Below, one piece after another: positions 1 to 64,000 of a DNA stretch of 64,000 nucleotides (position 1 is the first letter of the stretch; each line of letters opens with the position of its first letter). Source of the stretch: Fuscibacter oryzae (GTDB lineage Bacteria; Pseudomonadota; Alphaproteobacteria; Rhodobacterales; Rhodobacteraceae). A model generated the notes under the pieces. The model was given only the letters and a program-made list of their open reading frames with translations, was not told where the DNA came from and ran no database searches. Made by a program: the position numbers and the translations under genes. Location of the stretch: positions 558,001 through 622,000 of the forward strand of contig NZ_JAESVP010000001.1 of NCBI RefSeq assembly GCF_016765795.1. The letters are read 5' to 3'.

Positions 1-638
<638 letters not shown>

Positions 639-668
639 GCCGGAAAATTCCTGCTGCAAATGCGAAAT

Positions 669-700
669 GGGCGCGCAATAAAGTTGCGCGCCCTTATTTG
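669..700 (+). terminator. Rho-independent terminator between phaA and phaB
   Basis: A perfect 10-bp stem (GGGCGCGCAA at 669-678 with TTGCGCGCCC at 684-693, loop TAAAG) is followed by TTATTTG. It should end the thiolase transcript, so phaB would need its own promoter or read-through. Confidence 0.85.
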
Positions 701-741
701 TTTCGGTAACGGTATTTCAACAACCCTTGGAGGAGGATCTC

Positions 742-1467
742 ATGGCACGGGTGGCTTTGGTAACGGGCGGTTCACGCGGAATCGGTGCGGCAATTTCCGT
801 GGCGCTGAAGGCGGCAGGCTATAAGGTCGCCGCCAACTATGCCGGGAATGATGAGGCGGCAAAAGCATTTACTGCCGAAACCGGTATTCCGGCCTACAAG
901 TGGTCGGTCGCCGATTATGACGCCTGCAAGGCCGGTATCGCGCAGGTTGAGGCGGATCTTGGCCCCGTAGATGTGCTGGTGAACAACGCCGGGATCACCC
1001 GCGACGCGATGTTCCACAAGATGACGCCGCAGCAGTGGAAAGAGGTGATCGACACCAATCTGACAGGCCTGTTCAACATGACCCATCCGCTGTGGTCTGG
1101 GATGCGTGACCGCAAGTTTGGCCGGGTGATCTCGATCTCGTCGATCAACGGGCAAAAGGGGCAGGCGGGCCAAGCGAACTATTCCGCCGCGAAATCGGGC
1201 GATCTGGGCTTTACCAAGGCGCTGGCGGCAGAAGGCGCGCGCGCGGGCATTACCGTGAATGCGATCTGCCCCGGCTATATTGCCACCGAAATGGTCAAGG
1301 CGATTGATGAAAAGGTGCTGAACGAACGTATCATCCCGCTGATCCCGGTGGGCCGCCTGGGCGAACCGGAAGAGATTGCGCGCTGCGTGGTGTTTCTGGC
1401 CTCGGATGACGCGGGCTTCATCACAGGCTCGACGATCAGCGCCAACGGCGGGCAGTTCGTCGTCTGA
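742..1467 (+). CDS. phaB: Acetoacetyl-CoA reductase (NADPH), SDR family
   Basis: Reduces acetoacetyl-CoA to (R)-3-hydroxybutyryl-CoA for polyhydroxybutyrate synthesis. The 241-residue product has the classical short-chain dehydrogenase layout: TGGSRGIG nucleotide-binding motif near the N terminus, NNAG in the middle, and the catalytic Ser with Tyr-x-x-x-Lys (YSAAK). Length matches PhbB/PhaB. The ATG at 742 was chosen over an upstream in-frame start at 727 because GGAGGAGG lies just before it (729-736) and gives the usual family start MARVALVTGG. Preceded by phaA and closed by its own terminator. Confidence 0.95.
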   Translation: MARVALVTGGSRGIGAAISVALKAAGYKVAANYAGNDEAAKAFTAETGIPAYKWSVADYDACKAGIAQVEADLGPVDVLVNNAGITRDAMFHKMTPQQWKEVIDTNLTGLFNMTHPLWSGMRDRKFGRVISISSINGQKGQAGQANYSAAKSGDLGFTKALAAEGARAGITVNAICPGYIATEMVKAIDEKVLNERIIPLIPVGRLGEPEEIARCVVFLASDDAGFITGSTISANGGQFVV

Positions 1468-1486
1468 TCTGGCCGACAGAGTATCG

Positions 1487-1517
1487 AAAGGCCCCCACCT
1501 GGGGGCCTTTCTTTTTT
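1487..1517 (+). terminator. Rho-independent terminator after phaB
   Basis: Perfect 10-bp stem AAAGGCCCCC (1487-1496) / GGGGGCCTTT (1501-1510) with loop ACCT, followed by CTTTTTT. Confidence 0.92.
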
Positions 1518-1564
1518 CCTGACCTTCGCTAGACATCCAGTCGTAAGAATTTGTGGGACATTGG

Positions 1565-2449
1565 ATGACACGGCAACGCGCGACCACCATCGGCTTCACC
1601 GCCATCCTGATGTGGGCGCTGCTGGCGCTGCTGACAATCGGCTCCGCCCCGGTGCCCCCCTTTCTGCTGAACGCGCTGTGCTTTGGCATCGGCGGCGGGC
1701 TGGGGCTGATCTGGTTGGCGTTGGGGCCGGGCTTTGACGTGCTGCGGGGCATTTCCTGGAAGGTCTATGCCTTCGGATCGATTGCTTTGTTCGGCTATCA
1801 CGCGCTGTATTTTACCGCCTTTCGCATTGCCCCCGCAGCCGAAACCGGGCTGATCGCCTATCTGTGGCCGCTGTTCATCGTGCTGTTGTCCGGCCTGTTG
1901 CCGGGTGAGCGTCTGGGTCCGCTGCATATTTTGGGTGCGCTGATCGCCTTTGCCGGCGCTGCACTGATCCTGCTGGGGCGCGGCGATACGGGGGCTTCTG
2001 TTCCGGTGGCAGGGTTGGTGCTGGCATTTTTGTGCGCCATCACCTGGGCCGCCTATTCGGTGCTGTCGCGCCGTCTGGGCCAGGTGCCGACCGAAAGCGT
2101 GATTGTCTATTGCCTTGCCACGGCGGCCCTGTCGCTGCTGGTGCATCTTGCGTTTGAGGAAACGATCTGGCCCGCATCCCGCTGGGGCTGGCTGTCGGTG
2201 ATTGCGCTGGGGCTGGGGCCGGTGGGTGCTGCCTTTTTCACTTGGGATGTCGGCATGAAAAAGGGCGACATCCAGTTGCTGGGTGTCGCCTCTTATGCAG
2301 CCCCGTTGCTGTCTACACTGGCTCTTGTCGCCGGTGGACGGGCACAGGCAACCCCAATCTTGCTGCTGGCGGCAGCTCTGATTACCGGCGGGGCGGCGCT
2401 GGCCGCCCGCGCCAGCCTGCGGCCTGTCAGGCCTGCTGAAGACGGCTGA
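1565..2449 (+). CDS. DMT/EamA-family exporter, YddG-like
   Basis: Integral inner-membrane protein of about 294 residues with roughly ten hydrophobic segments arranged as two homologous halves, the drug/metabolite transporter fold. The C-terminal half (GPVGAAFFTWDVGMKKGD) resembles YddG-type aromatic amino-acid exporters, but the substrate cannot be set from sequence. An in-frame GTG at 1553 would add four residues; the ATG at 1565 has a weak GGGA upstream. The 3' end overlaps the convergent DUF465 gene by 23 bases. Confidence 0.85.
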   Translation: MTRQRATTIGFTAILMWALLALLTIGSAPVPPFLLNALCFGIGGGLGLIWLALGPGFDVLRGISWKVYAFGSIALFGYHALYFTAFRIAPAAETGLIAYLWPLFIVLLSGLLPGERLGPLHILGALIAFAGAALILLGRGDTGASVPVAGLVLAFLCAITWAAYSVLSRRLGQVPTESVIVYCLATAALSLLVHLAFEETIWPASRWGWLSVIALGLGPVGAAFFTWDVGMKKGDIQLLGVASYAAPLLSTLALVAGGRAQATPILLLAAALITGGAALAARASLRPVRPAEDG

Positions 2450-2594
2450 TCTCTTCCTTGATGCGCAGTTTCTGCTTCTTCCACTCGGCAATCTGAATAT
2501 CGTCCGACGCCGGCGCGCGCTGCGCCGCTTCGACCATATGGGACAGGTTATCGTGCTTCTTCTTCAATTCGGAGATATGGGAAGCGACAGTCAT
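2427..2594 (-). CDS. DUF465 (YdcH-type) small coiled-coil protein
   Basis: A 55-residue protein starting MTVASHISELKKKHDNLS and ending in a Lys/Glu-rich helix (EWKKQKLRIKEEISRLQQA). Length, two predicted helices and the LKKKH and KKQKL..KEEI patterns fit the DUF465/YdcH family; the molecular role is unknown. Reverse-strand AGGAGGA stands just upstream of the ATG (complement of TCCTCCT at about 2602-2608). Its end overlaps the exporter gene on the other strand. It was read by hand because it is so short. Confidence 0.8.
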   Translation of the reverse strand: MTVASHISELKKKHDNLSHMVEAAQRAPASDDIQIAEWKKQKLRIKEEISRLQQA

Positions 2595-2705
2595 CAATCA
2601 GTCCTCCTGATGGTTACGACAGGATCAGTGCAGCACGGATATTGAGTCGTGTCACCAATTCTTCGCACCCCTGTCACATCGCGGGGCGAATGGTCGCGGT
2701 GAATT

Positions 2706-3467
2706 TCAGTCAAACTCGGCGGAAAGCGGCGCGGCATGGCGCAAGACCTCATTTGCGCGGGGGGTATAGCTCTCACGGTCGCCATCATGGGCGGCCCCGT
2801 TATGAATGACAAAGGGCGCAAGCAGGCGGAACGGCGCCCGCCCGCCCTTGCGCGCCCGCAGGATCACCCGGCTTGCCGCCCGCCCTTGTCGCGCCGCCAG
2901 CGGCAGCACGGTGGCAGAGCCCAACCGGCTGCCAAGCGTGCCCAGAACCTCTGGCAGACCGTCGGCACCAAAGATCATCGTCAGCCAGCCACCCGGACGC
3001 AGACGGCGGGCGGCGGCCTGCACCCAATCGGCCAGCGGGGTTTCCACCTGCATCGCCGTGGCCCGCGCCTTGCGGGGCGACGGCGTACCCCCCTTGGGGT
3101 AGTAGGGCGGATTGGCGATCACATGGTCGAAATCTACCCGCAAGGGGCGCGGCATATGGGACAGATCGCCCTCCTCCACCTGCATCGCCTGCCCGTTGGC
3201 CGTGGCGTTGCGCCGGGCAAGATCGGCGTAGCCTGCCTGTAGTTCCAGCCCGGCCAGCACGAGCCCCGGCACCCGCGCGCCAAGGCACAAGGCCGCAGCC
3301 CCTGCCCCGCAACCCAGATCAAGCACCGATTGCCCCGGTTCCGCCGGGCAGGCCGCCGCCAGCAGCACCGGATCGGTCGCCGCGCGATACCCTTGCAGCG
3401 GCTGCCACAACACAAGCCTCCCGCACAGGAAGGCATCCTGCGACAAATCGCCCCCGGCAAATGTCAT
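2706..3467 (-). CDS. tRNA1(Val) (adenine37-N6)-methyltransferase-like protein
   Basis: Class I SAM-dependent methyltransferase of 253 residues. Motif I is VLDLGCGAGAAALCLG and the catalytic motif IV is NPPYY, the N-P-P-Y signature of N6-adenine and glutamine methyltransferases. The short N-terminal segment (DAFLCGRLVLWQPLQGYRAATDP) with the GYRaatDpvLL pattern matches TrmN6/YfiC-like enzymes, which modify A37 of tRNA1(Val). It is translationally coupled to the upstream DUF2007 gene: the ATG overlaps that gene's stop (ATGA, 3464-3467). Confidence 0.85.
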   Translation of the reverse strand: MTFAGGDLSQDAFLCGRLVLWQPLQGYRAATDPVLLAAACPAEPGQSVLDLGCGAGAAALCLGARVPGLVLAGLELQAGYADLARRNATANGQAMQVEEGDLSHMPRPLRVDFDHVIANPPYYPKGGTPSPRKARATAMQVETPLADWVQAAARRLRPGGWLTMIFGADGLPEVLGTLGSRLGSATVLPLAARQGRAASRVILRARKGGRAPFRLLAPFVIHNGAAHDGDRESYTPRANEVLRHAAPLSAEFD

Positions 3468-3679
3468 CGCGCCACCTCAACCCCGTTGTCACGCAAGGCT
3501 GCGCTGGCCAGAAACCAGTCTCTATCCGCCACCATCAGGCGCCGGGGGATGAACCCAAGCCCACCTTCCAGGATGCTCGTGTGGACGTCCAGCACAAAGC
3601 TGTCTATACCCTCGCCCTGAAGCAGGGCCTGAGCGAAGGCGATGGCAGTGGGGTCGGTGGTCTGAAGCAGCAGTTTCAT
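3464..3679 (-). CDS. DUF2007 domain protein (putative signal-transducing protein)
   Basis: A 71-residue protein beginning MKLLLQTTDPTAIAFAQALL. The pattern of an N-terminal beta strand, a helix reading 'A..LL..EGI' and a final VADRDWFLASAAL segment fits DUF2007, a PII-like small fold of unknown function. A much longer minus-strand reading frame extends upstream but runs antisense through the polyprenyl synthase gene, so the start here is the first sensible one. It is divergent from the synthase and coupled by ATGA overlap to the methyltransferase. Confidence 0.8.
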   Translation of the reverse strand: MKLLLQTTDPTAIAFAQALLQGEGIDSFVLDVHTSILEGGLGFIPRRLMVADRDWFLASAALRDNGVEVAR

Positions 3680-3733
3680 ACCGCCAGTGTTGCGGCCCCC
3701 GCCCGGAAAAGTCGAGACCCGTGGGGAATGGTG

Positions 3734-4735
3734 ATGAGCCTGGATATTGCCGCCAAGACACCGCATGATCAATTGGCCGAAATGCTGGCTGCGGATATGG
3801 CCGCGGTGAATGCGCTGATCCGTGACCGCATGGCCAGCGAACACGCCCCCCGCATTCCCGAAGTGACCGCCCATCTGATCGAGGCGGGCGGCAAACGCCT
3901 GCGCCCGATGCTGACGCTGGCCGCAGCGCGGCTGTGCGGTTACGCCGGGCCTTACCATGTTCATCTGGCGGCAACGGTTGAATTCATCCACACCGCAACG
4001 CTGCTGCATGATGATGTGGTGGACGAAAGCACCCAGCGGCGCGGGCGGCCGACGGCCAACCTGCTGTGGGACAACAAATCCTCGGTTCTGGTGGGCGACT
4101 ATCTGTTCGCCCGCAGCTTTCAGTTGATGACTGAAACCGGCAACATGCGCGTGCTGGACATTCTGGCCAATGCATCGGCCACGATTGCCGAGGGCGAGGT
4201 GCTGCAACTGACCGCAGCCCAGGATCTGGCGACGGATGAGGGGATTTACCTTCAGGTGGTGCGCGGCAAGACCGCCGCGCTGTTTTCGGCGGCAACCGAA
4301 GTGGGCGGCGTGATTGCTGGCGCGGAAGAGGCGCAGGTGCGGGCGCTGTTCGACTATGGCGATGCGTTGGGCATTGCGTTCCAGATCGCCGATGACCTTC
4401 TGGATTACGGTGGCACCAGCGCCGTGATCGGCAAGAACACCGGCGATGATTTCCGCGAGCGCAAGCTGACGCTGCCGGTGATCAAGGCGGTGGCCCGCGC
4501 CAATGCCGCAGAGCGTGCCTTCTGGACCCGGGTCATCGAAAAGGGCCAGCAGGGCGACGGCGATCTGGAGCAGGCGATTGCCCTGATGCAGCGCCATGGC
4601 GCGATGGAAGATGCGCGCAGCGATGCGCTGATGTGGTCGGCCAAGGCGTGCGCCGCGCTGGAGCGGTTGCCCAATCACCCGTTACGCGATGTGCTGGCCG
4701 AGTTGGCCGATTTCGTTGTGTCGCGCATCCGCTAG
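3734..4735 (+). CDS. ispB: Polyprenyl (octa/decaprenyl) diphosphate synthase
   Basis: Trans-prenyltransferase that builds the ubiquinone side chain from farnesyl diphosphate and IPP. The 333-residue product carries GGKRLRPML (53-61), the first Asp-rich motif DDVVD at 93-97 and the second, DDLLD at 220-224. The chain length (C40 or C50) cannot be decided from these motifs; alphaproteobacteria commonly make Q-10. The ATG at 3734 has GGGGAA about six bases upstream; an in-frame ATG at 3728 is the alternative. Its neighbourhood holds ispE and a ubiquinone-reducing dehydrogenase. Confidence 0.93.
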   Translation: MSLDIAAKTPHDQLAEMLAADMAAVNALIRDRMASEHAPRIPEVTAHLIEAGGKRLRPMLTLAAARLCGYAGPYHVHLAATVEFIHTATLLHDDVVDESTQRRGRPTANLLWDNKSSVLVGDYLFARSFQLMTETGNMRVLDILANASATIAEGEVLQLTAAQDLATDEGIYLQVVRGKTAALFSAATEVGGVIAGAEEAQVRALFDYGDALGIAFQIADDLLDYGGTSAVIGKNTGDDFRERKLTLPVIKAVARANAAERAFWTRVIEKGQQGDGDLEQAIALMQRHGAMEDARSDALMWSAKACAALERLPNHPLRDVLAELADFVVSRIR

Positions 4736-4748
4736 GGCTGCGGGCGGT

Positions 4749-5591
4749 CTAACTCGCCATCGCAGCGGCCTGCACCCACCAGCCGGGTTGCGCGCGGCGC
4801 AGGGCTTGTGCCGCCCCCTCGGCCTGCGCTGCCCCGGAAAACAACCCGAAGCAGGTAGCGCCCGATCCTGACATTCGCGCCAACAGGCAGCCCGCTTGCG
4901 CCCCCAGCGCCGCCGTGACCTGTCCGACCTGCGGCACCAACGTCAGGGCAGCGGGTTCCAGATCATTGCGCTGCTGGCGCAGGAACGCCGCCAGGTCCTG
5001 CGCCGTTGACCAATACGGCAGCGCATCGGGCAAGCCCGGATTGTCACGCCGCGCCAAGGCACGAAACACCGCCGGAGTGGACAGCGAAACACCGGGATTG
5101 ACCAGCACCAGCCAAGCGGCGGGCAGGCCACGAACCGGATCAACCTGCTCGCCCACCCCGCGCATCCGCGCAGGCACCCCGGCCAGACAGACCGGCACAT
5201 CTGCCCCCAGCGTCAGCACCGCCGCCGCGTCTGGCAAGGCCACGCCCCACAGCCGCGACAGCGCCCCCAGCACCGCCGCCGCATCCGCCGACCCACCCCC
5301 GACGCCAGAGGCGACGGGCAGATGCTTGTCCAGTGTGATCGCCGCCCCCAACGACAGGCCAAAGACCCGCGCCGCCCGCAGGCACAGGTTGTCCGGACCG
5401 TCTCCCAGCCCAGCGCCTTGCGGGCCGGTCACCGTCAGAGAAAGATCAGCGGCCGGGGTGACGGTGATCCGGTCGCCGGTTCCGGCAAAAACCACCAGCG
5501 AATCCAGCAGATGATAGCCATCTGCACGCTGCCCCATGACATGCAGGCACAGGTTCACCTTGGCGCGGGCAAGCGCCATTTCAGCCGCCAT
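4749..5591 (-). CDS. ispE: 4-diphosphocytidyl-2-C-methyl-D-erythritol kinase
   Basis: GHMP-family kinase of the non-mevalonate pathway; phosphorylates CDP-ME at the 2-hydroxyl. About 280 residues, with the N-terminal [11 protein letters not shown] and GYHLLDSLV segments and the glycine-rich ATP loop [15 protein letters not shown]. The start is uncertain: ATG at 5591 (overlapping the TPR gene's stop by 11 bases) gives a family-like N terminus, while ATG at 5579 follows that stop after one base. Neither has a strong Shine-Dalgarno, which suggests translational coupling to the upstream gene. Confidence 0.93.
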
Positions 5592-7296
5592 TCGTCGCCG
5601 CTTCTTGCTTGACCGGATGGGCCGTCTCATCCGCCATCACCGCATCAAGGCCAATGTCCAGCTTTTGGCGAATGCGCTTGGCGTCGGCCTCGGTCGGCTT
5701 GAACGACAGGGCACGGTGCCATTGGAATTCCGCTTCGCGCTGGCGCCCGGCCTTCCAGTAGACATCGCCCAGATGGTCGGTAACCACGGGATCCACAGGT
5801 TCCAGCAGCGAGGCTTTTTCCATCGGCTCTACCGCATCGGCATAACGGCCAAGACGGAAATAGGCCCAAGCCAGACTGTCGATGATCATGCCCGACTCCG
5901 GCTCTGCCTTGACGGCGCGTTTGATCATGTCCAGCGCCTCATCCAGATTCTGGCCGCGATCGACATAGCTGTAGCCCAGATAGTTCAGCACCTGCGGCTG
6001 ATCCGGGTTCAGCTTCAGCGCCTGCCGCATATCGGCCTCGGTCGCGGGGAAATCGCCGGACCGTTCGGCACAGATGCCCCGGCTGAAATAGATCGCCCAG
6101 TGGTTCGGCTGCGGGTCGGGCACCAGCGCAAGGGCGGCGTCATAGGCGGCACGCGCCTCGGTAAAACGCTCCTCGCGGCGCAGAATGTCACCCAGACCGA
6201 CCTGCACCACCAACAGATCGGGGTGGCTGCGGGCGAGTGTCTGCATGATCTCGACCGCCGCGTCCTTGCGGCCAGATGCATAGGCAGCATCGGCGCGGCC
6301 CATTTCGGCAATGTGGAAAATCGGACTGTCGGCAGGCACCTTGGCATAGGCCTCGGTCGCCAGGTCGTGCTGGCCCAACTGCTCCAGCAGGCCCGCCGTC
6401 ATCAGCACGGCATCGGCATTGTCGGGCCGCAGGTCGGTGGCGATCCGGCTGTAAAGCAGGGTATAGGCATCCTCTGCCTGCCCGTTCAGCGCGGTGGCAA
6501 GGGTGTAGAACGCCTCGGCCAGACCATCCTTGGCGTTGCGCGCCATGTCAAAAGGCAATGGCTCGCCCGCCGTCAGGCGGCGGCGCAGATCATCGGCCAA
6601 AGGGTCCGGCCCGGTGCCAAAGGCCTGATCCAGCAGTTTCAGCGCATCGGCGTTCCGCTCCATCTGGCTCAGGATCTGCAAATGCGCCACCACGCCACGC
6701 CGCGTCATCGAGATCGGCCCGGCGGCCTTGCCCGACAGGATGTTGTCGGCGCTTTGGTAGTCACCAGCCGAGGCAAGGGCCAGCGCCTTGTGATACAGGG
6801 CAAAATTGGCAAGCTGGCGGGTTTTGGCCAAGGTATCAAAGGCATCCAGCGCCTCGGACATGCGGCCTTGGCCCAGTTCGGACCACGCCGTCACCAGCCC
6901 AACCAGCAGCGTGCCTGCCCCCGGATCGGATTTGACGGTGGCCAAAACGGCACCGAAATCACCCTTGCGGGCACCGGCATCAATCTGGGTCAGAAAGCTG
7001 ACAAGGCCGGGCTTGTCCGAGGTAGTCATTGCAGCGGCCAGCCGCGACGCCTCGTCCATCCGGCCAAGCGACAGGTTCGACAGGGCCGCCCCTTCCAGCA
7101 ACAGGGGGTTCGTCGGATCGGCCAGCAGCGATTGGCCATACCAATCCGCCGCCCCGGCAAAATCATGCTGGGCCAGCGCCGCCTGCGCCGCAAGATAGGC
7201 TCCGGGGTTGCCGTCATCCGCCCATGCCGGATGGCCCAGCACCCACAGGGCCAAGGCAGAAGTGGCAAGGGCAGCTTTGACGGAACGCAAGACCAT
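5581..7296 (-). CDS. Exported tetratricopeptide-repeat protein
   Basis: About 571 residues. An N-terminal signal peptide ([20 protein letters not shown], cleavage likely after AWA) is followed by many TPR units from about residue 40 to the C terminus, seen as repeated G/A-Y-x3-G...A...A...P patterns; the last few ([30 protein letters not shown]) are clear. TPR arrays mediate protein interactions, so this is probably a periplasmic or outer-membrane assembly scaffold; the partner is unknown. The ATG at 7296 has GGAG ten bases upstream. ispE follows with overlap. Confidence 0.85.
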
Positions 7297-7407
7297 GAAC
7301 ACAATCTCCAAAGACTGGGGCAAAGCTAGAACGCGCAGGCCGCCAAAGCAATGCGGGCCGGGGAGATGTGCCCCCCGGCCCGCCGATTCTCGCGCAGATG
7401 TGTGGCG

Positions 7408-9060
7408 TTACATATTGGGATAGTTCGGCCCGTCACCGCCCATCGGCGTGGTCCAGACGATGTTCTGCGACGGATCCTTGATGTCGCAGGTCTTGCAGTG
7501 AACGCAGTTCTGGAAATTGATCTGGAAGCGCGGGTCTTTGCCCTCTTCCGCGATCACCTCATACACGCCCGCCGGGCAATAGCGCTGCGCCGGTTCGGCA
7601 AACTCCGGCAGGTTCACCTTGATCGGAACGCTGGCGTCTTTCAGCCGCAGGTGCGCGGGCTGGCTTTCTTCATGGTTGGTAAAACTGAACGCCACGTTGG
7701 TCAGCCGGTCGAACGACAGCACGCCATCGGGGCGCGGATAGTCGATCGGCTTGTGCTTGGCGGCCTTTTCGGTTGCCGCAGCATCGGTCTTGCCATGCTT
7801 CAGCGTGCCCAGAACGGTCAGGCCAAAGGTATTGGCCCACATATCCGCCCCGCCCGCCAACAGCGAGGCGATCAGGCCATAACGCGACCACAACGGTTTG
7901 ACGTTGCGCACCTTTTTCAGATCTTTGCCAATCGCGCCGCCGCGCACATCAGCCTCATAATCATTCAGTTCATCGCCCGAACGGCCCGCCCCGATCGCGG
8001 CATAGGCGGCCTCGGCGGCAGCCTTGCCCGACAGCATGGCGTTGTGGTTGCCCTTGATGCGCGGCACGTTCACCAGACCTGCGGTGCAGCCCAAGAGCGC
8101 CACGCCCGGCGCCACCATTTTCGGGATCGACTGCCAGCCGCCTTCGCTGATCGCCCGCGCGCCATAAGCCACACGCTTGCCGCCTTTCAGCAGCTCGGCC
8201 ACCATCGGGTGATGCTTGAACCGCTGGAATTCCATATAGGGGTAGAGGTAGGGGTTCTTGTAGTTCAGGTGAACCACGAAACCGACGTAAACCTGATTGT
8301 TCTCAAGGTGATAGATAAAGCTGCCGCCGCCGGCATTGCTGCCAAGGGGCCAACCCATCGTATGCGTCACAGTGCCTTCGCGGTGCTTCTTGGGATCAAT
8401 CTCCCAGATTTCCTTCATGCCGATGCCGAATTTCTGCGGGCAATGTCCTTTGGACAGGTCGTATTTGGCGATGACTTCTTTGGCCAAGCTGCCGCGCACG
8501 CCTTCCGACAGGAAAACGTATTTGCCGCGCAGTTCCATCCCCGGCTCATAGTTCGGGCCGGGCGTGCCATCGGCAGCAAGGCCCATCTCACCGGCCACAA
8601 CGCCGACCACCTGGCCTTTGTCGCCATAAACCAGTTGCGAACAGGACATGCCGGGGAAAATCTCGACCCCCAGCCCTTCGGCCACCTGCGCCATCCAGCG
8701 GCAGACATTCGCCATCGAGACGATGTAATTGCCATGGTTGTTCATCAGGGGCGGCATGGGGAAATTCGGGATTCGCATCTGACCGGCCGGGCCGAGGATG
8801 TAGAAATTATCCTCTTTCACCTCGGTCTTGATCGGCGCACCCATGCTGCGCCAGTCGGGCAGCAGCGCATCAAGGCCCGAAGGGTCCAGCACCGCACCAG
8901 AAAGGATGTGGGCGCCGACCTCGGAGCCCTTTTCCATCACCACGACCGACAGGTTCGGGTCCAACTGCTTCAGCCGGATCGCCGCAGACAGGCCCGACGG
9001 CCCCGCGCCAACGATCACGACATCATATTCCATCGCCTCGCGCTGGATATCCTGTGGCAT
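7408..9060 (-). CDS. Electron transfer flavoprotein:ubiquinone oxidoreductase (ETF-QO)
   Basis: Inner-membrane-associated iron-sulfur flavoprotein that passes electrons from ETF (fatty-acid and amino-acid dehydrogenases) to ubiquinone. The 550-residue product has an N-terminal FAD-binding [15 protein letters not shown], the conserved [12 protein letters not shown] region, and a C-terminal 4Fe-4S ligand set: YCPAGVYE followed by [12 protein letters not shown]. Length is normal for the family. The ATG at 9060 has GAGGGG eight bases upstream. It sits near the polyprenyl synthase that makes the tail of its quinone substrate. Confidence 0.96.
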
Positions 9061-9315
9061 GGCTGTTCCCCTCGTCCCGGTTCTGGCTCGCGTCTGCGTG
9101 ATTGCCTTAAGGCAGGCCACAGGTCAACCACGACGCAACATCATATTTCGGCATCGCAGCATGAGGGAAACTTTCTTACCCGGTCGCGACAGACCATCGC
9201 CGAAACCCGGCATACCCTCTTGCAATCCATCCCTCCATCGGGTCAGGTGAAGCGAACGAGGTTCCAAGGTCATGGCCCGCAAGGCTGTGACCTTATCATT
9301 TGCGTGAATAAGGCC

Positions 9316-9786
9316 ATGGAAAAAATTCCGATGACACGCGCGGGTTTCAACGCGCATGACGAAGAACTGAAGATTCTCAAGACGGTGGAGCGCCCCTCCG
9401 TGATCCGCGCCATTGCCGAGGCGCGCGAGCATGGTGACCTGTCGGAAAACGCGGAATATCATTCAGCGCGCGAAAAGCAGAGCTTCATCGAGGGCCGCAT
9501 CAAAGAGCTGGAGGGCGTCTTGTCGCTGGCCGAGGTGATCGATCCGTCCAAGCTGTCGGGCGCGATCAAGTTCGGCGCGACAGTGACCCTTGTTGATGAA
9601 GACAACGAAGAGGAAAAAACCTATCAGATCGTGGGTGAGACCGAGGCGGATATTGAGGCGGGCAAGCTGAACATCCGCTCGCCGCTGGCCCGCGCGCTGA
9701 TTGGCAAGGACGAAGGCGACAGCGTTGAGGTCCGCACCCCCGGCGGCCAGCGCAGCTATGAAGTTGTCACGATTCGCTACCTCTGA
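9316..9786 (+). CDS. greA: Transcription elongation factor GreA
   Basis: Rescues backtracked RNA polymerase by stimulating transcript cleavage. The 156-residue product begins [11 protein letters not shown]; its N-terminal coiled coil holds the acidic tip ([18 protein letters not shown]), with the two catalytic acidic residues in DLSENAE, and the C-terminal FKBP-like domain ends with [11 protein letters not shown]. The long upstream extension of this frame has no similarity to GreA and overlaps ETF-QO antisense, so ATG 9316 is used. About 255 bases separate it from the divergent ETF-QO gene; I see no recognisable element there. Confidence 0.97.
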
Positions 9787-9804
9787 CCACAGCGGGAACG
9801 GTGC

Positions 9805-10794
9805 ATGACCCTGCCCGAAGACCAACGGCCCGACCCAAAGCTGCGCGATCTGACGCAAGCGCCAATGACCGAGATTTTCGCGGCATTGCTCAGTTTTGTC
9901 TGGATGGGGGCGGTGGGGGCTTATGCGCTGACCGCGCCGGGCGAATCCGCGCCGGGGCTGGCGCTGTCACTGCTGGTGGTGTTTTTGCCGCTGGTGCTGA
10001 TCTGGACCGCCGTGGTCACTTTGCGGTCACTACGCACCCTGCGGGCCGAGGCGCGCAGGCTGCATGCCACGGTCGAGGCGCTGCGCCGCGACTATGCCGC
10101 CAATCAGGCCGGACCGAAGCCCTCTGTCGAGAAAAAGCTGACCGAGATCGAGCGCGCGACCCGCAGCACCGAAACCGCGATGGCAAGCTTTACCTCGCGC
10201 CGTGACAGCAGCCTGTCGGTGCCCTCGGCCGACCGCAAGGCGGCGATGGCGGCCCCCCGCCCCGAACCGCAGGCCGAGCAGCCTGCACTGGCGCTTGGCA
10301 CTCCGGCAGAAGATCTGCGCCCGCCACTGTCGGTGCCCGATTTCATCCGCGCGCTGCAATTTCCCGAAAGCCCCGATGACAAAGAGGGCTTTCGTGCCCT
10401 GCGTCTGGCGCTGGAGGACCGTACCGCCGCCAAGCTGATCCGCGCGGCACAGGATGTGCTGACCCTGCTGGCGCAGGACGGCATCTTCATGGATGATCTG
10501 AAGCCCGACCGTGCTCGCCCCGAATTCTGGCGCAAGTTTGCTGCCGGAGAGCGCGGGCGCTCCATCGCCGCCCTTGGCGGGGTGCGCGACCGATCCTCTC
10601 TGGCGCTGACCGCCGGGCGTATGCGCGAAGACCCGGTGTTCCGCGATGCGGCCCACCATTTCCTGCGCACCTTCGACCGCGCCTTTCAGGAATTTGAACA
10701 TAACGCCAGCGATGCCGATCTGGCCGATCTGTCCGACACCCGCACCGCTCGCGCCTTCATGCTGTTCGGGCGGGTCACGGGGACGTTCGACTAG
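9805..10794 (+). CDS. Hypothetical membrane protein with coiled coil
   Basis: Not a family I can name. 329 residues: a short polar N terminus, two hydrophobic segments at about 22-44 and 50-74, then a charged helical stretch (75-130, RTLRAEARRLHATVEALRR) likely to be coiled coil, a Pro/Ala-rich linker (about 145-180) and a conserved-looking helical C-terminal domain from about 175 (PLSVPDFIRALQFP...). That arrangement suggests an inner-membrane anchor with a cytoplasmic domain. It follows greA by 18 bases and may be cotranscribed. Confidence 0.7.
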   Translation: MTLPEDQRPDPKLRDLTQAPMTEIFAALLSFVWMGAVGAYALTAPGESAPGLALSLLVVFLPLVLIWTAVVTLRSLRTLRAEARRLHATVEALRRDYAANQAGPKPSVEKKLTEIERATRSTETAMASFTSRRDSSLSVPSADRKAAMAAPRPEPQAEQPALALGTPAEDLRPPLSVPDFIRALQFPESPDDKEGFRALRLALEDRTAAKLIRAAQDVLTLLAQDGIFMDDLKPDRARPEFWRKFAAGERGRSIAALGGVRDRSSLALTAGRMREDPVFRDAAHHFLRTFDRAFQEFEHNASDADLADLSDTRTARAFMLFGRVTGTFD

Positions 10795-10815
10795 ACGCTG
10801 CTCTTTTGGCTGATG

Positions 10816-10906
10816 CCGGGGGGTTCACTCCCCCGCGACCATGGTTTCTTGAACCAATGGCGCAACCATGGTCGCACCCGTGGGATATTGCTACCAATGT
10901 GAAAGC
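10816..10906 (+). repeat. Intergenic repeat copy A, with terminator-like hairpin
   Basis: Begins with a G5/C5 hairpin (GGGGG TTCA CTCCCCC), then contains CTTGAACCAATGGCG, ACCATGGT twice, CCCGTGGGATATT and GTGAAAGC. The same blocks in the same order occur on the minus strand at 31823-31733, inside mutY. Each copy follows a gene on the coding strand. It fills the gap between the membrane protein and recQ. Confidence 0.75.
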
Positions 10907-10927
10907 AGAAGAGGGGCTGTGCGGGCT

Positions 10928-12997
<2,070 letters not shown>

Positions 12998-13039
12998 TTA
13001 GACTGGTTTGCCCCGCTGCGGGTTAAGGCCGTTTCAAAG

Positions 13040-13327
13040 TCAGCCAAGGGCATACATGTTGTTCACTATGGCCTGCCGCAGCGCGAAAATGCCGATCAGC
13101 AACACCAGCGGCGCAAAGTCAATGCCGCTGATCACGGGAACCACTCGGCGGATCTGGGCATAGATCGGCTCCAGAATGCCTTTCAGCCCATACCAGATTT
13201 GCGAAACGATGGGCTGGCGCAGGTTCAGCACCTGAAAGTTCACCAGCCAGGACATGATCACATTGGCCAGCACGATCCATTTCGCAATATCGACGATCAG
13301 CAACAGCACCTGAAAGATGGTGGTCAT
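13040..13327 (-). CDS. YggT family membrane protein
   Basis: 95 residues with two hydrophobic segments (IFQVLLLIVDIAKWIVLANVI and the C-terminal GIDFAPLVLLIGIFALRQAI) joined by the YggT-type cytoplasmic loop GLKGILEPIYAQIRRVVP. The family is implicated in cell-division and osmotic functions in other bacteria; the biochemical role is unknown. The ATG at 13327 was preferred to an upstream start because it gives the usual YggT N terminus. It sits 42 bases downstream of the recQ start on the same strand. Confidence 0.88.
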   Translation of the reverse strand: MTTIFQVLLLIVDIAKWIVLANVIMSWLVNFQVLNLRQPIVSQIWYGLKGILEPIYAQIRRVVPVISGIDFAPLVLLIGIFALRQAIVNNMYALG

Positions 13328-13457
13328 ATTCGGCTCCGGCCACAAGGGATTGTGGATTTCTAGGGCGATACCCCCAAAAGGGCAAGGCTTGCCGCAGCGT
13401 TTCGCTTGACGCCCGCGCAGGCGCGCGGCACCGATGGCCCGGAACAGGAGCGTACCG

Positions 13458-14003
13458 ATGTATCCCTATCTTCGCATGTGGCAGGAGCTGTGGAAGTTCC
13501 GCAAAGCCCCCCGTCTTGGCCCGTTTGAGCCGCATGTCTCTACCGTCCGCATCTGGCCCTGGGATCTGGACCCGTGGCGCGAGCTGAACAACGGCCGCAC
13601 CCTGACGCTTTATGATCTTGGCCGCCTGCCGATGCTGAAGCGGATCGGCTATGACCGGCTGGTCAAGGAAAAGCGCTGGGGGGCGACGGTCGCGGGCAAC
13701 ACCACCCGCTATCGCCGCCGGGTTACGCTGTTTCAAAAGCTGACCATGGTCAGCCGGGTGATCGGCTGGGATGCCCGGTTCATCTATATTGAACAAAGCA
13801 TGTGGCGTGGCGGCGATTGTACCTCGTCCATCCTGATCCGTACCGCCGTCATCTCAAAAGGTGGGATGGTTCCGGCAACCGAGGCGATGGCGGCCCTCGG
13901 CGTGGCCGAGGCCAGCCCCCCTCTGCCCGATTGGGTTCAGGCCTGGATCACCGGTGATGCGGTGCGCGCCTGGCCGCCCGAAACGCCCGGGGTCACACCA
14001 TAG
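13458..14003 (+). CDS. Hotdog-fold acyl-CoA thioesterase family protein
   Basis: 181 residues resembling the 4-hydroxybenzoyl-CoA-thioesterase-like / THEM6 group: the segment DLDPWRELNNGRTLTLYDLGR matches the D-x-D-...-H/N-N-G-R-T active-site region, and ends with a G-x-W-D-x-R-F-Y/I-Y-I/F-E-Q strand typical of these proteins. It would hydrolyse an acyl-CoA thioester; the substrate is unknown. ATG 13458 has CAGGAG at a good distance upstream; the in-frame start at 13434 is less likely. Confidence 0.8.
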   Translation: MYPYLRMWQELWKFRKAPRLGPFEPHVSTVRIWPWDLDPWRELNNGRTLTLYDLGRLPMLKRIGYDRLVKEKRWGATVAGNTTRYRRRVTLFQKLTMVSRVIGWDARFIYIEQSMWRGGDCTSSILIRTAVISKGGMVPATEAMAALGVAEASPPLPDWVQAWITGDAVRAWPPETPGVTP

Positions 14004-14055
14004 CTTGCCATTTGCCAAGGCATCGGGCTTGATCGCCTGAAACAAGGGGGCAGGA

Positions 14056-15423
14056 ATGGCAACGCAGCGACAGCGCATCTGGGGCTGGTGGTTTTTCGAC
14101 TGGGCCAGCCAGCCCTATAACACCCTTCTTCTGACCTTTGTCTTTGCCCCCTATTTTGCCGAGGTCGCCCGTGGCTATTACATGGGCACCGGGTTGGAGG
14201 AAGAAGCGGCCAAGGCGGCGGCGCAATCCTACTGGAGCTTCTGGTATGCCTGTTTCTCGGTGATCATCGCGCTGATGGCGCCGGTTCTGGGCGCGGTGGC
14301 GCAGGGCACCGGGCGGCGGCTGGTCTGGGTCTGGCTGTTCTCGGTGCTGTATGTCGGGGGGGCGGCCAGCCTGTGGTGGATGATGCCGGGGGGAGAGTTG
14401 AATACCCTGCGCTGGGGTGCCATCATGTTCGGCATCGGCCTGATCGGCATGGAATTTGCCACGATCTTCACCAATGCCCTGATGCCCACGCTGGCCGAGG
14501 GCGATGATATCGGAAAGGTTTCGGGCAGCGGTTTTGCCTTTGGTTATCTGGGCGGGTTGATCGCGCTGACACTAATGCTGGGGTTCTTTATCTCAAAGGG
14601 CGATACAGGCCTTTCTTATTTTGGGTTGCCCCCTCTTCTGGGCGATGATCCGGAAACGCGTGAAGGCACTCGCGCGGTTGGCCCATTCACCGCGATTTGG
14701 TTTATCGTTTCCATGGTCCCTTTCTGGCTATGGGTAAAAGAGCCACCGGGCGGAGCGGGCGCGCTGCATGTGGGTCGCGCACTATCCAGTCTTTGGGAGC
14801 TGATTAAGGGGCTGCGGTTCCGGAAAAGCCTCTCTGCCTACCTGGGTTCTTCACTGGCCTATAGCGATGCGCTGACAGGAATATACGCCTTTGGCGGCAT
14901 CTATGCCTCGAACGTTATGGGCTGGGAGATTGGTCAGATCGGCGTATTCGGCATTCTTGGCGGGGTGACGGCGATGATCGCAAGCTGGTGGGGCGGCAAG
15001 CTTGACAGCCGCTTTGGGCCGAAACCCGTCATCGTCGGGTCGATCATTGTGCTGATCCTGGTCTGCGCCGTGATCGTCGGGATGGAGCGCGACAGCCTGT
15101 GGGGCATACCGATGGATTCGGCGTCGAACCTGCCGGACATCATCTTTTACATCTGCGGCGCACTGATTGGCGCTGCGGGCGGGCCGTTGCAGGCCGCCAG
15201 TCGCACCATGGTGCTGCGCCACACCACGCCAGACCGCGCGACCGAGGCGTTTGGCTTGTTCGCCCTGTCGGGCAAGGTCACCAGCTTTATCGCACCCGCG
15301 CTGATCAGCATTGCCACCACCATCACCGGCAGTGCGCGGCTGGGAATTTCGCCCATCATCCTGTTGTTCCTTGTGGGGCTTGTGCTGCTGGTCTGGGTCA
15401 ATCCACGGGGGGAACAGGCATGA
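14056..15423 (+). CDS. MFS transporter, UMF1/Atg22-like family
   Basis: 455-residue polytopic membrane protein with about twelve hydrophobic segments. The N terminus WGWWFFDWASQPYNTLL and the conserved GMEFATIFTNALMPTLA and GGPLQAASRTMVLRHT segments are typical of the UMF1 (unknown major facilitator 1) family. Substrate unknown. Its last bases overlap mepA (ATGA at 15420-15423). Between about 14,580 and 14,900 the codons are visibly richer in A/T third positions than in the flanking parts of the gene. Confidence 0.88.
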   Translation: MATQRQRIWGWWFFDWASQPYNTLLLTFVFAPYFAEVARGYYMGTGLEEEAAKAAAQSYWSFWYACFSVIIALMAPVLGAVAQGTGRRLVWVWLFSVLYVGGAASLWWMMPGGELNTLRWGAIMFGIGLIGMEFATIFTNALMPTLAEGDDIGKVSGSGFAFGYLGGLIALTLMLGFFISKGDTGLSYFGLPPLLGDDPETREGTRAVGPFTAIWFIVSMVPFWLWVKEPPGGAGALHVGRALSSLWELIKGLRFRKSLSAYLGSSLAYSDALTGIYAFGGIYASNVMGWEIGQIGVFGILGGVTAMIASWWGGKLDSRFGPKPVIVGSIIVLILVCAVIVGMERDSLWGIPMDSASNLPDIIFYICGALIGAAGGPLQAASRTMVLRHTTPDRATEAFGLFALSGKVTSFIAPALISIATTITGSARLGISPIILLFLVGLVLLVWVNPRGEQA

Positions 15424-16313
15424 TCCGCAAGCTGCTGCTTCTTGCCCTTCTGGCCACCCCCCTGCCGGCAGAGGCCGAGAAACTGGCCAACAAGCTGTTC
15501 GGCGCTGTCGATGGGCCCAGCCAGCAAGACCCTATGCCCGTTGGCAGCTATGCCAAGGGCTGTGCGGCGGGGCTGATGGAACTGCCGGAAACCGGGCCGA
15601 CCTGGCAAGCGATGCGCCTGTCGCGGCACCGCAACTTTGGCCAACCTGCGATGATCGGTTTTCTGCAAGACCTGTCGGTGATGGCGACGCAGGTTGGCTG
15701 GCCGGGCATCTATGTGGGCGACATCAGCCAGCCGCGCGGCGGCCCGATGACATCGGGGCACGCCAGCCACCAGATCGGGCTGGATGCGGACATCTGGTGG
15801 CTGCGGCCCCGGTCCCTGTCGCTGTCGCGCGACCAGCGGGAAAGCATCTCGTCCATCCCCGTCCGCTCGGCCGACCAGAAATCGGTGACCGAGGCCTGGA
15901 CACCGGATCGCGCGGCACTGTTGCAGATGGCCGCCTCTGACCCGCGGGTGGACCGGATTTTCGTGGCTGCCGCCGTCAAAATCCAGATGTGCCAGTCTGC
16001 CAGCAAGGCCGACAAGAAATGGTTGCAGAAAATCCGTCCCATCGGCGGGCATGACACCCATTTCCATGTGCGCCTGAAATGCCCCAAGGGCGCGCGCCTG
16101 TGCGACACGCAAAAGCCCACCGTGGCCGATCTGTCAAACGGTGGCGATGGCTGCGACGATACGCTGATGTGGTGGGTGTCGGATGACTATCTGCACCCCA
16201 AACCGTCGAAGAAAAAGCCCGAGGATGAGGACACGCCCAAAAAGAAGGGCCCGCGCCAATACACCATGGCCGACCTGCCCAAGCAGTGCATGGATGTGCT
16301 GACATCGCGCTAG
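15420..16313 (+). CDS. mepA: Penicillin-insensitive murein endopeptidase
   Basis: LAS-type zinc metallopeptidase (M74) that cleaves D-Ala-mDAP cross-links in peptidoglycan in the periplasm. 297 residues with signal peptide MIRKLLLLALLATPLPAEA. Zinc and catalytic residues lie in GHASHQIGLDADIW (H...D) and in HDTHFHVRLKCP (H-x-H). The C-terminal tail is Lys/Pro rich (KPSKKKPEDEDTPKKKG). The start overlaps the MFS stop, so the two genes are translationally coupled. Confidence 0.95.
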   Translation: MIRKLLLLALLATPLPAEAEKLANKLFGAVDGPSQQDPMPVGSYAKGCAAGLMELPETGPTWQAMRLSRHRNFGQPAMIGFLQDLSVMATQVGWPGIYVGDISQPRGGPMTSGHASHQIGLDADIWWLRPRSLSLSRDQRESISSIPVRSADQKSVTEAWTPDRAALLQMAASDPRVDRIFVAAAVKIQMCQSASKADKKWLQKIRPIGGHDTHFHVRLKCPKGARLCDTQKPTVADLSNGGDGCDDTLMWWVSDDYLHPKPSKKKPEDEDTPKKKGPRQYTMADLPKQCMDVLTSR

Positions 16314-16342
16314 GCGATTGACGACCATCACCGTTTGGGGCT

Positions 16343-16396
16343 AAGGCCACGCGTCCCCGACTTGGGGCCAAGTCTCCGCGACCTTGTAAAAAACGG
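16343..16396 (+). promoter_or_regulatory. Structured leader upstream of the queuosine-precursor transporter
   Basis: An extended hairpin: AAGG (16343-16346) can pair with CCTT (16382-16385), CGCG (16350-16353) with CGCG (16377-16380), and GACTTG with CAAGTC (16359-16364 / 16369-16374, loop GGGCC region). It is followed at once by GTAAAAAACGG, an A-rich tail like that of preQ1-class aptamers. The gene context fits, but the large internal hairpin does not match the compact preQ1-I consensus as I know it, so this is only a candidate. Confidence 0.3.
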
Positions 16397-16404
16397 ATCA
16401 AATC

Positions 16405-17025
16405 ATGCGCGCACTTCTTCCCGCCGTTCTGGCGATGGCCGTCATTGTGGTGGCCTCCAACATCCTTGTGCAGTTTCCGGTCGGCCAATGGCTGACCTGG
16501 GGAGCCTTCACATATCCCGTGGCCTTTCTGGTCACCGACCTGACCAACCGCTTTTACGGGGCAGCCGCCGCGCGGCGTGTGGTCTATGCCGGTTTCGTCA
16601 CCGGCCTGCTGTGTTCGATGATCGGCACGCAGATCATGGGCGAGTTTGGCCCCATCGTCACCCTTCGCGTCGCAGTGGCCTCTGGTACGGCCTTCCTGAT
16701 CGGGCAGTTGCTGGACATTGCAGTCTTTTCCCGCCTGCGCCGCGCGCCATGGTGGCAGGCACCATTCTTTGCCTCTTTTTTAGGCTCTGCCATTGATACC
16801 GCGATTTTCTTCCCGCTGGCCTTTGCCACCGCTTTTGTCTGGATCGAACCGGCGAATGACGTGTCCTGGGCCGCAGGATCAGTGTCGCTTTTGGGCTTTG
16901 GGGCAGCGGTTCCCCTTTGGGCATCGCTGGCTGTGGCCGACTTTTGCGTCAAGGTTCTGGTCGATGGCGTGGCACTTTTGCCCTTCAGACTGGCAGTTGC
17001 ACGACGCACGGCACGGGTAGCGTAA
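16405..17025 (+). CDS. Queuosine precursor transporter (VUT/YhhQ family)
   Basis: 206-residue membrane protein with about six hydrophobic segments. The early TYPVAFLVTDLTNRFYG block and later GQLLDIAVF and DTAIFFPLAF blocks are diagnostic of the YhhQ/VUT family, which imports the queuosine precursors preQ0/preQ1. A structured leader precedes the ATG. No queuosine biosynthesis gene lies in the window. Confidence 0.9.
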   Translation: MRALLPAVLAMAVIVVASNILVQFPVGQWLTWGAFTYPVAFLVTDLTNRFYGAAAARRVVYAGFVTGLLCSMIGTQIMGEFGPIVTLRVAVASGTAFLIGQLLDIAVFSRLRRAPWWQAPFFASFLGSAIDTAIFFPLAFATAFVWIEPANDVSWAAGSVSLLGFGAAVPLWASLAVADFCVKVLVDGVALLPFRLAVARRTARVA

Positions 17026-17080
17026 AAACTTTTGACAAACACAAAATCTGTGTCAGGCTCACCTCATCGGCAACTTTTCG

Positions 17081-17095
17081 AAAGGAGGTGATCCA
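17081..17095 (+). promoter_or_regulatory. Exceptionally long Shine-Dalgarno sequence
   Basis: AAAGGAGGTGATCCA, continuing to the G of the GTG at 17096, is the exact complement of the 16S rRNA 3' end (...CTGGATCACCTCCTTT), 16 bases in all. Ordinary Shine-Dalgarno matches are 4-7 bases. The core GGAGG is seven bases before the GTG start. Confidence 0.8.
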
Positions 17096-17164
17096 GTGTC
17101 TAGAGTGACGTTGGAGAGACGTGTCGGGACAGTCATCAGGGGGATTTTTAGGGCAAACCCTTGA
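17096..17164 (+). CDS. 22-residue small ORF or leader peptide ahead of arfB
   Basis: GTG-started ORF encoding MSRVTLERRVGTVIRGIFRANP, basic and partly amphipathic. I do not recognise it. It is supported by the 16-base anti-Shine-Dalgarno match directly upstream and by a terminator hairpin 54 bases downstream that ends before arfB. A TTGACA hexamer at 17032-17037 could be a -35 element, though no good -10 is visible. It may be an independent small protein or a leader peptide controlling arfB. Confidence 0.5.
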   Translation: MSRVTLERRVGTVIRGIFRANP

Positions 17165-17217
17165 AATCACACTATGATTGGGCTTGAACCTAACTGGCCC
17201 ATCTCCTTGGATCTCGG

Positions 17218-17251
17218 AAGGGGTCGCCACCAACGGCGGCCCTTTCTCTTT
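17218..17251 (+). terminator. Terminator-like hairpin between the mini-ORF and arfB
   Basis: Stem AAGGGGTCGCC region (17218-17228) with GGCGGCCCTTT (17235-17245), loop ACCAAC, two G-U pairs, followed by CTCTTT. It ends nine bases before the arfB start, so arfB expression would depend on read-through or antitermination if this is the same transcript. Confidence 0.7.
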
Positions 17252-17259
17252 GGTGCGAT

Positions 17260-17682
17260 ATGCTGCGAATTACAGATACCCTGAGCATCGCCGACTGGGA
17301 AATCAGCGAAAATTTTGTGCGGTCTTCCGGCCCCGGCGGGCAGAACGTCAACAAGGTGTCAACTGCCGTCGAACTGCGGTTCGAGGCAGAGCGGTCGCCC
17401 CATCTGCCTGCCCCGGTCAAGGCACGGCTCAAGCGGATCGCCGGTCGGAAATGGACATTGGAAGGTGCACTGGTGATTCAGGTCGAAGACACCCGCAGCC
17501 AGGCGCGCAACCGCGAAATCGCGCGTGAACGGTTGGTCGAGATGATCCGCGCCGCCCTTGTCACCCCGAAACGCCGCATCGCAACCAAGCCCACGCTGGG
17601 CAGCCAACGCCGCCGTATTGCCGCCAAACAGGCGCGCGGCGATGTGAAATCCCTGCGCGGGAAAGTGGACGACGACGAATGA
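17260..17682 (+). CDS. arfB: Alternative ribosome-rescue factor / peptidyl-tRNA hydrolase ArfB
   Basis: 140-residue class I release-factor-like protein that hydrolyses peptidyl-tRNA on stalled ribosomes. The catalytic SSGPGGQNVNKV motif lies at about residues 22-33, and the basic C-terminal tail (KRRIATKPTLGSQRRRIAAKQ...) is the part that enters the empty mRNA channel in this family. The stop overlaps the next gene (ATGA at 17679-17682). The upstream mini-ORF and terminator may regulate it. Confidence 0.95.
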   Translation: MLRITDTLSIADWEISENFVRSSGPGGQNVNKVSTAVELRFEAERSPHLPAPVKARLKRIAGRKWTLEGALVIQVEDTRSQARNREIARERLVEMIRAALVTPKRRIATKPTLGSQRRRIAAKQARGDVKSLRGKVDDDE

Positions 17683-18608
17683 CTGACACCCTTGCTCAAC
17701 AAGCCGCCACGCACTGGGGGGCCGAGGTGGTCCGCCTGCTCAGCCACCGCGAAAACGCGGTTTACGAGATTCGCCTGCCCGGCGGTGCCCGCGCCGCCCT
17801 GCGCCTGCACCGCCCCGGCTATCAGGATTTTGCGGCGATCCGGTCAGAGCTGTGGTGGTGTGCCGCGCTGGCGGGCGAAGGCGTCGCGGTGCCCGCCGCC
17901 CTGCCGCACCAAGGCGGTGACCTTTTGGCCGAATTGCCCGGCGGCCGGGCGGCCTCGGTCATCGAATGGGTTGCGGGCATCCCTCTTGGCGCGGGTGGCA
18001 CGCTACTGCCCTATCCGCCCGCCCAGACCCTGCGACTGCACCACGCTTTTGGCGCGCTGGTTGCCCAGTTCCACGCCGCGACCGACCGGCTTACCCTGCC
18101 TGCCGATTTCACCCGCCCCCGCTGGGACATTGCGGGCCTTGTGGGCGAGGCCCCCCTGTGGGGCCGGTTCTGGGACCACCCGGAGGCGACGCCCACCCAA
18201 ACCGCCCGACTGGCCGAGGCGCGCGACTTTCTGCATGACCGCATGGCCGCGCATCTTGCGGCGGGCGCCAAAATCGCCCCGATCCACGCCGACCTGCTGC
18301 GCGAGAATATCTTTGTAGATGGCGACCGCCTGTCGCTGATCGACTTTGATGACAGCGGCTGGGGGTTCCGCCTGTTCGATCTGGGCACGGCGCTGGCGCA
18401 GAACCTGGACGAACCCGCCTATGCCGACATTCGCGATGCGCTGATGCAGGGCTATGGCACCGCTGACCGCGCGATGGTGGAAACCTTCACGCTGATGCGG
18501 TGCTGCGCCTCGGTCGGCTGGGCGATGACGCGGCTGGGGCCGGGCGATCCGGTCCACCCCCGCCATCTGGCCCGCGCGCTGGATTGCGCGGCCCGCGTGA
18601 TCGGCTGA
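17679..18608 (+). CDS. Phosphotransferase (APH/homoserine-kinase-like) family protein
   Basis: 309 residues with the aminoglycoside-phosphotransferase fold: an N-lobe with ENAVYEIRLPGG, and a C-lobe with the catalytic loop IHADLLRENIFV and the metal-binding LIDFDDSGWGFRLFDLGTAL. The best description is a small-molecule kinase of the SrkA/homoserine kinase II type; the substrate cannot be assigned. Translationally coupled to arfB by a four-base overlap. It ends one base before the convergent pncB stop. Confidence 0.85.
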   Translation: MTDTLAQQAATHWGAEVVRLLSHRENAVYEIRLPGGARAALRLHRPGYQDFAAIRSELWWCAALAGEGVAVPAALPHQGGDLLAELPGGRAASVIEWVAGIPLGAGGTLLPYPPAQTLRLHHAFGALVAQFHAATDRLTLPADFTRPRWDIAGLVGEAPLWGRFWDHPEATPTQTARLAEARDFLHDRMAAHLAAGAKIAPIHADLLRENIFVDGDRLSLIDFDDSGWGFRLFDLGTALAQNLDEPAYADIRDALMQGYGTADRAMVETFTLMRCCASVGWAMTRLGPGDPVHPRHLARALDCAARVIG

Positions 18609-19901
18609 TCAGACGCGCACCTCGGTTGCCACCTGATCCCCCACGCCGAACACCCGTTTATAACGCGCAACCTCCTCGGCCGGGCCCATCGCCTTGCTGG
18701 GGTTGTCCGACAGTTTGACGGTGGGGTGACCGTCCGCCGACACCGCCTTGCACACCAGACTAAAGGGTGCCAGCGCATCATCCGGCACCAGCCCGCGGAA
18801 ATCATTGGTCAACAAAGTGCCCCAGCCGAACGAAGCCTTCACCCGCCCGTTGAACTGGGCATAAAGGCTTTCGATCTGTTCCACATCCAGCCCGTCGGAA
18901 AAGATCACCAGCTTTGTCATCGGGTCTTCGCCGCGTTCCTGCCACCAGCGGATCGCCAGCTCACAGGCCCCTGCCGGATCGCCCGAGTCAATGCGGATGC
19001 CGGTCCAGCTTGCCAGCCAGTCGGGCGCGTTTTTCAGGAAACCCGCTGTGCCATAGGTATCGGGCAAGATGATGCGCAGATTGCCATCATGCTCTTCATG
19101 CCAGTCGGCCAGCACCTGATAGGGGGCGCGCGCAAGTTCTTCGTCACTCTTGGCCAGTGCCGAATAAACCATGGGCAGTTCATGGGCATTGGTGCCGATC
19201 GCCTCGATATCGCGTTTCTGCGCGATGCGGCAGTTCGAGGTGCCGATGAATTTGGACCCCAGCCCTTCTTGCATCGCCTGCACGCACCAGTCTTGCCACA
19301 GGAAGGAATGGCGGCGGCGGGTGCCGAAATCGGCAATCTTCAGGTCGGGCAGCGCGCGCAGGCGCTCAATCTTTTCCCAGATCCGGGTCATGGCGCGGGC
19401 ATAAAGCACCTGAAGTTCAAACTTGCGCATGTCTTTCAACACCGCCCGGCTGCGCAATTCCATCAGCACGGCCAGCGCGGGAATTTCCCACAACATCACC
19501 TCTGGCCAACTGCCTTCAAAGGTCAGCTCATACTGGCCGTCGCGCTTTTCCAGATGGTAGGGCGGCAGGCGCAGCTTTTCGAACCATTCCATGAAATCGG
19601 GGCGGAACATCTGGCGCTTGCCGTAAAAGGTGTTGCCGCGCAGCCAGGTGCTTTCGCCACGGCTCAGCGACAGGCCGCGCACATGATCCAGTTGCTCGCG
19701 CAGTTCACCCTCGTCGATCAAATCGGCCAGCCGTACGTTTTTGGAACGATTGATCAGGCTGAACGTCACCCGTGTGTCGGGCTTGTTGCGAAAGATCGAC
19801 TGGCACATCAGCAACTTGTAAAAGTCATCATCGATCAGAGACCGGACAATCGGGTCGATCTTCCAGTTGTGATTGTGGACCCGCGTCGCGATATCGACCA
19901 T
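18609..19901 (-). CDS. pncB: Nicotinate phosphoribosyltransferase
   Basis: Converts nicotinate and PRPP (with ATP) to nicotinate mononucleotide in the NAD salvage (Preiss-Handler) route. 430 residues with the family N terminus VHNHNWKIDPIVRSL and DDFYKLLMCQ, the catalytic-histidine region FIGTSNCRIAQKRDI, and RIDSGDPAGACELA plus IFSDGLDVEQI for PRPP binding. pncA lies upstream on the same strand, with a histidine kinase gene between. The 5' end lies inside the 3' end of that kinase gene (67 bases). Confidence 0.95.
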   Translation of the reverse strand: MVDIATRVHNHNWKIDPIVRSLIDDDFYKLLMCQSIFRNKPDTRVTFSLINRSKNVRLADLIDEGELREQLDHVRGLSLSRGESTWLRGNTFYGKRQMFRPDFMEWFEKLRLPPYHLEKRDGQYELTFEGSWPEVMLWEIPALAVLMELRSRAVLKDMRKFELQVLYARAMTRIWEKIERLRALPDLKIADFGTRRRHSFLWQDWCVQAMQEGLGSKFIGTSNCRIAQKRDIEAIGTNAHELPMVYSALAKSDEELARAPYQVLADWHEEHDGNLRIILPDTYGTAGFLKNAPDWLASWTGIRIDSGDPAGACELAIRWWQERGEDPMTKLVIFSDGLDVEQIESLYAQFNGRVKASFGWGTLLTNDFRGLVPDDALAPFSLVCKAVSADGHPTVKLSDNPSKAMGPAEEVARYKRVFGVGDQVATEVRV

Positions 19902-22195
19902 GCCCTGCCCCCCTGTTCAGCCGTCTTTATGCCATGCGCCGGGGCGGGCTCACAACCCGCCTGCCCGGCAATGCGGGCGATCAGCGCATAAAGATCGGCC
20001 CGCGACAAGGGCTTGGTCAGCACGCCGTCAATTCCGGCAGCACGGCGGGCGGCTTCGTCCTCGGGCGCGGCAAAGGCGGTCAGGGCGTGAATCGGGCAAG
20101 GGGCCAGCCCATGGGCCGCCTCATGAGCACGAATGGCGCGGCTGGCAGACAGCCCATCCATCTCTGGCATCGAGACATCCATCAACACCAGATCGGGCGG
20201 CTGATCCAGATAGCGCTCTACCGCGATACGGCCGTTTTCCGCCTGCGTCAGGCGGGCCACCGCGGGTTCCAGCAGCTTGCGCGCGATCAGCATGTTGGTG
20301 CGGTTATCTTCGGCCACCAGCACATGCAGCGACGTGCGCGGCACAACCACACCCTGCCGCGACGGGGCGGCAACCGCCGCCGCCGCTCGCGCCAGCCGCA
20401 CCGTCAGCGTGAAGACCGACCCTTCACCGATGACAGAGGCCACCTCGATATTACCGCCCATTTGTTCCGCCAGCAGGCGAGAAATCGTCAACCCCAGCCC
20501 GGTGCCGCCGAACTGTCTGCTGATCGTGGCATCCGCCTGGGTAAAGCTGTCGAACACCTGTCCGATGCGGTCAGGGGCAATGCCAATGCCGGTATCGGCC
20601 ACGGCGATGCGAATTTCGTCATGCCCAGCCAGCTGGGTCACGCCCAGACTGACCGCCACCTGCCCTTCGGCGGTGAATTTCACCGCATTGCCCATCAGGT
20701 TCAGCAATATCTGCCGCAACCGCCCGGCATCGCCCAGATAGCGCGGCAAGCCATCAAGGCAGTCGGCGGTCAGCGCGATGCCCTTCTTCTCTGCCGTAGG
20801 GCGCAACAGATCAACTGCCCTGACCACGCTTTCCGTCAGCGAAAACGGCTCCAGCCGCAGCTCTGCCTTGCCTGCCTGCAACTTGGACAGGTCAAGCACA
20901 TCGTTCAGAATGGTCAAAAGCGCGCGGCCAGATTCGACGATGGTGGCGGTATACTGGCGTTGCTGGGGGTCAAGCTGTGTATCCTCCAGCAACTCCCCCA
21001 TTCCGATCAGGCCGCCCAAGGGAGTGCGGATCTCATGGCTCATCGTGGCAAGAAATGCCGCCTTGGCCTGCGCCGCCGCCTCGGCGGCGATGCGCGCGGC
21101 AGACAGTTCGGCAGCATGGGCCTTGGCTTGCGTCACATCACGCTCAATGGCGATGTAAACATCTGGCCGCCCATCAGGTTTCAGGACAGGCGTCATCGAC
21201 ACCTCCATCCAGATATCCCGGCCATCCTTGGTGCGATTGGCGATCTCTACCAGGCAGGGGCGACAATCCTGCTGCGCGCCAGCCAGAATCTGGAGGGATT
21301 CGTCCGAGGTCAGCGGGCTGTTCAGAACATCGCTGGGCATCCTTCCAACAGCCTCGGCTGCGGAATAGCCGGTCACGCGGCTGAACGCCTCATTCACCCA
21401 TTCGATGCGCCCATCTGGCGTGGTGAAAATGATGCTGTCATTGGCCTTGCGCGCCACCAGCGCCAGCCGTTCCGACAGACGCGCCGCCTGATCCAGCGCG
21501 CTGCGCGAGGCTTCAAGCGCGCCCTGCTCCTCTAACAGCGCGGCTTCAAACCGCAACCTCTGTTGTCGGCCATGCTCCATCGCCTGAATGAACAGCGCCG
21601 CGACATAGGCCAGAATCGTGATCGAGAGAACAACGAACCAGTCGCTGGCCTGCCCATGCAACAGGCCGGGCGCGATGCTGCCCGTCATCACCAGCCCGGT
21701 CAGCGTGTAAACCACCAACCGCATCAGGCTGCCTTCGGCGAAATGGTGGCGCACAAGGCCCGCGTTGATTGCTGCGCTCATCAGAAAGACGGCAGCGAAC
21801 AGGCGCGCCTCGGAATAGGGCACCTTGGCCCAGCACAAAAGGATGCAGGCCGAAATGGTGATGGCCTGCACTGCCCCGCTGGCCGCCGCCGCCCGCCGCA
21901 AGCGGGCCGTTATGCTGACCTGTCGCAGCGTGGTGGCCAGAACAAGACAATCGACCGCCTCGCCCAGAACCGCCGTGAACGCGGCGACGAAACCGATCCA
22001 GGGGGCGCCAAAAATACCGATGGTCAGCGCCCCGAACACCGTCATGGTCTGGCGCATCGCAAAACCGCGCACCCGCGCGCGGGCATAGCGGCGAAACCGC
22101 CCCTCAGCACTGTTGCGGGCCGCAAAATCCGCCAATGCGGTGCGCTGCCCGATGGCAGGTCCGGCATCAGGTGTGGTGGCCATCCCCGTGGTCAT
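19835..22195 (-). CDS. Membrane hybrid sensor histidine kinase (PAS-HisKA-HATPase-REC)
   Basis: 786 residues. About six hydrophobic segments between 50 and 205, a PAS domain at about 245-355 (GRIEWVNEAFSRVTGYSA), HisKA with phosphoacceptor H387 in SHEIRTPL, a HATPase domain (NAVKFT, DTGIGIAP, GGTGLGL at about 503-570) and a C-terminal receiver with phosphoacceptor D673 (LVLMDVSMPEMDG). No Hpt or output domain follows, so it should signal through a separate Hpt protein. The signal sensed is unknown. Its last 67 bases overlap pncB, and pncA is immediately upstream. Confidence 0.93.
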   Translation of the reverse strand: MTTGMATTPDAGPAIGQRTALADFAARNSAEGRFRRYARARVRGFAMRQTMTVFGALTIGIFGAPWIGFVAAFTAVLGEAVDCLVLATTLRQVSITARLRRAAAASGAVQAITISACILLCWAKVPYSEARLFAAVFLMSAAINAGLVRHHFAEGSLMRLVVYTLTGLVMTGSIAPGLLHGQASDWFVVLSITILAYVAALFIQAMEHGRQQRLRFEAALLEEQGALEASRSALDQAARLSERLALVARKANDSIIFTTPDGRIEWVNEAFSRVTGYSAAEAVGRMPSDVLNSPLTSDESLQILAGAQQDCRPCLVEIANRTKDGRDIWMEVSMTPVLKPDGRPDVYIAIERDVTQAKAHAAELSAARIAAEAAAQAKAAFLATMSHEIRTPLGGLIGMGELLEDTQLDPQQRQYTATIVESGRALLTILNDVLDLSKLQAGKAELRLEPFSLTESVVRAVDLLRPTAEKKGIALTADCLDGLPRYLGDAGRLRQILLNLMGNAVKFTAEGQVAVSLGVTQLAGHDEIRIAVADTGIGIAPDRIGQVFDSFTQADATISRQFGGTGLGLTISRLLAEQMGGNIEVASVIGEGSVFTLTVRLARAAAAVAAPSRQGVVVPRTSLHVLVAEDNRTNMLIARKLLEPAVARLTQAENGRIAVERYLDQPPDLVLMDVSMPEMDGLSASRAIRAHEAAHGLAPCPIHALTAFAAPEDEAARRAAGIDGVLTKPLSRADLYALIARIAGQAGCEPAPAHGIKTAEQGGRAWSISRRGSTITTGRSTRLSGL

Positions 22196-22257
22196 CCGCG
22201 CAAAATCCCCTTTTCGGGGCAGATTGCGCGGGAAAGGTTAAGGCCGGGTGCAGGGCG

Positions 22258-22863
22258 CTAGCCCCAGATCACCCCGGCAGAAATCGTGTTGGCCCGCGCC
22301 TCGGCCAGACTGCCGTTCATGTCAATCGCGCGGCAGGCCACCTCGAGAATGGTCACGGCAAAGCCAAGCCGGGCTGCATCCAGCGCCGAATAGGCCACGC
22401 AGTAATCGGTCGCCAGACCGACCAGCGTGACCGTGCTGATCCCGCGGGCGCGCAGATACCCCTCCAACCCGGTCGGCGTGGTGCGGTCATTTTCGAAAAA
22501 GGCGGAATAGCTGTCGATCTCGGGGCGAAAGCCCTTGCGAATGACAAGTTGCGCCGGATCGGTGCGCAAACCTGGGTGAAAGGCCGCGCCGCTGGTACCT
22601 TGCACGCAATGCACCGGCCACAGAACCTGCGGGCCATAGGGCATTTCGGTCAGGCTGAAGGGGGCAGCGCCGGGGTGATTGGCGGCAAAAGACGCATGGT
22701 CGGCGGTGTGCCAGTCTTGCGTCAGCACCACGGTTTCAAACTCTTCCATAAGATCGTTGATCTGGGCGATGATCTCATCGCCCCCCGCCACGGCCAAGGC
22801 ACCGCCGGGGCAGAAATCATTCTGCACATCAATCACGATAAGGGCTTCGGTCGGTGCGCGCAT
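22258..22863 (-). CDS. pncA: Nicotinamidase
   Basis: Hydrolyses nicotinamide to nicotinate for NAD salvage. 201 residues. The catalytic triad is D12 (IDVQNDF), K110 (IRKG) and C155 (ATDYCV); metal ligands lie in QDWHTADH (D50, H52, H56). It is the first gene of a minus-strand set that ends with pncB, the next enzyme in the same route. Confidence 0.95.
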
Positions 22864-22963
22864 GGAAACCTCCGGTTCAGGGCGGGCAAAGGGTGGCGCG
22901 CAATGGTCGCATGGTCAACCGCCGGGCTTGCCCGCAGCCTGCGGTTGGCCTATCCCCGCCCAC

Positions 22964-23866
22964 ATGCTGACCATTGCCGCGCTCTATCACTTTACCCGCT
23001 TTGACGACCCCGCCGCCTTGCGCGGGCCGCTGTTGGATCTGTGCCTTGCCCAAGGCGTCACCGGCACCCTGCTGCTGGCGCGCGAAGGGGTGAACGGCAC
23101 CATCGCCGGGCCACGCGACGGGATTGATGCGGTGATCGCCCATCTGCGCGCCCTGCCGGGGTGCGAGGGGCTGGAGTGGAAAGAAGCCACCGCCGACACC
23201 CCGCCCTTTGGCCGGATGAAGGTAAAGCTGAAGGCCGAGATCGTCACCATGGGTCAGCCTGATGTGGACCCTACTGCCCGCGTCGGCCATTACGTTGCCC
23301 CCGAAGATTGGAACGCCCTGATAAGCGACCCCGACGTGGCCGTGATCGACACAAGGAACGATTATGAGGTCGCCATCGGCACCTTTCGCGGCGCGGTAGA
23401 CCCTGCCACCCACAGCTTCCGCGAATTTCCCCAGTGGTGGGAAGAAAATCGCGAGAGATTTGCCGGCAAGCGCATCGCCATGTTCTGTACCGGCGGCATC
23501 CGGTGCGAGAAATCTACCAACTTCCTGCTGGGGCAGGGCATCAATCAGGTTTACCATCTGAAGGGCGGCATCCTGAAATATCTGGAAGAGGTTCCGCAAG
23601 AGGACAGCCTGTGGGACGGAGAATGCTATGTCTTTGACGGACGCGTCTCGGTCGGGCACGGGCTGGTGCAGGGTGCCTATGACAGTTGCCACGCCTGCCG
23701 CCGCCCCCTTTCACCCGAGGACAAGCTGCGCCCGGAATATGAACGCGGGGCCTCGTGTCACCATTGCCTTGCTGAATATTCCGATGACGACCGCGAGCGG
23801 TTCCGTGAACGGCAAAAGCAGATGGATCTGGCCGAAGCGCGGGGCGCGCGGCATCTGGGGGGCTGA
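22964..23866 (+). CDS. trhO: tRNA uridine(34) hydroxylase, rhodanese-domain TrhO
   Basis: Hydroxylates U34 of tRNA in an oxygen-dependent reaction (TrhO/YceA family). 300 residues: an N-terminal acylphosphatase-like domain ([14 protein letters not shown]), a rhodanese domain with the active-site cysteine in [13 protein letters not shown], and a C-terminal segment with paired cysteines ([10 protein letters not shown] and SCHHCLAEY) likely to bind metal. The upstream extension of this frame overlaps pncA antisense; ATG 22964 gives the family-like start [13 protein letters not shown]. Confidence 0.92.
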
Positions 23867-24200
23867 TCGGCCTGTCCCCTGACCCGAGGTGCGATCTGGC
23901 GAAGGCCATCGCCTTCGCCATGCGATGAAGGTGCAATCAGAACCGCCGGGCCTCAAAGGCCCGGCCAGCGCCCGACCCGCCCCCGGCGGGCGCTGGCCTC
24001 TCGGTGGCTCTTGCTACCACCGGCTCTAGCGGACATGTCGCGCACGGGCGGGGAAACGCGGTGCGTTTCCTGAACCGCCCGAACATGGGCGGCCTAAAAC
24101 CCCGCCCCTGATCATCCCCGCGCAAGTCCTGTGCGCCAATCCGGCTTTCCCGACCCGCCCGCACCCCCTATGTCTGATCCAACAGCAAAGGGGCACAAAG
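23867..24200. repeat. Palindrome cluster in the longest intergenic gap
   Basis: No gene is apparent. Four strong inverted repeats occur in series: GGCGAAGGC/GCCTTCGCC (about 23,898-23,919), GCCGGGCCT/AGGCCCGGC (about 23,945-23,965), CCAGCGCCCG/CGGGCGCTGG (about 23,966-23,998), and a nested pair CGGGCGG + GGAAACGC / GCGTTTCC + CCGCCCG (about 24,047-24,081). Between the last two lies a shorter GGTGGCTCTTGCTACC hairpin. Short ORFs here have no supporting features. This could be a REP-like array or a structured RNA. Confidence 0.6.
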
Positions 24201-25232
24201 ATGAGCGCGATTGAACTTGGCCTTGATACCTTTGGCGATGTGACGGTCGATGAAACCGGCGCGTTGAAGCCAATGGATCAGGTGCTGCGCGATGTGGTCG
24301 AACAGGGCGTGCTGGCCGATCAGGTGGGCATCCATTTCATCGGCCTTGGCGAACATCACCGCCCGGATTTCGCAATCTCCTCGCCCGAAATCCTGCTGGC
24401 CGCCATCGCCGCCCGCACCGAAAAGATTCAGCTTGGCACCGCCGTGACTGTTTTGTCCTCGGACGATCCGGTCCGCGTGTTCCAACGCTTTTCCACCCTG
24501 AACGCCATTTCGAACGGCCGGGCAGAGGTGATTCTGGCGCGCGGCAGCTTTACCGAAAGCTATCCTTTGTTCGGGTATGACCTGAACGATTACGACATGC
24601 TGTTCGAGGAAAAGCTGGACCTGTTCGCCAAGCTGGTTCACGGGGCAGATGTCACCTGGCAGGGCCAGCACCGCACCGCCCTGACCAACCAGCGCGTCTA
24701 TCCGCCGGTGGGTGACAAGCCCTTTACCACCTGGGTCGGCGTCGGCGGCAGCCCGGAGTCGGTGGTGCGCGTGGTGCGGCAAGACCTGCAACTGATGCTG
24801 GCGATCATCGGCGGCGATCCGCGCCGGTTCCTGCCCTATATCGATCTCTATCAACGCGCCTGCCAGCAGATGCAGCGCCCGGAACGGCCCGTCGGCATCC
24901 ACTCCCCCGGCTTTGTTGCGGCGACGGATGAGGCCGCGCGCGAAACCTTCTGGCCGCATTACAAGGACATGTATGGCCGTCTGGGGCGCGAACGCGGCTG
25001 GCCGCCAGTCACCAAGGACCGCTATATCGACGAGATTGAAAACGGTTCGCTTTACATCGGCGGCCCGGAAACCGTGGCGAAAAAGATCGCCGCCGCAATG
25101 CGCGACCTTGGCATCCAGCGGTTTGACATGAAATACACCACAGGCCCGGTGCCCCACGAACAACAGATGACCTGTATCGAGCTTTACGGCACCAAGGTCA
25201 TTCCGATGGTGAAGGATATTCTTGCCCGATGA
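24201..25232 (+). CDS. Luciferase-like flavin monooxygenase (LLM class)
   Basis: 343-residue (beta/alpha)8 protein of the bacterial luciferase superfamily. The segments FIGLGEHHRPDFAISSPEILLAA, IQLGTAVTVLSSDDPVRVFQ and GRAEVILARGSFTESYPLFG are characteristic. Such enzymes use reduced flavin (FMNH2 or F420) and oxygen; the substrate is not predictable. ATG 24201 has AAAGGGG a few bases upstream. A PaaI-type thioesterase gene overlaps its stop by four bases. Confidence 0.88.
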   Translation: MSAIELGLDTFGDVTVDETGALKPMDQVLRDVVEQGVLADQVGIHFIGLGEHHRPDFAISSPEILLAAIAARTEKIQLGTAVTVLSSDDPVRVFQRFSTLNAISNGRAEVILARGSFTESYPLFGYDLNDYDMLFEEKLDLFAKLVHGADVTWQGQHRTALTNQRVYPPVGDKPFTTWVGVGGSPESVVRVVRQDLQLMLAIIGGDPRRFLPYIDLYQRACQQMQRPERPVGIHSPGFVAATDEAARETFWPHYKDMYGRLGRERGWPPVTKDRYIDEIENGSLYIGGPETVAKKIAAAMRDLGIQRFDMKYTTGPVPHEQQMTCIELYGTKVIPMVKDILAR

Positions 25233-25621
25233 TCAGCGACCAGATTGCCAGCAAGCTGCAAACCTCGTCCCTGCCGCGCAATCTGGGCATCCGCGTGCTG
25301 CGTGCCCTGCCCGGCGACAGCACGCTGGAGGTGACGGTTGCGGCCGAGCATCTGAATCTGCACGGCGCCTGTCATGGCGGGCTGATCTTTACGCTGGCCG
25401 ATACCGCCTTTGGCTTTGCCGCGAATGCGGGCGATGAAAATGCGGTGACGCAGGAAGCCTCCATCCACTACGTCACCCCGGCCCGGCTGGACGAGGTGCT
25501 GACCGCGCAGGCCACCCAGATCTCGCGGCAGGGCCGCAGCGCGGTTCTGGATGTGACGGTGACGGCAGGCGATGGCCGGGTGGTCGCGCTGTTTCGCGGC
25601 CTAGCCCGGTTTGTCGGCTGA
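25229..25621 (+). CDS. PaaI-family hotdog thioesterase
   Basis: 130-residue hotdog-fold protein. The active-site block LHGACHGGLIFTLADTAFGFAAN (His-Gly-Gly and the Asp on the central helix) is the PaaI/hydroxyphenylacetyl-CoA thioesterase signature. It would hydrolyse an acyl- or aryl-CoA. No paa operon surrounds it. ATGA overlap couples it to the luciferase-like gene, so the two may act on related substrates. Confidence 0.87.
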   Translation: MISDQIASKLQTSSLPRNLGIRVLRALPGDSTLEVTVAAEHLNLHGACHGGLIFTLADTAFGFAANAGDENAVTQEASIHYVTPARLDEVLTAQATQISRQGRSAVLDVTVTAGDGRVVALFRGLARFVG

Positions 25622-26341
25622 TCAGATCATGCGGATGGCATCCTTGCCCACCGCCAGCATATAGCCGCGCCGCGCGACGGTTTTCACCAGCAGTTCGCTG
25701 ACCAACTGGTTGCCAAGGGCATCGCGCAGGCGTTTCACCCGCGTCGCCCCCGCCGCCTCTTCGCAATCCGCCTCATTGCGGCCAGAGATGACGGCTTCAA
25801 TCTGAACGCCGGTCATCACCTCATCATCCAGTCGCGCTTCGGCCAGAACCGACAGGGTTTCAATCGCCGCCTCGGTCAGTTGAAACTCCATGTCGTTGAT
25901 GTAAACCGCCCGCGCCTCGCGGCTGATCAGCATCGACGACACCTGAATGCCCGACCGCTGAATGGCCGAAATCCGGCGGTTCAGCGTGACGATGGTGACC
26001 AGAAACACCAGCGACGCCACCAGCAGAGCGGTGGAAAACAGCAACAGCACAAAGATCACGCTGCGATAGCTGGCCAGAACTTCGGAAAAAGAGGTGCCGG
26101 ATTGGGCAAGGATTTCCAGCAGCTTGATTTCCGCCGCCGTCGTCAGGTCATTGTTTTCAACGAACAGCCGTTCAACCCGTGCGTTGAAGGCATTGGCGTC
26201 GGGCAGGCTGACAAACAGAAACACCGCCGCGCCCAACAGGATCACGACAATGGCAGCGATACCGTAAGCCACCACGCGGTTGCCCGCGCGCAGGCTGTCA
26301 GAAACGGAGGAAGTAGTCTCCGGCACTGCCTTTCCTTTCAT
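25622..26341 (-). CDS. Membrane-anchored winged-helix protein (TM-loop-TM-wHTH)
   Basis: 239 residues. Two transmembrane segments (about 24-46 and 95-119) flank a loop of about 48 residues; the C terminus (about 145-232) looks like an OmpR/ToxR-type winged helix (FQLTEAAIETLSVLAE...GATRVKRLRDAL...VARRGYML). ToxR and CadC have the opposite order, with the winged helix N-terminal. Predicted role: membrane-tethered transcription factor, with signal unknown. The start (ATG 26341, or GTG 26326 which has AAAGGAAAGG upstream) lies inside the end of the next upstream gene. Confidence 0.75.
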   Translation of the reverse strand: MKGKAVPETTSSVSDSLRAGNRVVAYGIAAIVVILLGAAVFLFVSLPDANAFNARVERLFVENNDLTTAAEIKLLEILAQSGTSFSEVLASYRSVIFVLLLFSTALLVASLVFLVTIVTLNRRISAIQRSGIQVSSMLISREARAVYINDMEFQLTEAAIETLSVLAEARLDDEVMTGVQIEAVISGRNEADCEEAAGATRVKRLRDALGNQLVSELLVKTVARRGYMLAVGKDAIRMI

Positions 26342-26585
26342 TCAGACCTTCCGGCCCGAACACCGAAAGCACGTTCAACAATGTCCAACCGGCCTGCTCC
26401 AGCCGGGGCCGCAATTCTGCCGCTGCCGCCTTCTTGTCGCAGGCAGACACCTGCGCAACCCCGTAATGCAGGCGCAAGGGATTGTCTTGCTTGGCCTTGT
26501 AATCGGCATAGCAATCGGCGGACGCAGGCCCACACAGCGCAAATAGCACCGCAAAGGCCATAAGGAAGGGCGCTAGGCGCGTCAT
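26298..26585 (-). CDS. Small secreted hypothetical protein
   Basis: 95 residues with a clear signal peptide (MTRLAPFLMAFAVLFALCG, cleavage likely after ASA). The mature part of about 72 residues begins DCYADYKAKQDNPLRLHYG and has two cysteines (DCYADYK and SACDKK) that could form a disulfide. I do not recognise the family. Its 3' end overlaps the membrane-anchored winged-helix gene by 44 bases, so the two are probably co-translated and may be functionally linked, for example as periplasmic ligand and sensor. Confidence 0.7.
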   Translation of the reverse strand: MTRLAPFLMAFAVLFALCGPASADCYADYKAKQDNPLRLHYGVAQVSACDKKAAAAELRPRLEQAGWTLLNVLSVFGPEGLNERKGSAGDYFLRF

Positions 26586-26798
26586 CTCGCTTCTCCGTCA
26601 AGGTAGCCTCATCCTGCGCCGGGCGGGTGGGGTTATTCAATAACCAACGGCGGGTTTCCGCGTTGATATCGCATATCACCGCCGCGTTATTGTCCTTCAC
26701 CACGGCTAAGGCGCAGGTTTGCTGCATGGTCCCATCGGCCGAGTCGCCAGTTGGCTCCTCACTTTGGCGGGACACAAGAACGGCAACAGGAGGTCACG

Positions 26799-27368
26799 AT
26801 GACCGCATACAGCTTGAACGACATGAACTCGGAAACCCTTGCCGAGACAGCGCTTTTGCAGGCCCGCAACGCGGCTGCTCCCAAGCCGGTGCGCCTATGG
26901 AAAGGCATCGCCATGCTGGCTGCCGCCGCTGCGGTTGTTCTGGTCGGCGCCACCCCGATGCAGGCCGATGAAGACAGCGATAATCTGGCCAAAATCATCG
27001 TCGGCGGCCTGATCGTCGGTGCCATCGTGAATGACATGAAGCACCGCGATGGCGACCGTCCGCAGTATGACGACGAAGATTACTATGGCAGTGGCGATTA
27101 TTACCGCGGGGATCATTACAAAGCGCGCGACCGTCACAACCGCCGCCGCATCCCCGAGGATTGCGCCATCACCATCGACAGCCGCGACAGTGGCAGGGTG
27201 ACGTTGTATGGCGGGCGGTGCCTGCGCGACTATGGCTTCCGTGACCTGCCAGACTGCGGCCGCTCGGTCCGTATCTATGGCCAGCGCGACAAGCTGTTTT
27301 CGGCCCAGTGCCTGCGCCGCGCAGGCTTTGGCGGATCAAGATTGCCGCGCAGCAGCGACCGCGACTAA
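26799..27368 (+). CDS. Hypothetical membrane or exported protein with Cys-rich C-terminal domain
   Basis: 189 residues, family not recognised. A hydrophilic N terminus precedes a hydrophobic segment (about 37-55, GIAMLAAAAAVVLVGATPM), a second short hydrophobic patch (IIVGGLIVGAIV), an acidic Tyr/Asp/Gly stretch (YDDEDYYGSGDYYRGDHYK), and a C-terminal domain with four cysteines spaced about 15-20 apart (EDCAI, GRCLRDYGF, PDCGRSV, QCLRRAGF) that reads as two related repeats. AGGAGGT is well placed for ATG 26799. It is divergent from the secreted-protein gene. Confidence 0.75.
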   Translation: MTAYSLNDMNSETLAETALLQARNAAAPKPVRLWKGIAMLAAAAAVVLVGATPMQADEDSDNLAKIIVGGLIVGAIVNDMKHRDGDRPQYDDEDYYGSGDYYRGDHYKARDRHNRRRIPEDCAITIDSRDSGRVTLYGGRCLRDYGFRDLPDCGRSVRIYGQRDKLFSAQCLRRAGFGGSRLPRSSDRD

Positions 27369-27422
27369 GCCCCCAAGGTCGCGCTGCGCCGGGGCTGCGC
27401 AAGGCAAGTTGTGGCCCCGTTC

Positions 27423-27458
27423 GGGGGTGGGGGAACAGGCGCCCTCACCCCCTTTTTT
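27423..27458 (+). terminator. Terminator before rnhB
   Basis: GGGGGTG (27423-27429) pairs with CACCCCC (27446-27452) across a 16-base loop and is followed by TTTTTT. It closes the Cys-rich protein gene. Confidence 0.7.
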
Positions 27459-27487
27459 CGCGCCCGGTTTCGCGCTAGGCCAAAGCC

Positions 27488-28121
27488 ATGCCCAGACCGA
27501 TCCCCGATTTCAGCTTTGAATCCGCCGCCCTTGCGCGCGGCCTGTCCCCCATATGTGGTGTGGACGAGGTGGGGCGCGGCCCCCTTGCCGGGCCGGTCAC
27601 CGCCGCCGCCGTCATCCTGGACCCCGCCCGCATTCCGTCCGGCCTGTCGGATTCCAAGGCCCTGACCGCCCGCCAGCGAGAGGTGCTGTTCGACCAGATC
27701 GCCGAAACAGCACAGGTTTGCATCGCCCATGCCAGCGTGGAAGAGATCGACACGCTGAACATCCTGCGCGCCTCTCATCTGGCGATGGAGCGCGCGGTGG
27801 CAGGGTTGGGCGCGGTGGGCCACGCGCTGATTGACGGCAATATTTTGCCCCCCGGGCTGCGGCCCCGGGCCGAGGCGATCATCAAGGGCGATGCCAAAAG
27901 CCTGTCGATTGCCGCCGCTTCGATCATGGCCAAGGTGACGCGTGATCGCCTCATGGTGGATTTGGCGCAACAATACCCCGGCTATAGCTGGGAGCGGAAC
28001 GCCGGATACCCGACAAAGGCCCATCTTCAGGCGCTTCTAGATTTGGGCGTAACCCCCGTTCATAGACGTTCCTTCGCGCCCGTCCACAAGATATTGTATC
28101 AAGATATTTATATAACCCCTT

Positions 28122-28123
<2 letters not shown>
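27488..28123 (+). CDS. rnhB: Ribonuclease HII
   Basis: Cleaves RNA in RNA-DNA hybrids, including single misincorporated ribonucleotides. 211 residues. Catalytic acidic residues lie in [13 protein letters not shown] (D, E) and in ALIDGN, with the SDSKALT motif and the family C-terminal HRRSFAP. The extreme C terminus ([11 protein letters not shown]) is AT-rich at the DNA level. ccrM follows 87 bases later in the same direction. Confidence 0.96.
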
Positions 28124-29335
<1,212 letters not shown>

Positions 29336-29385
29336 CCTTTCGACATTCCAGAACGCCTGTGCCGCGGTCCGCCTGCGGCACACCT

Positions 29386-29416
29386 CCCCGCCATGTCCGC
29401 ATGGCGGGGCTTTTTG
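29386..29416 (+). terminator. Terminator after ccrM
   Basis: Perfect 10-bp stem CCCCGCCATG (29386-29395) / CATGGCGGGG (29400-29409), loop TCCG, followed by CTTTTTG. Confidence 0.92.
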
Positions 29417-29472
29417 CTTTGGCCTAGCATGGCTCCAGTCCCGCGTGATTCCCCCTTCACCCCGAGGCCGCG

Positions 29473-30561
29473 ATGTTTTCCACCGACCCGGAAGTCTATG
29501 GTGCGGGTCTAGACCTGCGCAGCGCCGCCGCCCGGATCGAAACCGGGCTTCGACCGCTGGTCATAGCACTGGCGCAGGAGATCCGGCCCCCCTTCACCCC
29601 GGCCCGCCGCCGCGCCATTCTAGGCGCACTCCATATTGCGCAGGAACAGGTCATCCGCCTGGGCCAGATCACCGCACGCTATTTCGTTGAATCCCAAGAC
29701 CCGCTTGCCGCGCGGCTCGATTTCCTGCGCCGCTCTCGCAGCCTTAGCCTGTGGTACGATTGCACGACACGACTGGAACAGGTGATCCACCAGCGCCCAC
29801 TGCCTCTGTTGCCCGACGTACCAGCCGACTCCACGCTCGAGCGGCTGTTCGAACATCTGCATCTGGCCCTGTCACCCACCGCTCCGGCGCTGATCGAGGA
29901 CGGTCGGCATGGCGATATACCGTTGCCGATGGGCCGCTTCCTGCACCTGATCCGCGCTGCCGGGCGGCTTTTGCGCGCCATGGACCGGCCAGAGCCATGG
30001 TCGTTCCTTGATGTCGGCTGCGGGCTGGGTCTGAAACTTTTGGCTGCGCAAGAGATGTTTGATTATCTGGAAGGGATCGAGATCACACCTGCAACCGCCC
30101 GTCGTGCCAAAACGCTGTTGGCAACCGCCCGCCGCAACCGCGCTGCTGCCGAGGCGACACCAACCCCTTGGCTGACCGGCAACCTGCCGCTTGCCCGCAC
30201 CCATATTCATTTCGGAAATGCGCTGGATTTTCCAGATTACGGCAATTTTGACGTGATCTACGCCTACCGCCCGATCGCCAATACCGCCCAGCGCCATCTG
30301 CTGGAACACCGCATCGTGGCACAGGCCCGCCCCGGCGCTTTGCTGATCCTGCCCTATCCCGATGCAGAAGCGACGGGCTGCTATACCCTTGCGCCCGGCC
30401 TTTATTGGAAGCAAGCGCCCGGCCTGACCACTGCCTCATTGCTGGCACGCGCCGCCCATATCGGCCCACAGCGCGCGGTGCCGGTGGCCGAACGCCACAG
30501 CGACGAAGGATTTGTCGCCCCCTTGGCCCAAGCCCTGCGCCACTGGGGCCACCTGCCCTGA
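29473..30561 (+). CDS. SAM-dependent methyltransferase-domain protein
   Basis: 362 residues. The N-terminal half (1-170) is helical and not recognised. The C-terminal half has a Rossmann methyltransferase core with motif I FLDVGCGLGLKLLAAQ (about 177-192), an acidic strand end GIEITPAT, and FDVIYAYRPI in place of motif IV. Substrate unknown; the large helical N-terminal part is unusual for a small-molecule methyltransferase. Confidence 0.72.
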   Translation: MFSTDPEVYGAGLDLRSAAARIETGLRPLVIALAQEIRPPFTPARRRAILGALHIAQEQVIRLGQITARYFVESQDPLAARLDFLRRSRSLSLWYDCTTRLEQVIHQRPLPLLPDVPADSTLERLFEHLHLALSPTAPALIEDGRHGDIPLPMGRFLHLIRAAGRLLRAMDRPEPWSFLDVGCGLGLKLLAAQEMFDYLEGIEITPATARRAKTLLATARRNRAAAEATPTPWLTGNLPLARTHIHFGNALDFPDYGNFDVIYAYRPIANTAQRHLLEHRIVAQARPGALLILPYPDAEATGCYTLAPGLYWKQAPGLTTASLLARAAHIGPQRAVPVAERHSDEGFVAPLAQALRHWGHLP

Positions 30562-30572
30562 CAGACAGGCCC

Positions 30573-31703
30573 TTACGGCGCGCCCTTTGGCAGCGGGTTC
30601 AATGCCTTGTTATAGGGTTTCCAGTCGGTCACATCGGGGTAAAACTGCCGCCGCCACGCCTTGACCCGCCGGTTCATCACCCGTTTCCATAACGGCGGAA
30701 TCATCGCCACCGCACTCATCAGCGGATAGCCATAGGGCAGTTGCGGCGCTTCTCGCGCGTCATAGGTCTGCAACAGGGGAAACCTTCGGTCGGGCTTGTA
30801 ATGATGGTCCGAATGGCGTTGCAGGTTGATCAGCAGCCAGTTCGATGCCTTGTGCGCCGCGTTCCAGCTATGGCGCGGCAAGACATGCTCATACCGCCCT
30901 TCGCCCAGATACCTGCGGGTCAACCCGTAATGCTCAACGTAATTCACCAGTTCCAACTGCCAGACGGCCACCCCCGCCTGCCAGACAAACAGCCCCAGCC
31001 CCAGCCAGCCCCCCAAACCAAAGGCCAGCGCCAGCATCACCGCTTGCAGCGCGCCATAACGCCAGACCGGGTTGCTGCGGTGCCACCACGGGCGCCCCTG
31101 CCGCGCCAGCATCGCCGCCTCGGCCCGAAAGGCCGATTGCGGGCAGCGCCACAACACGCGCGGGAAAAAGCGGTGAAAGCCTTCATTATACCGCGCGGTC
31201 ACCGCGTCGCGCGGGGTGGCGACGTACAGGTGATGCACCCGTAGATGCTCGGAGCGGAAATGGCTGTACAGCACCATGGCCAGCAACAGATCGCCCATCC
31301 AGCGCTCAACGGCAGCTTTCTGATGCATCAGCTCATGCGCGTAATTGATGCCAATGGTGCCCGAGGCAACCCCCATGCCCAAAAACAGCACCAGCCGCTC
31401 GGCCCGGTCCAGATGCGGGGCCTGCGGCACATACCAGATCAGCCAGAACAGCAGCCCCGCCTGCACCGGAAACCAGATCAGCGTGATCAGCCGATACCAG
31501 AGCAACTCGCTCTCGGGTGTCGTGGGATCAACATTGTCGCGGTTCATCCCCAAGGCCGCATCCAGCAACGAAAACAGCACCCAACTGTAAACGGGCAGCA
31601 GACAAACCGTCCATCCGCCGACCAACGCCCCCAGCACCGCCAAAGGCACCGTCCCCAGCGAGGCCCAGAATGGCAAGGCATCGGTCATTCGCACGCGCGT
31701 CAT
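30573..31703 (-). CDS. AlkB-type membrane di-iron hydroxylase (alkane 1-monooxygenase family)
   Basis: Integral-membrane non-haem di-iron monooxygenase of 376 residues. All histidine boxes are present: HELMH at 123-127, HLRVHH at 153-158 and LQRHSDHH at 294-301, with NYVEHYGL at 254-261, the signature of the AlkB/XylM group. Hydroxylates terminal carbons using electrons from rubredoxin; no rubredoxin gene is nearby. It overlaps the mutY stop by four bases (ATGA), a surprising operon partner. The in-frame ATG at 31688 is an alternative start. Confidence 0.9.
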   Translation of the reverse strand: MTRVRMTDALPFWASLGTVPLAVLGALVGGWTVCLLPVYSWVLFSLLDAALGMNRDNVDPTTPESELLWYRLITLIWFPVQAGLLFWLIWYVPQAPHLDRAERLVLFLGMGVASGTIGINYAHELMHQKAAVERWMGDLLLAMVLYSHFRSEHLRVHHLYVATPRDAVTARYNEGFHRFFPRVLWRCPQSAFRAEAAMLARQGRPWWHRSNPVWRYGALQAVMLALAFGLGGWLGLGLFVWQAGVAVWQLELVNYVEHYGLTRRYLGEGRYEHVLPRHSWNAAHKASNWLLINLQRHSDHHYKPDRRFPLLQTYDAREAPQLPYGYPLMSAVAMIPPLWKRVMNRRVKAWRRQFYPDVTDWKPYNKALNPLPKGAP

Positions 31704-32893
31704 CCCTCCTCCCCCTCCATACTGCCCGGCAGGCTTTCATACTGGCCCAAATATCCCACGGGGTGGGACAATTGGTTCGCCATTGGTTCAAGAGCCAATG
31801 GTCTCGGGGGGTGTGCCCCCCCCGCTGCCACGGCCAGATCATGCGCCTTGCGCATCAGCGTGGGCAGATCGGTGGCATGAAACGCGGGCATCGCCATCCA
31901 CTCTCCGCGCAACGGCACAGCCTCGGTATCCGCAACGGCAACCGACAGGATCAGGTGGAAATGGGTAAAGGTATGGCGCACCTCACCCACCACCCGCCAG
32001 TCGGCAGACAGCGGGGCTTCCCCGCCCGCACCATCCCAGCCATCCCCCGGAAAGCCCAGCATTCCGCCCAAAAGCCCCTTGTCCACCCGCCGCTCCAGCA
32101 CCAGCGCGCCATCGGGCCGCCGCGCCACCCAAACAATGCCCTGCCGCGTGGGCTTGGCTGCCTTTGGGACCTTGCGCGGCAGATCGTCGGCGATGCCCTG
32201 CTTGCGGCCTTCGCAGAACGCCATCACCGGGCAAATCCCGCAGGCCGGTTTGCGCGGCGTGCAGATCGTGGCACCCAGATCCATCATCGCCTGCGCATGA
32301 TCGCCGGGGCGGTCGGCGGGGGTCAACAACCCGGCCAGCCGCGTCAGTTCCGCCTTCGCCGCTGGCAAAGGTGTTTCCACCGCAAACAGCCGCGCCACAA
32401 CCCGTTCCACATTGCCATCCACCACCACGGCAGGCCGGTCAAAGGCAATCGAGGCGACGGCGGCGGCGGTATAGGGCCCGATGCCGGGCAAGGCGCGCAA
32501 GCCCTCAACCGTGTCAGGAAAGCGCCCGCCATGACGCTGTGCCACCGCCCGCGCGCAAGCCAGCAGGTTGCGCGCCCGGGCATAATAGCCAAGCCCCGCC
32601 CATTCCCCCATCACCGCCGCATCGGGCGCGGCGGCCAGATCGCCCACCGTCGGCCACAGCTCGGTGAACCGGCGGAAATAGGCGCGCACGGCGGCCACGG
32701 TGGTTTGCTGCAACATCACCTCGGACAGCCAGACGCGATAGGGATCGGGCCGAACCCCGGCGGCCCGATCCGCCGGACCGACCCGCCACGGCATTTCCCG
32801 CGCATGGGTGTCATACCATGCAAGCAACGCAGCACCCGCCGCATCCAGATCGCCCCCGGCAATCACTTCGGCAGTCACTTCGGCGTCACGCAA
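31700..32893 (-). CDS. mutY: A/G-specific adenine glycosylase
   Basis: Removes adenine mispaired with 8-oxoguanine. 397 residues. The catalytic Glu is in LSEVMLQQTTV, the helix-hairpin-helix is LPGIGPYTAAAV, the Asp is in VVDGNVERV, and four cysteines (CTPRKPACGICPVMAFC) bind 4Fe-4S. A C-terminal NUDIX-like domain recognises 8-oxoG and normally ends near LMRKAHDLA. The last ~40 residues (AAGGAHPPRPLALEP...GSMEGEEG) are encoded by a repeat also found between genes elsewhere in the window. Divergent from the DUF721 gene. Confidence 0.95.
   Translation of the reverse strand: MRDAEVTAEVIAGGDLDAAGAALLAWYDTHAREMPWRVGPADRAAGVRPDPYRVWLSEVMLQQTTVAAVRAYFRRFTELWPTVGDLAAAPDAAVMGEWAGLGYYARARNLLACARAVAQRHGGRFPDTVEGLRALPGIGPYTAAAVASIAFDRPAVVVDGNVERVVARLFAVETPLPAAKAELTRLAGLLTPADRPGDHAQAMMDLGATICTPRKPACGICPVMAFCEGRKQGIADDLPRKVPKAAKPTRQGIVWVARRPDGALVLERRVDKGLLGGMLGFPGDGWDGAGGEAPLSADWRVVGEVRHTFTHFHLILSVAVADTEAVPLRGEWMAMPAFHATDLPTLMRKAHDLAVAAGGAHPPRPLALEPMANQLSHPVGYLGQYESLPGSMEGEEG
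31733..31823 (-). repeat. Intergenic repeat copy B, captured inside the mutY 3' end
   Basis: Read on the minus strand it has a G6/C6 hairpin, then CTCTTGAACCAATGGCGAAC, CCCGTGGGATATTTGG, and ATGAAAGC, the same block order as the copy at 10816-10906. Here it is translated in frame as the C-terminal tail of MutY. Confidence 0.75.
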
Positions 32894-32975
32894 TCTTTAT
32901 TCCTTTCCCCCAGCCTGACGGCTGGCCCTACCGGCATCTGCCCGCGTAAGATAGCGCCAAGCAAAGCAGGAACCA

Positions 32976-33509
32976 GTGGCCAAATCACCGCCCCCCCATT
33001 CGCCGTTCCGTCGGGAACGCGGCTTCGAGCCCGCCTCGCGCCTTTTGGCCGAGCGGATTCGCACCGCCGGGGAATCGCGCGGCTTTGCCGTGGCCCGGCT
33101 TTTGACCCAATGGCCAGAGATCGCGGGCGAAGAGCTGGCCCGCATCACCCGCCCGGTCAAGATTTCCTATGGCCGCGAAGGCTTTGGCGCCACGCTGACC
33201 CTGCTGACCACCGGCGCGGTCGCCCCCATGGTTGAAATGCGCAAGGATCATCTGCGCGAACGGGTCAACGCGGTCTACGGCTATTCCGCCATTGCCCGCA
33301 TCCACCTGACGCAAACCGCCAGCACCGGCTTTGCCGAAGGTCAGGCCCAGTTTGCCCATGCACCAAAGGCTCCCGCCGCGCCCGATCCGGTCCTTGTCGC
33401 AAAAGCCACCGAAACCGCCGCCGAGATCAAGGACGATGGCCTGCGCGCCGCCCTTGAACTTCTGGCGCGCAATGTCTTAACTCGCCGCAACCCGAAGGAA
33501 GGCGCATGA
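32976..33509 (+). CDS. DUF721 (DciA-like) protein
   Basis: 177 residues with a DUF721 domain in the N-terminal two thirds (FAVARLLTQWPEIAGEELARITRPVKI). DUF721 includes DciA, which loads the replicative helicase in bacteria lacking DnaC, so a replication-initiation role is plausible but not proven here. Start codon is GTG at 32976, with CAGGA upstream. It is divergent from mutY and coupled by ATGA overlap to the DsbA-like gene. Confidence 0.85.
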   Translation: MAKSPPPHSPFRRERGFEPASRLLAERIRTAGESRGFAVARLLTQWPEIAGEELARITRPVKISYGREGFGATLTLLTTGAVAPMVEMRKDHLRERVNAVYGYSAIARIHLTQTASTGFAEGQAQFAHAPKAPAAPDPVLVAKATETAAEIKDDGLRAALELLARNVLTRRNPKEGA

Positions 33510-34153
33510 CCATGACTTTCAAGACCGGCCTGACCGCATTTGCCCTGGCCATTGGCCTTGGCTTCACGGCAGCCCCCCTGCTGGCCCAGACCGCAACCAC
33601 CCCTGCCCCCGCCACCGAAACCGCCCCTGCGGTTGGCGACATCTCGATCGGTCAGGCCGATGCCAAGGTAAAGATCGTTGAGTACGCCTCTTTCACCTGC
33701 CCGCATTGCGCCGATTTCCATGAATGGAACTGGGCCAAGCTGAAGGCCGATTACATCGACACCGGCAAGGTGCAGTTCACGCTGCGCGAGGTGTATTTTG
33801 ATCGCTATGGCCTGTGGGCTGCGATGATGGCCCGCTGCGGTGGCGAGATGCGCTATTACGGGATCGTCGATATCCTCTACAGCACCCAGCGCGAATGGGT
33901 GAATTCGGAAGACCCGAATGTCATTGTCGGCAACCTCAAGAAAATCGGCCGCACCGCTGGCATGGATGACGCCAGCCTTGATGTCTGCATGAAGGACGGG
34001 GCGACGGCAGAGGCGTTGGTCAAGCAGTTCGAGACCAACTTCAAGGCAGATGGTGTGGAAGGCACGCCCACCATCTTTATCAACGGCGTCAAGCATTCGA
34101 ACATGCAGTATGACGAGCTGAAGGGCCTTCTGGACGCGGAACTGGCCAAGTGA
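33506..34153 (+). CDS. DsbA-family periplasmic thiol-disulfide oxidoreductase
   Basis: 215 residues with a signal peptide (MTMTFKTGLTAFALAIGLGF, cleavage near LLA-Q), an Ala/Thr/Pro-rich linker, and a thioredoxin fold with active site CPHC at 65-68, an inserted helical domain, and the cis-proline segment EGTPTIFING. It probably introduces or shuffles disulfides in exported proteins. Coupled on both sides: overlaps DUF721 upstream, and its stop overlaps the GTG of the CoA-transferase. Confidence 0.92.
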   Translation: MTMTFKTGLTAFALAIGLGFTAAPLLAQTATTPAPATETAPAVGDISIGQADAKVKIVEYASFTCPHCADFHEWNWAKLKADYIDTGKVQFTLREVYFDRYGLWAAMMARCGGEMRYYGIVDILYSTQREWVNSEDPNVIVGNLKKIGRTAGMDDASLDVCMKDGATAEALVKQFETNFKADGVEGTPTIFINGVKHSNMQYDELKGLLDAELAK

Positions 34154-35265
34154 CGACTGCGCCGCTGCATGGCCTGAAGGTCGTCGAACTGGCGCGGATT
34201 CTGGCTGGCCCCTGGGCCGGTCAGACCTTGGCCGATCTGGGCGCCGATGTGTTGAAGGTAGAGGCAGCAGAGGGCGATGACACCCGCCGCTGGGGTCCAC
34301 CCTTCATAGACCACGACGGCGAACGCGCCGCCGCCTATTTCCACGCCACCAACCGTGGTAAGCGGTCGGTCACCTGCGATTTCCGCACTGCCGAAGGGCA
34401 GGAAATGGTGCGCCGTCTGGTGGCCGACGCCGATGTGGTGATCGAGAATTTCAAGGTCGGCGGGCTGGCAAAATACGGGTTGGACTGGGAAAGCCTTCGC
34501 AAGGTGAACCCCAGGCTGATCTATTGCTCGATCACCGGCTTTGGCCAGACCGGGCCTTACGCCCACCGTGCCGGATATGACTTCATCATTCAGGGTATGG
34601 CCGGGTTGATGAGTGTAACAGGCGAGGCCGAGGGCCAGCCGCAAAAGGTGGGCGTCGCGGTGGTTGATGTGTTCACCGGCATCTATGCCGCCACCGCCAT
34701 CCTTGCCGCGCTGCACCAGCGTGACCGCACGGGCCTGGGCGAGATGGTTGACATGGCGCTGATGGATGTGGCTGTGTCCGTGATGGCCAATCAGGCGATG
34801 AACTATCTGGCGACCGGGGTCGCGCCGGTCAAACTGGGCAATGCCCACCCCAACCTTGCGCCCTATGCGGTGTTTGACTGCGCCGATGGCTGGATCATCC
34901 TTGCCACCGGGAATGACGGGCAATATCAACGCCTTTGCGCAATTTTGGGGTTGCAGGCGCTGGCCACTGACCCCCGCTTTCTGACCAACGCCGACCGGGT
35001 GACCAACCGCCCCACGCTGACTGTGCTGCTGACCGAAGCCACCCGGCGCTGGACCAAGGCCGACCTGCTGGCCGCGTGCGAGGGCCAAGGCGTTCCCGCC
35101 GGACCGATCAACAACATGGCCGAGGTTTTTGCCGATCCGCAGGTGGTGGCGCGTGGAATGCAGATTGCGCCCGGTGGTGTGCCGGGCGTTCGCACACCGA
35201 TCAGCTTTGGCAGCGCCAGCCTGTCGCTGGATCGACCGTCACCGCATCTGGGGCAGGACGACTAG
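34150..35265 (+). CDS. CaiB/BaiF-family (class III) CoA transferase
   Basis: 371 residues. N terminus [31 protein letters not shown] and the catalytic-aspartate block ([21 protein letters not shown]) are typical of type III CoA transferases, which move CoA between carboxylates. Substrate pair unknown. GTG start at 34150 overlaps the DsbA-like stop (GTGA). Its 3' end overlaps lpxK (convergent) by four bases. Confidence 0.92.
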
Positions 35266-36260
35266 CCCCAAAGGTGAAGCCGTCGCAACGCCGCGTCCAG
35301 CGGCGCGCCATGCGCCAGCCGCAGCCGCACCACCAGCGTCAGCACCCGCTGGCGAAAGGCGGGCGGCAGGCGGGCGGCGTCTTTCTCGGTCGTGACCAGG
35401 TGCGCGCCGGTGGTAAAGGCCTCCATCTCCAGCCGCTTCAACAGCGCCTCGGACAGCGGCTGATGATCGTCCAGCGCCTCGGCCCGCACCACGTCGGCCC
35501 CCTCGGCGCGCAGGGTGGCAAAGAACCTTTCGGGCCGACCGATCCCGGCAAAGGCAATGACCCGCTCGCCTGCCCAATCCATCCCCATCCTCAGCGGCTT
35601 CAGCTCACCCTCAACAACTGGCATTTCCTTCAGCGCCCCAACCCATTGCTGGCGAAACGCGCCACGCGCCGCATCGGGGCCGATCAACATCACCAGATCG
35701 GCCCGCGCAAGGCCAACCGCCACAGGCTCGCGCAGTGGACCGGCGGGCAGACAGCGGCCATTGCCGAACCCCTGTTCGGCATCGACGACGACAATCGACA
35801 GATCCTTGATGACCGAAGGGTTCTGAAACCCGTCATCCAGCAAGACCACCCCTGCCCCCGCCGTCTCGGCCGCCTTGACCCCCGCCGCGCGATCCTTGGC
35901 CACCCAGACCGGGCAAAAGGCCGACAGCAGCAGCGGCTCGTCGCCCACATCCGCCGCGACATGGCGCGCGGCATCCACCCGCACCGGCCCCTCCAGCCGT
36001 CCGCCATGGCCGCGGCTGACGACATGCACCGCATGGCCCGCCGCCACCAACCGCTCGGCCAGCAGCACGGCGGTCGGCGTCTTGCCGGTGCCACCTGCGT
36101 TCAGGTTGCCGATGCAGATCACCGGCACCACGGCAGTATAGCCCGCCTGCCGCAGCCGCCGCGCCGTTCCCGCCGCGTAAAGTGCTCCCAGCGGTGCCAG
36201 CAGCCGCGCCCATACCCCCGGCGCGTCGGGTGCCCGAAACCAGAACCCCGGCGCGCGCAT
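35262..36260 (-). CDS. lpxK: Tetraacyldisaccharide 4'-kinase
   Basis: Phosphorylates the 4' position of the lipid A disaccharide precursor at the inner membrane. 332 residues, with an N-terminal hydrophobic/amphipathic anchor, the P-loop [14 protein letters not shown] (about 53-66), a Walker-B-like DDGFQNP (about 150-156) and the C-terminal [11 protein letters not shown]. It starts on the last base of the WaaA-family gene's stop (TGATG), so the two are coupled. Confidence 0.95.
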
Positions 36261-37420
36261 CAGCCGCCCCCTTCGGTCAATTGCCGGATCAGGCCCAAAA
36301 CCTTCTCGGTCGCCTCCGCCCCGTCAGAGGCGACAGCCCAGGCCGCCTGCGCCAGCCGCGCCGCCTTGTCGGGGGCCAACAGATCGCCCAGCGCCTCGGC
36401 CAGATCATTGGCCGACCCCACCGCCCGCGCCGCCCGTGCCGCGCCCAATCGGCCAAAGGCGGTGCCGTAAACGCCGGTGCGCGGGCCGTGCAGAATGGCC
36501 GACCCCAGCGCCGCAGGCTCCATCGGGTTGCGCAGCGCCCCCTGCGCGGCAAGCGTTCCACCGACAAAGGTCACCGGCGCAAGCCGATACCACAGGCCGA
36601 ATTCCTGAAGGTTATCTGCGATATAAACCTCAACCTCCGGGTCCGGCTCCTCATCGCGCGCCCGCAAGGCAACCGTCCAGCCTTCATCCTCAGTCAACCG
36701 CGCCGCAAGCGCCTCGGCCCGGTCGGGGTTTTCCGGCACCATCACCAGCAACAACCGATGTGCCAGCCGCAGGCAGGCGCGATGTGCGGCAATCACCGTA
36801 GCCTCTTCGCCCTCTGGCACCATAGCGGCCAGCCAGACCGGCCGCGTCGCCATCACCTTGGCCAAAGCGGCGCGTTCAGCCTCCAGACAAGGTAGAGCGG
36901 CGCTTTCCTCTTCCAGCCGCCCGGCCACCTCGACCTGCGCCGCACCTGCCCGGCGAAAGGCCCGAGCCGCGCCATCATCCAGCGCCAGCACCAGCCGTAC
37001 ATCGGCCAGTGCGCTGCGGATCAGACCGGGTAGCAGCGCCTCTCGGCCCCGCACCAGCCATGGCTCACGCGCCTCCAAGAGCAGAATGGGAATGTTGCGC
37101 TGCACCGCCTCGCGGAACAGGGCGGGCCGCAACTCGCCCTCGGCAATCGCGATCAACTCTGGTCGCCAATGGTCCAGAAAACTGCGCACTTCTGGCGTGC
37201 GGTCAACGGGCGCCTCGGCGCCAAGGGGGCTGCGCAGTATGGCGAACCCGTCCTCTTCGGCCAGCCGCCGCCCCAGTTCAGCCATGCCACAAGCCACCGT
37301 GGGGCGCGGGCTGTGCAGCCAGATCAGTCGCCCGGCAGGCCGGGGAGGCCAAGCGGGGCGATCCGTCGCCTCGCTGCGCCAGGCAAGATCATAGAGCCTG
37401 CGGCCCAGCGAAAACGCCAT
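36260..37420 (-). CDS. waaA: WaaA-family (Kdo transferase-like) glycosyltransferase
   Basis: 386 residues resembling 3-deoxy-D-manno-octulosonic acid transferase: the GT-B C-terminal half has [23 protein letters not shown] and the donor-binding NPMEPAALG. The N-terminal half is atypical: where WaaA proteins carry the catalytic 'SVGE/GASNGE' glutamate, this one reads [16 protein letters not shown] with no Gly-Glu pair. It may be a divergent or second Kdo transferase. Cluster order DUF4170-waaA-lpxK supports an LPS role. Confidence 0.78.
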
Positions 37421-37429
37421 GACCCGGCC

Positions 37430-37675
37430 TTAGGACCGCAGCTCTTCCGTAACCGATCCCTGCGTCGCTTCGTCCCGCAGGCGGTGGATATGGGCGATGA
37501 AATACCGCATGTGGGCATTGTCCACCGTGCCTTGCGCCGCCGCCTTCCAGGCCGCAAAGGCCGTGGCATAATCGGGAAACATTCCTACGATATGAATGTC
37601 GGCGACATCCCTGAACACGTTCTTTTGCGGGTCCACCAATTCGCCGCCGAAAACAAGGTGCAGGCGTTGGGTCAT
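37430..37675 (-). CDS. DUF4170 domain protein
   Basis: 81 residues, starting MTQRLHLVFGGELVDPQ. The VFGGELxDP start, the GMFPDYATAFAAWKAAAQ helix and the HMRYFIAHIHRL strand match DUF4170, a small alphaproteobacterial family commonly found next to waaA and lpxK. Function unknown. ATG 37675 is preferred over an upstream start at 37693. It lies nine bases before the WaaA-family gene. Confidence 0.85.
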   Translation of the reverse strand: MTQRLHLVFGGELVDPQKNVFRDVADIHIVGMFPDYATAFAAWKAAAQGTVDNAHMRYFIAHIHRLRDEATQGSVTEELRS

Positions 37676-37825
37676 CTTCTCGGCTCCGGCCATGAGGTTT
37701 GGCGCAGGGTATCCGATACACCCGCACCGTCAAGCCGTGCCGCAACGCAGCATCCCGCCGCCGCTTGCCCCCGCCCTGCCACCCGGCTAGCGTGCCCCGA
37801 ATATCTGCCGGAACAGGAGGCCGCC

Positions 37826-38287
37826 ATGTCCACCATCGAAACCCGCCTTGCCGAACTGGGCGTCACCCTGCCCGACGCGCCTGCACCCGCGGCCAATTAT
37901 GTGCCCTTCGTGATCGTGGGCAATCTGGTGCATATCTCGGGCCAGATCAGTGCCAATGCCGGGGGCCAGATCAAGGGCCGCCTTGGTGACAGCATGAGCG
38001 TGGAACAAGGGGCAGAGGCCGCAAAAGCCTGCGCAATTTCGCTGCTGGCACAGTTGAAAAAAGCCGTGGGCGGTGACTTCAGCCGCGTGGTGCGCGCAGT
38101 AAAACTGGTGGGCTTCGTCAACTCGACGCCAGAATTCACCGACCAGCCCAAGGTGATCAACGGCGCTTCCGATTTCATGGTTGCAGCCCTTGGTGATGCC
38201 GGTCGTCATGCGCGCTCTGCTGTCTCCGCCGCCTCGCTGCCCTTTGGCGTCGCGGTGGAAATCGAAGGCATTTTCGAGATCAAGTGA
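37826..38287 (+). CDS. RidA (YjgF/YER057c/UK114) family protein
   Basis: 153 residues. Members deaminate reactive imine/enamine intermediates. This is the longer 'RidA-like' type with an N-terminal MSTIETRLAELGVTLPDAP, VGNLVHISGQIS, and the C-terminal HARSAVSAASLPFGVAVEIE where the family's catalytic arginine sits (ARSAV). AGGAGG stands before ATG 37826; the long upstream extension is antisense to the WaaA gene. The stop overlaps the next start (TGATG). Confidence 0.9.
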   Translation: MSTIETRLAELGVTLPDAPAPAANYVPFVIVGNLVHISGQISANAGGQIKGRLGDSMSVEQGAEAAKACAISLLAQLKKAVGGDFSRVVRAVKLVGFVNSTPEFTDQPKVINGASDFMVAALGDAGRHARSAVSAASLPFGVAVEIEGIFEIK

Positions 38288-39057
38288 TGCGCGTTCCCCT
38301 GCCTGCTGCTTTTCTGACCACCCCCCTCGCCCACCGCGCCTATCACAAGCGCAGCGAGGGGCGGCCGGAAAACTCGCTGCCCGCCATTCGGGCGGCGATT
38401 GCAGCGGGCTACGGCATCGAATGCGATCTGCAACTGACCAGGGACGGCCAGGCCCTTGTTTTCCATGATGAATGGCTGGAGCGGCTGACCAAGGCCACCG
38501 GCTTTGTCAAAGACAAGACCTTGGCCGAAATGCAGGCGATAGGGCTGAAAGACTGCGCCGAACCGCCGCCCTCTTTCGCCGAAATGCTGGCACTTGTGGC
38601 GGGCCGTGTGCCGCTGCTGGTCGAGTTGAAAGACCCGACCGACAGCATGTCTGACACCGATGGCCGTCTGGAGGCAGCGGTGGCAAAAGCCCTTGAAACC
38701 TATCGCGGCCCCGTCGCCCTGATGTCCTTCAACCCCCATTGCATCGCCCATCTGGCCCGGCTTGCCCCGCATATCCCGCGCGGGCTGACCACCGCCGCCT
38801 ATGACCATGCCGGCTGGGCCCCGCTTTCTCCTGCCCGCTGCGATGAACTTCGCCCGATCCCCGATTACGACCGCACCCTGTCCAGCTTCATCAGCCACGA
38901 AGCCGCCGACCTTGCCCGCCCCCGCGTGGCCGAGTTGAAAGCCCAAGGCGCCGCGATCCTGACCTGGACCATCCGCTCGCCCACCGAAGAGGCACAGGCC
39001 CGCAAGGTCGCGCAGAACATCACGTTTGAAAACTACCCCGCCGCCCTGCCCGCTTGA
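38287..39057 (+). CDS. Glycerophosphodiester phosphodiesterase family protein
   Basis: 256-residue TIM-barrel enzyme that hydrolyses glycerophosphodiesters to glycerol-3-phosphate and an alcohol. Catalytic and metal-binding residues: LAHRAYHKRSEGRPENSL (His, Arg, Glu-Asn), ECDLQLTRDGQALVFHDEWLERLT (Glu-x-Asp, His-Asp) and LVELKD. No signal peptide is evident, so it is likely cytoplasmic. GTG at 38284 would add one residue; ATG 38287 overlaps the RidA stop by one base. Confidence 0.92.
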   Translation: MRVPLPAAFLTTPLAHRAYHKRSEGRPENSLPAIRAAIAAGYGIECDLQLTRDGQALVFHDEWLERLTKATGFVKDKTLAEMQAIGLKDCAEPPPSFAEMLALVAGRVPLLVELKDPTDSMSDTDGRLEAAVAKALETYRGPVALMSFNPHCIAHLARLAPHIPRGLTTAAYDHAGWAPLSPARCDELRPIPDYDRTLSSFISHEAADLARPRVAELKAQGAAILTWTIRSPTEEAQARKVAQNITFENYPAALPA

Positions 39058-39082
39058 CACAAGGCCACAGCACCCCATTTGC

Positions 39083-39130
39083 ACCTTTTGAAATACTCTC
39101 GGGGGCACGGGGGGCAGACAGCCCCCCGCC
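39083..39130 (+). repeat. Possible third copy of the intergenic repeat, with terminator hairpin
   Basis: CACCTTTTGAAATACTCTCGGGGG followed by a 7-bp hairpin GGGGGGC (39109-39115) AGACA GCCCCCC (39121-39127). The block 'AAATAYYC..GGGGG' plus G6/C6 hairpin recalls the ends of the copies at 10816 and 31733, but the central part is missing, so the relationship is weak. Confidence 0.45.
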
Positions 39131-39163
39131 GTTGCAAAAGGCGACCGCCATGATCGTTAAAGC

Positions 39164-40315
39164 ATGACCTTAGACGCCACCCTGCATACCGGCATGGCAG
39201 AGATTCCCGCGCCGGAGTGGGATGGGCTTGCCTGTCACGAATCCGGCCGCCCGCACGACCCGTTCACCACCCACCGCTTCCTGTCGGCGCTCGACCGTTC
39301 CCGGTCTACCGGCAAGGGCACTGGCTGGCAGACGCGGCCCTTGGTGCTGCGCGATCAGGGCCGCCTTGTCGCGGCGATGCCGCTTTATGTGAAAAGCCAC
39401 AGCCAGGGCGAATACATCTTTGATCACGGCTGGGCCGAGGCGCTGGAACGGGCGGGCGGCAGCTATTACCCCAAACTGCAATCTGCCGTGCCCTTTACCC
39501 CCGCCACCGGGCGGCGGTTTCTGGGCGCGCCGGACTATCGCACGGCGCTGATGGAAACGGCGATAGACCTGACGCGCGGCAACGGCCTGTCGTCACTGCA
39601 TGTGACCTTCTGCACCAAGGAAGAGGCACTGGCGCTGACCGGCCTTGACGGGACCTTGCGCCGGATTACCCAGCAATATCACTGGGAAAATCCCGGTTAC
39701 ACCAGCTTCGACGCCTTCCTTGCTGAACTTTCCAGCCGCAAGCGCAAGATGATCCGCAAGGAACGCGAAACCGCCCGCAGCCACGGCCTGACGATCCACG
39801 CCCTGACCGGCGATGACATCACGCCCGACCATTGGGCGGCGATGTGGGCATTTTATCAGGATACCGGCAGCCGCAAATGGGGCCGCCCCTATCTGACCCG
39901 CGAATTCTTTGACGAGTTGCACACCACCATGCGCGACGATGTGCTGCTGGTGCTGGCCTATGACGGCACGAAACCCGTCGCGGGGGCCTTGAACTTCATC
40001 GGGCGGCAAACGCTTTATGGCCGGTATTGGGGCTCTGTGGCCGAATATCCCTGCCTGCATTTCGAACTGTGCTACTATCAGGCGATGGACTACGCCATCG
40101 CCCATGGCCTGCGGGTCGAGGCGGGGGCGCAGGGCGAACACAAGCTGGCGCGCGGCTATCTGCCGGCCGAAATCCATTCCTTGCACTGGATTGAAAACCC
40201 CAGCTTCCGTGCCGCCGTTGCCCGCTATCTTACCGAAGAACGCCGCGCCGTGGGCGAAGAGATCGAGGTCTTGACCAGCTATGGCCCCTTCCGCAAGGTG
40301 ACCACCGACGACTGA
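39164..40315 (+). CDS. GNAT-fold protein of the DUF482 (COG3146, FemAB-like) family
   Basis: 383 residues. The blocks FDHGWAEALERAGGSYYPKLQSAVPFTPATGRRFL and ELSSRKRKMIRKERETAR, and the C-terminal EAGAQGEHKLARGYLP, are characteristic of DUF482, a double-GNAT (FemAB-like) family annotated as 'peptidoglycan/peptidogalycan biosynthesis'. It probably transfers an acyl or aminoacyl group; the substrate is unknown. A GST gene follows 18 bases later. Confidence 0.88.
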   Translation: MTLDATLHTGMAEIPAPEWDGLACHESGRPHDPFTTHRFLSALDRSRSTGKGTGWQTRPLVLRDQGRLVAAMPLYVKSHSQGEYIFDHGWAEALERAGGSYYPKLQSAVPFTPATGRRFLGAPDYRTALMETAIDLTRGNGLSSLHVTFCTKEEALALTGLDGTLRRITQQYHWENPGYTSFDAFLAELSSRKRKMIRKERETARSHGLTIHALTGDDITPDHWAAMWAFYQDTGSRKWGRPYLTREFFDELHTTMRDDVLLVLAYDGTKPVAGALNFIGRQTLYGRYWGSVAEYPCLHFELCYYQAMDYAIAHGLRVEAGAQGEHKLARGYLPAEIHSLHWIENPSFRAAVARYLTEERRAVGEEIEVLTSYGPFRKVTTDD

Positions 40316-40333
40316 GCCAAACGGGAGGAACCA

Positions 40334-40942
40334 ATGGCCCTGACGTTTTACACCAACCCGATGTCGCGCGGCCGTATCGTCCGCTGGATGCTGGAAGAGG
40401 TGGGCCAGCCCTATGACACCGTTGTCATGGCCTTCGGCCCGCCGATGAAAACGCCCGACTATCTGGCGATCAACCCGATGGGCAAGGTTCCCGTGCTGGT
40501 CCATGATCATGGCGTGGTGACCGAGGCGGGCGCTATCTGCACCTGGCTGGCCGATACCTTTCCGCAGGCAGGCCTGATGCCCGCCGATCGGGGTGCCTTG
40601 TATCGCTGGATGTTCTTTGGCGCGGGGCCGCTGAAACAGGCCGTGACCAACGGGTCCAAAGGCTGGGTGCCCACGGCAGAAGAGCGCGGTCGCTTTGGCT
40701 ATGGCAGCATGGATTCGGTGATGACCACGCTGATCGGGCATCTTGGCCGCAACACCTATTTCTGTGGCGATACTTTCAGCGCCGCCGATGTTTATGTCGG
40801 CAGCCAGATCGGCTGGGGTCTGCGCTTTGGCACCCTGCATACCGACCCGATGCTGCAAGCCTATTGGGACCGGATCGCCACCCGTCCCGCCCTTTCCCGC
40901 GCCAATGCGCTGGATGATGCGCTGATGCCGCCAAAATCCTGA
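40334..40942 (+). CDS. Glutathione S-transferase family protein
   Basis: 202 residues: an N-terminal thioredoxin-like domain with [20 protein letters not shown] and the glutathione-binding [10 protein letters not shown] and [12 protein letters not shown], then a helical C-terminal domain ([14 protein letters not shown]). Substrate unknown. GGAGG precedes the ATG. It lies between DUF482 and the pterin dehydratase gene in one orientation. Confidence 0.9.
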
Positions 40943-40959
40943 TCGCGAAAGGACAGACC

Positions 40960-41337
40960 ATGCCCGCAACCCTGTTGTCAGACGAAGACCGCGTGACCCG
41001 CCTGCCCGCCTTGGGCGAAACCGGCTGGATGGGCGTGGCCGACCGCGACGCCCTGCGCAAAATATGGAAATTCAAAAGCTTTTCTGAAGCCTGGGGCTTC
41101 ATGTCCCGCGCGGCACTGGCGGCGGAAAAGCTGAACCATCACCCGGAATGGTCGAACACTTACAATGTGGTCGATGTCACGCTGACCACGCATGACTGCG
41201 ACGGCCTGTCAGCGCTGGATGTGGAACTGGCGCAGCGGATGGACAAGCTGGCGGGCGACGCCACCGTGGTGCGCAACCATTCCGAGCCGGTAGACTGCCT
41301 GTGCAAGCTGCACGCAGGTGGCAAAGGGGCGGCCTGA
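40960..41337 (+). CDS. 4a-hydroxytetrahydrobiopterin dehydratase-like protein with C-terminal tail
   Basis: Pterin-4a-carbinolamine dehydratase fold; the signature [29 protein letters not shown] (about 59-87) contains the catalytic His-His and the later His. Ordinarily it recycles the oxidised cofactor of aromatic amino-acid hydroxylases, but none is in the window. At 125 residues it is longer than the usual 95-110, with an extra tail (about 97-125) holding VDCLCKLH, a C-x-C pair. AAAGGA precedes the ATG. Confidence 0.85.
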
Positions 41338-41352
41338 GCCGCCCCCCAAAGA

Positions 41353-41841
41353 TCAGATCGCGTCCAGCATCGCCTCGCCGCCCGAAATCTCGCAGGCGCT
41401 GGTTTCCTGCCCATGGTGCAGAACCTTGACCACGCCATCTTCGGCATAAAGCGCATAGCGCTTGGACCGGTCATTCAGCCCCAGATGCGGTACCGAAAAC
41501 TCCATCCCGATTGCCTTGGTAAAGCTGGAATCGGCATCGCCCAGAAAAGTGATGCCCGCCGTGGTTCCACCCGTGCTGTCACCCCAGGCCTTCATCACAA
41601 AGGGGTCGTTGACCGAAAGGCAGATGATCTCATCGACACCCTTGGCATCAAACTTGCCTTTGGTACGGATAAAGCTGGGCACATGCGCCGTGGTACAGGT
41701 GCCGGTATAGGCCCCCGGCAGACCAAAGATCACCACTTTGCGGCCCGCGAGCTTTGCCCCCAGATCGACCGCTTCGGCGCCATTTGCCCCCATCTGCAAA
41801 ACCGTTGCCGCTGGCAGCTTGTCGCCCACTGAAATCGTCAT
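41353..41841 (-). CDS. Peroxiredoxin (Prx5 type)
   Basis: 162 residues. The peroxidatic cysteine lies in PGAYTGTCTTAHVPSF, the Prx5-type form of P-G-A-F-T-P-x-C-S. Reduces hydroperoxides with glutathione/glutaredoxin or thioredoxin. A C-terminal cysteine (ETSACEIS) could act as resolving residue. ATG 41841 has GAGGGA upstream; the longer frame back to 41976 lies in the divergent oxidoreductase gene and is rejected. Confidence 0.93.
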   Translation of the reverse strand: MTISVGDKLPAATVLQMGANGAEAVDLGAKLAGRKVVIFGLPGAYTGTCTTAHVPSFIRTKGKFDAKGVDEIICLSVNDPFVMKAWGDSTGGTTAGITFLGDADSSFTKAIGMEFSVPHLGLNDRSKRYALYAEDGVVKVLHHGQETSACEISGGEAMLDAI

Positions 41842-41920
41842 TCTTCGTCCCTCGTCACGTTGCGTTTCCTGTATCACGGGATATAGGGTCCGGCCCTGAC
41901 AAGGGCCAGAGGGGGCAAAG

Positions 41921-43129
41921 ATGGCGCATGTGGTGATTGTGGGCGCGGGGCAGGCAGGAGCGGCGGTGGCGGCCAAATTGCGCGCGCTTGGCCATGACGG
42001 GCAAATTACGATGATTGGCGAAGAGCCGAGTCCTCCCTATCAACGCCCGCCCCTGTCAAAGGCCTATCTGTTGGGCGAGATGGAGGAAGAGCGTCTGTGG
42101 CTGCGCGCGCCCGATTTCTGGGGCCAGCACAACATCGCGCTGAAACTGGGGACCAAGGTGACGGCTATCGACACCGGCGCACAGACCGTGACTGTTGGCG
42201 GCGAAACCATTGCCTATGACGATCTGGTGCTGACCACCGGGTCCACCCCCCGCCGTCTGCCTGCCGCCGTGGGTGGCGATCTGGGTGGCGTCTACACCGT
42301 GCGCACCTTGGCCGATGTCGATGCGATGCGGGCCGAGTTTCAGCCGGGCCGCAATCTTGTGGTTGTTGGCGGCGGCTATATCGGGCTGGAGGCGGCGGCA
42401 GTTGCGCGCAAGCTGGGCCTGAATGTCACCGTGATCGAAATGGCCCCGCGCATCCTGCAACGGGTGGCGGCGCCCGAAACCTCGGCCTATTTCCGCAAGT
42501 TGCATGGCGATGCGGGCGCGGTCATTCTGGAAGAAACCGGGTTAGACCGGCTGGTGGGCGACGGGCATGTCAGCGCGGTGCGTCTGAAAGACGGGCGCGA
42601 GTTGCCCGCCGATTTCGTCATTGCAGGCGTGGGCATCACGCCGGGCGCGGAATTGGCCGAGGCTGCGGGCATCGCGATTGAAAACGGCATCCGCACCGAT
42701 GAGACGGGCCAGACCAGCGCGCCACATGTCTGGGCCGCGGGCGATTGTGCCAGCTTTCCGCATAACGGCGGGCGCATCCGGCTGGAATCTGTGGGCAATG
42801 CGATTGATCAGGGTGAACTGGTCGCCGAGAATATCATGGGCGCGGGCGTGGTCTATCAGGCCAAGCCGTGGTTCTGGTCCGACCAGTATGATTGCAAATT
42901 GCAGATCGCGGGCCTGAACACCGGCTATGATCGCGTGGTAACGCGCCAGACCGAGGGCGAGGCGGTCAGCTACTGGTATTATCAGGGCGACCGCCTGCTC
43001 GCGGTGGATGCGATGAACGACAGCCGAGCCTACATGGTGGGCAAGCGCCTGATCGAAATGGGGAAAGCCCCGGACGCTGCCAAAATTTCCGATCCGGCGA
43101 CGGATCTGAAGGCACTGCTCAAGGGATGA
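41921..43129 (+). CDS. FAD-dependent ferredoxin/rubredoxin reductase-like oxidoreductase
   Basis: 402 residues with two dinucleotide folds: FAD at the N terminus (VVIVGAGQAGAAVAAKLR), NAD(P)H in the middle (LVVVGGGYIGLEAAAVARKLG), and the second FAD motif TSAPHVWAAGDCA. The layout fits putidaredoxin/rhodocoxin reductases, which reduce a 2Fe-2S ferredoxin or rubredoxin for a monooxygenase. No ferredoxin is adjacent. The gene is divergent from the peroxiredoxin; about 79 bases separate them. Confidence 0.9.
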   Translation: MAHVVIVGAGQAGAAVAAKLRALGHDGQITMIGEEPSPPYQRPPLSKAYLLGEMEEERLWLRAPDFWGQHNIALKLGTKVTAIDTGAQTVTVGGETIAYDDLVLTTGSTPRRLPAAVGGDLGGVYTVRTLADVDAMRAEFQPGRNLVVVGGGYIGLEAAAVARKLGLNVTVIEMAPRILQRVAAPETSAYFRKLHGDAGAVILEETGLDRLVGDGHVSAVRLKDGRELPADFVIAGVGITPGAELAEAAGIAIENGIRTDETGQTSAPHVWAAGDCASFPHNGGRIRLESVGNAIDQGELVAENIMGAGVVYQAKPWFWSDQYDCKLQIAGLNTGYDRVVTRQTEGEAVSYWYYQGDRLLAVDAMNDSRAYMVGKRLIEMGKAPDAAKISDPATDLKALLKG

Positions 43130-43193
43130 TGTCCGCTCCCATCTCCATCCCCTTTCCCCGAACGGGAGAGGGGTGCGCCCCTTTGGCAGCGCC

Positions 43194-43763
43194 ATGAGGA
43201 TCATCGGCGGCGCAAGGCGCGGGCTGAAACTGGCCGAGGTGGGCGAAGGTGATCCGGCGGCGCATCTGCGCCCCACCTCTGACCGCGTGCGAGAGGCGAT
43301 CTTCAACCTGTTGATCAACGGGGGCTATGGCGACCCGGTGACCGACGCACGGGTGCTGGACCTGTTTGCAGGCACCGGCGCGCTGGGGCTGGAGGCGCTG
43401 TCGCGTGGGGCGGCGCGGGTGGCATTTGTCGATGATGGCGCCACTGCCCGCGCGCTCTTGCGCCGCAATATCGAGGCCATGCAGGCGATGGGCACCACCG
43501 ATGTCTGGCGGCGCGATGCCACCCGCATGGGGCCGAACCGGGGGCCTGAGTATGGGTTGGTGTTCCTTGACCCACCCTATGGCAAGGCGCTTGGCGAGGC
43601 GGCCCTGGCAAGCTGTGTTGAAGGCGGCTGGCTGGCCCCCGGCGCGCTGGTGGTGTGGGAAGAAGGCACTACCCCCCTCGTGCCCGACGGGTTCGAGGAG
43701 TTGGATCAGCGCAAATACGGCGATACGCTGGTTACAATCCTGCGGGCACCGGATGGTGCGTGA
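43194..43763 (+). CDS. rsmD: 16S rRNA (guanine966-N2)-methyltransferase RsmD
   Basis: 189 residues, methylates G966 of 16S rRNA. Starts MRIIGGARRGLKL, with RPTSDRVREAIFN, motif I VLDLFAGTGALGLEALSRGA and catalytic FLDPPYGKAL. A GTG at 43173 would add seven residues, but the MRIIGG start is the family norm. Its last codons and stop form the left arm of a perfect hairpin. Confidence 0.95.
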   Translation: MRIIGGARRGLKLAEVGEGDPAAHLRPTSDRVREAIFNLLINGGYGDPVTDARVLDLFAGTGALGLEALSRGAARVAFVDDGATARALLRRNIEAMQAMGTTDVWRRDATRMGPNRGPEYGLVFLDPPYGKALGEAALASCVEGGWLAPGALVVWEEGTTPLVPDGFEELDQRKYGDTLVTILRAPDGA

Positions 43764-43774
43764 AATCACGCACC
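43755..43774. terminator. Hairpin spanning the rsmD stop (bidirectional terminator candidate)
   Basis: GGTGCGTGA (43755-43763) pairs perfectly with TCACGCACC (43766-43774), loop AA. It lies between convergent rsmD and map; a related shorter hairpin GCGTGC/GCACGC follows at 43798-43812. There is no long T-run. Confidence 0.55.
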
Positions 43775-43817
43775 CTACCGCCAGACCATGAGACTTAGCG
43801 TGCTACGCACGCACCGC

Positions 43818-44648
43818 CTATTCCCAGCCCTTGAAGAACTTGCCCGCAGGCGACGCGGTGAAAATCTCGCATCCCGTGGCGGTGACGCCGATCGAATGCT
43901 CATATTGCGCGCTGTCGCGGCCATCGCGGGTCACGGCGGTCCAGTCGTCTTTCAGCACCTTGGTTTCGGGGCGGCCCAGGTTCACCATCGGCTCGATGGT
44001 AAAGAACATGCCCTCTTCAAGCACCGCGCCCGACCCCGGGCGGCCATAGTGCAGCACATTCGGCGGGGCATGAAACACCCGGCCCAAGCCGTGGCCGCAG
44101 AAATCGCGCACCACAGACATGCGCGCCGCCTCGACATAGGTCTGAATGGCATGGCCGATGTCGCCAAAGGTGTTGCCGGGCTTGACCGTGGCAATCCCGC
44201 GCATCAGCGCCTCATGCGTGATCTCGATCAGCCGCATCCGCCAGGGTTTGACGTTGCCCGCCACATACATCCGGCTGGAATCGCCGAACCAGCCATCGAC
44301 GATCACGGTCACATCGACGTTCAGAATGTCACCATCCTGAATCACATCCGACGAACGCCCCGGAACCTTTGCCCCCGGAATGCCGTGGCAGACCACCTGA
44401 TTGACGCTGATGCACGAGGCGTGCTGATAGCCCTTGTAGCCGATGGTCGCCGACACCACCCCGCGCCGGTCAACTTCGGCGCGGATGAAATCATCAATCT
44501 CGCCCGTGGTGGCGCCGGGCTTGACCAGCGCTGCCACCATGTCGAGGATTTCGGCCACAACCCGCCCCGCCACGCGCATTCCTGCGAAATCCGCATCCTC
44601 ATAGATACGAATGCCATCACGGGTCACGCGGCCGCGGGTCTCTTCCAA
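43818..44648 (-). CDS. map: Methionine aminopeptidase, type I
   Basis: Removes the initiator Met from nascent proteins. 276 residues. Metal ligands lie in NVDVTVIVDGWFGDSSRMY (two Asp), FCGHGLGRVFH (His), FFTIEPMV (Glu) and QYEHSIGVT (Glu region), with the substrate His in HASCISVN. Transcription converges on rsmD; the divergent neighbour is the CinA-like gene. Confidence 0.96.
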   Translation of the reverse strand: MEETRGRVTRDGIRIYEDADFAGMRVAGRVVAEILDMVAALVKPGATTGEIDDFIRAEVDRRGVVSATIGYKGYQHASCISVNQVVCHGIPGAKVPGRSSDVIQDGDILNVDVTVIVDGWFGDSSRMYVAGNVKPWRMRLIEITHEALMRGIATVKPGNTFGDIGHAIQTYVEAARMSVVRDFCGHGLGRVFHAPPNVLHYGRPGSGAVLEEGMFFTIEPMVNLGRPETKVLKDDWTAVTRDGRDSAQYEHSIGVTATGCEIFTASPAGKFFKGWE

Positions 44649-44760
44649 GGTGTCCTCATCGCATTTGGCGCCAGATCACGGCCTAGATAGGGGATCGGGC
44701 GGGGCTTGACCAGTAGGGCGCAGGTCACACCTATAACGAACATCAAGATCGGAGGCACAG

Positions 44761-45480
44761 ATGCCGAATCCTACCGCCGCCATGCTGGTCATCGGTGATG
44801 AAATCCTTTCGGGCCGCACCCGCGATTCGAACATGCACTATCTGGCGGGCGAGCTGACCCGTATCGGCATCCGTCTGGTCGAGGTGCGGGTGGTGGCCGA
44901 TGATCACGCCGCTATTGTTGCGGCGGTGAACGCGCTGCGGGCGGGGGTGGACCACCTTTTCACCTCGGGCGGTATCGGACCAACGCATGATGACATCACC
45001 GCCGATGCGATTACGGCAGCCTTTGGGGCGCATATCGGCCACCGTGCCGATGCCATGGCGCTGCTGCAAGCCCATTACGACCGCGCGGGCCTGCCTTTCA
45101 ACGAGGCGCGCCAGCGCATGGCCCGCATTCCTGACGGAGCCATTCTGATCGACAATCCAGTCTCGACCGCGCCCGGTTTCACCCTTGGCAATGTGCATGT
45201 CATGGCAGGCGTGCCGAACATCTTTCAGGCCATGGTCGCCAGTGTCCTGCCCACCCTGACCGGCGGCGCCCCCCTGTTGTCGCAATCCCTGCGCGTGAAC
45301 CGGGGCGAGGGCGAGATCGCCAGCGATTTCGGTGCGCTGGCCGCACAGTTCCCCGATCTGTCGATGGGTTCCTATCCCTTCATCCAGAACGGTGCGCATG
45401 GCACCAACCTGGTGATCCGCGGCACCGATCCGGCCCTGCTGGCCGAGGCGATGAAGCGGCTGGTGGCGCTGTTCGGATGA
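44761..45480 (+). CDS. CinA-like competence/damage-inducible protein (MoCF-binding domain)
   Basis: 239 residues consisting of the MoaB/MogA-like (molybdopterin-binding) domain only: AMLVIGDEILSGRTRDSN and FTSGGIGPTHDDITADAI. The C-terminal nicotinamide-nucleotide amidase domain of full-length CinA is absent. COG1058-type proteins of this kind have ADP-ribose pyrophosphatase activity in some species; the role here is unproven. The stop overlaps the GNAT gene start (ATGA). Confidence 0.9.
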   Translation: MPNPTAAMLVIGDEILSGRTRDSNMHYLAGELTRIGIRLVEVRVVADDHAAIVAAVNALRAGVDHLFTSGGIGPTHDDITADAITAAFGAHIGHRADAMALLQAHYDRAGLPFNEARQRMARIPDGAILIDNPVSTAPGFTLGNVHVMAGVPNIFQAMVASVLPTLTGGAPLLSQSLRVNRGEGEIASDFGALAAQFPDLSMGSYPFIQNGAHGTNLVIRGTDPALLAEAMKRLVALFG

Positions 45481-46193
45481 CGAAGGCCCCATCCCCTACC
45501 CCCGATCGCCTGTTTGCCGCGATGGAGGCAACATGGCCCCCTGCCCGGCGCTGGCCACTTGGCCCCTTTGCCCTGCGCGATGGTGCGGGGGGCGGCAAGC
45601 GCGTGTCGGCGGCAAGCGCCACCGGCCCATGGCTCTCGGCTGATCTTGACGCAGCAGAGGCCGCGATGGACGCCCCCCTGTTCCTGATCGGCCCGCAAGA
45701 TCAGGCGCTGGACATGGAACTGGCAGCGCGGGAATACACGGTGATTGATCCGGTGCTGGCCTATGCCGCTCCCGTGGCCGATTTGGTGCAGATGCTGCCG
45801 AAACGGATGACCACCTTTCCCCACTGGCCACCGATGCAGATTGCCCGCGACCTGTGGGCCGAGGGCGGCATCGGGCCCGCACGGGTGGCGGTGATGCACC
45901 GCGCCAAGGGGGCCAAGACCGCCATTCTGGGCCGCGCGCAGGACCGCGCCGCGGGTGTTGCCTTTGTCGCCTGCGACGGTGATCTGGCGATGCTGCACGC
46001 GCTGGAGGTGTCGCCTGCCTTTCGTCGGCAGGGTTCCGCGCACAACATCCTGCGGGCGGCAGCACTTTGGGCGCAAGACCAAGGGGCAACCACCCTCTCG
46101 CTGGTGGTCACAACCGCCAATGCCCCGGCCCGTGCCCTTTATACTTCCGTCGGAATGCAGGTTGTGGGACACTATCATTATCGACAGAAATGA
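45477..46193 (+). CDS. GNAT family N-acetyltransferase
   Basis: 238 residues. The C-terminal half is a GNAT domain with the acetyl-CoA loop SPAFRRQGSAHNILRAAALWA and the following VVTTANAPARALYTSVGMQVVGHYHY. The N-terminal half (about 1-115) begins RLFAAMEATWPPARRW and is a second, degenerate GNAT-like region. Substrate unknown. Coupled to the CinA-like gene. Confidence 0.88.
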   Translation: MTKAPSPTPDRLFAAMEATWPPARRWPLGPFALRDGAGGGKRVSAASATGPWLSADLDAAEAAMDAPLFLIGPQDQALDMELAAREYTVIDPVLAYAAPVADLVQMLPKRMTTFPHWPPMQIARDLWAEGGIGPARVAVMHRAKGAKTAILGRAQDRAAGVAFVACDGDLAMLHALEVSPAFRRQGSAHNILRAAALWAQDQGATTLSLVVTTANAPARALYTSVGMQVVGHYHYRQK

Positions 46194-46214
46194 GCCCGCG
46201 AGAGGCCAGAACTG

Positions 46215-47234
46215 GTGAAAGCCACAAGACCCAGATTGCAGCCGCTTTGCACGGCAGCCCTTGCGGTGCTTGCCGCCTGTCCGGCCATTGCCGTCGAGGC
46301 GCCCCTTACATTTCCGGCCACCGCCGAAATCACGGCCAGCCATAGCCAACCGATGACCTCTTATAGCCTTGCCATCGGCCCGTTTCGGGATGGGGCATTG
46401 CAGGTCCGTCCGATCGAGGGCGCAGTCGATCAGACCGCCTGGCGCTTTGGAGCCGACGGGGTAGGCACACTGGAAATTCTGGCACCCCTGCGACAACAAC
46501 TTCGGGATCAGGGGTTTACCTCACTTTACGAATGCCAGAGCGAGGGCTGCGGCGGCTATGATTTCCGCTATGCCAGCGATGTGCTGGCCGAACCGGATAT
46601 GCACGTCGATCTGGGCGATTTCCGGTATTTCGCCGCCGAACGGGCGGGGGCTGCGGGGCCGGTCTATGTTGCGTTGCTGATCAGCCGGTCGGCCCATGAC
46701 GGCTTTGTCCAGATGACGCGCATCGGCCCCGAACTTGCGGCACCCGATGCACTGACCACCTCGACCAAATCACCACAGCAACTGGCCCCCGCCACGCCCT
46801 TGGACGCTGTTGCGCCAGTCGCGGCTGCGCCCGTGACCGCGCCGCCCGACATGGCGGGCAAACTTGCCTCTGGTCAGCCGGCGGTGCTGGACGGGTTGGT
46901 GTTCCCGTCCGGCTCGGCAAATCTTGCCGCAGGTGAGTACCCGGAACTGGTGGCACTCGGTGATTGGCTGCGCGCCGATCCGGCGCGCAAGGCGCTGCTG
47001 GTCGGCCATACCGATGCCTCTGGCACGCAGGCGGCCAACCTGCGGCTGTCAAAGGCGCGGGCCGAAAGCGTGCGGCGCTGGCTGATCGATACGCTTTCGG
47101 TCGATGCCGCACAGGTTTCGGCCGATGGCGCGGGCTTTCTGGCCCCCCGCGCCAGCAACGCCACCGACGAAGGCCGCCGTCAAAACAGAAGGGTCGAGGT
47201 CATTGCGACCTCGACCCTTTCCGTCAGCCCTTAG
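46215..47234 (+). CDS. OmpA-family protein with C-terminal peptidoglycan-binding domain
   Basis: 339 residues, GTG start. Signal peptide (LQPLCTAALAVLAACPAIA); residues around ALAVLAAC could also be read as a lipobox. The middle region (about 30-200) is not recognised. The OmpA-like C-terminal domain (about 225-335) has LLVGHTDASGTQAANLRLS and the final RRQNRRVEV, residues that bind diaminopimelate. It should link the outer membrane or periplasm to the cell wall. It follows the GNAT gene by 21 bases. Confidence 0.88.
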   Translation: MKATRPRLQPLCTAALAVLAACPAIAVEAPLTFPATAEITASHSQPMTSYSLAIGPFRDGALQVRPIEGAVDQTAWRFGADGVGTLEILAPLRQQLRDQGFTSLYECQSEGCGGYDFRYASDVLAEPDMHVDLGDFRYFAAERAGAAGPVYVALLISRSAHDGFVQMTRIGPELAAPDALTTSTKSPQQLAPATPLDAVAPVAAAPVTAPPDMAGKLASGQPAVLDGLVFPSGSANLAAGEYPELVALGDWLRADPARKALLVGHTDASGTQAANLRLSKARAESVRRWLIDTLSVDAAQVSADGAGFLAPRASNATDEGRRQNRRVEVIATSTLSVSP

Positions 47235-47241
47235 GCAGATT

Positions 47242-48147
47242 TCACCAGTTGTCGGGGCCTTTGTCGAGGAACCGCCGTGCCAGAAAGTCGATGAAGGCGC
47301 GCACCTTGGGCTGGGTGAACCGGCCCGGCGGATAGACGGCATAAATGCCCAGAACTTCGGTCGGCAGGCCGGGAATGGCCTCTTCGATCTGCCCAAGACG
47401 CATCGCATCAGCATAAAGGAACGACGGCAGGAACGCGATGCCAAGGCCCGAAATCGCAGCATTCAGCAGGCTTTGCCCGTCATTCACCGTCAGCCACCCG
47501 GCAGAGCGGACCTGACGCTTTTCCCCCGATGGCGCGGTGATTTTCCAAACATTGCCATTGGCTTGGTTGGAGTAATGCAGCAGCTTGTGGTCGTTCAGAT
47601 CGTCGATCTTCATCGGACGCCCGAACTTCTGGTAATAGGCGGGCGAGGCGATCATCCGCTTGGTCGTCTCGGTCAGCTTGCGGGCCCGCAGCGACGAGTC
47701 TTCCAGTTCACCCACCCGGATCGCAAGGTCAAAGCCTTCGCTGATCAACTCGACATAGCGGTTGTTCAGCACCATGTTCACGGTGATGTCGGGATATTCC
47801 AGCAGGAAATCGCCCAGGATCGGCGACAGCAGGTTCACCCCGAAATCGGTGGCGACGCTGATCCGCAACAGACCCGAAGGCGCGGATTGCATACTTGTCA
47901 CTAGGGCATCGGCCTCTCCGGCGTCGTTCAGAACGCGGCGGGCACGGTCGTAATAGGCCAAGCCGATTTCGGTCGGCGAAACGCGGCGAGTCGTGCGGTT
48001 CAAAAGCCGGGCGCCGAGACGCGCCTCCAGCGCAGAGACATGCTTGGAAACGGCGGATTTCGAAATCCCCATCTTCTTCGCGGCATCCGTGAATCCGCCC
48101 TGATCCACCACGGTGGCGAAGGCTTCCATTTCTGTCAGTCGGTCCAT
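47242..48147 (-). CDS. LysR-family transcriptional regulator
   Basis: 301 residues: N-terminal winged helix (MDRLTEMEAFATVVDQGGF, KMGISKSAVSKHVSALEARLG) and a periplasmic-binding-protein-like effector domain (from about 90, GLLRISVATDFG). The regulated gene is unclear, since the adjacent genes are an OmpA-family protein and an M23 peptidase. ATG 48147 has GGGG upstream; the longer frame to 48312 is rejected. The 211 bases upstream show no gene. Confidence 0.93.
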   Translation of the reverse strand: MDRLTEMEAFATVVDQGGFTDAAKKMGISKSAVSKHVSALEARLGARLLNRTTRRVSPTEIGLAYYDRARRVLNDAGEADALVTSMQSAPSGLLRISVATDFGVNLLSPILGDFLLEYPDITVNMVLNNRYVELISEGFDLAIRVGELEDSSLRARKLTETTKRMIASPAYYQKFGRPMKIDDLNDHKLLHYSNQANGNVWKITAPSGEKRQVRSAGWLTVNDGQSLLNAAISGLGIAFLPSFLYADAMRLGQIEEAIPGLPTEVLGIYAVYPPGRFTQPKVRAFIDFLARRFLDKGPDNW

Positions 48148-48358
48148 TTGTTTCCCCAAGGTGGCAGCAAGGGCAGATGGAGTGTTATTGACCGCCAATT
48201 CGGGCAGGATCGGGGCGCAGACGCGACCGATCCGGGGTAATGTCGCGGATCGTTGAAGGCAGGGAAACGACCAAGCAAGGCAAATCCGGCGAAAGCGCCA
48301 CGAATGACCCAAGGATTACTGATCAACGCAGGGTATTTTGCCTGATTTTCGCTCGCAA

Positions 48359-49258
48359 CTATAGAGAGAATTTTTCGGGCGGCAAACGTAGGATCAAATT
48401 CGGATCAGGCGAGACAGATTGCCATAGCTCCCAAAGGCTTTCATGGCCCACGCCAAAGAAGTTGCCCTGATCCTGAGCCAGAAGGTCGGTAATCACCTGA
48501 AAATGCAGATGCGGCGCCCAACCGCCATTTTCAGGCCAATCCCCCAGATGCGCGATGGTTTGGCCGGGGCTCACCGGATCGCCCAAACGCAAGATATGGG
48601 GAAGGCTTGCCCCAAGATGGCCATAAAGTGTGTAGAACGGCACGCCATCGGCCTCATGTTCCAAAATCAATGTGTGGCCATAGTCCAGCGGATCGGCGTT
48701 GTAGGTCAGATATCGCACCCGCCCGGCCAGTGGCGCATGAACCGCGGTTCCGGCGGGCGCGAACACATCGATGCCCAGATGAATCATCCGCCGTTCAGAA
48801 CTCGCGGCATCAGCGAATTGTGCGGTGGCATAGATACTGCGCTTTTCGCCATAAAGGCCAAGACCATAGGACACGCCCTGCGCCGCGAACCAGTCATCAA
48901 AGGCATGATCGGAAAAGGCGGGCATGTCGGGGCGCTCACCCCGCGTTGGCAGGGCGATACTGGTTGCGTCGGCAATCGCCGGGGCAAAGACCGGCGCGAC
49001 CGCAACGCGGCCCAGATGCTGGCGCACCTGCGCCTCTGCCGCGCTGGCGGGCAGGCCGCGCCCAACCCGCATCACGGCGCGCAGCAGCCCCAGATCAACC
49101 TGCGCCAGCCGCCGCGCCACAGCCTGCGCCGCCGCATCGCCCCCGGCCAGCCCGCCCAGAACCTGCGCCAGCGTCATATCTGGCACCCGCGCCGCCAGCG
49201 TCCGCAGGGCGGCATAAAGATCATCCTTGCCGATCAACTCCCTGTAAATGCTGTTCAT
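48359..49258 (-). CDS. Stand-alone M23-family (LytM) metallopeptidase-domain protein
   Basis: About 299 residues. The C-terminal half is an M23 domain with zinc ligands in RMIHLGIDVFAP (H...D) and PHLHFQVI (H-x-H), plus FYTLYGHLG. The N-terminal 130 residues are helical and not recognised. No signal peptide is evident. Similar M23 domains occur inside long proteins with a kinase-like part and a class III aminotransferase; here the aminotransferase is absent. Start ATG 49258 or 49276. Confidence 0.8.
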   Translation of the reverse strand: MNSIYRELIGKDDLYAALRTLAARVPDMTLAQVLGGLAGGDAAAQAVARRLAQVDLGLLRAVMRVGRGLPASAAEAQVRQHLGRVAVAPVFAPAIADATSIALPTRGERPDMPAFSDHAFDDWFAAQGVSYGLGLYGEKRSIYATAQFADAASSERRMIHLGIDVFAPAGTAVHAPLAGRVRYLTYNADPLDYGHTLILEHEADGVPFYTLYGHLGASLPHILRLGDPVSPGQTIAHLGDWPENGGWAPHLHFQVITDLLAQDQGNFFGVGHESLWELWQSVSPDPNLILRLPPEKFSL

Positions 49259-49410
49259 CTGCCCCACCCAAAGCATCGTTCATCCGCAGGTTGTCCGCCG
49301 CGGCCCCGATTTGTCCAGCCTATTCCGCCGGAAGTTTTCCGCCGTTGCCCGCTTGCCCCCGCCGGATGCGCGCCCTATCCCTAGGCCAAACCAGCCGGAA
49401 AGAGCCTGAC

Positions 49411-50001
49411 GTGACGCCGCCAATCCCCTCTTTGCCCCGCCGTGCCCGCGTTGCCGCCTTGTTGCTGACGGGGTTGGCGCTGGCGGCTTGTCAGGTTGCG
49501 GGCAGTGCCCGGCAGGCGCCGGTTCTGGGCGGAGCCGTCACCATGGGCCTGCCCGCCGGCTATTGCATTGATCGCAGCACCAGCCGCGAGGGGGCGGATT
49601 CCGCCGTTATCATCATGGGGCGCTGCAATTCGGACGCCAGCGCCGTGCCCGCCATCGTTACCGCCACAGTTGGCCGTCCCGGTTCTGCCGGGGTGATGAC
49701 GGCCAGCCCCGCCGAACTGGCGGCCTTTTTCGCCACGACCGAAGGCCGCGCCACCCTGTCGCGAGATGGCAAGGCCCGCGATGTGCGGCTGATTTCGGCG
49801 GTTACCTCGGGCAATGCGCTGCTGCTGCATTTGGTGGATCGCAAACAAGGCGAATACTGGCGGGCCTTTGTCGGCGCGCGCGGGCGGCTGGTGTCGATCT
49901 CGGCCAGCGGCACACCCGGCATTCCGCTGGCGCCAGAAGCAGGGCGGCAGGTGCTGGACGCCTTTGTCGCCGCGCTGGCAACCGCAAACGCCACCCGCTG
50001 A
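49411..50001 (+). CDS. Hypothetical lipoprotein
   Basis: 196 residues, GTG start preceded by GGAAAGAG. The N terminus VAALLLTGLALAACQVAG is a lipoprotein signal with lipobox LALAAC, so it should be lipid-anchored in the envelope. The mature part begins with a GLPAGYCID segment and has a second cysteine in GRCNSD, but no family is recognised. The frame extends far upstream, but that part is antisense to the M23 gene. Confidence 0.75.
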   Translation: MTPPIPSLPRRARVAALLLTGLALAACQVAGSARQAPVLGGAVTMGLPAGYCIDRSTSREGADSAVIIMGRCNSDASAVPAIVTATVGRPGSAGVMTASPAELAAFFATTEGRATLSRDGKARDVRLISAVTSGNALLLHLVDRKQGEYWRAFVGARGRLVSISASGTPGIPLAPEAGRQVLDAFVAALATANATR

Positions 50002-50130
50002 ACCGGGCATGACACCGGGGGAATACAACTTCTCCGTGGACCGCCGCAGACCAAATCTTTACTCCTTTGTTTCAAGAACGAATCGTTTCCATGCCGTGGG
50101 CAATGGCGACAACGACACAAACGGGCAGGC

Positions 50131-50904
50131 ATGTCGGGCGTACTCTCGAACCTTCTGGAGAATTTCCTGCACCGGCGGGTCTTGCGCCGCTGGGCGCAAT
50201 CGGCCGATGCCGCCCCTGCGACAGATCTGGAATCCCTGCGCAGCCTGCGGTCGCGCGCGCGGGGCCTGCGCCGCAACCTTGACCGTGTGATCCACGAGGC
50301 TGACCACCGCCTTGCCTTGCCGGTCATCGGATCAAACGCGATCCGCAAACCCTTTGGCACCGATTGGGCCTGGCGCCCCGAAATGTGGAAGGGTCCGATG
50401 CCCGTCCCCGGTTTCTCCGGCGTGCCCGGCAAGGCCGAGATCGGCCCCGGCACCACACTGTTCCATGATTGCCGCCGCAGCGAGCTGACCGCCCGCCAGA
50501 TCAGGAACACGCGAGAAGCCGACATCGCCCCCTTTGGCCTGCGGATGGATGTGTTCCGGTTCGACGGGTCGTTCCTGTCGCTGGTGCTGGAGCTGCCACC
50601 CGAGGCTGCACTTGGCCTGCGCCTGCGCCACCTGATCCGCTGCGATGTGATCGTGGAGATGGAAAAGCCGCTGGAAATCTTTGCCCGGCTGAACATCAAG
50701 CACGGGCCCAACGTCGAACAGATCGTGCGCGAACTGCCCCTGAACGAAGAAGAGGTGATGGTGGAATTCGACCTCGCCTATTCCAAAATCAACGAAAAGC
50801 GGGTCGAACGGCTGTGGGTCGATCTGATCTTTGAAGGGCCGGAGATGAACCAGATCATCCTGCGCGACGTGACTTTCAGCCGCCGCCCCCGCGCTGATTT
50901 GTGA
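50131..50904 (+). CDS. DUF6478-like hypothetical protein
   Basis: 257 residues, no signal peptide or membrane segment. Recognisable blocks: LENFLHRRVLRRWAQ at the N terminus, DWAWRPEMWKGPMP, HDCRRSELTARQIRNTREADIAPFGLRMDVFRFDGSFLS and the C-terminal EKRVERLWVDLIFEGPEMNQI. It resembles a conserved Rhodobacterales family that I believe is DUF6478; function unknown. A 124-residue hypothetical follows eight bases later. Confidence 0.7.
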   Translation: MSGVLSNLLENFLHRRVLRRWAQSADAAPATDLESLRSLRSRARGLRRNLDRVIHEADHRLALPVIGSNAIRKPFGTDWAWRPEMWKGPMPVPGFSGVPGKAEIGPGTTLFHDCRRSELTARQIRNTREADIAPFGLRMDVFRFDGSFLSLVLELPPEAALGLRLRHLIRCDVIVEMEKPLEIFARLNIKHGPNVEQIVRELPLNEEEVMVEFDLAYSKINEKRVERLWVDLIFEGPEMNQIILRDVTFSRRPRADL

Positions 50905-50911
50905 GGATGTG

Positions 50912-51286
50912 ATGCCCGACACCACGCTGACCAAAACCCGCATCCGCGCCGGAATCTGGGAGGGGATTCTGACTGGACCGGCCAGTCCGCCAGCGCTGGA
51001 GGTTACCCTGCTGGAAAAGCCGCTGGCTGGCGTCACCGTCACCGCCCTGCCCGATCAGCTCGGATCATGGGCCGTGCGCGTGCCCGTCCCGGCCGAGGTG
51101 CTGAGCGACGGGGTGCAGACCTTCCTGATCCGCGACACCGCGACCGGAGCAACGCTGCAACATTTTACCATCATCACTGGCGTGGCGATGGAGGACGACC
51201 TGCGGGCAGAGGTGGATCTGTTGCGAGCGGAGCTGGACATGCTGAAACGCGCCTTCCGGCGGCATTGTCTGGAAACAGTTGGCTGA
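50912..51286 (+). CDS. Hypothetical protein, beta-rich with C-terminal helix
   Basis: 124 residues, not recognised. The first two thirds alternate short beta-like strands (LEVTLLEKPLAGVTVTAL, WAVRVPVPAEVL, QTFLIRDTATG), followed by a charged helix (EDDLRAEVDLLRAELDMLKRAFRRH) that is likely coiled coil. It follows the DUF6478-like gene closely and is probably made with it. GTG 50909 would add one residue. Confidence 0.65.
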   Translation: MPDTTLTKTRIRAGIWEGILTGPASPPALEVTLLEKPLAGVTVTALPDQLGSWAVRVPVPAEVLSDGVQTFLIRDTATGATLQHFTIITGVAMEDDLRAEVDLLRAELDMLKRAFRRHCLETVG

Positions 51287-51293
51287 ATGGAAT

Positions 51294-51314
51294 GGTGCGT
51301 GCATAGCACGCACC
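51294..51314. terminator. Bidirectional terminator-like hairpin before ispH
   Basis: GGTGCGTGC (51294-51302) / GCACGCACC (51306-51314), loop ATA. It lies between convergent genes and shares the GGTGCGTG...CACGCACC arms with the hairpin at rsmD/map. Confidence 0.6.
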
Positions 51315-51317
51315 GAT

Positions 51318-52265
51318 CTAAACGCCTTCGCGCAAAATACGCGGCACTTTGAACTCAATGTCTTCCTGCGCGGTTTCCACCAGTTCAACCTGGGTGTCGA
51401 ACCGGGCGCGAAAGGCATCCAGAACCTCATCCACCAGAACCTCCGGCGCGCTGGCACCTGCCGTCACACCCACCGCGCCAATACCCTGAAGCGCGCGCCA
51501 ATCGATTTCCGCCGCCCTCTGGATCAGTTGTGCATAGCCGCAGCCCGCCGCGCGCCCTACCTCGACCAGACGTTTCGAGTTGGAGGAATTGGGCGCGCCA
51601 ATCACCAGCAGCGCGTCGATCCGGGGCGCAACCGCCTTGACCGCCGCCTGACGGTTGGTAGTGGCATAGCAGATGTCTTCCTTGTGTGGCCCGATGATTG
51701 CGGGAAACCGCGCCTTCAGCGCCGCGACGATGCCGGCGGTATCATCAACCGACAGCGTGGTCTGGGTGATGAAGGCCAGCTTGCCCTCATCGCGCACCAC
51801 CAGCCCCGCCACATCCTCGGCAGTTTCCACCAGCAACACCTCGCCCACAGGCAATTGCCCCATTGTGCCGATGGTTTCAGGGTGCCCGGCATGGCCGATC
51901 ATCACCATCTGAAGACCCGCCTCGGAATGGCGGTGCGCTTCGGAATGGACCTTGGTCACCAAGGGGCAGGTGGCATCGACCGCAATCATGTGCCGCGCCG
52001 CGGCCGCCTCTGGCACCGATTTCGGCACGCCATGGGCCGAAAAGATCACCGGGCGGTCGGCGGGGCATTCGTCAAGCTCTTCAACGAACACCGCACCCTT
52101 GGCGCGCAAGGCATCGACCACGAATTTGTTGTGCACGATCTCGTGGCGCACATAGACTGGCGCGCCCCATTTGCCGATCGCCATTTCAACAATCTTGATC
52201 GCACGGTCCACGCCGGCACAAAAGCCGCGGGGGGCTGCAAGATACAGGGTCAGCTTTGGCTTCAT
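51318..52265 (-). CDS. ispH: 4-hydroxy-3-methylbut-2-enyl diphosphate reductase
   Basis: Last enzyme of the non-mevalonate pathway; makes IPP and DMAPP with a 4Fe-4S cluster. 315 residues. The three cluster cysteines are in [25 protein letters not shown] and [10 protein letters not shown], and the catalytic-Glu region is TQTTLSVDD. With ispE and the polyprenyl synthase it gives a nearly continuous isoprenoid theme in this window. Confidence 0.96.
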
Positions 52266-52341
52266 CGCGCGCCTCTTCAGTGTCCGACCCTAGCTAGTCG
52301 CTTGGCCCCATCAGGTCCACCCTGCGCCAGCATGAAATGCA

Positions 52342-52375
52342 ATGGGGCCAGAGGTTCCCCAACCTCTGGCCCCAT
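52342..52375 (-). terminator. Strong hairpin downstream of the NYN gene
   Basis: A perfect 15-bp stem (ATGGGGCCAGAGGTT / AACCTCTGGCCCCAT) with loop CCCC. On the minus strand it follows the NYN gene by 31 bases; no long T-run follows. Confidence 0.6.
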
Positions 52376-52406
52376 GCGTTATTGACCCTGCGTTCCGCAG
52401 CCGATG

Positions 52407-52982
52407 TTACTTAACCGAAACCGGCACCATCTCGGCCTCGATCGGGCGCGGTTCGCGCGGCGGGCGACCGATGACATCGCGCAACTCATCCAGCTCGATG
52501 AAGTTATCGGCCTGGCGGCGCAGTTCGTCCGCGATCATCGGCGGCTGGCTGCGAATGGTCGAGACGACCGAAACGCGAACCCCTTGCCGTTGCAGGCTCT
52601 CCACCAGCGGACGGAAATCGCCGTCACCGGAAAACAGCACCACATGATCGACGCGCGGCGCCAGCTCCATCGCATCGACCGTCAGTTCGATGTCCATGTT
52701 GCCCTTGACCTTCCGGCGCCCCTGGCTGTCGGTATACTCCTTGGCCGGTTTCGTCCGCATGGTGAAGCCGTTGTAATGCAACCAATCCACCAATGGGCGG
52801 ATCGGCGAGTAATCGTCGTTCTCCAGCAGCGCGGTGTAATAGAACGCACGCAACAACTTGCCACGACGAATGAATTCTTGCCGCAGCAGCTTATAGTCGA
52901 TGTCAAAACCCAGCGCCTTGGCGGCGGCATACAGGTTCGACCCGTCTATGAACAGCGCAAGCCGTTCGTCCTTATAAAACAT
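52407..52982 (-). CDS. NYN (LabA/DUF88-type) nuclease-domain protein
   Basis: 191 residues with a PIN-like NYN fold: acidic residues in ALFIDGSNLYAAAK, KGNMDIELTVDAM and VLFSGDGDFRPLVESLQ, the classic four-Asp pattern. LabA-like proteins are predicted RNases; substrate unknown. The C-terminal extension is Pro/Arg rich. It lies alone between ispH and folK. Confidence 0.9.
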   Translation of the reverse strand: MFYKDERLALFIDGSNLYAAAKALGFDIDYKLLRQEFIRRGKLLRAFYYTALLENDDYSPIRPLVDWLHYNGFTMRTKPAKEYTDSQGRRKVKGNMDIELTVDAMELAPRVDHVVLFSGDGDFRPLVESLQRQGVRVSVVSTIRSQPPMIADELRRQADNFIELDELRDVIGRPPREPRPIEAEMVPVSVK

Positions 52983-53118
52983 CCAGTCTTCCCCTCGGTA
53001 ATAAATTCATCCACCAATCGCGTTCCGTGAGTGACCAACGTATTTTCAGCAATATGGCAGTGACATAAGAAGATATGGCGAGATGGATGAACCGCCACAA
53101 GGCGGCTGAAGGACTAGG

Positions 53119-53141
53119 TACCCATCCGAAAGGATAGGGTA
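53119..53141 (+). promoter_or_regulatory. Structured leader of folK (hairpin with GAAA loop)
   Basis: TACCC-ATCC (53119-53127), GAAA loop, GGAT-A-GGGTA (53132-53141), a 9-bp stem with one bulged A, ending 15 bases before the GTG start. A second small hairpin (CCGCC ACAA GGCGG, about 53,092-53,105) precedes it. Location before a folate gene makes a folate-sensing (THF-II-like) element a possibility. Confidence 0.35.
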
Positions 53142-53156
53142 GCAAATGGGCGGGCC

Positions 53157-53741
53157 GTGGAAAAGACAGCACTCATAGCACTGGGCGGCAATCTGCCATG
53201 GAATGGTCAGTTGCCGCGCCAGACCATAATCGAGGCTGTCGAAGCGGTTTTACAGGCCTTCGGCGGCCCGATTGTTACCAGTAAGTTGTATCGTACGCCC
53301 GCTTTTCCCGCAGGCTCTGGCCCCGACTATGTTAACGCTGCCACTTTGGTGACGCTACGTCACAACGCGCGGGCCGAGGAAGTTCTTGTCATACTGCACG
53401 AAATAGAGAGCCGATTCGGGCGAGAGCGCCTGCAGCGCTGGGGAATGCGCAGCCTTGACCTTGATTTGCTGGCGATGGGCGATCTTGTGCAGCCCGATCT
53501 GGCCACCTGGCAGCACTGGCACGACCTGCCGCCTGCCGAACAGATCCGCAACACGCCCCCGGGCCTGATCCTGCCCCATCCCCGCCTGCAAGACCGGGCC
53601 TTCGTGCTGGTACCTCTGGCCGATGTAGCGCCCGACTGGCGCCATCCCGTGCTGGGCCTGACCGTCCTTCAGATGCGGGATGCCTTGCCCAAGGTCGAGC
53701 TTGATCAGGTTGTGGCGCTTGACTCTGACGGAATGTCCTGA
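53157..53741 (+). CDS. folK: 6-hydroxymethyl-7,8-dihydropterin pyrophosphokinase (HPPK)
   Basis: Transfers pyrophosphate from ATP to 6-hydroxymethyl-dihydropterin in folate synthesis. 194 residues, GTG start. Key residues lie in ALIALGGNLP, SKLYRTPAFP, ESRFGRERLQRWGMRSLDLDLLAMG (the family's R...W.-R-x-LDLDLL) and LPHPRLQDRAFVLVPLADV. rpoZ follows 72 bases later. Confidence 0.94.
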   Translation: MEKTALIALGGNLPWNGQLPRQTIIEAVEAVLQAFGGPIVTSKLYRTPAFPAGSGPDYVNAATLVTLRHNARAEEVLVILHEIESRFGRERLQRWGMRSLDLDLLAMGDLVQPDLATWQHWHDLPPAEQIRNTPPGLILPHPRLQDRAFVLVPLADVAPDWRHPVLGLTVLQMRDALPKVELDQVVALDSDGMS

Positions 53742-53813
53742 TTATGCGCTTGTAATGATACCCTCCGGCGCTTAAATAGGCGTTCCCGATCCCCTGCCCG
53801 ACTGGAGTTTCCA

Positions 53814-54167
53814 ATGGCCCGCGTGACGGTTGAAGATTGCGTTGACAAGGTCCCGAACCGGTTTGACCTGGTGATGCTTGCTGCGCATCGTGCGCGCGAG
53901 ATCCAGTCCGGTTCTGCCCCCACAGTTGACCGCGACAACGACAAGAACCCCGTCGTTTCCCTGCGCGAGATCGCCGAGGAAACCCAGAATGCCGGTGCCC
54001 TGCGCGAACGGATGATCGAAAGCTATCAGACCCAGATCGAGGTTGACGAGCCGGAAGACGACCAGATGGCGCTCTTGATGTCGGGCGAGATCGACCGCCC
54101 GATGCAGGACGATATGTCGGAAGAAAAACTCCTCCGCGCGCTGATGGAAGCGCAGGGCGAGCTTTAA
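53814..54167 (+). CDS. rpoZ: DNA-directed RNA polymerase omega subunit
   Basis: 117 residues. Omega helps assemble RNA polymerase and carries part of the ppGpp site. The [30 protein letters not shown] terminus is diagnostic. The C-terminal extension is acidic, as is usual in alphaproteobacteria. The gene is followed directly by rsh, the ppGpp enzyme, a common pairing. Confidence 0.97.
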
Positions 54168-54191
54168 GGCCTTTCTTGGCCGTTCGGGGCG

Positions 54192-56312
54192 ATGATGATC
54201 GATGTCGAAGACCTCATCGCCCTGGTCCGCAACTACAATCCGCGTTGCAATGCCGATCTGATCCGTCAGGCCTATGCCTACGGCACCAAGATGCACGAAG
54301 GCCAGTTCCGCAAATCGGGTGAGCCGTATTTCACCCACCCGGTCGCGGTGGCGGCGATTCTGACCGAACAGCACCTTGATGATGCCACCATCATCACCGC
54401 CCTGCTGCACGACACGATCGAAGACACCAAATCCACCTATACCGAGGTGGAGCGCCTGTTCGGTCACGAAGTTGCCGAGCTGGTCGATGGCGTCACCAAA
54501 CTGACAAACCTTCAGCTTTCATCCACCCACAGCCAGCAGGCGGAAAATTTTCGCAAGCTGTTCATGGCCATGTCGAAAGACCTGCGGGTCATTCTGGTGA
54601 AACTGGCCGACCGTCTGCACAACATGCGGACGATCAAGTCGATGAAAGTGGAAAAGCAGGCCCAGAAGGCCCGCGAGACGATGGAAATCTTTGCCCCCCT
54701 TGCTGGCCGCATGGGGATGCAATGGATGCGTGAAGAGCTGGAGGATCTGGCCTTCAAGGTGCTGAACCCCGAAGCGCGCGCCTCGATCATCCGCCGCTTC
54801 CTGATGCTGCAACGCGAGGCGGGCGATGTGATCCACAAGATCACCGCCGATATCCGGACAGAGCTGGAAAAGGTGCAGGTCGATGCCGCCGTTTATGGCC
54901 GGGCCAAGAAGCCCTATTCGATCTGGCGCAAGATGCAGGAAAAGGATCTGGCCTTTTCGCGCCTGTCTGACATCTATGGCTTTCGCGTCATCTGCGGCTC
55001 TGTCGCTGATTGCTACACCATTCTTGGCGTGATCCACCAACGCTGGCGCGCCGTGCCGGGCCGGTTCAAGGATTACATCAGCCAGCCCAAGTCGAACGGT
55101 TACCGCAGCATTCACGCCACCGTCTCGGGCCGCGATGGCAAGCGGGTCGAGGTACAGATCCGCACGCAGGAAATGCACGAAGTGGCAGAGGCCGGGGTGG
55201 CCGCGCATTGGTCTTACCGCGAAGGCGTGCGCGCCAAGAACCCCTTTGCTGTCGATCCGGCCAAGTGGATCGCGCAGTTGACCGAACGCTTCGACGAAGG
55301 CGACCACGACGAGTTTCTGGAAAACGTCAAGCTTGAGATGTATTCCGATCAGGTGTTCTGCTTCACCCCCAAGGGCGATGTGGTGCAACTGCCGCGCGGG
55401 GCAACACCCCTTGATTTCGCCTATGCCATCCATACCCGCATCGGCAATTCCACCGTTTCGGCCAAGGTAGACGGCATCCGCGTGCCCTTGTGGACGCGCC
55501 TGAAGAACGGCCAGTCGGTTGAGATTATCACCGCCGAGGGCCAGCGCCCGCAGGCCAGCTGGGTGGATATTGTCACCACCGGCCGTGCCAAGGCCGCGAT
55601 CCGGCGGTCTTTGCGCGAAGAGGACAAGGGCCGCTTCATCCGTCTGGGGCAGGAACTGGCCCGTGCCGCGTTTGAGCATGTTGGCAAGAAGGCGACCGAC
55701 AAGGCGCTGCGCACCGCCGCGCGGATGCTGGGTCAACCGGATGAGACGGAACTGCTGGCCCGCCTTGGTTCTGCTGAACTGACGGCGCGCAAGGTGGTGG
55801 AAACCCTTTATCCCGAACTGTCGCAAAAGGTGGTGGATGAGGTGGACGCGGCCCGCCCGGTTCTGGGCCTGCCCGATGACCAGACCGTCCGCCGCGCGCC
55901 CTGCTGCCAACCGCTGCCGGGTGAACGCATCGTCGGCATCACCTATCGCGGGCAGGGCGTGGTGGTTCACGCCATCGACTGCCCCGCGCTGGAAGAGTTC
56001 GAAGAACAGCCAAACCGCTGGATCGACCTTCATTGGCATGCCGGTCGTCACAAGGCGGTGAATACGGTCGGACTTGAGCTGACGATTTCCAATGATGCCG
56101 GCGTTCTGGGCCGCATCTGCACCCTGATCGGCGAGCAGAAGGCCAATATCTCTGACCTGAAATTCACCGAGCGCAAACCCGATTTCTATCGTCTGCTGGT
56201 CGATGTCGATTTGCGCGATGTCGAGCATCTTCATATGGTTATGACAGCGCTTGAGGCGGAAACCGATGTGGCGCAAGTCTCGCGTCACCGCGATCTGGCC
56301 CGCAGACCCTGA
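54192..56312 (+). CDS. rsh: Bifunctional (p)ppGpp synthetase/hydrolase (Rsh)
   Basis: 706 residues. The HD hydrolase domain is at about 30-180 (HDTIEDT, H73-D74), the synthetase domain at about 240-350 (SDIYGFRVICG, YISQPKSNGYRSIHATVSG), TGS at about 385-450 (VFCFTPKGDVVQLPRGATPLDFAY), and a C-terminal ACT domain (ISDLKFTERKPDFYRLLVDV). Both catalytic centres look complete, as expected for the single alphaproteobacterial stringent-response enzyme. Two adjacent ATGs (54192, 54195) are possible starts. Confidence 0.97.
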   Translation: MMIDVEDLIALVRNYNPRCNADLIRQAYAYGTKMHEGQFRKSGEPYFTHPVAVAAILTEQHLDDATIITALLHDTIEDTKSTYTEVERLFGHEVAELVDGVTKLTNLQLSSTHSQQAENFRKLFMAMSKDLRVILVKLADRLHNMRTIKSMKVEKQAQKARETMEIFAPLAGRMGMQWMREELEDLAFKVLNPEARASIIRRFLMLQREAGDVIHKITADIRTELEKVQVDAAVYGRAKKPYSIWRKMQEKDLAFSRLSDIYGFRVICGSVADCYTILGVIHQRWRAVPGRFKDYISQPKSNGYRSIHATVSGRDGKRVEVQIRTQEMHEVAEAGVAAHWSYREGVRAKNPFAVDPAKWIAQLTERFDEGDHDEFLENVKLEMYSDQVFCFTPKGDVVQLPRGATPLDFAYAIHTRIGNSTVSAKVDGIRVPLWTRLKNGQSVEIITAEGQRPQASWVDIVTTGRAKAAIRRSLREEDKGRFIRLGQELARAAFEHVGKKATDKALRTAARMLGQPDETELLARLGSAELTARKVVETLYPELSQKVVDEVDAARPVLGLPDDQTVRRAPCCQPLPGERIVGITYRGQGVVVHAIDCPALEEFEEQPNRWIDLHWHAGRHKAVNTVGLELTISNDAGVLGRICTLIGEQKANISDLKFTERKPDFYRLLVDVDLRDVEHLHMVMTALEAETDVAQVSRHRDLARRP

Positions 56313-56460
56313 CCCTGCGGATTGCCATCACCGCGTCATGGTTGTGACACAGGCGCGCGGCATCACAATCGCAGCGTTTCGGTTGGTGACGCGCCGATCG
56401 TAACTATGTAAGGCAGGGCAGCGGCCCCTTTCGGGGTGCTGAAATCGGATAGGAATCGGC

Positions 56461-57162
56461 GTGGTTTTCAAGCGGCGGGAAAAGCTGGGCTGGGCAGCCT
56501 GGATACGCGAGATGGTCTACCCCCGTGGGGGGTTCAAACGCGCGACCCGCTATGTCATCCACCGTATGCGCCGCGTTCCCGATACGCCGCACCGCGTGGC
56601 CCGTGGCATCTTTGCCGGCTGTCTTGTAGGGTTTTTGCCGCTGCCGGGTCTGCAATTCGTGGGGGCCTGGCTGGCGGCGCGTCTGGTGCGTGGCAACATC
56701 CTTGCTGCCCTTCTGGGCACCTTCAACACCAACCCGCTGACCACGCCGTTCTTTGCCGTTCTGGCGATGACGCTGGGCCATTGGATCATGGGCATTCAGG
56801 CCCCGCTGAACGCCGATTACATCGCATCCGCCTTTGCCCATGCCGGCGCCGATCTGTGGTTTAACGTCAAGGCGATATTCGGCCCCGAAACCGCGCGCTG
56901 GGGTGGGCTGAAACAGTTCTGGCACGAGATTTATGTGCCCTATTTCATCGGCGCGCTGCTGCCCGGAATCGTTCTGTCGGCCATTGCCTATTGGCTGACC
57001 ATTCCTTTGGTCAGCGCCTATCAAAAGGCCCGGGCCGCCAAGGCGAAAGACCGCCACGAACGCCGCCGCAAGATCAAGGCCGCCCTGACCGAAGCCGCCC
57101 ATCGCCTTGCTCACCCACGGGAAACCGCGGCAGGGGATGACTCCCGCCCCGGAGAGCCGTAG
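56461..57162 (+). CDS. DUF2062 membrane protein
   Basis: 233 residues, GTG start. DUF2062 signature GNILAALLGTFNTNPLTTPFF with surrounding hydrophobic segments (IFAGCLVGFLPLPGLQFVGAWLA, FIGALLPGIVLSAIAYWL). Basic N and C termini (KRREKLGW..., KAKDRHERRRKIK). Function unknown. It lies between rsh and pdxJ; the 148 bases upstream contain a small GGCCCC/GGGGT hairpin. Confidence 0.87.
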   Translation: MVFKRREKLGWAAWIREMVYPRGGFKRATRYVIHRMRRVPDTPHRVARGIFAGCLVGFLPLPGLQFVGAWLAARLVRGNILAALLGTFNTNPLTTPFFAVLAMTLGHWIMGIQAPLNADYIASAFAHAGADLWFNVKAIFGPETARWGGLKQFWHEIYVPYFIGALLPGIVLSAIAYWLTIPLVSAYQKARAAKAKDRHERRRKIKAALTEAAHRLAHPRETAAGDDSRPGEP

Positions 57163-57193
57163 TCTGCCCCGAAGCAACCGGGACGGAACAACG

Positions 57194-57940
57194 ATGACGG
57201 GCAGAAAATTGCGGCTGGGCGTGAACATTGACCATGTGGCCACCGTACGCAACGCACGCGGCTCTGCCTGGCCTGATCCGTTGCGCGCGGCCCTGCTGGC
57301 CGAGGCGGCGGGGGCCGATGGCATCACCGCCCATCTGCGCGAAGACCGCCGCCACATCCGTGATACGGATATGGAGGCGCTGCGCGCGGGCCTTGGCATT
57401 CCGCTGAACTTTGAATGCGCCGCCACGGATGAAATGCAGGCCATCGCCCTGCGGCTGAAACCGCATGCCGTCTGCCTTGTTCCCGAAAAGCGCGAAGAAC
57501 GCACCACCGAGGGCGGGCTGGATGTGGCCAGCGACCAGAACCGCCTGACAAGCTATATTGCCCCCCTGCGCGCAGCGGGCTGCCGGGTAAGCATGTTCAT
57601 CGGCCACGACTCCCGCCAGATCGAGGCGTCGGCCCGGATCGGCGCGGCGGTGGTCGAGCTGCACACCGGCCATTATTCCGACCTGCACGCCGAAGGCCGT
57701 CTGGACGAGGCCGAGGCCGAACTTGCCGCCCTGCGCAACGGTGCCGCCCTGGCCGACAGCCTTGGGCTGGAGGTTCACGCCGGTCACGGCCTGACCTATG
57801 ACAACGTGGCCCCCATCGCCGCCATTCCGCAAGTGATAGAGCTGAACATCGGCCATTTCCTGATCGGCGAGGCGATCTATCTGGGTCTTGGCCCCGCGAT
57901 TGAGGAAATGCGCCGCCGTATGGACGAAGCCCGGCGCTAG
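57194..57940 (+). CDS. pdxJ: Pyridoxine 5'-phosphate synthase
   Basis: Condenses 1-deoxyxylulose 5-phosphate with 3-amino-2-oxopropyl phosphate to form pyridoxine phosphate. 248 residues. Hallmarks: LRLGVNIDHVATVRNARG at the N terminus, GITAHLREDRRHI, VPEKREERTTEGGLDV, and HAGHGLTYDNV and ELNIGHFLIGEAIYLGL. ATG 57194 was chosen because it gives the standard N terminus. Confidence 0.97.
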   Translation: MTGRKLRLGVNIDHVATVRNARGSAWPDPLRAALLAEAAGADGITAHLREDRRHIRDTDMEALRAGLGIPLNFECAATDEMQAIALRLKPHAVCLVPEKREERTTEGGLDVASDQNRLTSYIAPLRAAGCRVSMFIGHDSRQIEASARIGAAVVELHTGHYSDLHAEGRLDEAEAELAALRNGAALADSLGLEVHAGHGLTYDNVAPIAAIPQVIELNIGHFLIGEAIYLGLGPAIEEMRRRMDEARR

Positions 57941-57965
57941 GCCGCCGCAAACAACGAGGACCGAA

Positions 57966-58472
57966 ATGTCGAACCGAGTCTGGCTTGTGCTTTTGGGCAT
58001 CCTGTTCCTGCTGGGCGGGGCGCTGACGCTGATCCACCCCTTTCCCGCCTCGCTGACGATTGAGCTGTTCGCGGGCTGGGCCTTCCTGATTCTGGGCGGT
58101 ATGCAAATCATCACTGCCATCCGCCACCGTGCCGAAGGGGCGGCGTTGTGGTTGCTGCTGCTGGGCGGAGTCATGGCGCTGATCGGGGTTGAACTGTTGC
58201 GCAACCCCTTGGGCGGGCTTGTGGCGCTGACCGTGGTGGTGGCGGTATCGTTCCTGATCTCTGGCCTTTTCAAGCTGTTCATCGGGCGCATGGTCCAACC
58301 TGCCCGACTTGGCTGGGGCGTCATGCTGTCGGGTGGGGTCTCTGCCCTGCTGGGGGTGATCGTGCTGGCCGACCTGTCCACCTCTGCCCCGGTGCTGCTG
58401 GGGGTTCTTTTGGGGATCGAGATGCTCTCCACCGGCGTCACCGCCCTTATCATGGCCGCCGCGCTGCGCTGA
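57966..58472 (+). CDS. HdeD-family (DUF308) membrane protein
   Basis: 168 residues with six hydrophobic segments arranged as three similar pairs ([44 protein letters not shown], ...), the DUF308/HdeD pattern. HdeD of E. coli is linked to acid resistance; function here is unknown. It sits between pdxJ and acpS, starting 25 bases after pdxJ. Confidence 0.88.
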
Positions 58473-58474
58473 CC

Positions 58475-58882
58475 ATGATTCTGGGCATCGGCACCGACCT
58501 TGCGAATATCGAACGGATCGAGGCCACGCTGGCCCGCTTTGGCGACCGCTTTCGTGACCGCGTGTTCACCCCCCGCGAACAGCGCAAGGCCGAAAGCCGT
58601 CCGCGCAATGTCGCCGCCACCTATGCCAAACGCTGGGCCGCGAAAGAGGCTTGCTCCAAAGCGCTGGGAACCGGGTTGCGCATGGGAATTTCGTGGAAAG
58701 ACATGGCGGTGTCGAATCTGCACACCGGCCAGCCTGTCATGCACCTGACCGGCTGGGCCGCCGAACGTCTGGCGCAGATGACGCCGCCGGGCCACCACGC
58801 CGTCGTTCACGTCACTTTGACCGATGATCACCCCTGGGCGCAGGCCTTTGTGCTGATCGAGGCCCTGCCAATCGCCCCTTGA
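58475..58882 (+). CDS. acpS: Holo-[acyl-carrier-protein] synthase
   Basis: Transfers 4'-phosphopantetheine from CoA to apo-ACP. 135 residues. Mg ligands: [15 protein letters not shown] (Asp) and the central [15 protein letters not shown] (Glu, catalytic Lys). It begins one codon after the HdeD-like stop and precedes lepB. Confidence 0.96.
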
Positions 58883-58967
58883 CCGCGCCGTGAACTTGAC
58901 TCGCCCAACCCCAGCGCGCATGTAGCCCCCGACCAAGGCCCCCCGACCCAAAGCGAAGGCACCGATC

Positions 58968-59747
58968 ATGGCGAAATCCGAAGGCGGCATTCTTGAAACG
59001 GTGAAAACCGTCGTCTGGGCGCTGCTCATCGCGGGCGTCTTCCGCACCCTGTTCTTTCAGCCGTTCTGGATCCCTTCGGAATCGATGAAGGATACGCTGC
59101 TGATCGGCGACTTCATCTTCGTCAACAAGATGGCCTATGGCTATTCCAAATACTCCTGCCCCTTCGGCATCTGCCCGATCTCGGGCCGCCTTCTGGCATC
59201 GGACCCGCAGCGCGGCGATGTGGTGGTATTCCGCCACCCCGTTTCGGGCGATGATTATGTGAAACGGCTGATCGGCCTGCCGGGCGATACGGTTCAGGTG
59301 AAAAATGGCATCCTGTTCCTGAACGGCGCCGAGGTGCCGCAGGAACCCGCTGGCGTTTTTACCGAAAAGTACGAACAGCAAGGCCCGCAGGGCGGCTATC
59401 CGGCTTGCGCCAATGATGCGCAGGCCACCGGCATCTGCGAAAAGCCGCGCGCCCGCGAAACCCTGCCCGGCGGCCGCACCCATGATGTGCTGAACGTGCG
59501 CGACAACAACCCCGGCAGCGACAACACCGATGTGTTCACCGTGCCAGCGGGCCACTACTTTTTCATGGGCGACAACCGCGACAACAGTCTGGATAGTCGC
59601 TTTGCCCAAACCGCAGGTGGCGTCGGCTTTGTTCCGGCCGAAAATCTGCTGGGCCGGGTGGACCGGGTGATGTTCTCGTCTGCAGGCCGGTCGCTGTTCT
59701 ACTTCTGGACCTGGCGGGCCGACCGCTTCTTCAAGGCGGTCGAATAA
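58968..59747 (+). CDS. lepB: Signal peptidase I
   Basis: Cleaves signal peptides of exported proteins at the periplasmic face. 259 residues: one N-terminal transmembrane segment (about 10-30), catalytic Ser39 in PSESM (36-40), catalytic Lys99 in [12 protein letters not shown], and the C-terminal [12 protein letters not shown]. The core contains GYSKYSCPFGICPISGR and a cysteine pair. A second, altered copy follows three bases later. Confidence 0.97.
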   Translation: MAKSEGGILETVKTVVWALLIAGVFRTLFFQPFWIPSESMKDTLLIGDFIFVNKMAYGYSKYSCPFGICPISGRLLASDPQRGDVVVFRHPVSGDDYVKRLIGLPGDTVQVKNGILFLNGAEVPQEPAGVFTEKYEQQGPQGGYPACANDAQATGICEKPRARETLPGGRTHDVLNVRDNNPGSDNTDVFTVPAGHYFFMGDNRDNSLDSRFAQTAGGVGFVPAENLLGRVDRVMFSSAGRSLFYFWTWRADRFFKAVE

Positions 59748-59750
59748 GGC

Positions 59751-60770
59751 GTGCTGCAAGGACTGGTGAAACGGTTCGACCTTTCTGGCACGGCGCCCCG
59801 GCGCGAGGCCATTGTGGTCGTGACCGCACTGGTGGCAGCCGTGGTGCTGCGCGCGTTGACCGAAGCGCGTTATCCGGGCGCAGAGCCGTGGCTGGTTATG
59901 GCCATCGGCCTGATTGCCACCCTGACGATTGCCACGCTGATCCGCCGCCTGCATGACACCGGGCGCTCTGGTATTTACGCGCTGCTGGCCTTGGTCCCCT
60001 ATCTGGGCCCGCTGTTGACGCTGGCGCTGCTGGCCCTGCCCTCTCGACGGCCCTATCTGCAAGGCCACCCCACCTTGCGGGCCATGGGCGGCGTTCTGCT
60101 GGGGCTGCTGGCGGTGCTGTCGCTGTCACGCCTGTTCTGGACACCCTATTGGATTCCGTCCGAGGCCGACAAACCCACCCTTCTGCCCGGCGATTATGTC
60201 GCCGTGCGCCTGCTGTCGCCCACCAGTTTTCAGCGCGGCGATATGGTGGTGTTCCGTCATCCGCTCACCGGCGAAAGCTACATCAAACGATTGATCGGTC
60301 TGCCCGGCGAACGGGTACAGGTAAAAGACGGCATCGTTTTCATAAACGACCAGCCGCTACCCCAGTCGCCCGCAGGCACCTTCACCGAACTCAAGGCCCC
60401 GCAAGGCCCCGCCCACGCCCTGCCGCGCTGCGCCAATGATCCCGTGGGGCTAGGCGGCATTTGCGAAACCCCGCAATTGACGGAACTGCTGCCCGACGGG
60501 CGCAGCCATGCTATCGTCAATCTTGAACCGGCGGGCTTCGCCGACAACACACAGGTTTTTACCGTGCCCGCAGGCCACTATTTCATGCTGGGTGACAACC
60601 GCGACAACAGCCTCGACAGCCGCTTTGCGCAAAGCGTGGGCGGCATGGGCTTTGTTCCGGCTGAAAATCTGGTGGGCCGGGCCTCTCGTGTGATCGTTTC
60701 CGCCGAAGGGCCCTATCTGCTGGCGTTCTGGACCTGGCGCCCCAACCGTTACCTGCTGGGCGTGCAATGA
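59751..60770 (+). CDS. Signal-peptidase-like pseudoenzyme with N-terminal DUF805-type membrane domain
   Basis: 339 residues, GTG start. Residues 1-125 form a membrane domain of about four hydrophobic segments containing [10 protein letters not shown] (65-74), the DUF805 hallmark. Residues 126-339 align with the LepB next door: [53 protein letters not shown]. The catalytic Ser is Ala139 (PSEAD for PSESM) and the following Met is Asp; Lys179 is kept. It is probably an inactive paralogue formed by tandem duplication. rnc overlaps its stop (ATGA). Confidence 0.88.
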
Positions 60771-61456
60771 GACTGTCTGCCGATCTTGTAGAGTTCCAGG
60801 ACCGTCTGGGTCACAAGTTCCGTCAACCGGCACTTTTGCTGCGCGCCGTCACCCATGCCTCGATCTCCTCGGCCACCCGGCCCGATAACCAGAGGCTGGA
60901 GTTTCTGGGCGACCGCGTGCTTGGCCTTGTCATGGCCGAGGCTTTGTTGGGCGCCGATCTTCAGGCGACCGAGGGTCAGCTTGCCCCCCGTTTCAACGCC
61001 CTTGTACGCAAGGAGACCTGCGCCGAAGTGGCCCGCGACATTGGTCTTGGCGATGTGCTGAAACTGGGCCGGTCCGAAATGATGTCGGGCGGGCGGCGGA
61101 AAGAGGCACTGCTAGGTGACGCGATGGAGGCGGTAATTGCCGCCGTTCATCAGGATGCCGGGTTTGAGGCAGCGCGCGGGTTGGTCCTGCGCCTTTGGGG
61201 CAGCCGGATCGGCACCGTCGCCCCCGATGCCCGCGATGCCAAGACCTCGTTGCAGGAATGGGCGCAGGCCCGTGGCATGGCCCCGCCGCACTATACTCTG
61301 ACCGGCCGCGACGGGCCGGACCACCAGCCCCACTTCAAGGTAGAGGTGAGGCTGGACAATGGCGCGGTGGAAACCGCCAGCGCCGGATCGAAACGCGCTG
61401 CCGAACAGGCGGCGGCAGGTGCCCTGCTGGCCCGGATGGAGACCCCGAATGACTGA
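60767..61456 (+). CDS. rnc: Ribonuclease III
   Basis: Cleaves double-stranded RNA (rRNA precursors and others). 229 residues. The RNase III signature is [13 protein letters not shown]; a second catalytic acid is in [14 protein letters not shown]; the C-terminal dsRBD (about 155-225) ends [15 protein letters not shown]. Overlaps era by eight bases. Confidence 0.97.
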
Positions 61457-62366
61457 TAGCCACCGCGCCGGATTTGTCGCCCTGATCGGGGAACCGAACG
61501 CCGGAAAATCCACCCTGCTGAACCGCATGGTCGGGGCCAAGGTGTCGATCGTCACTCACAAGGTCCAGACCACGCGCGCCCGCATTCGCGGTGTGTGCAT
61601 GGCGGGGCAAGCCCAGATCGTCTTTGTCGATACCCCCGGCATCTTCCGCCCCCGCCGCAGGCTGGACCGCTCGATGGTCAAGGCCGCATGGGGCGGGGCC
61701 GCCGATGCCGATGTGGTCGTGCTGCTGATCGAGGCGCATCGCGGCCTGACCGAGGGCACCAAGGCCATCATCAACCGTCTGAAAGATGAAATGCCGCGCG
61801 ACAAGCCCGTGGCGCTGGCGATCAACAAGATCGACCGCACCAAAGCCGAACATCTGTTGGCGCTGACGCAGGAAATGAACGAGGCGTTTCCCTTTGCCAA
61901 GACCTTCATGATTTCCGCCGAACGCGGCTACGGTGTCGATGATCTGCGCGACTGGTTGGCCGCCCAGTTGCCCGAGGGCGAATGGTTCTACCCCGAAGAT
62001 CAGCTTGCCGACCTGCCGATGCGCATGATCGCCGCCGAGATGACGCGCGAAAAGCTGACCCTGCGCCTGCATGAAGAACTGCCCTATCAACTGACGGTCG
62101 AAACCGAGAAATGGGAAGACCGCGCCGATGGGTCCACGCGCATCGATCAGGTGGTCTATGTCGCGCGCGACGGGCACAAGGGCATCATCCTTGGCGCCAA
62201 GGGCGAAACCATCAAGCAGGTGGGGCAGGCCGCGCGGCTGGAAATCACCGAGTTTCTGGGCCGCCCGGTCCACCTGTTCCTGCGCGTCATCGTGCGCCCG
62301 AACTGGCTGGACGAATCTGAGCGCTATTCGGAAATGGGGCTGGATTTCAAGGATGGCGACGCCTGA
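61449..62366 (+). CDS. era: GTPase Era
   Basis: Ribosome-associated GTPase for 30S assembly. 305 residues. G motifs: GEPNAGKST (G1), TTRARI region (G2), FVDTPGIF (G3), AINKIDR (G4) and SAERG (G5). The C-terminal KH domain carries [23 protein letters not shown] 61449 is inside the rnc end; the longer frame from 61359 is rejected. Confidence 0.97.
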
Positions 62367-62369
62367 TCC

Positions 62370-62702
62370 ATGCGCGCCCGGCTGACCACCGATCTGTGGG
62401 TTTCGGCCTATCTTGCCCGGCTGCGATTGGCCGATATTGCGGCTTATGTCACCGCCAAAGGCGATGCCACGGCGGGGGCAGTGGTGGTCAAGGTCGCCAC
62501 GCTGGATGGCCACGCCCGCGCCTTTCAGCGTGGTTATGACCTGCAAGCCGACCGCCCTGTCTGGATGGTTCTGGCAGACGGGCCAGAGCCCGAGGTCGAT
62601 CAGGCCCTTGCCCGACAGCGCAATCGTGACAGCGACCTGTGGCTGATCGAGCTGGAAGACCGCCGTGGCCGCACCCTTCTGGGCGAAGAAGGGCTGGACT
62701 GA
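62370..62702 (+). CDS. DUF1491 protein
   Basis: 110 residues. RLTTDLWVSAYLARLRLADI, FQRGYD and LWLIELEDRRGRTLL match DUF1491, a small alphaproteobacterial family found beside era and recO. Function unknown. It begins one codon after era. About 190 bases separate it from recO. Confidence 0.9.
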   Translation: MRARLTTDLWVSAYLARLRLADIAAYVTAKGDATAGAVVVKVATLDGHARAFQRGYDLQADRPVWMVLADGPEPEVDQALARQRNRDSDLWLIELEDRRGRTLLGEEGLD

Positions 62703-62892
62703 CCAGCCCCGAAAGCGACCTGCAAGCAGCCTCAAAACCCGCAAGACAGGCCCCTCTTGCGGCAACCATCGGGCACCCCCGCCCGCGCGACGGCCCCCTG
62801 TGGTTGGACTGATCGCCACCAGCGTCTCCACCCGCCAAAACGCGGCGTCTCCCCCCCTTGCCCTCACTCCATCCGCGCCCGATACTCGGCCA

Positions 62893-63606
62893 ATGGAATG
62901 GCGTGACGAAGGCTTTCTGATCTCGGCACGCCCGCATGGCGAGGCGGCGGCCATCATCGAGGTGTTCACCCCGCACCATGGCCGCCATCTGGGTGTTGTG
63001 CCCGGCGGCCTGTCGCGCCGCATGGCGCCGGTGCTGCAACCGGGCAACCAGCTTGCGCTGGACTGGCACGCCCGGCTTGGCGATCATCTGGGCCAGTTTC
63101 GCGCCGAACCCCAGCGCGCCCGCAGCGCCATTCTGTCCGACCGTCCGGCGCTGACCGCCCTGAATGCAATCTGCTCCCTGCTGCATATCGCCCTGCCAGA
63201 ACGAGAGCCGCATCCTGCGCTTTACGCCAGCACCACGGCCTTGGCAGATGCGTTGCTGGCCAAGGGCTGGCAGCCCGCCTATCTGCGGTGGGAGTTGCAC
63301 CTTTTGGCCGAACTGGGCTTTGCACTGGATCTGTCGTCCTGTGCGGTAACCGGGGATACGACCGGGCTTGCCTATGTCTCGCCACGCACCGGGCGCGCAG
63401 TCAGTGAGGCGGGCGCGGGCGATTGGGCGTCGCGCCTCTTGCCGCTGCCCCCGGTTCTGCTGGGGCAAACCCTATCCCCGCAAGATCATGCCCCCGCAAT
63501 GGCGCTGACCGGCTTTTTTCTGGAACGCGCGCTTGAGCCGGTTCTGGCGGGCGCCCCTCTGCCCGCCGCCCGACAGCGGCTGGCCGACCTGCTGGCCCGC
63601 CCCTAG
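62893..63606 (+). CDS. recO: DNA repair protein RecO
   Basis: 237 residues: an N-terminal OB-fold (MEWRDEGFLISARPHGEAAAIIEVFTPHHG) and a helical C-terminal part with CAVTG but without the full zinc-binding cysteine set of the E. coli-type proteins. Recruits RecA to SSB-coated DNA together with RecR. ATG 62893 gives the family start MEWRDEG. It completes the lepB-rnc-era-recO cluster. Confidence 0.95.
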   Translation: MEWRDEGFLISARPHGEAAAIIEVFTPHHGRHLGVVPGGLSRRMAPVLQPGNQLALDWHARLGDHLGQFRAEPQRARSAILSDRPALTALNAICSLLHIALPEREPHPALYASTTALADALLAKGWQPAYLRWELHLLAELGFALDLSSCAVTGDTTGLAYVSPRTGRAVSEAGAGDWASRLLPLPPVLLGQTLSPQDHAPAMALTGFFLERALEPVLAGAPLPAARQRLADLLARP

Positions 63607-63694
63607 CACCAAAGCGACAACCCACGTCGCACCCCGGCAAGGCTTCGTCGCGGATGAGGCAGAAACCAACATTCTTCGGGCGCATTCTGTCATC

Positions 63695-64000
63695 ATGGCC
63701 ACGAAAGATCTTCCTCTGCCGCTGGTGTCTGCCCCCAGACCCAAGACCCAGCATTTCGCCGTTCTCACCGGGATCGAGGCGGCGATTCGTGGCACGCTGA
63801 TCTCTACTACCCCGCTTGTGGTCTATCAGGCCCTTGGCAGCGCCGAGGCGACCTCTGCCGCCTATTTCATCGCCGGAATCGCCTCGTTGATCTGGGGGCT
63901 GATGGTGCCGTGGTTCACCAAGGCATTGCCCCGGCGCTGGATGTATTCGGCGGGCTGCCTGCTCTATCCGACGGCCATGGCACTTATGCTGACCGGGCAC
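63695..64000 (+). CDS. MFS-type membrane transporter, 3' truncated by window
   Basis: Only the first 102 residues are present (MATKDLPLPLVSAPRPKTQH...), beginning with a hydrophilic N terminus and then three hydrophobic segments (FAVLTGIEAAIRGTLISTTP, AAYFIAGIASLIWGLMVPW, YSAGCLLYPTAMALMLTG). The pattern is MFS-like; substrate unknown. Preceded by 88 bases after recO. Confidence 0.6.
   Translation, partial: MATKDLPLPLVSAPRPKTQHFAVLTGIEAAIRGTLISTTPLVVYQALGSAEATSAAYFIAGIASLIWGLMVPWFTKALPRRWMYSAGCLLYPTAMALMLTGH

What the first reader, a model, noticed from the sequence alone, without database searches (positions are those of the whole stretch)
59751..60770. Catalytically altered signal peptidase paralogue fused to a DUF805-type membrane domain
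Seen in sequence: it is next to a normal lepB and shares long blocks with it, but the catalytic Ser (PSESM) is Ala and the next Met is Asp (PSEAD), while the general-base Lys ([11 protein letters not shown]) is kept. The N terminus has [10 protein letters not shown], a DUF805 hallmark, and several extra membrane segments. A Ser-to-Ala change in LepB is known to inactivate it. Inference: a pseudoenzyme that may regulate, dock to or chaperone LepB, or bind signal peptides without cleaving them. I know of no described function for such a fusion.
Basis: partly seen in the sequence, partly recalled or inferred. Interest (0 to 1): 0.82.

Follow-up and report, generated by a model that had tools for sequence, protein, structure and literature searches.

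The report
Inactive-looking twin of signal peptidase
Next to the normal enzyme that trims export signals from proteins, this bacterium keeps a second, membrane-anchored copy whose cutting site is broken; relatives have lost the cutting site of the same copy again and again while keeping the gene, which suggests it may do a job other than cutting.

Summary
ORF 59751-60770 (339 aa) is a DUF805 membrane module fused to a type I signal peptidase (S26) domain. It lies 3 nt after lepB and overlaps rnc by 4 nt. Ala139 and Asp140 replace the catalytic Ser and the next Met; Lys179 is kept.
Ala139 itself is not conserved: of 4 genomes in the genus, one has Ala, one Ser plus Lys, one Ser but Asp for the Lys, and one lacks the gene.
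What recurs is loss of the catalytic pair. Full fusions were found in 26 of 394 family genomes; in class (385) and phylum (398) draws the only one was this window's. Of 33 fusions, 18 lack an intact Ser-Lys pair; 31 of 31 neighbouring LepBs keep it. On the tree, LepBs and fusions lie on two sides of one branch, and pair loss needs 9-10 events.
No listed match has an inner stop, dN/dS is well below 1, and broken copies evolve no faster than intact ones. This favours a protein kept for something other than cleavage, without excluding a decaying duplicate. What it binds is unknown.
Inactive signal peptidase homologues are known in Gram-positives (SipA, SpsA), so this is a new variant of a known kind.

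The parts
58475..58882 (+). acpS (holo-ACP synthase), upstream neighbour
   Evidence: Pfam ACPS, NCBIfam acpS
58968..59747 (+). lepB, the ordinary type I signal peptidase with intact Ser/Met/Lys
   Evidence: Pfam PF10502 163.7 bits, TIGR02227 154.1 bits; state table
59751..60770 (+). DUF805-S26 fusion, signal peptidase paralogue with broken Ser-Lys pair, 339 aa
59775..60047 (+). DUF805 module (residues 9-99) with [10 protein letters not shown]
   Evidence: Pfam PF05656 E 3.7e-12
60096..60689 (+). S26 domain incl. last membrane helix (residues 116-313)
   Evidence: Pfam PF10502 E 3e-38; Foldseek to E. coli LepB E 1.4e-11 on a model of mean pLDDT 61
60165..60170 (+). GCC GAC = Ala139 Asp140 in place of catalytic Ser and following Met
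60285..60287 (+). AAA = Lys179, equivalent of general-base Lys145, kept
60591..60623 (+). [11 protein letters not shown] box, with equivalents of G272, S278, D280, R282, all kept
60767..61456 (+). rnc (RNase III), start overlaps the fusion's stop by 4 nt (ATGA)
   Evidence: TIGR02191 218 bits

Best explanation
This is a tandem paralogue of LepB that carries a DUF805 membrane module and lies in one gene string with lepB and rnc. Its ancestor probably had the full Ser-Lys signal peptidase machinery. In this genome the nucleophile is gone, so it should not cleave signal peptides by the known mechanism. I propose that it is kept as a non-cleaving membrane protein: the S26 groove still binds signal peptides or membrane segments, or LepB itself, while DUF805 supplies the membrane contacts. 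It would thereby modulate LepB or hold substrates for it. Shown here: domain make-up, tight gene order, loss of Ser and Met, repeated loss of the pair across the family, open frames, and purifying selection. Inferred: co-transcription, an active ancestor, lack of activity, a periplasmic position of the S26 domain, retained binding, and any effect on LepB.
For: Pair broken in 18 of 33 fusions (13 of the 26 of the family draw) against 0 of 31 neighbouring LepBs. Fusions and LepBs lie on two sides of one branch (97/97), and the broken state needs at least 9 changes, or 10 losses if never regained (200 bootstrap trees: 8-12). The Lys-supporting Ser278 falls with the Lys: kept in 6 of 17 Lys-lost against 16 of 16 Lys-kept (p 8.7e-5; 6 of 13 and p 0.001 with one genus collapsed; relatedness otherwise not corrected). 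None of the 39 matches listed in the stop-tolerant family search has an inner stop. All 5 genomes of one genus keep the gene although all 5 have Met for the Lys. dN/dS of this genome vs its sister: 0.21 (95% 0.16-0.28), S26 part 0.17. Broken and intact end branches have the same median, 0.73 (p 0.46), and three broken/intact sister pairs have near-equal branches (0.13/0.12, 0.88/0.73, 0.41/0.47). Nine pocket positions are apolar in 93% of cells of 13 broken copies, 95% of 15 intact ones, and 8 of 9 here. The fusion-rnc overlap is exactly 4 nt in 29 of 30.
Against: No full-length match in 368 of 394 family genomes. End branches are about four times those of LepB, and dN/dS in the sister pair is 3.4 times LepB's. 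Root-to-tip paths are longer for broken fusions than intact ones (2.5 vs 2.0, medians). Well-supported branches alone force only 3 changes of the broken state. Asp140 puts a charge at a position that by recall lines the S1 pocket, which may spoil binding. In the genus of G068 the pocket and catalytic box are eroded (73% apolar). The Ser loss here probably postdates the split from G001; a neutral gene of this kind would still be open in 16-32% of runs at 0.1-0.05 changes per site, so a recent loss cannot be told from retention by the open frame alone. No interaction or binding was tested.
Confidence: 0.45

Rival explanations
1. A dispensable second signal peptidase in slow decay. Catalysis goes first, the frame stays open for a while (helped by translational coupling to rnc), and the gene is finally deleted.
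For: No full-length match in 368 of 394 family genomes; absent in G002 of the same genus, where lepB is followed by rnc after 86 nt. In 26 of 26 non-carrier loci examined lepB and rnc are -4 to 117 nt apart, with no room for a relic. Fast evolution and dN/dS 3.4 times LepB's in the sister pair. Many different replacements at the pair. The 4-nt overlap with rnc in 29 of 30 could select for an open frame alone.
Against: None of 39 listed matches with an inner stop, though strongly decayed copies could fall under the E <= 1e-20 limit. Amino-acid constraint persists (dN/dS 0.21; S26 0.17). Broken end branches are not longer than intact ones. A neutral simulation over the full G000-G001 distance gave 7.2 stops on average and no open frame in 500 runs; over half of it 4.9 stops and 1% open. 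Kept in 5 of 5 genomes of one genus without the Lys.
Confidence: 0.3
2. The DUF805 module is the working part; the S26 domain is mainly a scaffold or passenger whose groove matters little.
For: In the genus of G068, which lacks the Lys, the DUF805 part is better kept than the S26 part (62% vs 49% mean identity; mean dN 0.34 vs 0.45). In the hallmark, D and the next G are kept in 100% of 18 broken copies, and in 67% and 87% of 15 intact ones.
Against: In this genome and its sister the S26 part is the more constrained one (dN/dS 0.17 vs 0.27), and across the 13 other broken copies S26 identity is higher than DUF805 identity (43.9 vs 30.3%).
Confidence: 0.15
3. The protein is still a peptidase, through another nucleophile or with a narrowed substrate range.
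For: Lys179, the GDNRDNS box and two cysteines (227, 238) are kept; the fold matches E. coli LepB. About half of the carriers have an intact pair.
Against: No Ser, Thr or Cys at the nucleophile position, and the next residue is Asp. In the Ser-Lys mechanism Ser90 is the essential nucleophile (PMC4049620, passages read).
Confidence: 0.06

Closest known systems
SipA of Streptococcus pyogenes (PMC4049620; abstract, passages and section 9 read)
   Same: S26 fold with groove kept and catalytic pair lost (Ser to Asp, Lys to Gly); no detectable peptidase activity; shown to be essential for pilus polymerisation
   Different: Gram-positive, in a pilus gene cluster; lost both residues whereas this one keeps Lys. 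Here the four genes tested at the locus are acpS, lepB, the fusion and rnc; no DUF805 is mentioned in the passages read
SpsA/SpsB pair of Staphylococcus (PMC12445088, passages read)
   Same: an inactive signal peptidase homologue lacking two catalytic residues, in the same organism as an active essential one
   Different: two residues lost rather than one; called dispensable, with no role given in the passages read
LepB / type I signal peptidase (TIGR02227, PF10502)
   Same: domain and boxes; 58% identical to its own LepB over 206 S26 columns
   Different: nucleophile missing; the loop between the GD motif and RGD is 12 residues (median of 33 fusions) against 50 (median of 31 LepBs); DUF805 in front
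DUF5684-S26 protein of Bacteroidota (L030)
   Same: a small membrane domain of unknown function in front of an S26 domain
   Different: another Pfam family; longer protein; catalytic pair not examined here
Tandem LepB duplicates between acpS and rnc in L011/L012
   Same: second S26 gene at the same place in Rhodobacteraceae-like contigs
   Different: no DUF805 length in front; PSGSMK and IKR motifs intact in both copies by eye

Membership tests
Type I signal peptidase (active S26 enzyme) | S26 domain | tested here: met
   PF10502 131.8 bits, TIGR02227 123.3 bits over cut-off 47
Type I signal peptidase (active S26 enzyme) | catalytic Ser of box B | tested here: not met
   Ala139
Type I signal peptidase (active S26 enzyme) | general-base Lys of box D | tested here: met
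   Lys179
Type I signal peptidase (active S26 enzyme) | signal peptide cleavage | not testable with these tools
   needs an enzyme assay
Pseudo-signal-peptidase (SipA/SpsA kind) | S26 fold without a complete Ser-Lys pair | tested here: met
   Ser lost, Lys kept; Foldseek best match E. coli LepB, also SipA 4n31 at E about 5e-6, on a model of mean pLDDT 61
Pseudo-signal-peptidase (SipA/SpsA kind) | substrate groove kept | tested here: inconclusive
   8 of 9 pocket positions apolar, but Asp at the Met91 position; the pocket list is recalled, the groove strands are from PMC4049620
Pseudo-signal-peptidase (SipA/SpsA kind) | a function without cleavage | not testable with these tools
   only indirect: selection and open frames
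DUF805 (PF05656) | Pfam match above the gathering score | tested here: met
   47.1 bits, cut-off 25.7

The most novel reading that the evidence does not exclude
The DUF805-S26 paralogues are a Gram-negative accessory subunit of the signal peptidase. They are made from the same gene string, sit with LepB in the membrane and act by binding signal peptides or membrane segments. Their own cutting is dispensable, which is why the catalytic pair has been lost about ten times in one bacterial family while the protein is kept.
Probability: 0.15. Interest if true: 0.75.

Novelty: new variant of a known kind. Interest (0 to 1): 0.5.

Why it matters
To my knowledge bacterial type I signal peptidase is described as a lone enzyme, whereas the human one is joined by non-catalytic subunits (PMC13385932, passages read). 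A Gram-negative paralogue that sits between lepB and rnc and repeatedly drops its catalytic pair gives about ten natural replicates for asking what a signal peptidase fold does without cutting. Pair-intact and pair-broken relatives exist in the same genus, so the question can be tested directly.

Tried and rejected
Sequencing error at Ala139: rejected, since two adjacent codons differ from the sister and the frame is open.

Strain-private gene: rejected.

Ala139 as a conserved trait: rejected. In the genus the position is Ala, Ser, Ser, or the gene is absent.

Vertical descent with many losses against transfer: left open. LepB and fusion distances do not correlate over all 31 carriers that have both (rank correlation -0.01) nor over 25 one-per-genus carriers (0.04, p 0.37), and only weakly (0.17, p 0.047) after dropping three fast rows.

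Genus searches of G165, G092 and G288 added nothing, because each of these genera holds one genome here. In a relatives search of G286 all 14 matching genomes of 293 had been seen before.

Fusion outside the family: the other matches of the class and phylum draws are short stand-alone DUF805 frames; in the 8 loci fetched for them no frame matches LepB. In one (L151) the two stops counted inside the match are only the end of such a protein; an earlier thought that it was a pseudogene is dropped.

Structure model: mean pLDDT 61 from a 13-row alignment, so only the S26 fold match is used. With four helices the sidedness is unclear: positively charged loops on both sides of helix 3 suggest that it may be re-entrant (inference).

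Literature: searches for DUF805 with signal peptidase, for inactive signal peptidases, and for paralogous or inactive signal peptidase in Rhodobacter/Alphaproteobacteria showed no paper on this fusion in the listings. The one co-hit, PMC9427106, had no passage in its main text. PMC13104630 was opened for SpsA and gave nothing on the signal peptidase.

The first dN/dS run used untrimmed rows for G778/G779 and was redone. The first rnc overlap table mis-set four rows and was redone; one (G293) still differs.

Full report
What is there. The ORF at 59751-60770 encodes 339 residues from a GTG start, 3 nt after the stop of lepB (58968-59747); its stop overlaps the start of rnc by 4 nt. Pfam finds DUF805 at residues 9-99 and Peptidase_S26 at 116-313, both above their gathering scores. 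NCBIfam scores it 123.3 bits as signal peptidase I (cut-off 47) in spite of the missing nucleophile. The genome (97.6% complete) has just these two S26 matches at E <= 0.001. By alignment to E. coli LepB and to its own LepB, the nucleophile Ser is Ala139, the next Met is Asp140, the general base Lys179 is present, and the [11 protein letters not shown] box is complete. There are two cysteines, 227 and 238.

Relatives. A query of the first 157 residues, then a profile (A2, 26 rows) of the N-terminal part through box B, was run over 394 genomes of 393 genera of the family. With the profile 38 of 394 match at E <= 1e-20; 26 span the whole fusion region and 12 only the DUF805 length. In a draw of 385 genomes of the class and of 398 of the phylum, this window's is the only full fusion; the other 4 and 5 matches are short DUF805 frames of 115-194 residues, and no LepB-like frame lies in the 8 loci fetched for them. 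With the same genus (G001, G003), a second genus searched whole (G776-G779) and one named contig (L013, Roseobacter sp.), 33 distinct fusions were compared. L010 carries the same sequence as G001 and was dropped. The gene follows lepB on the same strand in 31 of 33 and precedes rnc in 30 of 33; in G095 and L013 neither is in the flank held, and G160 ends at its contig. Of the 30 with rnc, 29 overlap it by exactly 4 nt. Loci were fetched for the 30 best LepB matches of a 61-genome search of relatives (57 with a match): 4 are carriers, and in 26 of 26 others lepB and rnc are -4 to 117 nt apart, 20 with the same 4-nt overlap. G002 of this genus is such a non-carrier, with 86 nt between the genes.

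The catalytic pair. In 33 fusions the Ser-Lys pair is intact in 15 and broken in 18; among the 26 of the family draw 13 are broken. Ser is changed in 9 (Ala 3, Thr 2, Gly 2, His 1, Glu 1) and Lys in 17 (Ala 6, Met 5, Gly 4, Asp 1, Gln 1). 31 of 31 neighbouring LepBs keep Ser, Met and Lys. This window is the only one of the 33 that lost Ser but kept Lys. The Met after the Ser is changed in 3 of 33, all in this genus (Asp, Ser, Gly). Within the four-genome genus one sees Ser lost, pair kept, Lys lost, and gene absent. A careful tree without the pair's columns puts LepBs and fusions on two sides of one branch (97/97). The broken state needs 9 changes by parsimony; well-supported branches alone force only 3. 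If never regained there are 10 losses, with Lys lost 9 times and Ser 6 times (medians of 200 bootstrap trees 10, 9 and 6). Ser278, involved in stabilising Lys145 in E. coli (PMC4049620), is kept in 6 of 17 Lys-lost fusions and 16 of 16 Lys-kept ones. This indicates real loss of the catalytic network rather than a misalignment; relatedness was not corrected except by collapsing one genus (p 0.001).

Kept or decaying? For keeping: the family search reads through stops, and none of its 39 listed matches has one inside, though badly decayed copies could fall under its limit. dN/dS between this genome and G001 is 0.21 (bootstrap 0.16-0.28), with 0.17 for S26 and 0.27 for DUF805, against 0.06 for LepB. 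Under a neutral simulation the full distance would give 7.2 stops (0 of 500 runs open) and half of it 4.9 (1% open); at 0.1 and 0.05 changes per site 16% and 32% stay open. In the genus of G068 all 5 genomes keep the gene with Met for Lys, and dN/dS there is 0.24-0.61 for DUF805 and 0.41-0.70 for S26, against 0.11-0.19 for LepB. Median end branches of broken and intact fusions are equal, 0.73, against 0.17 for LepB; root-to-tip paths are somewhat longer for broken ones, 2.5 against 2.0. Against: no full-length match in 368 of 394 family genomes, evolution about four times faster than LepB, and a frame that may be held open by coupling to rnc. The Ser loss here is probably younger than the split from G001, so selection after the loss cannot be isolated with these data. 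The higher dN/dS in the G068 genus reads as partial relaxation.

Groove and fold. At nine positions taken as the substrate pocket (list recalled; groove strands from PMC4049620; Ala, Gly, Pro and Cys counted as apolar), apolar residues make up 100% of cells in LepB, 95% in intact fusions, 93% in 13 broken fusions, 73% in the G068 genus, and 8 of 9 here, the exception being Asp140. The model (mean pLDDT 61) matches E. coli LepB (E 1.4e-11) and, lower, SipA 4n31 (E about 5e-6). Fusions have a short loop between the GD and RGD motifs: median 12 residues against 50 in LepB.

How it most likely works. It is probably a non-cleaving membrane partner or substrate-holder made next to LepB (0.45). A decaying duplicate is the main rival (0.3), then a protein working through DUF805 (0.15), then residual activity (0.06). 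Only the absence of the canonical nucleophile, the recurrence of pair loss and the constraint are shown; binding, partner and sidedness are inferred.

What is known. Signal peptidase homologues without the pair are described in Gram-positives. SipA lost both residues, keeps the groove, and is essential for pilus polymerisation without detectable peptidase activity (PMC4049620; abstract, passages and section 9 read). SpsA lacks two catalytic residues and is dispensable (PMC12445088; passages). No paper on a DUF805-S26 fusion appeared in the listings of searches.

Noticed in passing
L011:2154-3786 and L012:2154-3786: A different tandem duplication of lepB at the same acpS-rnc site in two other MAG contigs, both copies with intact catalytic motifs by eye and without the DUF805 part.
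   Followed up: partly
L013:2974-3999 and L053 (G095): Two fusions without lepB or rnc in the flank held; L053 lost the Lys, L013 has an intact pair. They branch first in the fusion clade.
   Followed up: partly
L114-L117 and L057 (genus of G068): A genus with Met for the catalytic Lys in all 5 genomes, four different residues at the Ser position (His, Ser, Ala twice, Thr), an eroded S26 domain and a better-kept DUF805 part.
   Followed up: yes
L030 (Bacteroidota): A signal peptidase with DUF5684 in front of the S26 domain, a parallel membrane-module fusion.
   Followed up: partly
window 57888-58472: Small membrane protein ORF between pdxJ and acpS, HdeD-like by eye; not tested (the family search that included it failed on another entry).
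   Followed up: no
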